DNA of 40,200 bases from an uncultured Clostridia bacterium. Its GTDB lineage: Bacteria > Bacillota > Clostridia > Oscillospirales > Acutalibacteraceae. Location: contig CAMHCD010000002.1 in assembly GCA_946183545.1 (NCBI GenBank), positions 1 through 40,200 on the forward strand, written 5' to 3'. The translations under genes and the position numbers were made by a program. Positions within the stretch are counted from its first letter, which is position 1, and each line of letters opens with the position of its first letter. Positions 1 to 40,200 of the stretch are shown piece by piece. The notes beneath the pieces were generated by a model. That model saw only the letters and a list, made by a program, of their open reading frames with translations. It made no database searches and had not been told where the DNA came from.

Positions 1-404
1 TGCTGTTCAAACTGATTCTGCTGTTGAACCTGCTGTACAAATTGATTCTGCTGCTCAGGCTGCCAAAGGTTGGGGAGGGGATCATTTTGAATAGTCTCGA
101 ACTTCGTGGCTCCGCCTTGATTGTTTGAGAAAACATTAGACCGCGGATAACTCCGACATTCGTTAATGGTCATCTGAATAATCATATTCTCAAAATTGAC
201 GGGATTATCCAAAGTTTTGATTTGAACCTTGACCTTATCGAACACACTGCGCAGAATGGTTTCGGATTTGGAACGGTCGCCGATTTCCTGATCAATTATA
301 TCACAAAGTTTTTTGTGAAAGGCGTCGTATAGTCTGTCGAGTGATTTCTTTTTGCCTTTTTTGGCTTCAACAATTAAAGAAAGCTCATATTCGGTCATTG
401 GCAT
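1..404 (-). CDS. Partial sigma-70 region-2-like protein with Gln-rich C-terminal part (truncated by window edge)
   Basis: Manual translation of minus strand: MPMTEYELSLIVEAKKGKKKSLDRLYDAFHKKLCDIIDQEIGDRSKSETILRSVFDKVKVQIKTLDNPVNFENMIIQMTINECRSYP...QQNQFVQQVQQQNQFEQ; open to position 1; SD-like GGGAG upstream of ATG at 404 (in-frame ATG also at 410). Sigma-like assignment rests on general resemblance only. Confidence 0.55.
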   Translation of the reverse strand, partial: MPMTEYELSLIVEAKKGKKKSLDRLYDAFHKKLCDIIDQEIGDRSKSETILRSVFDKVKVQIKTLDNPVNFENMIIQMTINECRSYPRSNVFSNNQGGATKFETIQNDPLPNLWQPEQQNQFVQQVQQQNQFEQ

Positions 405-475
405 AATCATTTCTCCCTTTGGTAGGCGGCTTCGCCCATGCTTTTGTTTGCATAGGCGAGCTGCCTGCGGTCATT

Positions 476-1156
476 TTATACGTTAGTGTATTTTGAGAAC
501 GGCTGCAGATCCAGACGGACATCAGCCATTTCGGCGATTTGCGGCGAGTGAGTTACAATTATTACGCAGCGGTTAAGCTGATGCGCTAAATGAATGAAAA
601 CATTCATAATATCGATACTGGTGTCAATGTCCAGATTACCGGTAGGCTCGTCAGCCAGTATAACGCCGGGTTGGAAGCTGAGTGCGCGTGCAATCGCGAT
701 ACGCTGTTGCTGACCGCCGGAAATTTTCAAAATACGTCTGTTGCCGATCACTTCCGGGTCTAAGCCAACCTCGCGGATCAGCGAATCAACATATTGTTTT
801 TTGTTTTTATAGCTTCCTAAATCTGCGAGCTTGCGTCCCGAGATATCAAGAGAAAGCATAATGTTTTCCCTTACGGTAAACTTAGGCAGCAGGTTGTACT
901 CCTGAAATATTACGCCAACGTATCTGCTGCGGTAAGCATAACGGTCGCTCTCGTCTATGGGATAACCGTTATATGCAATATAGCCTGATGTGGGATCCAT
1001 GATTCCCGACAGCATAGAAAGCAGGGTGGTTTTGCCCGAACCCGACTTACCTGTAATGGCGTAAACTTTGCCTTTTTCAAATTCGTAGTCAAGATTCTGA
1101 ATAACAGGATTGTTCGGATATGCGAACGAAACATTTTTTAAACCTATTACGCCCAT
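476..1156 (-). CDS. ABC transporter ATP-binding protein (MacB/LolD type)
   Basis: Walker A GKSGSGKTT, signature ISGGQQQRIAIARAL, Walker B VILADEPTGNLD. Confidence 0.95.
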   Translation of the reverse strand: MGVIGLKNVSFAYPNNPVIQNLDYEFEKGKVYAITGKSGSGKTTLLSMLSGIMDPTSGYIAYNGYPIDESDRYAYRSRYVGVIFQEYNLLPKFTVRENIMLSLDISGRKLADLGSYKNKKQYVDSLIREVGLDPEVIGNRRILKISGGQQQRIAIARALSFQPGVILADEPTGNLDIDTSIDIMNVFIHLAHQLNRCVIIVTHSPQIAEMADVRLDLQPFSKYTNV

Positions 1157-1166
1157 AATTATCCTC

Positions 1167-2891
1167 CTAATCTCTGTTAGCTAGTATTTGTTTTGGATCG
1201 TACCGTAGGATAAACGCAATTGACGTAAAGCCTGACACAATGGCAAGTCCGACGCCGATTGCAAGCATCTTCAATATAACGAAGATATCGACCGAGAAGC
1301 CAACCTGTGTTACATAACTGACCTCTCCGGTGACCTCACCGTCCTCGGGACGCTCCATGTTTCCGCCGCCTCCGCCGGGCATACCCGGGGTTTGGATCTT
1401 GTTGTTGTCCTCGGTCGTTTGCTGCGCTACCTGTGCTGACAAAAGGGTGTTGGTAATAGGTACCGACACAGCAGCTCCGGCGATTGCGCCTATAAGGATC
1501 GCAACCAGTGTTACTGTCAGTACTTCTATCATAAACATCATGCTCAGCTTGAGCTTTTTAAGACCCATAGCGGCAAGAGCGCCGATTTCATACTTGCGGT
1601 CACGAATGCTGATGACTGAAATGACGATCAGCACGATAGCGCCGATGGCAAGCATCAGATACAGGAAAGTAGTTGCAAAGGATTTGAGGTTCTCCAAGGG
1701 CTTTAATCCTGCCTTAAAAGTGGCAATATCGTTTGATGTGACGATGTATAAGTCCTCGTCCAAGCCGTCTGCCTTTGCTTTGTTCTTTACTTCATCCTTA
1801 AACTGATTGTAATCCTCAACGGACTGCAGAACAAAAGTGCCGGTGAACTGGCTGTTGAGCACTGTTTCATCTTCGTCGGAGGATGAGCTGTCTGAACTGC
1901 CCGAAGATGTTGAAGCTGTTGTTGCTTCGGTGGCTGCCGTTGTTGCGGCGGAATCCTTTGAGCCGGAGCTCGACGAGCTTGAAGTGCTTGAAGTGCCGTT
2001 GTTGGTTTCGTCTGATTTTGTCTCGATATCCTTAACGACCGCGTAGCTTGTAATAATGGTGTTGGAAGGATCCGATCCGCCTGCTGTAGTATTAGAGGAA
2101 GAGTTCTTGTAAATGCCGACGACCTCTAATTCATATGTTTCATCCTCATTTTTGGGATTCTTCAGCTTGATCTTGTCTCCTACCTTTAAGCTGTTTCGGG
2201 TAGCAAGGTTATCCTCGACCAGACAAACATAGTCCGAAGTGTTATCTTTAAACATTTCGCCGTCTGTCAGCTTGCAGACGCTTTCGTCATCTTCGCCGAA
2301 GTCCTCCATAGCCTTATATGCGCTGTATCCGATCAGTGAAAAATCGCCGGCTTTTTCCATCTGCTGCGGTTCCTGCTGAGGGGTCGCGGGCATGGTGGGT
2401 GCTTCGATCTCTTTTCCGGATGGATCGGTCATTTTGGTAGCCTCAACAGTCGTGGCTTCCGTGGCTGTAGAGGAGGAAGTCAGGTCATACTTCTCAATGT
2501 TATCGCCGTCGATCGAGATGGATGCATTATAGTAATAATCCTTAATCAGCGGCTCGTTGCTGTCCTTCTTTTTGAGCTCGTTATACTTTTCCATGTCGTC
2601 AAGAGTAAGGGTATATTCCTTAGTCAGCGACATCATTTCGGGCATAAGCTCGTTCATATCTTCAGAGCCCTTGTTTTCCTTTGCCTTTTCATAAACATAG
2701 CCGCGGTCAATATTGATCTGTGCGGAAATATTCATGTTTTTAAGGCTTTGGGTAGCTGCGGTTTCTGCTGCTTTCTGAATGGACATTGCTACGCAGGCTG
2801 CAGTCGCAATTATGAATACGATCATGCCGATCAGCATATTCCTGCCTAAAGAACGGGAAATGCTTTTTAATGCGTATTTTAATATGAACAT
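1167..2891 (-). CDS. ABC transporter permease, MacB/FtsX-like, with large low-complexity extracytoplasmic region
   Basis: N-terminal TM, large periplasmic-type domain, C-terminal FtsX-like TM block (YLMLAIGAIVLIVISVISIRDRKYEIGALAAMGLKK); adjacent to cognate ATPase. Confidence 0.9.
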   Translation of the reverse strand: MFILKYALKSISRSLGRNMLIGMIVFIIATAACVAMSIQKAAETAATQSLKNMNISAQINIDRGYVYEKAKENKGSEDMNELMPEMMSLTKEYTLTLDDMEKYNELKKKDSNEPLIKDYYYNASISIDGDNIEKYDLTSSSTATEATTVEATKMTDPSGKEIEAPTMPATPQQEPQQMEKAGDFSLIGYSAYKAMEDFGEDDESVCKLTDGEMFKDNTSDYVCLVEDNLATRNSLKVGDKIKLKNPKNEDETYELEVVGIYKNSSSNTTAGGSDPSNTIITSYAVVKDIETKSDETNNGTSSTSSSSSSGSKDSAATTAATEATTASTSSGSSDSSSSDEDETVLNSQFTGTFVLQSVEDYNQFKDEVKNKAKADGLDEDLYIVTSNDIATFKAGLKPLENLKSFATTFLYLMLAIGAIVLIVISVISIRDRKYEIGALAAMGLKKLKLSMMFMIEVLTVTLVAILIGAIAGAAVSVPITNTLLSAQVAQQTTEDNNKIQTPGMPGGGGGNMERPEDGEVTGEVSYVTQVGFSVDIFVILKMLAIGVGLAIVSGFTSIAFILRYDPKQILANRD

Positions 2892-2902
2892 AGCAATCCC
2901 CC

Positions 2903-3142
2903 TTATCCGCCGTTCTGCGGAGGCCTTGTGGGAGGAGCAGGCGGTGTCTCACCGTTTGGTCCTGTAACATCGGGAGTGTTCTGTCCGGGAGGAGCCAGCT
3001 GATCACCCATGCTTTGGTCGGGCTGCTGCTGAGGTGAGGGCGGCCTCTTGTTGCCAAACGCGCCGAGCACAAAGAAGCCTATAGCCAACACAACAACAAC
3101 GATTATACTGATAATGATGATTCTCTTTTTGGTTTTAGACAT
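2903..3142 (-). CDS. Small single-TM protein with Pro/Gln-rich tail ending in GG
   Basis: MSKTKKRIIIISIIVVVVLAIGFFVLGAFGN + 50-aa tail nearly identical to the tail of the neighbouring CDS 3156-4082; co-oriented and tightly spaced. Confidence 0.8.
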   Translation of the reverse strand: MSKTKKRIIIISIIVVVVLAIGFFVLGAFGNKRPPSPQQQPDQSMGDQLAPPGQNTPDVTGPNGETPPAPPTRPPQNGG

Positions 3143-3155
3143 TACTTATTCCTCC

Positions 3156-4082
3156 TTAACCGCCGTTCTGCGGTGGTCTTGTGGGCGGAGCAGGCGGTGT
3201 TTCTCCGTTGGGACCCGTAACATCCGGAATTCCCTGTCCGGGAGGAGCCAGCTGATCGCCCATGCTTTGATCGGGCTGCTGTTGCGGAGCGGGTGGTCTT
3301 CGGTTACCGAACATACCGAGTACAAAGAAGCCGATGATAAGAACAAGAGCCGCAATGATCGCTATTAAAATGATTTTGTTCTTTTTCTTCTTGTTCGGTA
3401 AAGAGAGTGCTGCCGCCGCATACTCTATGTTCGGATTCATATTACCGATGTTGTCCCACAGGCTTCTGAGCCATATGTCGCATTTGACCTCTGCAAGTCT
3501 TTGCTTACCCTTTTGTGTTACGTGAGTCGCGCGTGACAGCGACTGGGTCAGTACGTTCTCCGGGAACGCGTCGGCAAATGATCTGGAGCATACCAAAAAT
3601 GTGTTTTCGCCCTTGGGGAAGGGGGTGGGCTCACTGATTTTAGGAGCGGAGTAGCGTGTGTTGCCAAGATAGATCGGTTCGTTTCCCGAGGTGCCCGTAA
3701 AAACTTCTGTGAGCACGCCGTCAACAAAGTGGAAGATCACATTATCGCCGGCAACAGCGTACATATACTTGTTTTTAAGGAAGAATACTGCGCCTGCGGA
3801 TACAAACGACGGATACTGCGGACTCTGATTAACAAGCACGCCGTTGTTTGCCAACTGAAAGATAGCGTTCATTGCGTCTGCGCTCAGGGCAGGGCGCTTC
3901 ATAAAGCTTTCAATCAGAATACGAATCACCTTGGATGGGGTGGAGTGACCGTCGGTCTTGGGAAGGTTAATGCCGTTTGCCAGACAGCATACGCCTTTTT
4001 GACCTTTCATTTCTACCTGAGAGTTCTCGGGATTAAGATAGTTGTTAGCGTGGTTGCTGATCTTCGCGAATCTTATATCCAT
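3156..4082 (-). CDS. Degenerate PP2C-like domain + single TM + Pro-rich tail
   Basis: SAGAVFFLKNKYMYAVAGDNVIFHFVDGVL and FLVCSRSFADAFPENVL resemble PP2C core segments; followed by KKKKNKIILIAIIAALVLIIGFFVLGMFGN TM and Pro-rich tail. Confidence 0.75.
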   Translation of the reverse strand: MDIRFAKISNHANNYLNPENSQVEMKGQKGVCCLANGINLPKTDGHSTPSKVIRILIESFMKRPALSADAMNAIFQLANNGVLVNQSPQYPSFVSAGAVFFLKNKYMYAVAGDNVIFHFVDGVLTEVFTGTSGNEPIYLGNTRYSAPKISEPTPFPKGENTFLVCSRSFADAFPENVLTQSLSRATHVTQKGKQRLAEVKCDIWLRSLWDNIGNMNPNIEYAAAALSLPNKKKKNKIILIAIIAALVLIIGFFVLGMFGNRRPPAPQQQPDQSMGDQLAPPGQGIPDVTGPNGETPPAPPTRPPQNGG

Positions 4083-6177
4083 GATTCTTCTCGCCTACTT
4101 TCTTTTTTTCTTCTAATTCAAATACTAAAACAAACCTCTGCGGAATCAACTGTTCTTTCTTGATCAGCTTAAATCCATAGAAGGAAAGCTGAGAAATGAT
4201 CAGCTCCGGCATGATTCCGGGTCCGTAATAAGACGGAGTGTCGCGGTCGGTCACATCGTTATCAACAATGATCAGCTGACCGCCTTTTTTAAGTCCTTTT
4301 TGTATGCTCGCAATAAAGTCGTCTTTAACAAACTCGATGTCAGTGATATATACCGCGTGGTACATGGAGCACATAAACACCTTGTCGCATGAGTTTTCTT
4401 TGAGCTTGCAGTCGTTCATCTTTGTAACGATCGTGCTGATATTGGAAACCTTGTAGGTGTCCTTCAAAGCGTCAAGATACTTCATGGCGTCTTTATTGAT
4501 CTCGGTTGCGTAAACCTTACCCTTGCTGCCTACGAGCTTGGAAAACTCATATGTAAAGTAACCGCCGCCGCAGCCGAGGTCGGCAATGGATTCGCCTTCC
4601 TTGATATCAAAAATCCGCATCATCTCGTCTGTTTTCTCCCACAGACAGCGGTTTGGATTATTAAATACAAAGTATTCGTTCCATTCATTCAGGGTGCCGA
4701 TGGGGAAGTCCTTGCCCTCATATTCAAAGGAGGTTTCGATGTCCGCGTCCTCATCCTCCTCATGTTCAAGGTAGAACTTTATGTACAGGTATTTTTTCAG
4801 CTTTTCATAATCGTTTCCGCCAAAGAAATCAAAATACATTTTGTCGCGGTAATCAGACGTCATCTGCTGCTTTACATCGTCGTCGGCAAGATAGTACTCG
4901 CAAAACCACATGAACGCGGTATAGTCATCGCCGATACGCTCCTTTGGCCACAGCTCGGCAAACATATCGTGAGCCTTTTGAACCATCTCACGGTCATTCT
5001 TCATAAAGCCTTCGTACATCATCTTGCCGCAAGCCTTGCCGCGAATTGAATATCCGGCTGTGGAGGTACCGATAATGCGGTAACGGATCAAAGAGCCCGC
5101 ATTGTTTACGTGAATGTTGCAGGGGTCGTCAATGCTGTTGGGGATCTCCTTGAAATTGGTGGGGATGTCTACCTTTTCATAAATCAGAACATACCGCTGA
5201 GGTGTAAACTGATAATCATCCACAAGCTTAAAGCCATAGTGATATAACTGCGAGGTAAGCAGCGCTTTGCTGATGTAGGGACCATGGTAGGGCAGCTCGG
5301 TGCTGTCTACCAAATCGTTGTCAACAATAATCAGCTTGCCGCCGTCAACAAGGGCGTTGCGGATACTGCCTACGAACTTATCGCGCTCAAAATCGGTAAA
5401 CGCAGCGTAAACGTTATGATAAAGCGAACAGATGAATACGGTGTCAACACGCGTATCCTTGTCAAGACCTATACCCTCAAACTGACTTACGACCACTTCA
5501 ACATTTTTGATATTGTTTTTCTTGATGTGGTCGCGAAGAAAGTCAAGGTGCATGGGATTGGTCTCAATGGCATAAACCTTTCCTTCTTCGCCTACGATAT
5601 CGCCGAACTTAAAGGAGAAGTAACCGGGACCGGAACCGACGTCGGCAACACGTTCGCCGGGCTGAATATTGAACTTTTGCATATTCTCTCTTGTTTTTTC
5701 CCAACGTTCGCGGTCAGGATTGTTAAAGAGAATAAAGTCCTCCAAAAAGCGCAGCTTCTTTTTTGTTTCAACGTCGTTTTTATCTACTTCAACAATATGA
5801 TATTTCAGTTGTAAATATTGCTTTAAATCGGCAAAGTTATCCTTTGAAAGCACGTCGTAAAAGCTTTTTACCAACGGTTGGTTCAACAAGTCTCTTTGTG
5901 CGTCCTCGGGAGAAGTCAGGAGCTTGCAGATCCACTCCAGCGCAGTGTATTCGCCGCCGAAGTTTTCATCGGGAATAATCTTTTCATAGATTTCAATTGC
6001 TTTGAGCAGGTCTTTTTTATTGCCCTTGTCAAAGTAATTGAGAATCAGTTTGCCCGCCTTGATGCCGCCTTTTGTAATGTCAAAGGAGTCAAGACTTCCG
6101 ACATGCACAAGACTGTCTTTAGCCGTTACCTTGATTTCGGTAGGCGTTTCATAAAGCGGATTACCTTCTTTGAACAT
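4045..6177 (-). CDS. Tandem-duplicated class I SAM-dependent methyltransferase protein
   Basis: Two SAM-binding motifs GERVADVGSGPGYFSF and GESIADLGCGGGYFTY, each preceded by a related helical segment and FNNPxRxxWEKT; SD AAGGGTGG 5 nt before ATG at 6177 (ORF track extends to GTG 6186). Confidence 0.88.
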   Translation of the reverse strand: MFKEGNPLYETPTEIKVTAKDSLVHVGSLDSFDITKGGIKAGKLILNYFDKGNKKDLLKAIEIYEKIIPDENFGGEYTALEWICKLLTSPEDAQRDLLNQPLVKSFYDVLSKDNFADLKQYLQLKYHIVEVDKNDVETKKKLRFLEDFILFNNPDRERWEKTRENMQKFNIQPGERVADVGSGPGYFSFKFGDIVGEEGKVYAIETNPMHLDFLRDHIKKNNIKNVEVVVSQFEGIGLDKDTRVDTVFICSLYHNVYAAFTDFERDKFVGSIRNALVDGGKLIIVDNDLVDSTELPYHGPYISKALLTSQLYHYGFKLVDDYQFTPQRYVLIYEKVDIPTNFKEIPNSIDDPCNIHVNNAGSLIRYRIIGTSTAGYSIRGKACGKMMYEGFMKNDREMVQKAHDMFAELWPKERIGDDYTAFMWFCEYYLADDDVKQQMTSDYRDKMYFDFFGGNDYEKLKKYLYIKFYLEHEEDEDADIETSFEYEGKDFPIGTLNEWNEYFVFNNPNRCLWEKTDEMMRIFDIKEGESIADLGCGGGYFTYEFSKLVGSKGKVYATEINKDAMKYLDALKDTYKVSNISTIVTKMNDCKLKENSCDKVFMCSMYHAVYITDIEFVKDDFIASIQKGLKKGGQLIIVDNDVTDRDTPSYYGPGIMPELIISQLSFYGFKLIKKEQLIPQRFVLVFELEEKKKVGEKNHGYKIREDQQPR

Positions 6178-6207
6178 GTTAACCACCCTTAATGTTTATA
6201 TTCTTAA

Positions 6208-7881
6208 TTATTTCAAACCGAGAGCATCCTCGGTTGTGTTGTCATCGTATGGATATAGATCACCGTGGATATATTCATCAGGTGCCCACGGAATGAATTC
6301 GTTGCTGTTGAACTCCTCGGCGACTTCGTCGGCTACAAATTTGCCAAGCTCGGTCAGAGTATAGGAGGGATAGCCAAGCACGGGTTTATCAACGACCAGA
6401 CCGGCGTCCATCAGCTTTTTCCACTTCTTTTTGAAGCAATCCTCTATTTCCATATTATTGATCTTGCGGAAACGGTCTTTTCTGACCTCGGTGTTTTTGA
6501 GCGGAAGAGCGATAGACCAGCGAAGCTGCTGCTCCTTGTCACGTACATATCCGCGGTTAAGCGCCATCTTTCCGCTGTCAATGAGGGAATAATACTCATC
6601 AAAGCTGTCGGTGTTGATAAAGAAGCGGTCTCTAAGCGAACTGAACGCGGTCAGACCCAAGCCTATTTGGTCATACTGAGCACAGCACTGATTGTACGCA
6701 TAATGCGAATAGATATAGGGATCCTTAGTGTATACGCGGCGCAGATTGCCTTTTAAGCCGTATAGCTTCAAAATTTCTTCCGCAACAGCCTTTTCCATCA
6801 TGTTTTCCTTAAAATCGGGGAAGAGGGAAGGCTCGCGGTCGTAAAGCAGACCGATTATTCCCTGAAAATCGCCGTAAGCATCGACCTTAAGGCGGTAAAG
6901 CTGGATCTCGTCTATCAAACCTTGCTGATGCAGCAGGCACGCGCGCTCGATGGTATCGGCAAAAATATCTACATTCAATCCCATAAATCCAAAGATGAAT
7001 TCAAGATTCAGCACAAAACCCTTGCGGCGTGTGTTGTCGAGCAGCTCCTGAGTGATTTCAACGCCTTCATCGCGCATCTTGTTGATTTTCTTATAATCCA
7101 CGCAGTCAAACTTATTGCGGCAGTTGTCAACAGCTTCCATTATGGTTTTGACAGTTGCGCGGCGGAACATAAGCTTCAGGATCTCGGGATGGAGCGATTG
7201 TGAGCCGATAGTCAGTCGGTCAACGCCGTATTTTGACATAATAGCCAAACGCTTCAGTCCGTCCTCGCCGGTCAGCGATACTGCGTCCACGTCAAAGTTG
7301 AACTGGGTAACAGAGGTGCGCTCTATTCTGTCGGTGAAGAATTTCATCAGGCGTTCAAATAGATCGGGATCCATATGAGAAGGCGTGCCTCCGCCGAACA
7401 GGATCGCGCGGGTCTTAATTTTTTCAACGCCTAACACCTTCATATAGATGTCCATTTCGCGTTCAAGATAATCCAGATATTTTATCTGATGTTCTCTAAG
7501 CGCCTTGCAGCTGCCAAGCTCGCCGGGATAGTGACAGAAGCTGCAATGCTGAGCGCAAAAGGGGATATGTACGTAAATATCAAAAGTATTATCGTCAGGA
7601 TTCTTATATGTTTTCATTACATCTTCCTGAGAGTGGAACGGATACTGTGTGATGGGAGGGTAGTGTACCGACGGAACAAATTTGCCGGTTGTACAAATCA
7701 GTCCTCTTTGCTGCAGCTCCAATACTTCGTTAACGCGTTTTTCCGCTGCTTTCATTATCTCGTCCCTGTGTTGCAGATAAAGCGAGTTTTCCACAAACTC
7801 AGGCGTTGTTTTTTCAACTCTCCTTACGATTTTTCGGATCGCCATATACTGAGAATCCGAACATTCAGTTTTTGCTAACAT
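6208..7881 (-). CDS. Radical SAM protein, HemN/HemW (coproporphyrinogen III oxidase-like) family
   Basis: YVHIPFCAQHCSFCHYP (CxxxCxxC), FGGGTPSHMDP, HemN-like C-terminal region (GLGLTAFSSLRDRFF ... MALNRGYVRDKEQQLRW). Confidence 0.9.
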   Translation of the reverse strand: MLAKTECSDSQYMAIRKIVRRVEKTTPEFVENSLYLQHRDEIMKAAEKRVNEVLELQQRGLICTTGKFVPSVHYPPITQYPFHSQEDVMKTYKNPDDNTFDIYVHIPFCAQHCSFCHYPGELGSCKALREHQIKYLDYLEREMDIYMKVLGVEKIKTRAILFGGGTPSHMDPDLFERLMKFFTDRIERTSVTQFNFDVDAVSLTGEDGLKRLAIMSKYGVDRLTIGSQSLHPEILKLMFRRATVKTIMEAVDNCRNKFDCVDYKKINKMRDEGVEITQELLDNTRRKGFVLNLEFIFGFMGLNVDIFADTIERACLLHQQGLIDEIQLYRLKVDAYGDFQGIIGLLYDREPSLFPDFKENMMEKAVAEEILKLYGLKGNLRRVYTKDPYIYSHYAYNQCCAQYDQIGLGLTAFSSLRDRFFINTDSFDEYYSLIDSGKMALNRGYVRDKEQQLRWSIALPLKNTEVRKDRFRKINNMEIEDCFKKKWKKLMDAGLVVDKPVLGYPSYTLTELGKFVADEVAEEFNSNEFIPWAPDEYIHGDLYPYDDNTTEDALGLK

Positions 7882-7915
7882 TGTCTAATCCCCTTTTTTA
7901 CATTGAGTATTTGTC

Positions 7916-7954
7916 GGAAATCTTTAAGGCTGTACCGATGACTTAAAGATTTCC
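7916..7954. repeat. 13-bp perfect inverted repeat (ggaaatctttaag / cttaaagatttcc)
   Basis: Arms 7916-7928 and 7942-7954 are exact reverse complements; 13-nt loop; overlaps stop codon of CDS 7943-9745; no T-tract follows. Confidence 0.9.
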
Positions 7955-9745
7955 TATATATTGATTTTTATAAAGTTCATAATATACACCGTGCATATTC
8001 ATCAGCTGATCATGTGTTCCGGTCTCGGCAATAGAGCCCTCGCTGAACACTGCAATCTTATCGGCATTTTTAATTGTCGACAGTCTGTGAGCTATAATGA
8101 TGCACGTGCGGTTGCTCATCATTTTAAGCATCGCGTTTTGGATTTGCGTTTCGGTTGCCGAATCCACCGAGCTCAGCGCTTCATCAAGTACAAGCGCGCG
8201 CGGGTTTGTCAAAGAAGCGCAAGCCAAACAAAGCAACTGTTGCTGACCGCGGCTGAGGCTTGGATCGTTTGGCGAGATATCTGTGTCATATCCCTTTGAC
8301 AGTTTCTTTATAAAATCATCCGCACCTGTCATTTTTGCCGCTTTAGTGATTTCTTCGGCGTCTGCGTTCAAATTACCGTAGCTCAGGTTATCGGTAACGG
8401 TTCCGTCTATCACCGTCGTGTTCTGAAGTACGGTAGTCACCGTTTTGCGCAGAGTGGCTTTGGGAATATCGCGTATATCCACGCCGTCAATCAGGATCCT
8501 GCCGCTGTCCGGCTCATAGAACCTCATAAGCAGATTGATCAGCGTTGTTTTACCTACGCCGGTTTTGCCAACCAAGGCAACGGTCTGACCGCTTTCTATC
8601 TTTAAGTTGAAGTCATCGAGTACAGGAATCCCTCTGATGTAACAAAAGCTTACATGCTCAAAAGAAATTGAACATGCGTCATTTTTTAATTCCCTGTTTC
8701 TGCCTTCGTCTGTCTCGGTCGATGCGTCGATTATTTCAAAGACGCGTTCGGCAGATGCCAATGCTGTCATAAGCATAGCAAATATTTGTGACAATTCATT
8801 GATAGGTTTGGTAAATTGTCTTGAATATAGGGTAAATGCCTGTATGGTGCCAATGGTAATGCCGAATCCGCCATTGATATACAGCAGCGCTCCGACGGCA
8901 ACAATAAGCAAAAAATTCAGATTGCCGATTATGCACATAACCGGAGACATAGCGCCGCCGAGTACCTGCGCTTTAATACCTGCGTCCATCAAATCGTCGC
9001 TGAGCCTGTCACATTCCGCGACACATTCATCGGTTATATTGTAGCTGTTTACGGTTTTTTTAGCGTCGATGGATTGCTCAACGTGACTGTTCATTTCACC
9101 GACTGCTTTTTGTTGCTTGCGAAAATATCCGAACATTTTTTTCGAGAGAACAACAGTGAACAAAATATTCAAGAACACCGTACTCAGGCAAACAGCTGTA
9201 AGCAGAGGGCTTTTTATAAGCATTATTACTATACAGCCCGTTATGACGATTGCGGACGAAATTGCAGTTCCGATCGCCTGACTTATCAGGTTTGAGATAT
9301 TATCTATATCATTGGTCAGTCTTGCCAGCATATCGCCGCTTTTGTGAGAGTCAAAAAAGCTGACCGGAAGTCTTATAAGTTTTTCGGAAACATCCTTTCG
9401 GATGGAAATAACGGCAGTTTTACTAAGCTTGGCTGCAAGCCGTCCCTGAATGTAGCTGAATAGGGAAGAGAACACGAAAACCGTTAACAGAACAGACAGG
9501 ATTATAATAAGTCCCTGCCAGTCAACGCCGAGCCGTCCCTTTGATATATCCAATGTATCTACCGCCCTGCCGATCAGGTCGGGAATAAGCAGATTGAGCG
9601 CTGTTGAAGCTGACAGCAGCACCAGCATGCCGATAAGCAGGGGGCGGCTGTCGGCAAGATATTTAAGCATGCGTCGCAGAATTTTTCCTGCGTTTGCGGG
9701 AGCGATGCGTTCGCCGCGTTCATCCGGCTGCATCATATTATTCAT
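7943..9745 (-). CDS. ABC exporter (TMD-NBD fusion), second subunit of heterodimeric-type pair
   Basis: Six-TM domain, Walker A GKTGVGKTT, signature LSRGQQQLLCLA, Walker B ALVLDEALSSVD; start at 9745 preferred by SD AAGGCGGTG (ORF track 9778). Confidence 0.93.
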   Translation of the reverse strand: MNNMMQPDERGERIAPANAGKILRRMLKYLADSRPLLIGMLVLLSASTALNLLIPDLIGRAVDTLDISKGRLGVDWQGLIIILSVLLTVFVFSSLFSYIQGRLAAKLSKTAVISIRKDVSEKLIRLPVSFFDSHKSGDMLARLTNDIDNISNLISQAIGTAISSAIVITGCIVIMLIKSPLLTAVCLSTVFLNILFTVVLSKKMFGYFRKQQKAVGEMNSHVEQSIDAKKTVNSYNITDECVAECDRLSDDLMDAGIKAQVLGGAMSPVMCIIGNLNFLLIVAVGALLYINGGFGITIGTIQAFTLYSRQFTKPINELSQIFAMLMTALASAERVFEIIDASTETDEGRNRELKNDACSISFEHVSFCYIRGIPVLDDFNLKIESGQTVALVGKTGVGKTTLINLLMRFYEPDSGRILIDGVDIRDIPKATLRKTVTTVLQNTTVIDGTVTDNLSYGNLNADAEEITKAAKMTGADDFIKKLSKGYDTDISPNDPSLSRGQQQLLCLACASLTNPRALVLDEALSSVDSATETQIQNAMLKMMSNRTCIIIAHRLSTIKNADKIAVFSEGSIAETGTHDQLMNMHGVYYELYKNQYIGNL

Positions 9746-11480
9746 TTGCGTCACCGCCTTCCGCAAATTGTGTATCATATATGCTCTTGTACAGCGGCGA
9801 CGTTTTCATCAATTCTTCATGCGACCCCTGTGCCGCCACATGACCGCAGTCAAGCAGAATGATTCGGTCAGCGTGCATCACACCTGCAATTCGCTGTGAT
9901 ATCAAAACGCTTGTAAGATGTTTATACTGTTTAGTTATATTATCCATGACTTTGCGCTCTGTGTCAAGGTCAAGATTGGAAGTGCTGTCATCAAAAATCA
10001 AAACCGACGGCTCGCGTATCAAAGCTCTTGCTATTGCAACTCGTTGTTTTTGACCGCCTGATAAAGATGCACCTCTTTCCGAAATGACAGTATCATAACC
10101 ATCCGGAAGCTTATCGGCAAATTCATCTACCATAGCAGCGTTAACAGCACGGTTAAAATCGTCCTCGCTGCATTTACAGCCTTTTGTAATGTTGTCGCGC
10201 AGGCTGCCTGCGAGCATATCGCTTTTTTGAAAAACCGGTATCAGATGATCGTGGAGACTCTTTAAATCGTATTTCCGAATATCTCTGCTGTTGAGCAGTA
10301 CCGTACCGCAGTCGGGATCATAAGAACGGATCATCATATGGGCGACCGTGCTTTTTCCCGCTCCGGTAGCGCCCAGAATACCGACGGTTTCACCATTTGA
10401 TATCGTTATATTCAGATCGTCAAGCGCCGGCTTTGGCGCATCCTTGCAGCGCGGATAACGGAAGGTTATACTGTTGAGCTCAAGGCTTTCAAACGGTTCG
10501 TCAAGCTTAACGCTGCCTGATTTAACGCTCGGCTCAAGCTCCATTACCTGCTGCAGCCTTTCGGCTGAAACCTTGGAACGTGATACGTACTGAAAAATGC
10601 CGCCCATTGTCATCATCGACATCATTATTTGCTGCGAATAACTGATCGCCGCCATGATCGAACCAACCTGAATCATTTGAGCCTGTACCTGAAAACCGCC
10701 GATAAATATAACAGCGAGAACAACGGCGTTGAGGAGCAGCATAACAACCGGATTCAAAATCGCCATAAAAAGCTGAACCTTCATTACGGTCTGCGCCAGA
10801 TCGATACTTTGCTTGTCAAAAGAAGCGGATTCGTAATCCTCTTTAACATAAGATTTGATCAGACGGTTATCGGCAACCAGATGCAGAGCGGAGGCATTTA
10901 ATTTATCTGTTTTTTTCTGAATGATCTTAAAAATCGCCGATGAATGTTTAATAAAGAAATACAGAAGAACAACCTGGATAGGCAAAGTGATCAGAAGTAT
11001 CAGTCCGTATACGGCGTCGATCGTCAATACCATTACAATACCCATAATAAACAGCATAAGCGGTTTTACGAGCATTTGAATAAGGATAGCGGAAAACTCG
11101 GTGACAACGCGCGTGTCACTTGTCATACGAGTAATCAGCGCTCCGGGAGTAAAAACGTCGCTTTGCTCCGGCGACAGTGCCATGATCTTTCTAAACGCTG
11201 TTTTTCTTAGATCGCTTCCGAGTTTTTGGGAATAGATATTTGAAAGCACGCAGGAAACAAAACCGCCGATACCGCCGACGACAGCCACCAGCAGCATCAT
11301 AACACCGGCATGTACTACTACGTCAATATTCATGCGAAGTACGCCGTCATCAACTATCTGCTCCATATATTTTGGCTGGAGCACATTTGACGCGACCTCA
11401 ACGACCATCAAAATGATTGCAAATATAACCATTGCAGTGTATGGTTTTAAAAAACGAAATATCTTTTTTAAACTTGTCAT
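9738..11480 (-). CDS. ABC exporter (TMD-NBD fusion), first subunit of pair
   Basis: Six-TM domain, Walker A GATGAGKST, signature LSGGQKQRVAIARAL, Walker B VLIFDDSTSNLD. Confidence 0.93.
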   Translation of the reverse strand: MTSLKKIFRFLKPYTAMVIFAIILMVVEVASNVLQPKYMEQIVDDGVLRMNIDVVVHAGVMMLLVAVVGGIGGFVSCVLSNIYSQKLGSDLRKTAFRKIMALSPEQSDVFTPGALITRMTSDTRVVTEFSAILIQMLVKPLMLFIMGIVMVLTIDAVYGLILLITLPIQVVLLYFFIKHSSAIFKIIQKKTDKLNASALHLVADNRLIKSYVKEDYESASFDKQSIDLAQTVMKVQLFMAILNPVVMLLLNAVVLAVIFIGGFQVQAQMIQVGSIMAAISYSQQIMMSMMTMGGIFQYVSRSKVSAERLQQVMELEPSVKSGSVKLDEPFESLELNSITFRYPRCKDAPKPALDDLNITISNGETVGILGATGAGKSTVAHMMIRSYDPDCGTVLLNSRDIRKYDLKSLHDHLIPVFQKSDMLAGSLRDNITKGCKCSEDDFNRAVNAAMVDEFADKLPDGYDTVISERGASLSGGQKQRVAIARALIREPSVLIFDDSTSNLDLDTERKVMDNITKQYKHLTSVLISQRIAGVMHADRIILLDCGHVAAQGSHEELMKTSPLYKSIYDTQFAEGGDANE

Positions 11481-11543
11481 TAGTTTTTCTTATAATAAAT
11501 GAATGATTTTTAATACGGACAAGCGCACCGGCGTTATGTTCGT

Positions 11544-12542
11544 TTATTTATGCTTTGCAAACGAAAAACGCTTGGATGAAAAAATCTCAAAACGCAGTTT
11601 CTTTTGCAGGGTACCCATAATGCCGGTCGGCAAAAACAGAATTACCAAAATCGTGATAATACCCAAAATGATATTGGACCATCCGGGATAACGGGCTAAG
11701 ATCTCCTGCAAAAACACGTAGATCACAGCGCCGACAATAGGGCCGCCTACAGTGCCTGTACCGCCGATGGTAACAATGAATATCATTGAAACCGTCCAGC
11801 TTATGCCAAATCCGTTTTCCGGATAGATTATTCCTTTGTTGATGAAGAATATGCCGCCTGCCAATGTCGTAAAAACCGCGGCAATCAAATAAACAATAAG
11901 CTTATGGCTGAATACATTTACACCGACTGCGGATGCTGCGGTAATATCATCGCGCATCGCTGTCAGTCCGAGTCCTACCTTGGTGCGAAGCAGGCAGTAA
12001 ACGGTGATCATAGCTACAACACAAATCATAAGTGAAAGAATACATATTTCGCCGATGCGCGGATACGGTACGACGCGGATAGTCATTCCGCTGCCTTGTT
12101 CAACGAACTTCCAGCTTAAAAAGAGAGTCGCGAACGCCTCGGCGACCACCCAGGTGGAAATGGAAAAATACATTCCCTGCATTTTGAACAAAATCAACGA
12201 AAGCAGCAAAGCTACGATCGTACTCACAAGCACTCCCACGGCGAGCCCTGCGCCAAGACCCATATGGAATTTGGTAGTCATAACTGCAACAGAGTAGCCT
12301 GCCAAACCTATGTATAATTGTTGTCCCAGACTCGTCATTCCGGCAAAACCCGAAAGCAGGTTCCACATTTCACCAAGGGTAATAAACAAAAAGATTTGTA
12401 TCATATATCGCATAGCGTTATTTGATGCTATACCTGTAATGCAGGAAAGGTAAAGACCGAAAACCAAAGCGATACATATTATAAGCATGGGGATCGAATC
12501 AAGAACCACTACGTCACGCTGTCCAAGTTTTTTTCCTATCAT
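11544..12542 (-). CDS. livM: Branched-chain amino acid/urea-type ABC transporter permease (LivM-like)
   Basis: LivM-type hydrophobic protein with GFAGMTSLGQ and GGTGTVGGPIVGA motifs; within liv-like cluster. Confidence 0.9.
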   Translation of the reverse strand: MIGKKLGQRDVVVLDSIPMLIICIALVFGLYLSCITGIASNNAMRYMIQIFLFITLGEMWNLLSGFAGMTSLGQQLYIGLAGYSVAVMTTKFHMGLGAGLAVGVLVSTIVALLLSLILFKMQGMYFSISTWVVAEAFATLFLSWKFVEQGSGMTIRVVPYPRIGEICILSLMICVVAMITVYCLLRTKVGLGLTAMRDDITAASAVGVNVFSHKLIVYLIAAVFTTLAGGIFFINKGIIYPENGFGISWTVSMIFIVTIGGTGTVGGPIVGAVIYVFLQEILARYPGWSNIILGIITILVILFLPTGIMGTLQKKLRFEIFSSKRFSFAKHK

Positions 12543-12551
12543 CTAAGCCAC

Positions 12552-13394
12552 CTACTTTCCGAAAATGCCCTTGGGCTTGACAATAAGCACTATCAGCAGC
12601 ATGATATAGCTGATAAGGAGACCGTAATTTGCTCCGCCTATGACCTGCGCCATGCCGAACAGTATGCCTGCGATCAGGGTTCCGGGCACACTGCCAAGAC
12701 CGCCGATGACCACCACAACAAAGGCAATCAGCAAATAGCTGCCGCCGGAGCTGGGGTAGAAGGTCCATTTCATACCAACACACAGTCCTGCAAGCGCTGC
12801 GCTTGCCATTGATATGCCCATTGCTATAGCATATACCTTTTTTACACTTACACCCGTCAAGGCGGCAGCGTCGGTATCGTCGGCTGTAGCACGGATCGCT
12901 CTGCCTGTGTGTGTGTATTTCAGAAAAGCAGATAAAGCTGTGATCGCGGATATGCTTATTATAAACAGCACTATGTTGAGAACCGAGATCTCCAGCTCTC
13001 CGATACGAATAGAGGCAACTGCGTAGGATGTGTTGATGTGCTGAGCGTCTGCCGAAAAAATCAAAAGCATTACGTCCTGAAGAATAATCGACAGTCCAAA
13101 CGTGACAAGCAATGCCGGCTCGTTGCCTTTTTTCATAGCCTTGCCTATCAAGAAGTATTGTAACAAAAAGCCTGCCAAAAACATCAGCGGAACCGACACG
13201 AACAGAGTTAAAACAGGGTCGATCCCCAACATCGGCGCCAACACGACCGATAGATACGCGCCCAGCACGATGAATTCGCCGTGTGCAAGATTCGTCAGCT
13301 TAACAATGCCGAATATCATTGTCATTCCAACGCCTAACAGTGCATATACGCCGCCAAGCAGCAAGCCGTTGATAATAGTCTGAATGATATACAT
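12552..13394 (-). CDS. livH: Branched-chain amino acid/urea-type ABC transporter permease (LivH-like)
   Basis: GLLLGGVYALLGVGMTMIFGIVKLTNLAHGEF ... GGLGSVPGTLIAGILFG, characteristic of LivH/UrtB. Confidence 0.92.
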   Translation of the reverse strand: MYIIQTIINGLLLGGVYALLGVGMTMIFGIVKLTNLAHGEFIVLGAYLSVVLAPMLGIDPVLTLFVSVPLMFLAGFLLQYFLIGKAMKKGNEPALLVTFGLSIILQDVMLLIFSADAQHINTSYAVASIRIGELEISVLNIVLFIISISAITALSAFLKYTHTGRAIRATADDTDAAALTGVSVKKVYAIAMGISMASAALAGLCVGMKWTFYPSSGGSYLLIAFVVVVIGGLGSVPGTLIAGILFGMAQVIGGANYGLLISYIMLLIVLIVKPKGIFGK

Positions 13395-13417
13395 TGATCT
13401 CTTCCTAAAACCAAAAC

Positions 13418-14134
13418 CTATATACCGAAATACGCTTTTTTAAGCATTTCGGCGTCAACCTCGTTCGATTTGCCCGACAGCACCATTTTTCCTTTAAGCA
13501 TCACATAAAAGCTGTCGGCGGTACGCAGTGCGCGCTGGGTATCCTGTTCAATCAAAATGACCGAGGTTTTATCATTTTCGTTGATCTGTATGATGCGTTT
13601 GTAAATGTCTTTTATTATCGCAGGGGAGAGTCCCAGCGATATCTCGTCAAATATCAGGCATTTCGGACGAGCCATCAATGCTCTGCCTATAGCTACCATT
13701 TGTCGTTCACCGCCCGAAAGTGTGCCGGCGGGTCGTTTTTTCATTTCTTCCAAAACAGGGAACAGCTCATATACATGCCGCAAGGTTTCCTTTGCGTGCT
13801 TGCGCGCCGACTTCGGAAAGCTGCCCATAAGTAAATTGTCGTGTACAGACATACGGTTAAAACAGCGACTGCCCTGAGGCACCATAGATAATCCGCGTGA
13901 AACGATTTTTTCAGCAGACAGACGAGTGATATCCTCACCCATAAACAACACTTTGCCGGAGGTCGGTTTATGCAGACCCGCTATCGTTTTTACAAGCGTT
14001 GTTTTTCCGGCTCCGTTCAAGCCTATAAGGGTGATTATCTGACCGTGATCAACCGAAAAGCTTGCCTGCTCTAATGCGGAAAAATCACCGTATCCGGCGT
14101 TAAGCTCCTGCACCTGAAGAATGGGTTCACTCAT
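13418..14134 (-). CDS. livF: ABC transporter ATP-binding protein (LivF-like)
   Basis: LIGLNGAGKTTLVKTIAGL, LSGGERQMVAIGRALMARPKCLIFDEISLGLSP. Confidence 0.92.
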   Translation of the reverse strand: MSEPILQVQELNAGYGDFSALEQASFSVDHGQIITLIGLNGAGKTTLVKTIAGLHKPTSGKVLFMGEDITRLSAEKIVSRGLSMVPQGSRCFNRMSVHDNLLMGSFPKSARKHAKETLRHVYELFPVLEEMKKRPAGTLSGGERQMVAIGRALMARPKCLIFDEISLGLSPAIIKDIYKRIIQINENDKTSVILIEQDTQRALRTADSFYVMLKGKMVLSGKSNEVDAEMLKKAYFGI

Positions 14135-14855
14135 TATCATCCACCCCCAAATACAGTCTTTGAACTTCCTCAGAGGAGATAACCTCCTGCGGATCTCCTA
14201 CCATTATGCATTTTCCTTCTGCCATGCACATCAAAGCATCCGTAGAGCCAATCATTGTTTCTATAATATGTTCTATCCAAATAATGGAATGTCCGGCTGC
14301 TTTTAAGTCCGCCACCAGCTTCATTATATCCTTTACCTCGGCGTCGGTAAGTCCTGCCGCTACTTCATCAAGCAACAGCAGCTTTGGAGCTGTGCCCAAT
14401 GCACGGGCGATCTCGAGTCTTTTTCTGTCGAGCAGCGTAAGCTTGCCTGCGGTCAGCTCGCGTTTTTCGTACAGACCCGTTTGTTTAAGGATCCCCAATG
14501 CAAGCTCACGCCCGAACCGTTCGTTATTGCTTGCGCCGTGAACGGCTGCCACCAGTACGTTTTCGTACAGGCTCATGTTTTCAAAGGGCTTCGGTACCTG
14601 AAAGGTTCTGCCCAAGCCCATTTTGCACCGGACGTTGGAGGGAGTGCGCGTAATATCAATGGAATCAAACAAGATACGTCCCGAGCTCGGCTTGATTAGT
14701 CCGAGTAAGGCGTTAAACATTGTAGTTTTTCCGCTTCCGTTTGGTCCGATAACACCAAATACCTGTCCTTCCTTTACCGTAAAAGACAGGTCGTTTAGTA
14801 TTTGTATTCTGCCATAACCGGCACTTATGTCTTGAAATTCCAGAATATTTCCCAT
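14127..14855 (-). CDS. livG: ABC transporter ATP-binding protein (LivG-like)
   Basis: VIGPNGSGKTTMFNALLG, LLDRKRLEIARALGTAPKLLLLDEVAAGLTDAE. Confidence 0.92.
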   Translation of the reverse strand: MGNILEFQDISAGYGRIQILNDLSFTVKEGQVFGVIGPNGSGKTTMFNALLGLIKPSSGRILFDSIDITRTPSNVRCKMGLGRTFQVPKPFENMSLYENVLVAAVHGASNNERFGRELALGILKQTGLYEKRELTAGKLTLLDRKRLEIARALGTAPKLLLLDEVAAGLTDAEVKDIMKLVADLKAAGHSIIWIEHIIETMIGSTDALMCMAEGKCIMVGDPQEVISSEEVQRLYLGVDDNE

Positions 14856-14867
14856 GACATCCCCGTT

Positions 14868-14899
14868 TCAGGCGTCTTTAATAGAGTAAAGACGCCTGA
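14868..14899. repeat. 13-bp perfect inverted repeat between livK-like and livG-like genes (hairpin, possible attenuator/mRNA stabiliser)
   Basis: tcaggcgtcttta (14868-14880) / taaagacgcctga (14887-14899), 6-nt loop; no U-tract on the minus transcript. Confidence 0.9.
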
Positions 14900-14909
14900 T
14901 CTAAGTGCA

Positions 14910-16196
14910 TTATTTCTTTTTGTTGTTAGTTGCGTTTCCTTCGATATATTTGCCGGTGAGCGGAATATCGGGATACAGCGAGTTGTCGATTATCTTAAGC
15001 TGCAGCTCTCCGTTTTCATCGCGCTGCCATTGACCGCCTGTAAGTACGGAGCTGCTGTATTTTAAGCCCTTAAGCTTTTTAGAGTAGTCAACGGAACCGA
15101 CGATCGTTTGACATTTCAGCTTGCCGATTGCTTCCAGAACCTTTTGCTTGTCGGTCGTGCCGGCTGCTTTGAAGGTCTGAACCGCAAGCTCCAAGCCGGC
15201 GTATGCAAAAGCGGTAGGCTGCGGCATGATCCTCTTATTATCTTTTTTATAAATATTGTTGATCTCTTCGCAGTTGATTCCGGTCAAGTCAGACTTGAAA
15301 GGATTGGTAGGAGCCCACCATACCTGAGTCATAATGCCGTCCGCAAGGTCGCCGAGCGCCTCAACGTCGCTTTGAAGCAGGCAGCATTTGCCCATGGTAA
15401 CGCAACCTACCTCAACGCCTGCGGCTATGATAGCGTTATAAGCGTTCATGAAATCCGGGGGAATATTGGTTCCGGCGATTATATCGATCTTCTTTTCCTT
15501 GAATGTGCTTGCGACATTGGTGAAATCCTTTGTGCCGGAGGGGTATTGACCGGGATCGATCGCTTCGTATCCGTCCTTGGCAAGCTTCTTAAGGAACAGG
15601 TCATGCCATGATGTACCGTCGGTGTCATTGGCAAACAAAAGTCCGACCTTTGCGCCTGTGTTCGGCTTGTAGCCTGCTTTGATCCACAACGCTTTTTGAG
15701 ATTCATAAACCTCGTCCAGCGTGTAGAAGAAGTCATATGTCCAGTTGAACTCCTCCAGTGAATTGGCAAGCGGGTCAACGGGGGACTGTGTTGCGATGCA
15801 GGGAACTCCAAAGCGCTCCGCAACCTGCGCAACAGGAATGACCGTGTTGGGAGTTTGGATCGCGATCATCAGATCGATATTGTCCTCCTCGATCAGCTTC
15901 TGCGCAAGCTCTGTGCACTTGTTCTGATTTGATTCGGAGTCATATACTATGACCTCGATCGTTTTTTCCTCGCCGTCCACGGTGATCGGGTGATCCTTTA
16001 CGTAATCGGTTATTTGCTTGACAGCCCATTCGCAGCCTTCTCCGTTACCCGCCAAAGCACCTGTGGTGGGGTTAACATATCCGATTTTGATTGTTTTACC
16101 GGCTTTGCTGTCCGTCGAATTGCCGCAGGAGCTTAAGCTCAGTGCGGTTGTTATTGTTATTGCCAGCACGAGGACAACAGCAATGACTTTTTTCAT
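14910..16196 (-). CDS. ABC transporter substrate-binding lipoprotein (LivK/UrtA-like, type 1 periplasmic-binding fold)
   Basis: Signal/lipobox ALSLSSCGN; KIGYVNPTTGALAGNGEGCEWAVKQI; first gene of liv-like cluster. Confidence 0.92.
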   Translation of the reverse strand: MKKVIAVVLVLAITITTALSLSSCGNSTDSKAGKTIKIGYVNPTTGALAGNGEGCEWAVKQITDYVKDHPITVDGEEKTIEVIVYDSESNQNKCTELAQKLIEEDNIDLMIAIQTPNTVIPVAQVAERFGVPCIATQSPVDPLANSLEEFNWTYDFFYTLDEVYESQKALWIKAGYKPNTGAKVGLLFANDTDGTSWHDLFLKKLAKDGYEAIDPGQYPSGTKDFTNVASTFKEKKIDIIAGTNIPPDFMNAYNAIIAAGVEVGCVTMGKCCLLQSDVEALGDLADGIMTQVWWAPTNPFKSDLTGINCEEINNIYKKDNKRIMPQPTAFAYAGLELAVQTFKAAGTTDKQKVLEAIGKLKCQTIVGSVDYSKKLKGLKYSSSVLTGGQWQRDENGELQLKIIDNSLYPDIPLTGKYIEGNATNNKKK

Positions 16197-16222
16197 CTTC
16201 TAATCTCCTTTTTTCGATTTTT

Positions 16223-16250
16223 GCATAATATATATTGGTGTTTATTATGC
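16223..16250. promoter_or_regulatory. 8-bp inverted repeat (gcataata / tattatgc) in the leader of the livK-like gene, candidate operator
   Basis: Arms 16223-16230 and 16243-16250; lies between predicted -10 and the ATG. Confidence 0.45.
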
Positions 16251-16261
16251 TCACAAAAGTT

Positions 16262-16290
16262 ATTATACCGCATAATTATTTTAGTGTAAA
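16262..16290 (-). promoter_or_regulatory. Sigma-A-type promoter for livK-like gene
   Basis: Minus strand TTTACA (16285-16290) - 17 bp - TATAAT (16262-16267). Confidence 0.7.
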
Positions 16291-16419
16291 TAGCAAATGC
16301 AAAGTTTTTTGCATAAAATCTGAAATTTTTTATAAAAATACACGAAGATTAGATTTTAAAAATACCGAGAACATATAATATGTGTGCAAATTAACTAAAT
16401 AATGACCTTAAAATTTGTA

Positions 16420-16448
16420 TTGCATATTTTATAAAAATATGATAAAAT
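16420..16448 (+). promoter_or_regulatory. Sigma-A-type promoter for lipoprotein gene
   Basis: TTGCAT (16420-16425) - 17 bp - TAAAAT (16443-16448). Confidence 0.6.
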
Positions 16449-16490
16449 AAACATTATTATTGTAACTATATGCAAGAAAGGCGGATTGTT

Positions 16491-17294
16491 ATGGCAAGAA
16501 AGCTTATTTGCTTATTAATGGCTGCTGCTGCGACGGTATCAGTTCTTGCGTTTTCAGGCTGCAATGAACCTTCCGAGCCGGCAACGCCGGATTCTGCGCC
16601 GACCCGACCTGCAACACCCGATGCACCAAAACCTCCGGCTACTCCGGATCAGACTTCGGAAAATAATACCAAACCGGCTACACCGCCGAAAAAGAAGCCT
16701 TCTCCTAATTCCGGCAATGGAAGTCAGTTTACCTTTAACGGTAAATTCAAGGATTTTCCGACAAAGTTTATCAATCACAGCGGAAAGCCCGACGCGGATG
16801 ATCCGGATCTGTTTTATCTTGACGCTTCCATTAGTTTTGACAAGAACGGTATGCTTACCGGAGAGTTAAAAACCAATATCGATCCTCAGGGCGATGAACC
16901 GATGGAGCAAGCCAGCAAATGGACGGGTAAGATCCGCGACGGCAAGCTTTATCAGGAAAATGATTACACATATTATTTTTATATAGATGACGTTTCCTAT
17001 GATCATGATCCCGAAACGACCGGGAAGCAGGACGGCAAGGATGTAACCTATGTTTACGGCTTTGCTTTGGATCCCGAGGATGATTACCGGCTCTATCTGT
17101 ACACGCCCGACGCACCTGTAGACAGCATTATTTCCGACGAAGTTCCGTTTGATCTTAATGATTTTATCACGCGTTTGGGCAAAAAAACCGATGGCGATAA
17201 GCTCGGCTGTTATCTGCTGCTCGGCAGGATCGACAATGTGTATGTTTCCATAAAAGACGATGAGGTGCTGACTACTCAGCCGCCTCAGCCGTAA
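16491..17294 (+). CDS. Putative lipoprotein with Pro/Thr-rich linker
   Basis: MARKLICLLMAAAATVSVLAFSGC lipobox-like; linker EPATPDSAPTRPATPDAPKPPATPD; SD AAAGGCGG before ATG 16491 (ORF track 16470). Confidence 0.85.
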   Translation: MARKLICLLMAAAATVSVLAFSGCNEPSEPATPDSAPTRPATPDAPKPPATPDQTSENNTKPATPPKKKPSPNSGNGSQFTFNGKFKDFPTKFINHSGKPDADDPDLFYLDASISFDKNGMLTGELKTNIDPQGDEPMEQASKWTGKIRDGKLYQENDYTYYFYIDDVSYDHDPETTGKQDGKDVTYVYGFALDPEDDYRLYLYTPDAPVDSIISDEVPFDLNDFITRLGKKTDGDKLGCYLLLGRIDNVYVSIKDDEVLTTQPPQP

Positions 17295-17310
17295 ATATTT
17301 TTGCACCGAT

Positions 17311-17370
17311 CAGGGCCTGTTTAGTAAATGACAAATCGTCCCAAACAGGCTCTGCTTTTCGTTTTATCAA
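17311..17370 (+). terminator. Intrinsic terminator after lipoprotein gene
   Basis: cagggcctgttt (17311-17322) / aaacaggctctg (17343-17354) with one G-U, followed by cttttcgtttt. Confidence 0.7.
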
Positions 17371-17382
17371 ACGGGGGAGAAT

Positions 17383-17670
17383 ATGAATCAAAGTAATAAC
17401 ATGATCCGCAAACGCGTTGTGTTCTATGGCTGGGTACAGGGAGTCGGATTCCGTTATCTTGCGCGGCAGGCTGCATTGAAGTATGGTGTCAGCGGTTGGG
17501 TACGCAACGAATACGACGGCTCTGTGTCAATGGAAATACAGGGACTGCCTCTCCAAATCGAGCAGACGCTTGCAACAATTAACAACGGCAGATATATACG
17601 TATTGAGCGCATGGACAGTCGCATGATCCCGGTAAATGAAAACGAGCGTTCATTCACCGTCAGGTACTGA
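17383..17670 (+). CDS. acyP: Acylphosphatase
   Basis: VVFYGWVQGVGFRYLARQAALKYGVSGWVRNEYDGSV, hallmark acylphosphatase motif. Confidence 0.95.
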   Translation: MNQSNNMIRKRVVFYGWVQGVGFRYLARQAALKYGVSGWVRNEYDGSVSMEIQGLPLQIEQTLATINNGRYIRIERMDSRMIPVNENERSFTVRY

Positions 17671-17737
17671 CCGTTTGACTTCGCTTTGAGCATGTGATAT
17701 AGTTATTTATTGAAATATTATTGAATGAGGTTTTATA

Positions 17738-18577
17738 ATGATTGGAGTTATTGATGTCGGAGGCGGTACCCGCGGTATTTTCGGCGCGGGCGTTTTTGAT
17801 TGGTGTATGGATCAGGGCATATCCTTCGATTATTTGATCGGTGTTTCTGCCGGAAGTGCGAACATGACGACTTTTTTGGCAGGTCAGCGCGGAAGAAATT
17901 ATAAATTCTATGATGAATACGCTTTTCGTAAAGAGTATATGAGCCTTCGCAATCTGATTTTTAAACGCGAGTATGTTGATCTTGATTACATATACAGCAC
18001 GCTCAGCAACAGTGACGGCGAGAACCCGATGGATTACAAGGCGTTTGCCGCCAATCCTACGCAGATGGAGATCGTCGTCACCAATGCGCTTACGGGCAAA
18101 GCGTCGTATTTCAGTAAAAGCGATATCGGATACGATGATTACGATTGTATAAAGGCTTCGTGTGCGGTTCCGGTCGTTTGTAAGCCGTATACTGTTTACG
18201 GCGTGCCTTATTATGACGGCGGCTTAAGTGATCCTATCCCGTATAAAAGAGCGTTTGAAAAGGGCTGCGACAAATTGATCGTCATTTTGACCAGACCTAA
18301 GAATATGATGCGTGATCCAAAGAAGGACAACAGGCTTGAATGGCTCACAAAACGGCGTTATCCTAAAGCAGCGGAAGCTATCCATAACAGAGCTCAGGTT
18401 TATAATACCCAGCTTCGTGAGGTTCTGCAGTTAGAGCGGCAGGGCAAGGCGCTGATTATTGCTCCCGACGATATCGGAGATTTAAAAACATTGACGAAGG
18501 ATCATGAGCCGCTCAGACTCCTTTATAAAAAGGGCTACAGCGGCGCCGCGGCTATACCGCAGTTCTTAAACGCGTAA
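17738..18577 (+). CDS. Patatin-like phospholipase family protein
   Basis: GGGTRGIFGAGV (oxyanion), GVSAGS (GxSxG), DGG (YYDGGLSDPIP). Confidence 0.93.
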   Translation: MIGVIDVGGGTRGIFGAGVFDWCMDQGISFDYLIGVSAGSANMTTFLAGQRGRNYKFYDEYAFRKEYMSLRNLIFKREYVDLDYIYSTLSNSDGENPMDYKAFAANPTQMEIVVTNALTGKASYFSKSDIGYDDYDCIKASCAVPVVCKPYTVYGVPYYDGGLSDPIPYKRAFEKGCDKLIVILTRPKNMMRDPKKDNRLEWLTKRRYPKAAEAIHNRAQVYNTQLREVLQLERQGKALIIAPDDIGDLKTLTKDHEPLRLLYKKGYSGAAAIPQFLNA

Positions 18578-18589
18578 AAGAGGTAATTA

Positions 18590-18883
18590 ATGAAGGTTTT
18601 AAAAAAGATAATAATGCCATTGCTCGTCGCCTTTGTCATGCTGTTCGCCGGTATCACTGCCGGAGCGGAAGAAATAGGCTCTCCGCAGGATGGCTTTGTA
18701 GCACAGGAAACAGTCAGTCCGCATGAAACAGTTCCGCCGAAAAACGACCTTTTTCAGTTGGACTCCAAAGGCTACGCGCTGTTTTACACGCAGACTACAA
18801 TTTTGGCGCTGATTGCGGGATACCTGATCCTATTTAAAGTTAAGGGTATTCCCAAGCATGAAAAAATGCATAAAATAAGATAA
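18590..18883 (+). CDS. Small exported/membrane protein
   Basis: N-terminal signal-like segment, C-terminal TM YTQTTILALIAGYLILFKV; adjacent to and co-oriented with patatin gene. Confidence 0.6.
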   Translation: MKVLKKIIMPLLVAFVMLFAGITAGAEEIGSPQDGFVAQETVSPHETVPPKNDLFQLDSKGYALFYTQTTILALIAGYLILFKVKGIPKHEKMHKIR

Positions 18884-18889
18884 TAAAAG

Positions 18890-18920
18890 CAGCCCTGTTT
18901 TCAAACCGAAAGCAGGGCTG
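18890..18920. terminator. Hairpin between convergent genes, probable bidirectional terminator
   Basis: cagccctg / cagggctg arms with A/T-rich flanks on both sides. Confidence 0.7.
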
Positions 18921-18923
18921 TTG

Positions 18924-19373
18924 TTAACGTAGTTTTTTAAAAAAGCTTTTCAGTAGCGCGGCGCATTCTTCCTCCATAAGTCCGCCGAAGCACCGGGGAT
19001 GATAGGTAAAGGACATCTGGAATAAATCAGCTACTGTTCCGCATGCTCCGTTTTTTAAATCATATGCGCCGAAATACACCTTTGGGATATGCGCGTTTAT
19101 TACCGCGCCGGCGCACATTGGGCAGGGTTCCAATGTAACGTACAGCTCGCAGTTCCACAGCCGCCATCCGCCGAGAGCTTTGCAGGCGTTGTTGATTGCG
19201 TCGATTTCCGCATGAAGCAGGGCGTTTTTTGATTTCTCGCGCCGATTCCTGCCAGCGGCGACAAATTCTCCGTTGCGCACCACCACAGCGCCCACCGGCA
19301 CCTCTCCGTCGTCAAAAGCCTCGCGCGCTTTGTCAAGCGCAAGCTTCATCCATTCCTCGCGGTACGCATCCAT
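18924..19373 (-). CDS. tadA: tRNA adenosine(34) deaminase
   Basis: LLHAEIDAINNA and TLEPCPMCAGA zinc deaminase motifs; CPMCAGAVINAHIPKVYFGAYD. Confidence 0.95.
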   Translation of the reverse strand: MDAYREEWMKLALDKAREAFDDGEVPVGAVVVRNGEFVAAGRNRREKSKNALLHAEIDAINNACKALGGWRLWNCELYVTLEPCPMCAGAVINAHIPKVYFGAYDLKNGACGTVADLFQMSFTYHPRCFGGLMEEECAALLKSFFKKLR

Positions 19374-20398
19374 TATGATAACCCCAGCAGCTCGGGCGGT
19401 ATCATATTGACGATCATTTCCGCTGTAAACAGGCTGAGCGCGATCATAACGCCGGGATTAATAATAAAAGTATTTATTTTGTTTTTGAATTCCAGTAAGC
19501 TTACCGCTTCTGCGGAATCGTTCAGCTTAAAGAAATACTTGTCTGTCTTTGATAAATACACAATTGACAACAGACCTAAAAGACTGAATGCCACCATCAG
19601 TATATAGCTGAATAACTGTGATTGCTGTTCGGTAAGTGTGTTGCTGTTCACCATCGAGTTTGCGAGTACCGCATAAAAATTGTTGAAGAAATGAATAATA
19701 ACAGACGGGATGATCGAGTTGGTTTTTACGTCGACATAGGCAAATATCAAGCCTAACAAAAACGCAAAGACTATTTGAGTTGTGTTGCCGTGCATAGCGC
19801 CGAACAGCAGGGCGGAGGCGAAAATAGCAAATGAATCGCCGTATTTGCGCAGGCGTGAAAGAACTATTCCTCGAAAAGCGAATTCTTCGGCGAACGCGGG
19901 AACAAGCGCTGTGCCGATAACACTTAGCAAAAACTCAAAAAGAGTTGAGCCCTCGGTGTCCTGAGAGGCGTAGTTCTTAAGCTGAAACAGAGAAATATTG
20001 CTGTCAAACAGGGATGCCGCCACGTTTGCCAGCATCGCAACGCCCATGCCGAACATTATTATGGGCAGCATTTTTGAAATCTTTACATGTGTACTTGTAA
20101 GCACGTCGCTTATCCTTGTTTTTGACGCGGCAATAAATATTAGACCGGGAATGAGCGAAGCGCCTACAGCGTACAGGATGTTCATAAAGAATTCGTTTTC
20201 CTTGCTCGAGGAAAGGATCCCGCCTTCAATCAGAAATACGCACATATAAACAAGCGCGTACATAGCCAGGAAATATATCATTACAAAGAATCCGACCTTG
20301 TTGCAGTCGGAACGCATTGCGCTTATTTGATGTTGCTTTTGCAGACGCAGTTGCTGTTCGGGAGAATAATAATAAGCTCCGCTGTAATTATAATTCAT
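19373..20398 (-). CDS. CPBP family intramembrane metalloprotease
   Basis: FAEEFAFRGIVLSRL (EExxxR) and FGAMHGN, second HxxxN-type segment IIPSVIIHFFNN; ATG at 20398 (ORF track 20509). Confidence 0.92.
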   Translation of the reverse strand: MNYNYSGAYYYSPEQQLRLQKQHQISAMRSDCNKVGFFVMIYFLAMYALVYMCVFLIEGGILSSSKENEFFMNILYAVGASLIPGLIFIAASKTRISDVLTSTHVKISKMLPIIMFGMGVAMLANVAASLFDSNISLFQLKNYASQDTEGSTLFEFLLSVIGTALVPAFAEEFAFRGIVLSRLRKYGDSFAIFASALLFGAMHGNTTQIVFAFLLGLIFAYVDVKTNSIIPSVIIHFFNNFYAVLANSMVNSNTLTEQQSQLFSYILMVAFSLLGLLSIVYLSKTDKYFFKLNDSAEAVSLLEFKNKINTFIINPGVMIALSLFTAEMIVNMIPPELLGLS

Positions 20399-20413
20399 AG
20401 TATCACCGTGTTT

Positions 20414-20442
20414 ATCATACCATAATAACCGGTTGATTTCAA
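20414..20442 (-). promoter_or_regulatory. Candidate promoter for CPBP protease gene
   Basis: Minus strand TTGAAA - 17 bp - TATGAT; spacer contains palindrome AACCGGTT. Confidence 0.5.
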
Positions 20443-20502
20443 GATAAAATATGCAATATGTCAAAGCTGTATTTGGATTTGTAAGCGTTACAAGAATGTA
20501 AA

Positions 20503-20531
20503 TTGACAAACCGCCTCATTGGTGGTAAGGT
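20503..20531 (+). promoter_or_regulatory. Candidate promoter for polyol-phosphate operon
   Basis: TTGACA (20503-20508) - 17 bp - TAAGGT (20526-20531). Confidence 0.5.
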
Positions 20532-20593
20532 TAAATTTGAGAAATACCGTGTTATAGCGGTATTGACATTATTTGTTACGGAGCGTATGCCTT

Positions 20594-21334
20594 ATGATCA
20601 CTGCCATGCTATTTGCCGGCGGAAGCGGCGTAAGAATGCAGTCCTCCGACCTGCCAAAGCAATTTTTGGAGGTAGGAGGCATGCCTATAATAATCCATAC
20701 CATGGAGCACTTTGCAAAGCATCCTTGGGTAGACGGTATCGTCGTTGCGTGTAAGGAGGATTGGATCGATTATTTGATCGAGCTGATCGAAAGGTTCCGC
20801 GTGCGTAAGGTAAAGGCGGTCGTTCCCGGAGGCAAAACGGGCTTTGATTCCATCCATAACGGCGTTGTGGCTGTTGCGGAGTTTTCAAAGGAGCCCGACG
20901 ATATCATTTTGATTTGCGACGGAGTGCGCCCGATGTTATCTCAGGAGCTCATTACAAACTGTATTGAGCACACCAGACAGCACAGCACGGCTATCCCCGT
21001 TACTCCCAGCATCGATTCACTTCTGTACAGCACCGACGGCGAAACCTGCGGCAAAAGCTACGACCGCAATACAATGTATATCACTCAGGCGCCGCAGGGC
21101 TATACGATGGAACGCATTTTGTGGGCTCATGAGGAAGCGTATAAGAGAGGGATTCTAAACCCTGTGTCCTCCGGAGAGCTGTTTATTGAGCTGGGGGAGA
21201 AGGTTCATATCTTCAAGGGCGAACGTTTTAATATTAAAGTTACGACCCCCGAGGATTTGATCACACTTCGTTCCCAGTTTTATTACGAAAACTATAAACA
21301 ATTTGCTAAGGAAGAACTGAAATATGGATTATAA
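20594..21334 (+). CDS. IspD/TarI-family cytidylyltransferase (paralog 1)
   Basis: MITAMLFAGGSGVRMQSSDLPKQFLEVGGMPIIIHTMEHF; ITQAPQGYTMERI; ATG 20594 in frame with ORF track 20573. Confidence 0.9.
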   Translation: MITAMLFAGGSGVRMQSSDLPKQFLEVGGMPIIIHTMEHFAKHPWVDGIVVACKEDWIDYLIELIERFRVRKVKAVVPGGKTGFDSIHNGVVAVAEFSKEPDDIILICDGVRPMLSQELITNCIEHTRQHSTAIPVTPSIDSLLYSTDGETCGKSYDRNTMYITQAPQGYTMERILWAHEEAYKRGILNPVSSGELFIELGEKVHIFKGERFNIKVTTPEDLITLRSQFYYENYKQFAKEELKYGL

Positions 21335-22403
21335 GGTTGAGGATTGCGTTAAAAAAAGCATATATACCGATTTATTGTCCATCGCAAAGTCTGTGCCCGA
21401 TGACGGAAAGCTGAAAAACAGCACGGTTTTGATAACCGGAGCAGGCGGCTTTATCGGTTTTTATCTGTGCGCGTCTCTGCTGCTTCGCAATGATTTATAC
21501 AGCGACGGCATCAAGGTCATAGCTCTTGTGCGCAATCAAAAAAAGGCAGAACAAAAATACGGTGATCTGCTTATGCGCAGCGATATTGAGCTTTGCGTAC
21601 AGGATGTTGCGGAAAAGATCCTTGTTTCACCTGCCGATTATGTTATTCACGCCGCAAGTCAGGCGAGCAATATCCAGTTTGAAACCGATCCCGTCGGTAC
21701 GTTTAACGCGAACGTAGCAGGTACCGCCTCGGTTTTGAACTACGCAAAGGAAAGCAAAAGCAATGCGACGCTTATCGTTTCCAGTCTAAAGGTATACGGC
21801 GCGATTTACGGAGTTGCTCAAAAGATAACCGAGGATGATATCGGATACCTTGATATCGCTTCCTACAAAAACTGTTATGCTATGGGTAAACGCTCGGCTG
21901 AGACCTTGGCCGCAAGCTATTACCGTGAGTTCGGATTGCATGTAAAGATCGCCCGTCCTGCGTACATCTACGGCGCAGCTTCATTGGACGACGACCGTGT
22001 TTGGGCTCAGTTCATCGCTAATGTGGTTCGGCATGAAGATATCCTGCTTAAATCCGACGGCGCTGCGCTGCGTTCCTTCTGTTATGTGACCGACACCGCG
22101 TCGGCTTTGCTTCACATTTTGCTGTACGGCGAGGATATAACACCTTATAATATCTCAAACGAGCAGTCGGACGTTACCATACGCGACTTTGCAAAAACGG
22201 CTTGCAGAGTATTTCCTGACAGGAATATCAGCCTGCGCTTTGCAAATCCCGAGCACGAAAAAGAACCGGATCGGTCGGCTACCCCGCTGACCACTGTGCC
22301 GGAGGTGCTTGACAATACAAGGCTCAAACAAATCGGTTGGCTGCCAAAGGTCGATTTGGCTGAGGGAATCCGCAGGGCAGTTGCCGTTTTGGAAGAGCAA
22401 TAA
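21324..22403 (+). CDS. NAD-dependent epimerase/dehydratase (extended SDR)
   Basis: VLITGAGGFIGFYLCASLL, NCYAMGKRSAETL (YxxxK), RPAYIYG. Confidence 0.92.
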   Translation: MDYKVEDCVKKSIYTDLLSIAKSVPDDGKLKNSTVLITGAGGFIGFYLCASLLLRNDLYSDGIKVIALVRNQKKAEQKYGDLLMRSDIELCVQDVAEKILVSPADYVIHAASQASNIQFETDPVGTFNANVAGTASVLNYAKESKSNATLIVSSLKVYGAIYGVAQKITEDDIGYLDIASYKNCYAMGKRSAETLAASYYREFGLHVKIARPAYIYGAASLDDDRVWAQFIANVVRHEDILLKSDGAALRSFCYVTDTASALLHILLYGEDITPYNISNEQSDVTIRDFAKTACRVFPDRNISLRFANPEHEKEPDRSATPLTTVPEVLDNTRLKQIGWLPKVDLAEGIRRAVAVLEEQ

Positions 22404-22413
22404 TGCAGTGTTA

Positions 22414-22443
22414 TTGACAAATAATGCGTTGATATGATACAAT
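22414..22443 (+). promoter_or_regulatory. Internal sigma-A-type promoter upstream of second cytidylyltransferase
   Basis: TTGACA (22414-22419) - 18 bp - TACAAT (22438-22443). Confidence 0.6.
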
Positions 22444-22494
22444 TAATAAAATACACATATATTAATCCAGATACATAGAATCGGAGGATCAAGT

Positions 22495-23190
22495 ATGAAT
22501 ACCGCGATTATTTTAGCAGGCGGCGTCGGAAGCCGAATGGGAGTTGATTGTCCCAAGCAGTTTTTGATGGTTCAGGACAAGCCTATCATTTCTTACTGCT
22601 TTTCTATTTTTCAAAATCATCCTCAAATCGACAAGATGGTCGTAGTTGTAAGCGAGCAGTGGCAGAGCTTTGTTGAAGAGTATGCCGCAAAGTACGGCGT
22701 TGATAAAATATGCGGTTACGCACCTGCCGGAAAAACCCGCCAGCACTCGATTTATAATGGCTTGAAGTGTATTGCTCAAAACGCTCCCGATACCGATATC
22801 GTTATTGTACACGACGCGGCAAGACCGCTGGTTTCGGATGAGATCATATCCGATTGTATTCAGGGCGCAACTGATTTTGACGGCGCAATGCCTGTCATCA
22901 CCGTAAAGGATACTGTATACCAGAGCGCCGACGGCGTTACGATCGACTGTTTGTTAAAAAGAAGCGAGTTGTTTGCGGGACAGGCTCCCGAAAGCTTTAA
23001 ATTCAAAAAATACTATCAGATACATAACGAGGTCTCCGATGAGGAAATCGGTGCAACGGCAGGCAGCAGTGAGATCGCCTACCGCCACGGCATGGAGATC
23101 CGCATGGTTAAGGGAAGCGAACGCAACCTGAAGATCACAACTATTGAGGATTTGGAAACGTTTGAGACTATTTTGAAAGGGGAACTGTAA
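22495..23190 (+). CDS. IspD/TarI-family cytidylyltransferase (paralog 2)
   Basis: AIILAGGVGSRMGVDCPKQFLMVQDKPIISY, VHDAARPLVS, GQAPESFKFKKY. Confidence 0.93.
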   Translation: MNTAIILAGGVGSRMGVDCPKQFLMVQDKPIISYCFSIFQNHPQIDKMVVVVSEQWQSFVEEYAAKYGVDKICGYAPAGKTRQHSIYNGLKCIAQNAPDTDIVIVHDAARPLVSDEIISDCIQGATDFDGAMPVITVKDTVYQSADGVTIDCLLKRSELFAGQAPESFKFKKYYQIHNEVSDEEIGATAGSSEIAYRHGMEIRMVKGSERNLKITTIEDLETFETILKGEL

Positions 23191-23191
23191 A

Positions 23192-24241
23192 ATGGATACA
23201 ATGAAAGCCAGAGTATTAAAAGCAGTGGGTAATCTGGAATACTGCGATTGGCCCATGCCCGAGGTCAAGCCCGATGAAGTGTTGTTCAAGGTAAAGGCAT
23301 GCGGTATCTGCGGTTCAGACATACCGCGTATTTTCGTCAACGGCACCTACCATTTTCCCACTATCCCCGGTCATGAGTTTTCGGGCGAGGTAGTAGGAGT
23401 AGGCGATGATAAGAACAAGCATCTTATCGGAACGCGTGCTACCGTGTTCCCGCTCATCCCCTGCAAGCAGTGCGAAAACTGCAATAACGGCAGCTATGAA
23501 ATGTGTAAAAGCTATGATTATTTAGGTTCGCGCAGCGACGGTGCGTTTGCCGAATATGTAAGAGTTCCCGTTTGGAATCTTGTACCCATCCCCGACAGCC
23601 TTTCCTTTGAGGAAGCCGCTATGACCGAGCCCTGCGCGGTGGCTATCCACGCGCTCAGACGCGCCGGAGTCGAGGTAGGGGACAACGTTGTTATCTACGG
23701 ACCGGGCACCATCGGTATGCTTATTGCTCAGTGGGCAAGAGCATGGGGCGCAAGAGTTCTTTTGGTAGGCACCGACGTCAATAACTGGGATTTTGTAGAG
23801 AGTCTCGGCTTTACGGAATACTGCAATTCCTCCCATGCAGATCCCATCGAGTGGGTAAAGGAGCAGACCGGCGGCATCGGCGCTGATATAGCGATCGAAG
23901 CGGTCGGCGTTAATATAACCGCTTGCAACTGTCTGGAAAGCGTTGCGTCGGGCGGAAAGGTCATCTTTGTGGGTAATCCTCACGGCGACTTTACCTTCCC
24001 TCAAAACACTTACTGGCAGATCTTAAGAAAACAGCTGTCCATTTTCGGTACATGGAATTCAGGCTACAGCGATACTCATAAAAGCGACTGGCATCTGGTC
24101 GTTAACGCCATGGCAAGCGGCAAGATCGACGCCAAAAAGCTTATTACCCATCAGTTTAGCTTGGAGGATATGGACAAGGGCTTGGATATCATGAAGAACA
24201 ACACCGAGTTCTTTGCAAAGATTCTCGTTGTCAACAAGTAA
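23192..24241 (+). CDS. Zinc-dependent medium-chain dehydrogenase (polyol/TarJ-like)
   Basis: CGICGSDIPRIFVNGTYHFPTIPGHEFSGEV, four-Cys structural zinc CKQCENCNNGSYEMC, GPGTIGMLIAQ. Confidence 0.93.
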   Translation: MDTMKARVLKAVGNLEYCDWPMPEVKPDEVLFKVKACGICGSDIPRIFVNGTYHFPTIPGHEFSGEVVGVGDDKNKHLIGTRATVFPLIPCKQCENCNNGSYEMCKSYDYLGSRSDGAFAEYVRVPVWNLVPIPDSLSFEEAAMTEPCAVAIHALRRAGVEVGDNVVIYGPGTIGMLIAQWARAWGARVLLVGTDVNNWDFVESLGFTEYCNSSHADPIEWVKEQTGGIGADIAIEAVGVNITACNCLESVASGGKVIFVGNPHGDFTFPQNTYWQILRKQLSIFGTWNSGYSDTHKSDWHLVVNAMASGKIDAKKLITHQFSLEDMDKGLDIMKNNTEFFAKILVVNK

Positions 24242-24251
24242 GAGGTGCCCA

Positions 24252-24917
24252 ATGAAAGGAATGCTTTCTCCGTCGCTTATGTGTGCGGATCCGCTAAATT
24301 TACAAGCGGACATCGAAACGCTCGACGCGCTTGGCGTTGAGTATATCCACCTTGATTTTATGGACAATAAGTTTGTACCGAATATCACCCTTGATACCAC
24401 CTTGGTAAAGGCGGTTAAAGGCGTTTTGCGCAACATGAAGCGTGATATTCATATAATGGCGTACGACCCTGAGCAATTCTTTGAGCGTATGGATATCGGC
24501 AGCGGCGATATTGTGTCGGTTCACTATGAGGCGTGCGAAGATTTGCACTCGGTTATTTCCGCAATAAGGCAAACGGGAGCCTCACCTTTTGTGGCTATCA
24601 GCCCCGATACAGCTCCAGAAGTGCTTAAGGATTACCTTAGTGAGGTTGACGGCGTTGTTGTTATGACCGTTTATCCCGGATTTGCCGGACGTCCTATTGT
24701 TGAGGGCAGCTTTGAAAAGCTTGCGGCGGTCAGAAAACTTCTTGACAGCAGCGGACGAAAACTGATCCTTGAGGTCGACGGTCATGTCAGTTGGGATCTG
24801 TGTCAAAAGATGCGTCAGTGCGGCGCCGATCTGTTTGTTGCAGGATCTTCATCTATTTATGCAAAGGGTCTTGATCTAAAGGATTCCGTGCCTAAAATGA
24901 TGGCGTTGATTCAATAA
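24252..24917 (+). CDS. Ribulose-phosphate 3-epimerase family protein
   Basis: LSPSLMCADPLNLQADIE, YIHLDFMDNKFVPNIT, MTVYPGFAGRP, LEVDGHVS; start after stop of previous gene. Confidence 0.9.
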   Translation: MKGMLSPSLMCADPLNLQADIETLDALGVEYIHLDFMDNKFVPNITLDTTLVKAVKGVLRNMKRDIHIMAYDPEQFFERMDIGSGDIVSVHYEACEDLHSVISAIRQTGASPFVAISPDTAPEVLKDYLSEVDGVVVMTVYPGFAGRPIVEGSFEKLAAVRKLLDSSGRKLILEVDGHVSWDLCQKMRQCGADLFVAGSSSIYAKGLDLKDSVPKMMALIQ

Positions 24918-24953
24918 CCGCTGTCAATACTTTCTATATTCAGAGGTGTGTTT

Positions 24954-26744
24954 GTGAAGTATCAGCTTGAAGTAAAAGAGCTTTTGATTGTAAAAGACAA
25001 GATGATTCTCACGATTATGGGAACCATCGAGGATGAAAGAATCAATTCTCATTATGTTTCCAAACCAAAACTGGTTTTACATTTTAATAACGGCAAGGAG
25101 GACAGACGTATCCCGTTTGTTCTGTCCAATGTTGTCCATGTTGACGGCAAGTGTTATTTCTCCGGACGATATACCTACCGTCTGGATTTGCTGTTCTGGC
25201 AGACAAGAGATGATTATCTTCCGTTTGAGATGTTCCTTAATCTCGGATTTTCAGATTTTTATGAGGAAAAAATACCGGTTGATTTATCACCTGCCGAGGC
25301 GCTTTGCGACCAAACATGCTTTAGTTATTCGGTAAAGGGCAATCACATCCTCTTTATGCCTCATAAGCGCGCAATTAAGCACAACCCGTTTTCCAGGTTC
25401 TTTGTAAACTTGGCTATTGATATAATCAAGGTCATCTATTACCTCGTAGCAATTTGCCTGACTCCGCTGTTCTTTATTGAAGCGCTGCTTAAGAGCACCG
25501 GCATCAAAAAAATGCCTGCCCGTTTCAATGACGAAAGCTTTAGTATGCGTTTGTTCGCCTATACCTTCTGGCGGTTCTCCAATGTATCCACGGTCAAGGT
25601 TTCTTTGTGGACGGCAAAAAGGTTTATCTTTAAAGCTTTTTACGGTTTGTTTAAGATATTTAGCATTAAAAAGAACAAAATCACTTTTATCTCTTTGCGG
25701 CGCGATGACCTTTCCGGCAACTTTGCATTTGTATACGATAAGCTAAAGGATAATAAGGATTTAGACATTCACTTTATTTTGAACGACCATACCATAACCG
25801 AAATGTCGCTTGGTGAAATCATTGACTTTACAAAGTCATGTGCTACAAGTAAGGTGATCGTGCTCGATGAATTCACTCCGCAGATCCACTATATCGATCT
25901 GCGCAAAGAAACAAAGCTTATACAGCTGTGGCATGCCTGCGGCGCGTTCAAAACCTTTGGCTTTACCCGTCTGTCCAAGCCCAAGGGCTCGCCTCAGCCT
26001 ACCCGCAACCACCGCAGCTACGATTATGTCACCGTCAGCTCAACCTACTGCAAAAAGTGTCATTCCGAGGGCTTCGGCATCGGTACCGACCATGTTGTTG
26101 CTACCGGTATACCCAGAACAGACGTATTCTTTGATGAAGATTACAAGAAGAAGGCAAGAGATAAATTCTATAAAGAGCATCCCGGATTCAAAGGCAAAAA
26201 GATCATTCTCTTTGCGCCTACCTTCCGCGGCATGGTCAAGGAAACTGCATTTTATCCGACCGAGATGTTTGACGTCGGAGCTGTTTGCCGCAGTATCCCC
26301 GACGATTATGCTATCATTATCAAGCATCATCCGTTTGTAAATGACGTTCAGCCTGTTCCCAAGGAATTTGCAGACAGGGTCATCGACCTTTCTGCTGACA
26401 GTGAGCTGAATGATTTGCTGTTTGTTACCGATGTGATCATCACAGATTACTCTTCACTGGTGTTTGAAGCATCGCTGCTTGATATCCCGATGGTTTTCTA
26501 TGCGTTTGACTTGGAGAAATATATCATCCAGCGTGACTTCTACTTTGACTTTATCCTGTATGTTCCCGGCAAGATCGTATATTCACTCGATCAGCTGATC
26601 GACGCTATCAATGAACAGGACTTCTGCACCGAACGAATAGCGCCGTTTGCGGATATGTTCTTTGATTATCGTGACGGCAAGTCTACCGAACGAGTTACTA
26701 AGCTTATTACAGACAGCCTGAGCGATATTCCTTATGAAAAATAA
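24954..26744 (+). CDS. CDP-glycerol glycerophosphotransferase (TagB/TagF)-family protein with N-terminal extension
   Basis: QLWHACGAFKTFGF, TGIPRTDVFF, FAPTFRGM, IIKHHPF, VIITDYSSLVFEASLLD; GTG 24954 favoured over 24948 by SD spacing. Confidence 0.92.
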   Translation: MKYQLEVKELLIVKDKMILTIMGTIEDERINSHYVSKPKLVLHFNNGKEDRRIPFVLSNVVHVDGKCYFSGRYTYRLDLLFWQTRDDYLPFEMFLNLGFSDFYEEKIPVDLSPAEALCDQTCFSYSVKGNHILFMPHKRAIKHNPFSRFFVNLAIDIIKVIYYLVAICLTPLFFIEALLKSTGIKKMPARFNDESFSMRLFAYTFWRFSNVSTVKVSLWTAKRFIFKAFYGLFKIFSIKKNKITFISLRRDDLSGNFAFVYDKLKDNKDLDIHFILNDHTITEMSLGEIIDFTKSCATSKVIVLDEFTPQIHYIDLRKETKLIQLWHACGAFKTFGFTRLSKPKGSPQPTRNHRSYDYVTVSSTYCKKCHSEGFGIGTDHVVATGIPRTDVFFDEDYKKKARDKFYKEHPGFKGKKIILFAPTFRGMVKETAFYPTEMFDVGAVCRSIPDDYAIIIKHHPFVNDVQPVPKEFADRVIDLSADSELNDLLFVTDVIITDYSSLVFEASLLDIPMVFYAFDLEKYIIQRDFYFDFILYVPGKIVYSLDQLIDAINEQDFCTERIAPFADMFFDYRDGKSTERVTKLITDSLSDIPYEK

Positions 26745-26752
26745 AATAATGC

Positions 26753-26781
26753 TTGACAAATACAGAATAATGAATTATAAT
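26753..26781 (+). promoter_or_regulatory. Consensus sigma-A promoter for infC operon
   Basis: TTGACA (26753-26758) - 17 bp - TATAAT (26776-26781), exact consensus. Confidence 0.88.
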
Positions 26782-26787
26782 AGCTTA

Positions 26788-26935
26788 GTAAAATAAAGCA
26801 AAGCAGAAATGCTTTCACCTGTGGGGTGTCGTCTGCACGGGTCAATACAGCAATTATAATCTGTAATTGTACGGTGTATTGTATGCGGACGGAATATTTC
26901 TGTCCGCATTTATTTATCTATTGTACTTTGGAGGT
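26788..26935 (+). ncRNA. infC-rpmI-rplT 5' leader (autoregulatory leader candidate, L20/infC-leader class)
   Basis: ~150-nt structured leader: aaagca-GAAA-tgcttt hairpin, caataca...tgtattg hairpin, terminator-like hairpin, all between a consensus promoter and infC. Confidence 0.6.
26883..26918 (+). terminator. Attenuator-type terminator in infC leader
   Basis: atgcggacgga (26883-26893) / tctgtccgcat (26899-26909, one G-U) followed by ttatttatctat. Confidence 0.7.
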
Positions 26936-26943
26936 GCTTGACC

Positions 26944-27468
26944 ATCGGCAAGAAAACAAATAACGTACAGATCAATGAAGAGATCCGCGACAAAGAGCTG
27001 AGAGTAATTGATTCTGACGGTCAACAGCTTGGTATTATGTCGTCCAAGCAGGCGCTTGATATCGCAGAGCAGAAGAACCTTGATTTGGTTAAAATCGCTC
27101 CGCAGAGCAATCCGCCTGTATGTAAAATCATGGACTACGGTAAATACCGTTTTGAACAGGCTAAAAGAGAAAAGGAAGCAAGGAAAAATCAGCATACCGT
27201 TGATATAAAGGAAGTACGCCTTTCGCTTAATATCGACACGCATGATTTTAATACTAAGCTTAATAACGCTCTTAAGTTCATTAAACACGGCGACAAGGTC
27301 AAGGTTTCAATTCGCTTTAGAGGACGTGAAATGGGTCATCCCGAAATCGGACTGGATACAATGAAGCGTTTTGCAGACGCTTGCGGAGACGCTGTTGTTA
27401 TTGAAAAGCCTGCAAAACTTGAAGGCCGTAATATGCTTATGTTTCTTGCGCCAAAGTCAAACAAGTAA
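26944..27468 (+). CDS. infC: Translation initiation factor IF-3 (probable ATC start)
   Basis: VQINEEIRDKELRVIDSDGQQLGIMSSKQALDIAE ... RFRGREMGHPEIG; SD GGAGGT 26930-26935 is 8 nt from ATC 26944 but only 2 nt from TTG 26938. Confidence 0.95.
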   Translation: MGKKTNNVQINEEIRDKELRVIDSDGQQLGIMSSKQALDIAEQKNLDLVKIAPQSNPPVCKIMDYGKYRFEQAKREKEARKNQHTVDIKEVRLSLNIDTHDFNTKLNNALKFIKHGDKVKVSIRFRGREMGHPEIGLDTMKRFADACGDAVVIEKPAKLEGRNMLMFLAPKSNK

Positions 27469-27489
27469 TCAAACAGGGAGGATATAAAA

Positions 27490-27687
27490 ATGCCTAAAAT
27501 TAAAACACACAGCGGTGCTAAAAAAAGATTTAAACTTTCAAAAAACGGTAAAGTTATCCGCGCTCATGCTAACAAAAGCCACATCTTGAACAAGAAAACA
27601 AGAAAGCGCAAAAGAGGTCTGCGTCAGACAGTTGTTGCCGACGTAACAAACACCCCTCAGATGAAGCGTTTGATCCCCTACAAATAA
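27490..27687 (+). CDS. rpmI: 50S ribosomal protein L35
   Basis: [45 protein letters not shown]. Confidence 0.98.
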
Positions 27688-27728
27688 TCGCTTCACCAAT
27701 AACTTTAACATAACGGAGGTACTATATA

Positions 27729-28079
27729 ATGGCACGAGTAAAAGGTGCGATGATGACTCGCAAAAGAAGGAAAAAGACATTAAAGCTTGCCAAAGGCTAC
27801 TGGGGTGCAAAATCCAAGCACTTTAAAATGGCAAAACAGGCGGTAATGAAGTCCGGCAACTATGCATATATCGGTCGTAAGCAGAGAAAAAGAGATTTCC
27901 GTCGTCTCTGGATCACCAGAATTTCTGCTGCATGCAAGGCCAACGGCACAAACTATTCAACATTCATGAACGGCATTAAAAAGGCCGGCATCACACTTAA
28001 CCGTAAGATGCTGTCTGAGATCGCTATTTCAGATCCTGCCGCTTTCACTTCTCTTGTTGAACAGGCCAAAAACGCTTAA
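27729..28079 (+). CDS. rplT: 50S ribosomal protein L20
   Basis: [65 protein letters not shown]. Confidence 0.98.
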
Positions 28080-28102
28080 TTAATGTGATTGCTACTGTGA
28101 AT

Positions 28103-28130
28103 GCGTTTGGGTTTCCCAAACGCTTTTACT
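28103..28130 (+). terminator. Intrinsic terminator after rplT
   Basis: gcgtttggg-ttt-cccaaacgc perfect 9-bp stem followed by tttt. Confidence 0.85.
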
Positions 28131-28146
28131 GTTTTAGGAGAACCCT

Positions 28147-28929
28147 ATGACGCTTTTGACTGCAAAGGATAATAAGATAATCAAAAATACTGTAAAGCTT
28201 AAAAAAAGCGCAAAGCACCGTCGCAAAGAGGGACTTTTTATTGCGGAAGGCGTTCGTATCTGTATGGATGCGATGCTGAGCAAAGCGAGTATAGAGGTGT
28301 TTTTTGTTACCGAAGCTGCAATGCAAAGGAATAATGAGGAATACCTTAAATTATCCGGATATTGTGCCAAAACATATATGGTTACTCCCGAACTGTTTTC
28401 CCATATAAGCGACACTCAAACCCCGCAGGGGTTCCTTTGTGTGGTAAAAACACTTGACAAAAGCTGTCAGTTTGATACAATAAAAGTTAACGGTAAAATG
28501 ATAGCCCTTGATCAAATGCAGGATCCAAACAATTTAGGAACTGTTTTGCGCAGCGCTGAGGCGTTCGGCATTGACGGTATTATCCTTTCCGGAGACTGCT
28601 GCGATATATACAGCCCAAAGGTTGTCAGAGGAAGCATGGGCGCAGTTTTCCGTATTCCTTTTTTGATCTGTGATTCGATCGAGAGTTTTCTACGTGCAAA
28701 TCCGCAGATCGAGTCTTTTGCTGCAGTTGTTGACAAAAACGCAACGCCTGTTACCTCGCTGAGCTTTCCTTCGCCGTGTGCGGTGGTTATCGGCAACGAG
28801 GGCAACGGTCTGTCTGCGTCGACTATTGAGGCATGTACACACAGTATTACAATTCCTATGAACGGTAAAGCAGAATCGCTTAATGCATCAGTTGCCGCTT
28901 CTGTTTTGATTTGGGAAATGACAAAATGA
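28147..28929 (+). CDS. TrmH/SpoU-family RNA 2'-O-methyltransferase
   Basis: LDQMQDPNNLGTVLRSAEAFGIDGIIL, VVIGNEGNGLS, IPMNGKAESLNASVAASVLIWE. Confidence 0.95.
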   Translation: MTLLTAKDNKIIKNTVKLKKSAKHRRKEGLFIAEGVRICMDAMLSKASIEVFFVTEAAMQRNNEEYLKLSGYCAKTYMVTPELFSHISDTQTPQGFLCVVKTLDKSCQFDTIKVNGKMIALDQMQDPNNLGTVLRSAEAFGIDGIILSGDCCDIYSPKVVRGSMGAVFRIPFLICDSIESFLRANPQIESFAAVVDKNATPVTSLSFPSPCAVVIGNEGNGLSASTIEACTHSITIPMNGKAESLNASVAASVLIWEMTK

Positions 28930-30179
28930 TTTCTGACAACGCAAAGTATTGGATCTGGTTAACGCAGACGCTGGGTTATAATCAGCCGAAAATAGAAAAG
29001 CTGTATCGACTCTACTCCAATATTGCCGATTTTTATGAAGGAGGCGAAAAGGAGTGGAGACTTAGCGGTGTGCTCAACTCCAATGATTTAAAAAAGCTTG
29101 ACAGTGCGGATATCAATGTTTCCAAACCTATCTTACAGCAATGCGATTCATACGGCTATTCGGTAATCTCAATAGACGACGATTTTTATCCGGATAAGCT
29201 AAGGCACATTTATGCGCCGCCTGCCGTACTGTATGTGCAGGGCAAAACAAATATTTTTGACGACAGACTGGTTATCGCTATAGTCGGAACGCGAACGGCT
29301 TCTTCTTATGGTACCACCAATGCGTATCGCTTTGCTTATGCGTTTGGCAAATGCGATGTTGCAACTGTAAGCGGAGGTGCGCTTGGTGTGGATTGCGCTG
29401 CGCATCGCGGGTCGCTTGCTGCTCACGGCGTTACTATCTGTGTCCGCGGTTGCGGTATCAACTATAATTATCTGCCCGATAACGCCAGAATGCGTCAGGC
29501 TATTACAAATGACGGGGCGGTCATTTCCGAATATCCGCCCGACACCGAGCCGCGCCCACATCATTTTCCGGCGCGAAACCGAATAATTGCCGGTTTGTGT
29601 GACGGATTGATCTTAATGGAGTCAGGTAAAAAGAGCGGGTCTTTGATCACAGCCAACCTTGCGCTTGAAATGGGCAAAGAGGTTTTTGCTCTGCTCGGTA
29701 ATAACAGTCCGCGCAATATGGGCTCCAATGATCGCATCAAAGAAGGCACTGCCTATCCTGTGACCGATTTTATGGATGTTTTGGCTGCGTTTGAAAAGCG
29801 AAGCATAAAAAGAAGCGCTGTTGACTTTGACGACATTTGTCTTGCGGACATTGAGGCAATACCCGTAAAGCGCAGCAGAGCTGTAAAGAAGCAGCAAAAC
29901 AATAATGATTTAGATGAAATAAAGCCGACTCCGTCTGTTTTTCCTCAGGAAGAGGAACCAAAGGAGCCACAAAAGACTGTTCCTGTCCACAAAAAGGACG
30001 TGGACCTTACAGAGGTTCAACAAAAGGTATATGATTATTTATCGGATAAGCCTGTACACATCGACGCAATTTCAAAGAATTTGAATATCCCGGTTTTCAA
30101 GGTGCTCGGTTCTTTGACCGTTTTGGAAATCAAGGGATTGGCACAGGCGCATCCGGGAAGGAATTTTTCACTGAAGTAG
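28926..30179 (+). CDS. dprA: DNA-processing protein DprA
   Basis: IVGTRTASSYGTTNAYRFA, SGGALGVDCAAHRGSL, SEYPPDTEPRPHHFPARNRIIAGL; ATGA overlap with previous gene. Confidence 0.96.
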   Translation: MISDNAKYWIWLTQTLGYNQPKIEKLYRLYSNIADFYEGGEKEWRLSGVLNSNDLKKLDSADINVSKPILQQCDSYGYSVISIDDDFYPDKLRHIYAPPAVLYVQGKTNIFDDRLVIAIVGTRTASSYGTTNAYRFAYAFGKCDVATVSGGALGVDCAAHRGSLAAHGVTICVRGCGINYNYLPDNARMRQAITNDGAVISEYPPDTEPRPHHFPARNRIIAGLCDGLILMESGKKSGSLITANLALEMGKEVFALLGNNSPRNMGSNDRIKEGTAYPVTDFMDVLAAFEKRSIKRSAVDFDDICLADIEAIPVKRSRAVKKQQNNNDLDEIKPTPSVFPQEEEPKEPQKTVPVHKKDVDLTEVQQKVYDYLSDKPVHIDAISKNLNIPVFKVLGSLTVLEIKGLAQAHPGRNFSLK

Positions 30180-30189
30180 GAGGAAATAT

Positions 30190-32283
30190 ATGTCAGACTT
30201 AGTAATTGTAGAGTCTCCTGCAAAAGCTAAAACCATTAAAAAATATCTTGGAAGTAACTATGAGGTCGTTGCTTCGATGGGTCATGTTCGCGATCTGCCG
30301 AAGGCACGGCTGAGTGTTGATATAAAAAATGACTTTGCCCCAAAGTATGATATCATCAAGGGCAAGGAAAAGCTCGTTAAGGATCTAAAGTCACTTGCCG
30401 CTGACAGCGACAGCATCTATCTTGCGACCGACCCGGACCGCGAGGGAGAAGCTATTTCGTGGCATTTGGCATATATTCTCGGTTTACCGGAGGATTATTG
30501 CAAACGCGTAGAATTTACCGAGATCACAAAAACAGGCGTTCAAAACGGCATGGAGCATCCACGCGCCATCAACACAGATTTGGTAAACGCGCAGCAGGCG
30601 AGACGTATTTTGGATCGCCTGGTGGGATATAAGCTCAGTCCGTTTATATCACAAAAGATCCGTCGCGGATTGTCGGCAGGACGTGTTCAGTCGGTCGCGC
30701 TTCGTATTATCGTTGACCGCGAAAATGAAATAAGAAAATTTAAGCCCGAGGAATACTGGACTATTGATGCAAAATTCATTCCTAAGGGCAGCCGAAAGTC
30801 TTTTGCGGCAACTCTGTATGCGGATGCTAACGGCAAAATAAAAATAACAAATCAAGAACAGGCGGATAAGATAGAAGCCGATTTACAGGACGCTTCATAT
30901 ACAATAACAAAGGTTAAGAACGGTACGCGCAAAAAATCGCCCGCACCTCCGTTTATTACATCAACTTTGCAACAGGAAGCATCGAGAAAGCTCGGCTTTC
31001 AGTCACGCCGTACAATGCGCGTAGCTCAGGAGCTGTATGAAGGCGTAGACATCCAAGGTATGGGCGCTACCGGTTTGATCACTTATATGCGTACCGACTC
31101 GCTGCGTATTTCAAATGTCGCTATCCAAGAGGTAACCCAGTATATAGAGAAAACCTACGGCAGTCAGTATCTTCCGGCAAAACCGCGTTTCTTTAAATCC
31201 AGAAGCAACGCGCAGGACGGACACGAAGCTATTCGTCCCTCAATGCCCGGCTTGGAACCTGACCAAATCAAAAGCAGTTTGACCTCAGACCAGTATAAGC
31301 TTTATAAGTTGATTTGGAGCCGCTTTACTGCTTCGCAGATGGCTGAATGTATTCAAAAAACAACTCAGGCTGACATTGAAGCAAACGGATATATCTTTAA
31401 GGCTTCCGGTTATTATGTTGACTTCCCGGGATTTACAACGCTTTACACCGAGGGAAAGGATGAAGCGGAAGAAAAATCATCTCAGCTTCCTCCCTTGGAA
31501 AAGGGTATGCCGGCAAAATGCAGAGAGCTGAAAAAGAACCAGCATTTCACTCAGCCTCCTGCACGATATACCGAAGCATCGCTCATTAAAACACTGGAGG
31601 AGTACGGCATAGGCAGACCGTCAACATACGCTGCAACCATAACAACTCTTACCAGCCGCGAATACGTTAAGCGCGAAGCAAAAAGCTTAGTGCCTACCGA
31701 GCTCGGCGAAGTCATTACCAAGCTTATGAAGGAGCGTTTCCCGAAGATCGTAAACGTAAAATTCACGGCTCAGATGGAAAACGAGCTTGACAGTGTAGAA
31801 AACGGCGATATTCAGTGGAATGAGCTGCTCAGGGAGTTTTACGGCGACTTTGAAAACACTCTAAAGGAAGCTAAAGCCGAAATGGACGGCGTAAAGCTAA
31901 AGCTGAAAGAGGACGAAACCGATATCGTTTGCGATAAATGCGGCAGAAAAATGGTCGTAAAAGTAGGCAGATACGGCAAGTTTATTGCGTGCCCCGGATA
32001 TCCGGAGTGCAAGAATATTGTAAAATATGTAGAGAAAACCGGCGCGCAGTGCCCCAAGTGCGGCGGCGACGTTATTGTGAAGCATACGAAAAGCAAGCGC
32101 ATTTTTTACGGCTGCTCCAATTATCCCGACTGTGATTTTGTAAGCTGGAACGAGCCGACTAATGAAAAATGTCCTCAGTGCGGCGAGATCCTTTATAAAA
32201 AGAAGGGTAAAAAGCCTACGCTGTACTGTGCAAAAGAGGGCTGCGGTTATACATGCGCGCCGAAATCGGAAGAAAAGAAATGA
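30190..32283 (+). CDS. topA: DNA topoisomerase I
   Basis: VIVESPAKAKTIKKYLG, GLITYMRTDS active-site region, three C-terminal CxxCG zinc modules. Confidence 0.98.
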   Translation: MSDLVIVESPAKAKTIKKYLGSNYEVVASMGHVRDLPKARLSVDIKNDFAPKYDIIKGKEKLVKDLKSLAADSDSIYLATDPDREGEAISWHLAYILGLPEDYCKRVEFTEITKTGVQNGMEHPRAINTDLVNAQQARRILDRLVGYKLSPFISQKIRRGLSAGRVQSVALRIIVDRENEIRKFKPEEYWTIDAKFIPKGSRKSFAATLYADANGKIKITNQEQADKIEADLQDASYTITKVKNGTRKKSPAPPFITSTLQQEASRKLGFQSRRTMRVAQELYEGVDIQGMGATGLITYMRTDSLRISNVAIQEVTQYIEKTYGSQYLPAKPRFFKSRSNAQDGHEAIRPSMPGLEPDQIKSSLTSDQYKLYKLIWSRFTASQMAECIQKTTQADIEANGYIFKASGYYVDFPGFTTLYTEGKDEAEEKSSQLPPLEKGMPAKCRELKKNQHFTQPPARYTEASLIKTLEEYGIGRPSTYAATITTLTSREYVKREAKSLVPTELGEVITKLMKERFPKIVNVKFTAQMENELDSVENGDIQWNELLREFYGDFENTLKEAKAEMDGVKLKLKEDETDIVCDKCGRKMVVKVGRYGKFIACPGYPECKNIVKYVEKTGAQCPKCGGDVIVKHTKSKRIFYGCSNYPDCDFVSWNEPTNEKCPQCGEILYKKKGKKPTLYCAKEGCGYTCAPKSEEKK

Positions 32284-33584
32284 AAATCAATGTAATAGGA
32301 GCAGGTCTTGCGGGTTGTGAAGCGGCTATGCAAATTGCCGACCGCGGTGTAAATGTTACGCTGTACGAGATGAAGCCTCAAAAGAAAACCCCTGCTCATA
32401 AATCAGATTTATTTGGCGAACTGGTTTGTTCCAATTCGCTTAAAGCCATGCGTGTAGAAAGCGCTGCCGGTTTGCTCAAGGAGGAAATGCGGCGTTTAGG
32501 GTCTTTTTTGATGAGGTGCGCCGATCAGTGTCAGGTACCTGCCGGCGGTGCGCTGGCGGTTGACAGAGAGGTTTTTGCCCGTTTGGTGACAGAAGGGATA
32601 GAGAACCATCCGAATATCACAGTCGTTCATGAGGAAATCACTGACATACCCACTGACGGAATCACGGTGATCGCTACCGGACCCCTGACCTCCGATGCAC
32701 TGGCAGAGAAGATCGAGAACCTTTTCGGCGACTCGCTCTCATTCTTTGACGCAGCCGCTCCTATAGTGACGGCAGAAAGCATTGATATGGACTACGCTTT
32801 TACCGCGTCCCGATATGAGCGCGGCGGCGAGGATGATTATATCAATTGTCCGATGAATAAGGAAGAATATGGACGGTTCTATAATGAATTGATTAATGCT
32901 GAGCGTGCGCCTCTGCATGATTTTGATGTAAGCAATCCAAAGGTTTACGAAGGCTGTATGCCGGTTGAGGTTTTGGCGCAAAGGGGAGAGGGCACTCTTC
33001 GCTTCGGACCTATGAAGCCTGTCGGACTGACAGATCCCAAAACAGGTCACCGTCCGTGGGCTGTGCTGCAGCTTCGCAAGGAGAACACAGCAGGCAGCAT
33101 GTATAATTTGGTCGGATTTCAAACCAATTTAAAATTCCCCGAACAAAAACGCGTTTTTTCAATGATACCCGCGCTTCATAGGGCGGAGTTTGTGCGCTAC
33201 GGTGTTATGCACCGCAACACGTTTTTATGTTCTCCAAGGATACTGAATGCTGATTTTTCTGTAAAAGAAAATAAATCGCTCTTTTTCGCCGGACAAATAA
33301 CCGGTGTAGAAGGTTATATGGAAAGCGCTGCTTCGGGAATCATGGCAGGTATTAACGCGGTAAACGCTCTGCTCGGTAAGCCTGCGGTTGTATTGCCCGA
33401 AACAACAATGATCGGCGCTCTTTCCCGTTATATCTCCGATCCCGGCGTAAAAAAGTTCCAGCCTATGGGAGCCAATTTCGGAGTATTACCGGAGCTTAAT
33501 AACAGACCACGCGACAAAAAGGAGCGCGGCAAGGCGTATGCCGAACGCGCATTACAAGACCTCAATATTATATTAGGTGAATGA
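32280..33584 (+). CDS. trmFO: Methylenetetrahydrofolate-tRNA-(uracil-5-)-methyltransferase
   Basis: MKINVIGAGLAGCEAAMQIADRGVNVTLYEMKP; LVCSNSLKA; GLTDPKTGHRPWAVLQLRKEN; ATGA overlap with topA. Confidence 0.97.
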   Translation: MKINVIGAGLAGCEAAMQIADRGVNVTLYEMKPQKKTPAHKSDLFGELVCSNSLKAMRVESAAGLLKEEMRRLGSFLMRCADQCQVPAGGALAVDREVFARLVTEGIENHPNITVVHEEITDIPTDGITVIATGPLTSDALAEKIENLFGDSLSFFDAAAPIVTAESIDMDYAFTASRYERGGEDDYINCPMNKEEYGRFYNELINAERAPLHDFDVSNPKVYEGCMPVEVLAQRGEGTLRFGPMKPVGLTDPKTGHRPWAVLQLRKENTAGSMYNLVGFQTNLKFPEQKRVFSMIPALHRAEFVRYGVMHRNTFLCSPRILNADFSVKENKSLFFAGQITGVEGYMESAASGIMAGINAVNALLGKPAVVLPETTMIGALSRYISDPGVKKFQPMGANFGVLPELNNRPRDKKERGKAYAERALQDLNIILGE

Positions 33585-33585
33585 T

Positions 33586-34581
33586 ATGAAGATTATTATC
33601 GACGCTTTCGGCGGTGACAACGCTCCGCTTGAAATCATCAAGGGCAGCGCGTTATCCGTTAAAGAACTCGGCGCGGAAATCATTTTAACAGGCAGCGAAG
33701 CAACTATCCGTCAGGTCGCGCTGGAGAATAATATCTCTCTTGACAATATCGAGATAGTTGATTGCGATCAGGTTATCACAATGGAGGACGACCCTCTTGC
33801 AATCAGGAAAGACAAGAAAAACAGCTCTATGGCAGTAGGCTTTAAGCTGCTCAATGAGGGCAGGGGACAAGCCTTTATAAGCTGCGGCAACAGCGGCGCG
33901 ATGTGCGTAGGCGCAACAATGCTTGCCGGCAGGATCAAGGGAATCAAGCGTACGGCGTTTGCACCCGTTCTTCCTACAGAAAGCGGTATGTTTATGCTGC
34001 TTGACGGCGGCGCTAACGTAGACGCGCGTCCCGAAATGCTTTGTCAGTTCGCGCTGATGGGTTCTGTATATATGGAAAAGGTCATGAAAGTTCAAAATCC
34101 GCGCGTAGGTTTGGCTAATGTCGGAGTAGAGGAGCATAAGGGCAACGTGCTGTACCAACAGACCTATAAAATGCTCAGGGAAAGCAAGCTTAATTTTGTA
34201 GGCAACGTTGAGGGTCGCGATATTCCAAAAGGTGTCTGTGACGTGGTTGTTTGCGACGGCTTTACGGGAAACCTTATTTTAAAAACATACGAGGGCGTTG
34301 CTATTACTCTTATGAAAAAAATCAAGCATATGTTTACCGACAGCACAAAGGGCAAGCTTGCGGCAGTTTTGACAATGAGTGACATCAAGGAATTAAAAGC
34401 TAAATTTGATTACAATAAATACGGCGGCGCGCCTATTCTCGGTTCGTCTAAGCCTGTATTTAAAGCCCACGGCGATTCAAAGGCTATCACCCTTAAGAAT
34501 GCCGTAGAGCTGTCCATGAATTATGTAAGCGGCAATGCTATCGGTGAAATTTCGGCAACACTTGCTGCAGAGGGATCGTAA
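33586..34581 (+). CDS. plsX: Phosphate acyltransferase
   Basis: MKIIIDAFGGDNAPLEIIKG; SCGNSGAMCVGA; VCDGFTGNLILKT. Confidence 0.97.
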   Translation: MKIIIDAFGGDNAPLEIIKGSALSVKELGAEIILTGSEATIRQVALENNISLDNIEIVDCDQVITMEDDPLAIRKDKKNSSMAVGFKLLNEGRGQAFISCGNSGAMCVGATMLAGRIKGIKRTAFAPVLPTESGMFMLLDGGANVDARPEMLCQFALMGSVYMEKVMKVQNPRVGLANVGVEEHKGNVLYQQTYKMLRESKLNFVGNVEGRDIPKGVCDVVVCDGFTGNLILKTYEGVAITLMKKIKHMFTDSTKGKLAAVLTMSDIKELKAKFDYNKYGGAPILGSSKPVFKAHGDSKAITLKNAVELSMNYVSGNAIGEISATLAAEGS

Positions 34582-34583
34582 TA

Positions 34584-35261
34584 ATGGAAGAACTTGAAAA
34601 AATAATCGGTTACCAATTTAAAGATAAAGCGCTGATGCGTGAGGCTATAACACATTCATCATATGCCAAGGAACGCAAGGCGCAGCATATCAAATACAAT
34701 GAGCGCTTAGAGTTTTTGGGCGACGCTGTGCTGTCCATCGTTGTTTCGGACTATATTTTCAAGCATTGTCCCGAGCTTCCCGAAGGCGAGCTCACCAAGC
34801 TTAGAGCTTCGCTTGTATGTGAGCGTTCACTGTTTGAATTTGCAAAGAGCATCAATTTAGGAAAGTATTTGATACTAAGCAAAGGCGAGCGTCACAACGG
34901 CGGAGCGGAACGTCCTTCTATTCTTTCCGACGCGTTTGAGGCTTTGATAGCGGCTATTTATATCGACGGAGGCATGGAGCCTGCGTCAAAGCATATCTTA
35001 AACTTTGTTATCCCCGCTATCAAAACCGCCAAAACCAAAAAGAATAAGGATTATAAAACTACCCTTCAGGAGATCGTTCAACAAAACCCCGGAGAAAGGT
35101 TCGAGTATGTTCTTGTAGCCGAGAGCGGTCCCGACCACAATAAGCATTTTGTTGTTGAGGTTCATCTCAACAGCAATGTCATCGGTAAGGGCGGCGGAAA
35201 AAGTAAAAAGGAAGCAGAGCAGCAGGCGGCCCGTGAGGCATTGGAGTTGATGGGATATTAA
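34584..35261 (+). CDS. rnc: Ribonuclease III
   Basis: NERLEFLGDAVLSIVVSDYIF signature; C-terminal dsRBD GKGGGKSKKEAEQQAAREALE. Confidence 0.98.
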   Translation: MEELEKIIGYQFKDKALMREAITHSSYAKERKAQHIKYNERLEFLGDAVLSIVVSDYIFKHCPELPEGELTKLRASLVCERSLFEFAKSINLGKYLILSKGERHNGGAERPSILSDAFEALIAAIYIDGGMEPASKHILNFVIPAIKTAKTKKNKDYKTTLQEIVQQNPGERFEYVLVAESGPDHNKHFVVEVHLNSNVIGKGGGKSKKEAEQQAAREALELMGY

Positions 35262-36252
35262 ACAGGGAAATATCGCTTTTTTTATTCCGCATAACGGCTG
35301 CCCTCATCAATGCAGCTTTTGTAATCAAAAAAACATCACCGGTATTTCGTCTCAACCGTCAGCGCAGGAGATAGAGGATACACTAAAAAAGGCAGTTGCC
35401 GATTTGGGTTATTCGGCTCAGTATTATGAGATCGCTTTTTTCGGCGGAAGCTTTACCGCTATCGACAGGCAATACATGATCGCGCTTCTTGACGCAGCCA
35501 AACCGTTTTTGCTCAGATTCAAAGGGATACGTATTTCCACAAGACCGGATTACATTGATAAAAACATATTATCTCTCCTCAAAAGTTACGGCGTAACGTC
35601 GATAGAATTGGGAGCTCAGTCAATGGATAATTCTGTATTGGAATTAAACGAGCGCGGTCACACGGAGGATGACGTTATAAACGCCTCCCGGCTGATCCGT
35701 AACAGCGGTTTTTCGTTGGGCTTGCAGATGATGACGGGTCTGTACGGAGCCACTCCCGAAACAGATATATATACAGCGCGTCGGTTTATTGAGCTTCGCC
35801 CCGATACGGTTCGAGTTTACCCGACTGTTATTATGAAAAACACCGCTCTGGCTCAGTTATATGAACGCGGCGTGTACAAGCCTTATTCACTTGACACGAG
35901 CGTCGATTTATGCGCTAAGCTTATTTTGATGTTTGAAAATGCGAATATTCAACTTATCCGTTTAGGTCTGCATTATTCCGATAGCTTGGAGCAGAACAGT
36001 CTTGGCGGTAACTATCATCCGGCATTCAAGGAGCTTTGTGAGAATAAATTATTTTATGATTCTTTTATAGAAAAAACACAAGGCTTTTCACATAAAAAAG
36101 TTAACGTTATTATAAATCCAAAATCAATATCAAAGTTTTTGGGACAGAAAAAATCAAACATAATCAAACTACAGCAATCAGGATATGACATACACATATC
36201 GTTTGACAGCTCAAAGAGCAAGTATGGGTTAGAGGTAATGCAATGCGTTTAA
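35257..36252 (+). CDS. Elp3-like radical SAM protein, apparent ATT start overlapping rnc stop
   Basis: Frame read upstream of ORF-track start gives IKQGNIAFFIPHNGCPHQCSFCNQKN (CxxxCxxC); no ATG/GTG/TTG between the upstream TGA and TTG 35404; FFGGSFTAI, SIELGAQSMD. Confidence 0.85.
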   Translation: MKQGNIAFFIPHNGCPHQCSFCNQKNITGISSQPSAQEIEDTLKKAVADLGYSAQYYEIAFFGGSFTAIDRQYMIALLDAAKPFLLRFKGIRISTRPDYIDKNILSLLKSYGVTSIELGAQSMDNSVLELNERGHTEDDVINASRLIRNSGFSLGLQMMTGLYGATPETDIYTARRFIELRPDTVRVYPTVIMKNTALAQLYERGVYKPYSLDTSVDLCAKLILMFENANIQLIRLGLHYSDSLEQNSLGGNYHPAFKELCENKLFYDSFIEKTQGFSHKKVNVIINPKSISKFLGQKKSNIIKLQQSGYDIHISFDSSKSKYGLEVMQCV

Positions 36253-39200
36253 AATCACTGGAAGTGCAAGGCTTTAAGACATTTCCCGATAAAACTAAAT
36301 TATCGTTTGAAAACGGGATTACCTCGGTAGTCGGTCCCAACGGCTCAGGTAAAAGTAACATCAGCGATGCTATCCGCTGGGTTTTGGGTGAACAAAGCCC
36401 TAAAAGCCTTAGATGCTCCCGTATGGAAGACGTTGTTTTCAACGGTACCGATAAGCGTAAGCGCACGGGTTATGCAGAAGTAACACTGAACATCGACAAC
36501 AGAGACCGTTTTTTGGAGTTTGACGGCGACGAGATCGCCGTTACCCGCCGTTATTACCGCAGCGGTGAAAGTGAGTACCTTATAAACAAAGCCGCTGTCC
36601 GTTTAAAGGATATCAACGAGCTGTTTATGGACACCGGTCTCGGACGCGACGGTTATTCAATGATCGGTCAGGGTAAAATCGACAGTATCGTATCATCAAA
36701 AAGTGAAGACAGACGAGAGATTTTTGAGGAGGCAGCGGGTATATCCAAATACCGCTACCGCAAGATCGACGCTGAACGTAAGCTTAAAAACACCGAGGAT
36801 AATCTGCTTCGTCTGCGTGACATCGTCACCGAGCTCGAAGAACGCGTCGGACCACTAAAAAAGCAAAGTGAAAAAGCTCAGCAGTTTTTGGAATACGCTG
36901 AAGAAAAGAAGGGACTTGAAATAGCCCTCTGGCTGCTGACTTTGGATAAATCACAGGATAATCTAAAAACGCAGGATGAAAAAATCGCCATTGCCAAGGC
37001 GCAGTATGAAGCTTCCGAGCAGGCTCTTGCGGATATTGCAGCCGAAACCGAAGATATTTACCGCAAAAACGGTGAGCTTGCGTCTGAGCTGGAGCAGGTT
37101 CGCGAGGAAAAATCTGCGGTAGAAGCTCAAATCAGCGAAAAGAACGCGCAGATCTCCGTAGCGGAAAACGACATCCTGCATCATAACGAAAGCATAACCC
37201 GTATTCAAAATGAAATTGCGAAAGCTGATGAAAATGCTGATGCTTTGGAAAAAAGTATTGCAGAAAAACAGGCGTCGATCGATGTTTTGGACGCAAAAAT
37301 CATCTCTAAGCAAAAGGAGTACGCGGGAGTTTCCGAAAAGCTCAACGAGGTCAATATTGAATCCGGTAAAAGCGGAGACGCTTTGCAGGATGTTACCGCC
37401 GAGCTTTCCGTGCTTACTTCTCAGTCAGCCGACGCAAGAGTGTTGGAGATGACATCCGACAGCAGTATCAACGAGCTTACACAGCGTATTGAAGCCTTAA
37501 AGCAGTCCAATGAAGAAAAGCATACTCAGCTTACGGAATTGGTTCAGATGTCCGAGCAGTACCGCAGTGACATTAAGGCGGCAGAGAATGAAATTGCATC
37601 TTTGTCAAATACCATCGACGGATTGCAGCTTAAGCTTTCCTCTAAAGACAGTAAGCGCAATGCTTCAAAGGCGGAATTTGATAAGCTTGGCTTGGATATC
37701 AGGGAAACAGAACGCAAGATACACTTCCTTGAAAACATGGAACGAAATATGGAGGGCTTCTCAAAGAGCGTAAAGACTGTTGTTAACGCTTCTGCAAACG
37801 GCAGACTCCACGGTATTTACGGTCCGGTGTCCAGGGTTATCTCCGTTCCCGGCGATTACGCAGTGGCTATTGAAATAGCGCTTGGCGCGGCTATGCAGAA
37901 CATCGTTGTGGGTACAGACGAGGACGCAAAGCAAGCTATACGCTTTTTGAAATCTACCGACGGCGGACGCGCGACCTTCCTTCCGCTCAACACGATCAAG
38001 CCTCGCGAGTTAAAGGAAAACAGCTTTGATGAATGCTACGGCTTTATCGGCGTAGCCGCCGAACTGTGTAGCTGTGATGATAAATTCAGCAATATTTTGC
38101 GCTCGCTTCTGGGCAGGATAGTTGTAGCAGAGGATCTGAACAGCGCCGCGGCTATAGCAAAGCGTTATTCTTACCGCTTCAAGGTTGTGACGCTGGACGG
38201 TCAGGTAGTCAATGCCGGTGGTTCGCTTACAGGCGGTTCTCTTGCCAAAAGCACCGGTGTACTGAGCCGTGCTTCCGAAATAAAAAATCTTAAATCGCAG
38301 TCTGAAAAGCTGCAACAAAAAGCAAACACACAAGAAAAGCTATATGAAGATCTAAACCGCGAATGTGCCGCCATCGAGGCGTCGCTGCTTGGAGCAGGAG
38401 CCGACAAGTCAAACCGTCAGCAGGAGCTTGTAAGGATGACGGCTGAGCTCAAGGCGTGCGATTCCGAACTCGAAAACACGCAGTCACAAATAAATGACGC
38501 ACAATCTGAGATCGAGGAATCTATCAGCCGCATCGAAAGTCTACAGCAAAGCCGGAATCAGGCAAGAGAACAGCTTGCCGGTTTAAACCAAAAGATCGCC
38601 AAGGCTGAACAAACCGTCAATGCCGTTACCGGCAACAGAGCGCAGCTCGCCAAGAAGCGAGAAGAATTCAGTATCACGCTACAGAATATCCGGCTGGAGA
38701 TAGTTAAGTCGCAAAAGGATATTGACGCGCTGAATGCTGAAATCGTATTTGCTAAGAATTCCGGTAATGACGCAAATGCGCATAAAGCGGAGCTTCTCGG
38801 TCAAATCACCACGATAAATAATTCTATTATAGAAATAAAAACTCAGATCGACGATACAAAGAGTCAGATCGAAACACTTAATAAAACAATTGGATCGCTT
38901 GATCAGCGCACCGCTACACTCAACGAACAGCGTAATTCTTTTGAAAAACGCAGCGTAGAAATCAGAACCGTTGAACGCGACAAGGCAAACGAGCGTGAGG
39001 CTTCGGGCAGAGAGCTTGCGCGATTGGAAGAGCGAAAAATCAATATACAAAAAGAATACGACACTATCATCTCCAAGCTATGGGATGAGTATGAGCTTAC
39101 CAAACGTGAAGCGGAACAAATCGCTATCAAAATTGAGGATAATGCCAAGGCGCAAAAGCGTTTGACAGAGCTCAAGCAAAAAATACGTGCTTTGGGCAAT

Positions 39201-39812
39201 GTAAACGTCAGCGCTATCGAAGAATACAAGGAAGTTTCGGAACGCTATGAATTTATGAGCGTGCAGGTGGGCGACGTTGAAAAATCCAAGGCTGAGATCG
39301 AAAAACTTATCCAATCACTTACCAAACAGATGAAGGAAGTGTTTGCCGAAAGCTTTGAGGAAATCAACAAAAACTTTACCTTTACGTTCAAGGAGCTTTT
39401 CGGCGGAGGTACAGCGTCGCTGTCGCTTTCCGATCCGGAGAACCTTCTTACGAGCGGAATAGATATCCTTGTGCATCCGCCGGGTAAAATCGTTGTCAAT
39501 CTGGACGCACTTTCTGGCGGTGAAAAGGCTTTGGTCGCTATCGCGCTGTATTTTGCCATTATGAAGGTAAGACCCGCACCGTTCTGTGTCATGGATGAGA
39601 TCGAGGCAGCGCTCGACGACGTTAACGTATATCGTTTTGCGGGATATTTGCGCCGCATGACCGCCAAAACACAATTTATTCTTATAACACACCGACGCGG
39701 TACAATGGAAGAGGCGGATGTATTATACGGCGTTACTATGCAGGACGAGGGCGTTTCCAAGCTTTTGGAGCTGCGCGCGAGCGAGGTTGCCGAAAAGCTA
39801 AATATCAAATAA
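36243..39812 (+). CDS. smc: Chromosome segregation protein SMC
   Basis: MRLKSLEVQGFKTFPDKTKLSF, GPNGSGKSNISDAIRWVLGEQS, coiled coils, hinge, LSGGEKALVAIALYFAI, CVMDEIEAALDD. Confidence 0.98.
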   Translation: MRLKSLEVQGFKTFPDKTKLSFENGITSVVGPNGSGKSNISDAIRWVLGEQSPKSLRCSRMEDVVFNGTDKRKRTGYAEVTLNIDNRDRFLEFDGDEIAVTRRYYRSGESEYLINKAAVRLKDINELFMDTGLGRDGYSMIGQGKIDSIVSSKSEDRREIFEEAAGISKYRYRKIDAERKLKNTEDNLLRLRDIVTELEERVGPLKKQSEKAQQFLEYAEEKKGLEIALWLLTLDKSQDNLKTQDEKIAIAKAQYEASEQALADIAAETEDIYRKNGELASELEQVREEKSAVEAQISEKNAQISVAENDILHHNESITRIQNEIAKADENADALEKSIAEKQASIDVLDAKIISKQKEYAGVSEKLNEVNIESGKSGDALQDVTAELSVLTSQSADARVLEMTSDSSINELTQRIEALKQSNEEKHTQLTELVQMSEQYRSDIKAAENEIASLSNTIDGLQLKLSSKDSKRNASKAEFDKLGLDIRETERKIHFLENMERNMEGFSKSVKTVVNASANGRLHGIYGPVSRVISVPGDYAVAIEIALGAAMQNIVVGTDEDAKQAIRFLKSTDGGRATFLPLNTIKPRELKENSFDECYGFIGVAAELCSCDDKFSNILRSLLGRIVVAEDLNSAAAIAKRYSYRFKVVTLDGQVVNAGGSLTGGSLAKSTGVLSRASEIKNLKSQSEKLQQKANTQEKLYEDLNRECAAIEASLLGAGADKSNRQQELVRMTAELKACDSELENTQSQINDAQSEIEESISRIESLQQSRNQAREQLAGLNQKIAKAEQTVNAVTGNRAQLAKKREEFSITLQNIRLEIVKSQKDIDALNAEIVFAKNSGNDANAHKAELLGQITTINNSIIEIKTQIDDTKSQIETLNKTIGSLDQRTATLNEQRNSFEKRSVEIRTVERDKANEREASGRELARLEERKINIQKEYDTIISKLWDEYELTKREAEQIAIKIEDNAKAQKRLTELKQKIRALGNVNVSAIEEYKEVSERYEFMSVQVGDVEKSKAEIEKLIQSLTKQMKEVFAESFEEINKNFTFTFKELFGGGTASLSLSDPENLLTSGIDILVHPPGKIVVNLDALSGGEKALVAIALYFAIMKVRPAPFCVMDEIEAALDDVNVYRFAGYLRRMTAKTQFILITHRRGTMEEADVLYGVTMQDEGVSKLLELRASEVAEKLNIK

Positions 39813-39824
39813 AGGATTGTTACT

Positions 39825-40200
39825 ATGGGTTTATTCAGTAAAATTAAAGAAGGCTTAAAGAAAACAAGAAACGCGGTCATGGGTCAAATCGACTCCATGC
39901 TCAAATCGTTTACCAAAATCGACGAGGAGCTTTTTGAAGAGCTGGAGGAGCTTTTGGTAATGGGTGACGTAGGTGTTCCCACCGCGGAAAAAATCTGCGG
40001 CGAGCTGCGCCAAAGAGTCAAAAAGGAAGGCGTTACCGATCCGACAGCGATCAACGGCATGTTGGAGGAGATCATTACCGAGATGCTGTCAGGTGGGGAA
40101 GAGCTGGATATTTCCACTACTCCGTCCATTGTTTTGGTGATCGGCGTTAACGGCGTCGGAAAAACAACTACTATCGGCAAGCTTGCAAAGCAGCTCTCCG
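39825..40200 (+). CDS. ftsY: Signal recognition particle receptor FtsY (partial, runs off right edge)
   Basis: MGLFSKIKEGLKKTRNAVMGQID...; VLVIGVNGVGKTTTIGKLAKQL; located after smc. Confidence 0.95.
   Translation, partial: MGLFSKIKEGLKKTRNAVMGQIDSMLKSFTKIDEELFEELEELLVMGDVGVPTAEKICGELRQRVKKEGVTDPTAINGMLEEIITEMLSGGEELDISTTPSIVLVIGVNGVGKTTTIGKLAKQLS

Follow-up and report, generated by a model that had tools for sequence, protein, structure and literature searches.

Gene organization of the locus

The window, meaning the whole 40,200-nucleotide stretch analyzed, is an entire contig (CAMHCD010000002.1) from an uncultured Clostridia bacterium of the Acutalibacteraceae. Its minus strand carries an operon-like series of genes, referred to below as the cassette and given here from high to low coordinates; "parent" denotes the 308-aa protein, and "mini-gene" and "mini-protein" the short copy that follows it.

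7943..11480, minus strand: genes for the two subunits of a heterodimeric MsbA-type ABC exporter (PF00664/PF00005 for 7943-9778)
6208..7881, minus strand: HemN-like radical SAM enzyme, 557 aa (PF04055, E 5e-18)
4045..6186, minus strand: tandem class I methyltransferase, 713 aa (Methyltransf_31 and others, in two stretches)
3156..4082, minus strand: parent protein, 308 aa, with a predicted PP2C-fold (pseudo)phosphatase-like domain, a transmembrane (TM) helix and a Pro-rich tail (AlphaFold/Foldseek; orthologues)
3309..3377, minus strand: parent TM helix, residues 236-258 (236-259 in the AlphaFold model, where it is a single helix)
3159..3308, minus strand: parent Pro-rich C-terminal tail, residues 259-308 (low pLDDT, no secondary structure; conserved ending)
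3143..3155, minus strand: 13-nt spacer between parent and mini-gene, with GGAGGA (matched, through the duplication, by the 2892-2902 spacer)
2903..3142, minus strand: mini-protein, 79 aa, with a short cationic N-terminus, one TM helix and a 50-aa Pro-rich tail (ORF; paralogue of parent residues 231-308)
2906..3055, minus strand: Pro-rich tail of the mini-protein, residues 30-79 (46/50 identical to the parent tail)
1167..2891, minus strand: FtsX/MacB-type ABC permease with a large extracytoplasmic domain, 574 aa (PF02687, E 1.5e-11)
476..1156, minus strand: LolD/MacB-type ABC ATPase that partners the permease (PF00005, E 4e-34)
1..403, minus strand: N-terminal part of a sigma2-like / Pro-Gln linker / FHA protein, truncated where the contig ends (NCBIfam ECF sigma matches up to 2e-6)

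The start of the parent gene overlaps the methyltransferase gene by 38 nt. A search for minus-strand promoters between the genes found none, no Rfam families were found in the window, and the only terminator-like minus-strand site, no stronger than expected by chance, falls within the parent gene. Among solved sequences, the closest to the radical SAM enzyme are HemN (1olt, E 2.5e-14) and NocN (9p2u, E 3.5e-6). Genes for a Liv-type ABC importer accompany the cassette (11544-16196 in the window; L010:14722-19404), on its upstream or its downstream side depending on the locus.

Origin of the mini-gene

The mini-gene arose by tandem duplication of the 3' end of the parent gene. Its product is 81% identical to parent residues 231-308 over 78 aa, TM helix included. 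An initial annotation of this DNA had counted 46 of 50 matching tail residues against over a dozen synonymous codon differences, and the ungapped tail alignment bears this out: nucleotide identity is 124/150, and the 50 codons divide into 29 identical, 17 with synonymous and 4 with non-synonymous differences. Confining the similarity to the tails, however, understated it, as the homology spans the TM helix and continues past the stop codon (TAA) and the Shine-Dalgarno sequence up to the next ATG (TAAGGAGGAATAAGTAATG vs TAAGGGGGATTGCTATG); the mini-gene's own Shine-Dalgarno sequence, GGAGGA, stands 7 nt ahead of its ATG. The two copies differ at 62/237 positions, which excludes an assembly artefact, and no further copies of the tail were found in the genome at E<=10.

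The duplicated segment was probably about 250 bp long, with ends near parent codon 231 and at the permease start codon. If so, ending at that start codon would have given the fragment its translation start signals in a single step: the permease's own Shine-Dalgarno sequence and ATG would have been placed before the copied TM helix, tail, and stop codon, giving a ready-to-use small gene. A literature search on partial duplicates yielding small membrane proteins found nothing specific.

Occurrence in related genomes

A full-length parent is encoded in 12/161 genomes of the genus (that of the window and 11 others), and a thirteenth parent locus, L052, was reached via the methyltransferase. None of the other 12 parent-bearing loci has the mini-gene, and in them the permease gene directly follows that of the parent: the gap was measured at 12-26 nt in ten of these loci, it is 12 nt in L052, and in G109 (L044) the coordinates leave no room for a mini-gene ORF. 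Among the genomes examined, it thus appears to be an invention of one lineage, whose relatives manage without the extra copy. Of the observations that the initial annotation had named as telling against a constrained duplicate, absence from most homologous loci was seen (12/12), and a dN/dS near 1 was not (0.064). Single-sequence patterns (P0002) had no match in genome contigs or viral contigs.

The cassette is rare, and its gene order is kept across loci. Both exporter genes are retained in 11/12 of the other cassettes, the contig of the twelfth (G109) ending inside the methyltransferase gene, and the ATPase is 83-91% identical throughout. Where relatives have named records, most of these are Ruminococcus-type MAGs from the rumen (RUG) or the goat gut.

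Several companions of the cassette deserve mention. The radical SAM enzyme and tandem methyltransferase (4045-7881 in the window) share about 85-90% identity across the genus, and the pair recurs at lower identity beside an FHA-ABC transporter fusion in the group comprising L061, L063 and L069, in L061 also with a Ser/Thr kinase; these two enzymes seem to form the core of some as yet undescribed pathway. In four cassettes a gene for a MetK-like SAM synthetase lies between the ATPase and sigma2-FHA genes (L040:13474-14655, L045:13399-14577, L048:13157-14338, and on the reverse strand in L046), an insertion that points to a SAM-hungry pathway; the window has none as far as its contig extends. 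The sigma2-FHA protein has an ECF sigma region-2-like N-terminus, a long linker of Pro/Gln-rich repeats of very variable length, and, in orthologues (L008:8807-10057, L010:12443-14479), a C-terminal FHA domain; no sigma4 domain was found in it.

Selection on the tail and the transmembrane helix

Between parent and mini-gene, the 50 tail codons give dN 0.057, dS 0.89 and dN/dS 0.064 (Nei-Gojobori), while the TM part is far more diverged, with dN 0.37 and saturated dS. As an average over both branches, these values indicate strong protein-level selection on the predicted extracytoplasmic tail in both copies, and drift of the TM half with hydrophobicity alone kept. A mini-gene tail drifting neutrally seems unlikely from the simulations (kappa 1-8): the probability of four or fewer replacements is 0.003-0.013 when the mini-gene branch is assigned half of the silent changes, and 0.05-0.11 when it is assigned only 5/17. 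The earlier suggestion of duplication followed by protein-level constraint is therefore upheld, given that half share of the silent divergence.

Another possibility is that the mini-gene is a functionless duplicate, kept similar to the parent by gene conversion, which would fit its occurrence in a single genome. Silent changes among identical residues are also fewer in the tail than in the TM part (37% vs about 70%, Fisher p 0.024), and 29 tail codons are identical where 17.4 would be expected at saturation. Conversion alone, however, cannot yield a tail dS of 0.9 with just four replacements, and silent divergence is likewise lower in the tail than in the TM part in the orthologue pairs G021-G152, G107-G109 and G035-G107, which are beyond the reach of conversion between these two copies. 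This explanation is accordingly quite unlikely, and the partial conversion that the initial annotation had offered alongside constraint is not needed.

Constraint on the tail varies across the genus. The tails of the G021 and G167 orthologues are 92% identical at a dS of 2.1 (dN/dS 0.03), against 69% identity in the folded domain; in several clades, the tail is fast-evolving (dN/dS 0.3-0.6), and that of the window is 48% identical to that of G021. Most orthologue tails close with GP(N/R)GE..P.PPTRP. The terminal GG to which the initial annotation had drawn attention is present in both tails here, but is private to the window genome and not conserved, orthologues ending instead in ...PPTRPPQN, ...RPAQTN, ...RPAKPQ or ...PPKR.

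The mini-gene is thus a real, selected, lineage-specific partial duplication, ordinary in its origin. Set against other small membrane proteins from partial duplication, it is an in-frame tandem copy of an anchor and tail with its own Shine-Dalgarno sequence, and the constraint on its product falls on the outer disordered tail rather than on the helix.

The parent as a putative pseudophosphatase

The description of the 308-aa protein as PP2C-like agrees with the fold search. The AlphaFold model of the parent (pLDDT 70, 11 sequences) finds STP/PstP PP2C phosphatases as its best Foldseek matches (2pk0, 2cm1, 2j86; E 1.4e-6, probability 1.00), with TM-scores to PP2C phosphatases of about 0.4-0.57. 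By sequence, neither Pfam nor NCBIfam has a PP2C model that matches the parent at E<=0.1, the distant relatives of the parent likewise match none in Pfam, and the parent profile gave only chance-level matches to the sequences of solved structures. In an alignment of the DG motif by eye, the first Asp position of DG(x)GG is occupied by N, E, S or C (LANGI, LVEGY, LSSGI, LACGI); every member has another residue in place of the CSDG Asp when aligned to the CSDG of the canonical PP2C in L040, a comparison with a weak hhalign score (probability 2%) that rests on motif order. The parent would thus be a PP2C by predicted fold only, with neither a sequence-model match nor, by these alignments, the metal-site aspartates. 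The replacement of both the DG and SDG metal-binding aspartates leads to the reading as a pseudophosphatase: the modeled domain is probably a catalytically dead, cytoplasmic PP2C fold, anchored by one TM helix.

With PP2C/PPM phosphatases such as PstP, STP1, tPphA, SpoIIE and RsbX, the parent therefore shares a predicted fold, but differs in having no sequence-model match, replaced DG/SDG aspartates, a Pro-rich outer tail, and a location in a radical SAM/methyltransferase operon. A C-terminal TM anchor is also found in PstP. In G152 the cassette is closely followed, on its downstream side, by a cluster of canonical FHA, PP2C and Ser-Thr kinase genes (L040:16593-20000), the FHA protein of which contains many near-identical SQSPSYDSEGETTVL repeats.

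In the parent, KKKKNK precedes the TM helix, and the mini-protein begins MSKTKKR; by the positive-inside rule, both are predicted to have the N-terminus inside and the C-terminus outside, in keeping with the earlier placement of the tails outside the cell.

Possible roles of the tail

The FtsX/ATPase genes are accompanied by the TM helix and tail in each of the 13 close loci and also in the distant L062, although the 13 represent one lineage and the co-occurrence amounts to few independent cases. In L061 and L063 the PP2C-like protein ends before the TM helix, and the stretch read contains no FtsX gene; L069 has the radical SAM and methyltransferase genes, no PP2C-like gene, and again no FtsX gene in the stretch read. 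That the tail and TM helix track the FtsX/ATPase pair, and not the enzymes, speaks for a tail that works in the service of the transporter.

The same pattern weakens the idea, raised in the initial annotation, that the mini-protein is a peptide substrate of the radical SAM enzyme and methyltransferase. Here the tails would be modified in the manner of RiPPs, with the mini-protein as a dedicated precursor; the gene neighborhood, the SAM demand of a cassette with a SAM synthetase gene in four loci, and the conserved PPTRP ending are all in its favor. The enzymes, however, are conserved across loci (about 85-90% identical) whose tails are often just 40-60% alike, and L061, L063 and L069 have both enzymes with no tail at all, where a precursor should always accompany its maturase. 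The tail is moreover predicted to lie outside and the enzymes inside, there is no evident leader or cleavage site, and the terminal GG is not conserved. Taken together, these points make a substrate role very improbable.

A further possibility is that the tail binds some other partner outside the cell, such as the cell wall or a surface or environmental ligand, the mini-gene raising its dose. A Pro-rich, disordered, extracytoplasmic tail that varies between clades would suit such a role, but it is absent where the FtsX pair is absent, even though the PP2C-like domain remains; we consider this distinctly unlikely.

The explanation that we prefer, tentatively and at somewhat short of even confidence, is that the duplicated, selected tail is an extracellular docking element on the FtsX-type transporter and that the mini-protein is a free extra copy of it. 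The parent tail would reach out to dock on the adjacent transporter, and the pseudophosphatase, with the FHA protein, might report on or gate a pathway that makes and exports a SAM-dependent product. The mini-protein would be the same docking element minus the cytoplasmic domain: it could bring another tail into the complex as an additional subunit, or, by filling the docking site, adjust what proportion of the transporters are linked to the PP2C-like domain. Resemblance of the tail to the permease loops (PQQEPQQM...) did not exceed that of shuffled tails (P 0.12-0.56).

If the mini-protein were purely a competitor, it would occupy the partner of the parent tail, uncoupling the PP2C-like domain while contributing nothing structural itself. 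The identical N-in/C-out topology, the shared tail, the adjacent same-strand gene and the missing cytoplasmic domain all accord with this, but the sequence gives no separation between such a decoy and an extra subunit, and the relatives do without a mini-gene; we regard a pure decoy as rather unlikely. The docking explanation also has a more specific form, to which we attach a similarly low likelihood: a PP2C-fold pseudophosphatase controlling an FtsX-type transporter from inside by way of a disordered outer tail that docks through its specific sequence, with the stand-alone tail, separated off in the tandem duplication, as a tuneable competitor or second subunit.

Relation to known systems and significance

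Among FtsX/MacB-type transporters with single-pass accessory proteins, the cassette fits in having genes for an ATPase and a large-ectodomain permease after that of a single-pass protein. Its accessory is a predicted PP2C-fold protein with a disordered tail rather than a MacA/HlyD-like adaptor or a histidine kinase. In the way it would work, the parent is closest to such an accessory of an FtsX-type transporter. On the enzymatic side, C10P/C10Q is a cyclopropanase pair of HemN-like radical SAM enzyme and methyltransferase (PMC6050322). As in that pair and in class C methylases such as NocN, the cassette joins a HemN-like radical SAM enzyme to a class I methyltransferase, a likeness that serves as a lead; it differs in its tandem two-domain methyltransferase and in its FHA/PP2C signaling-type proteins.

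The mini-gene finding is interesting but modest, and the cassette itself is undescribed. The duplication amounts to a natural experiment, in which an anchor and disordered outer tail were freed from a folded domain and the tail was kept by selection, which marks the tail as a functional element, probably one that works by itself. Should the specific docking form prove true, it would be a bacterial case of ABC transporter regulation through a short linear motif outside the cell. The locus also offers an entry point to a cassette joining SAM chemistry, export, and FHA/PP2C-type signaling in rumen Ruminococcus-type bacteria.
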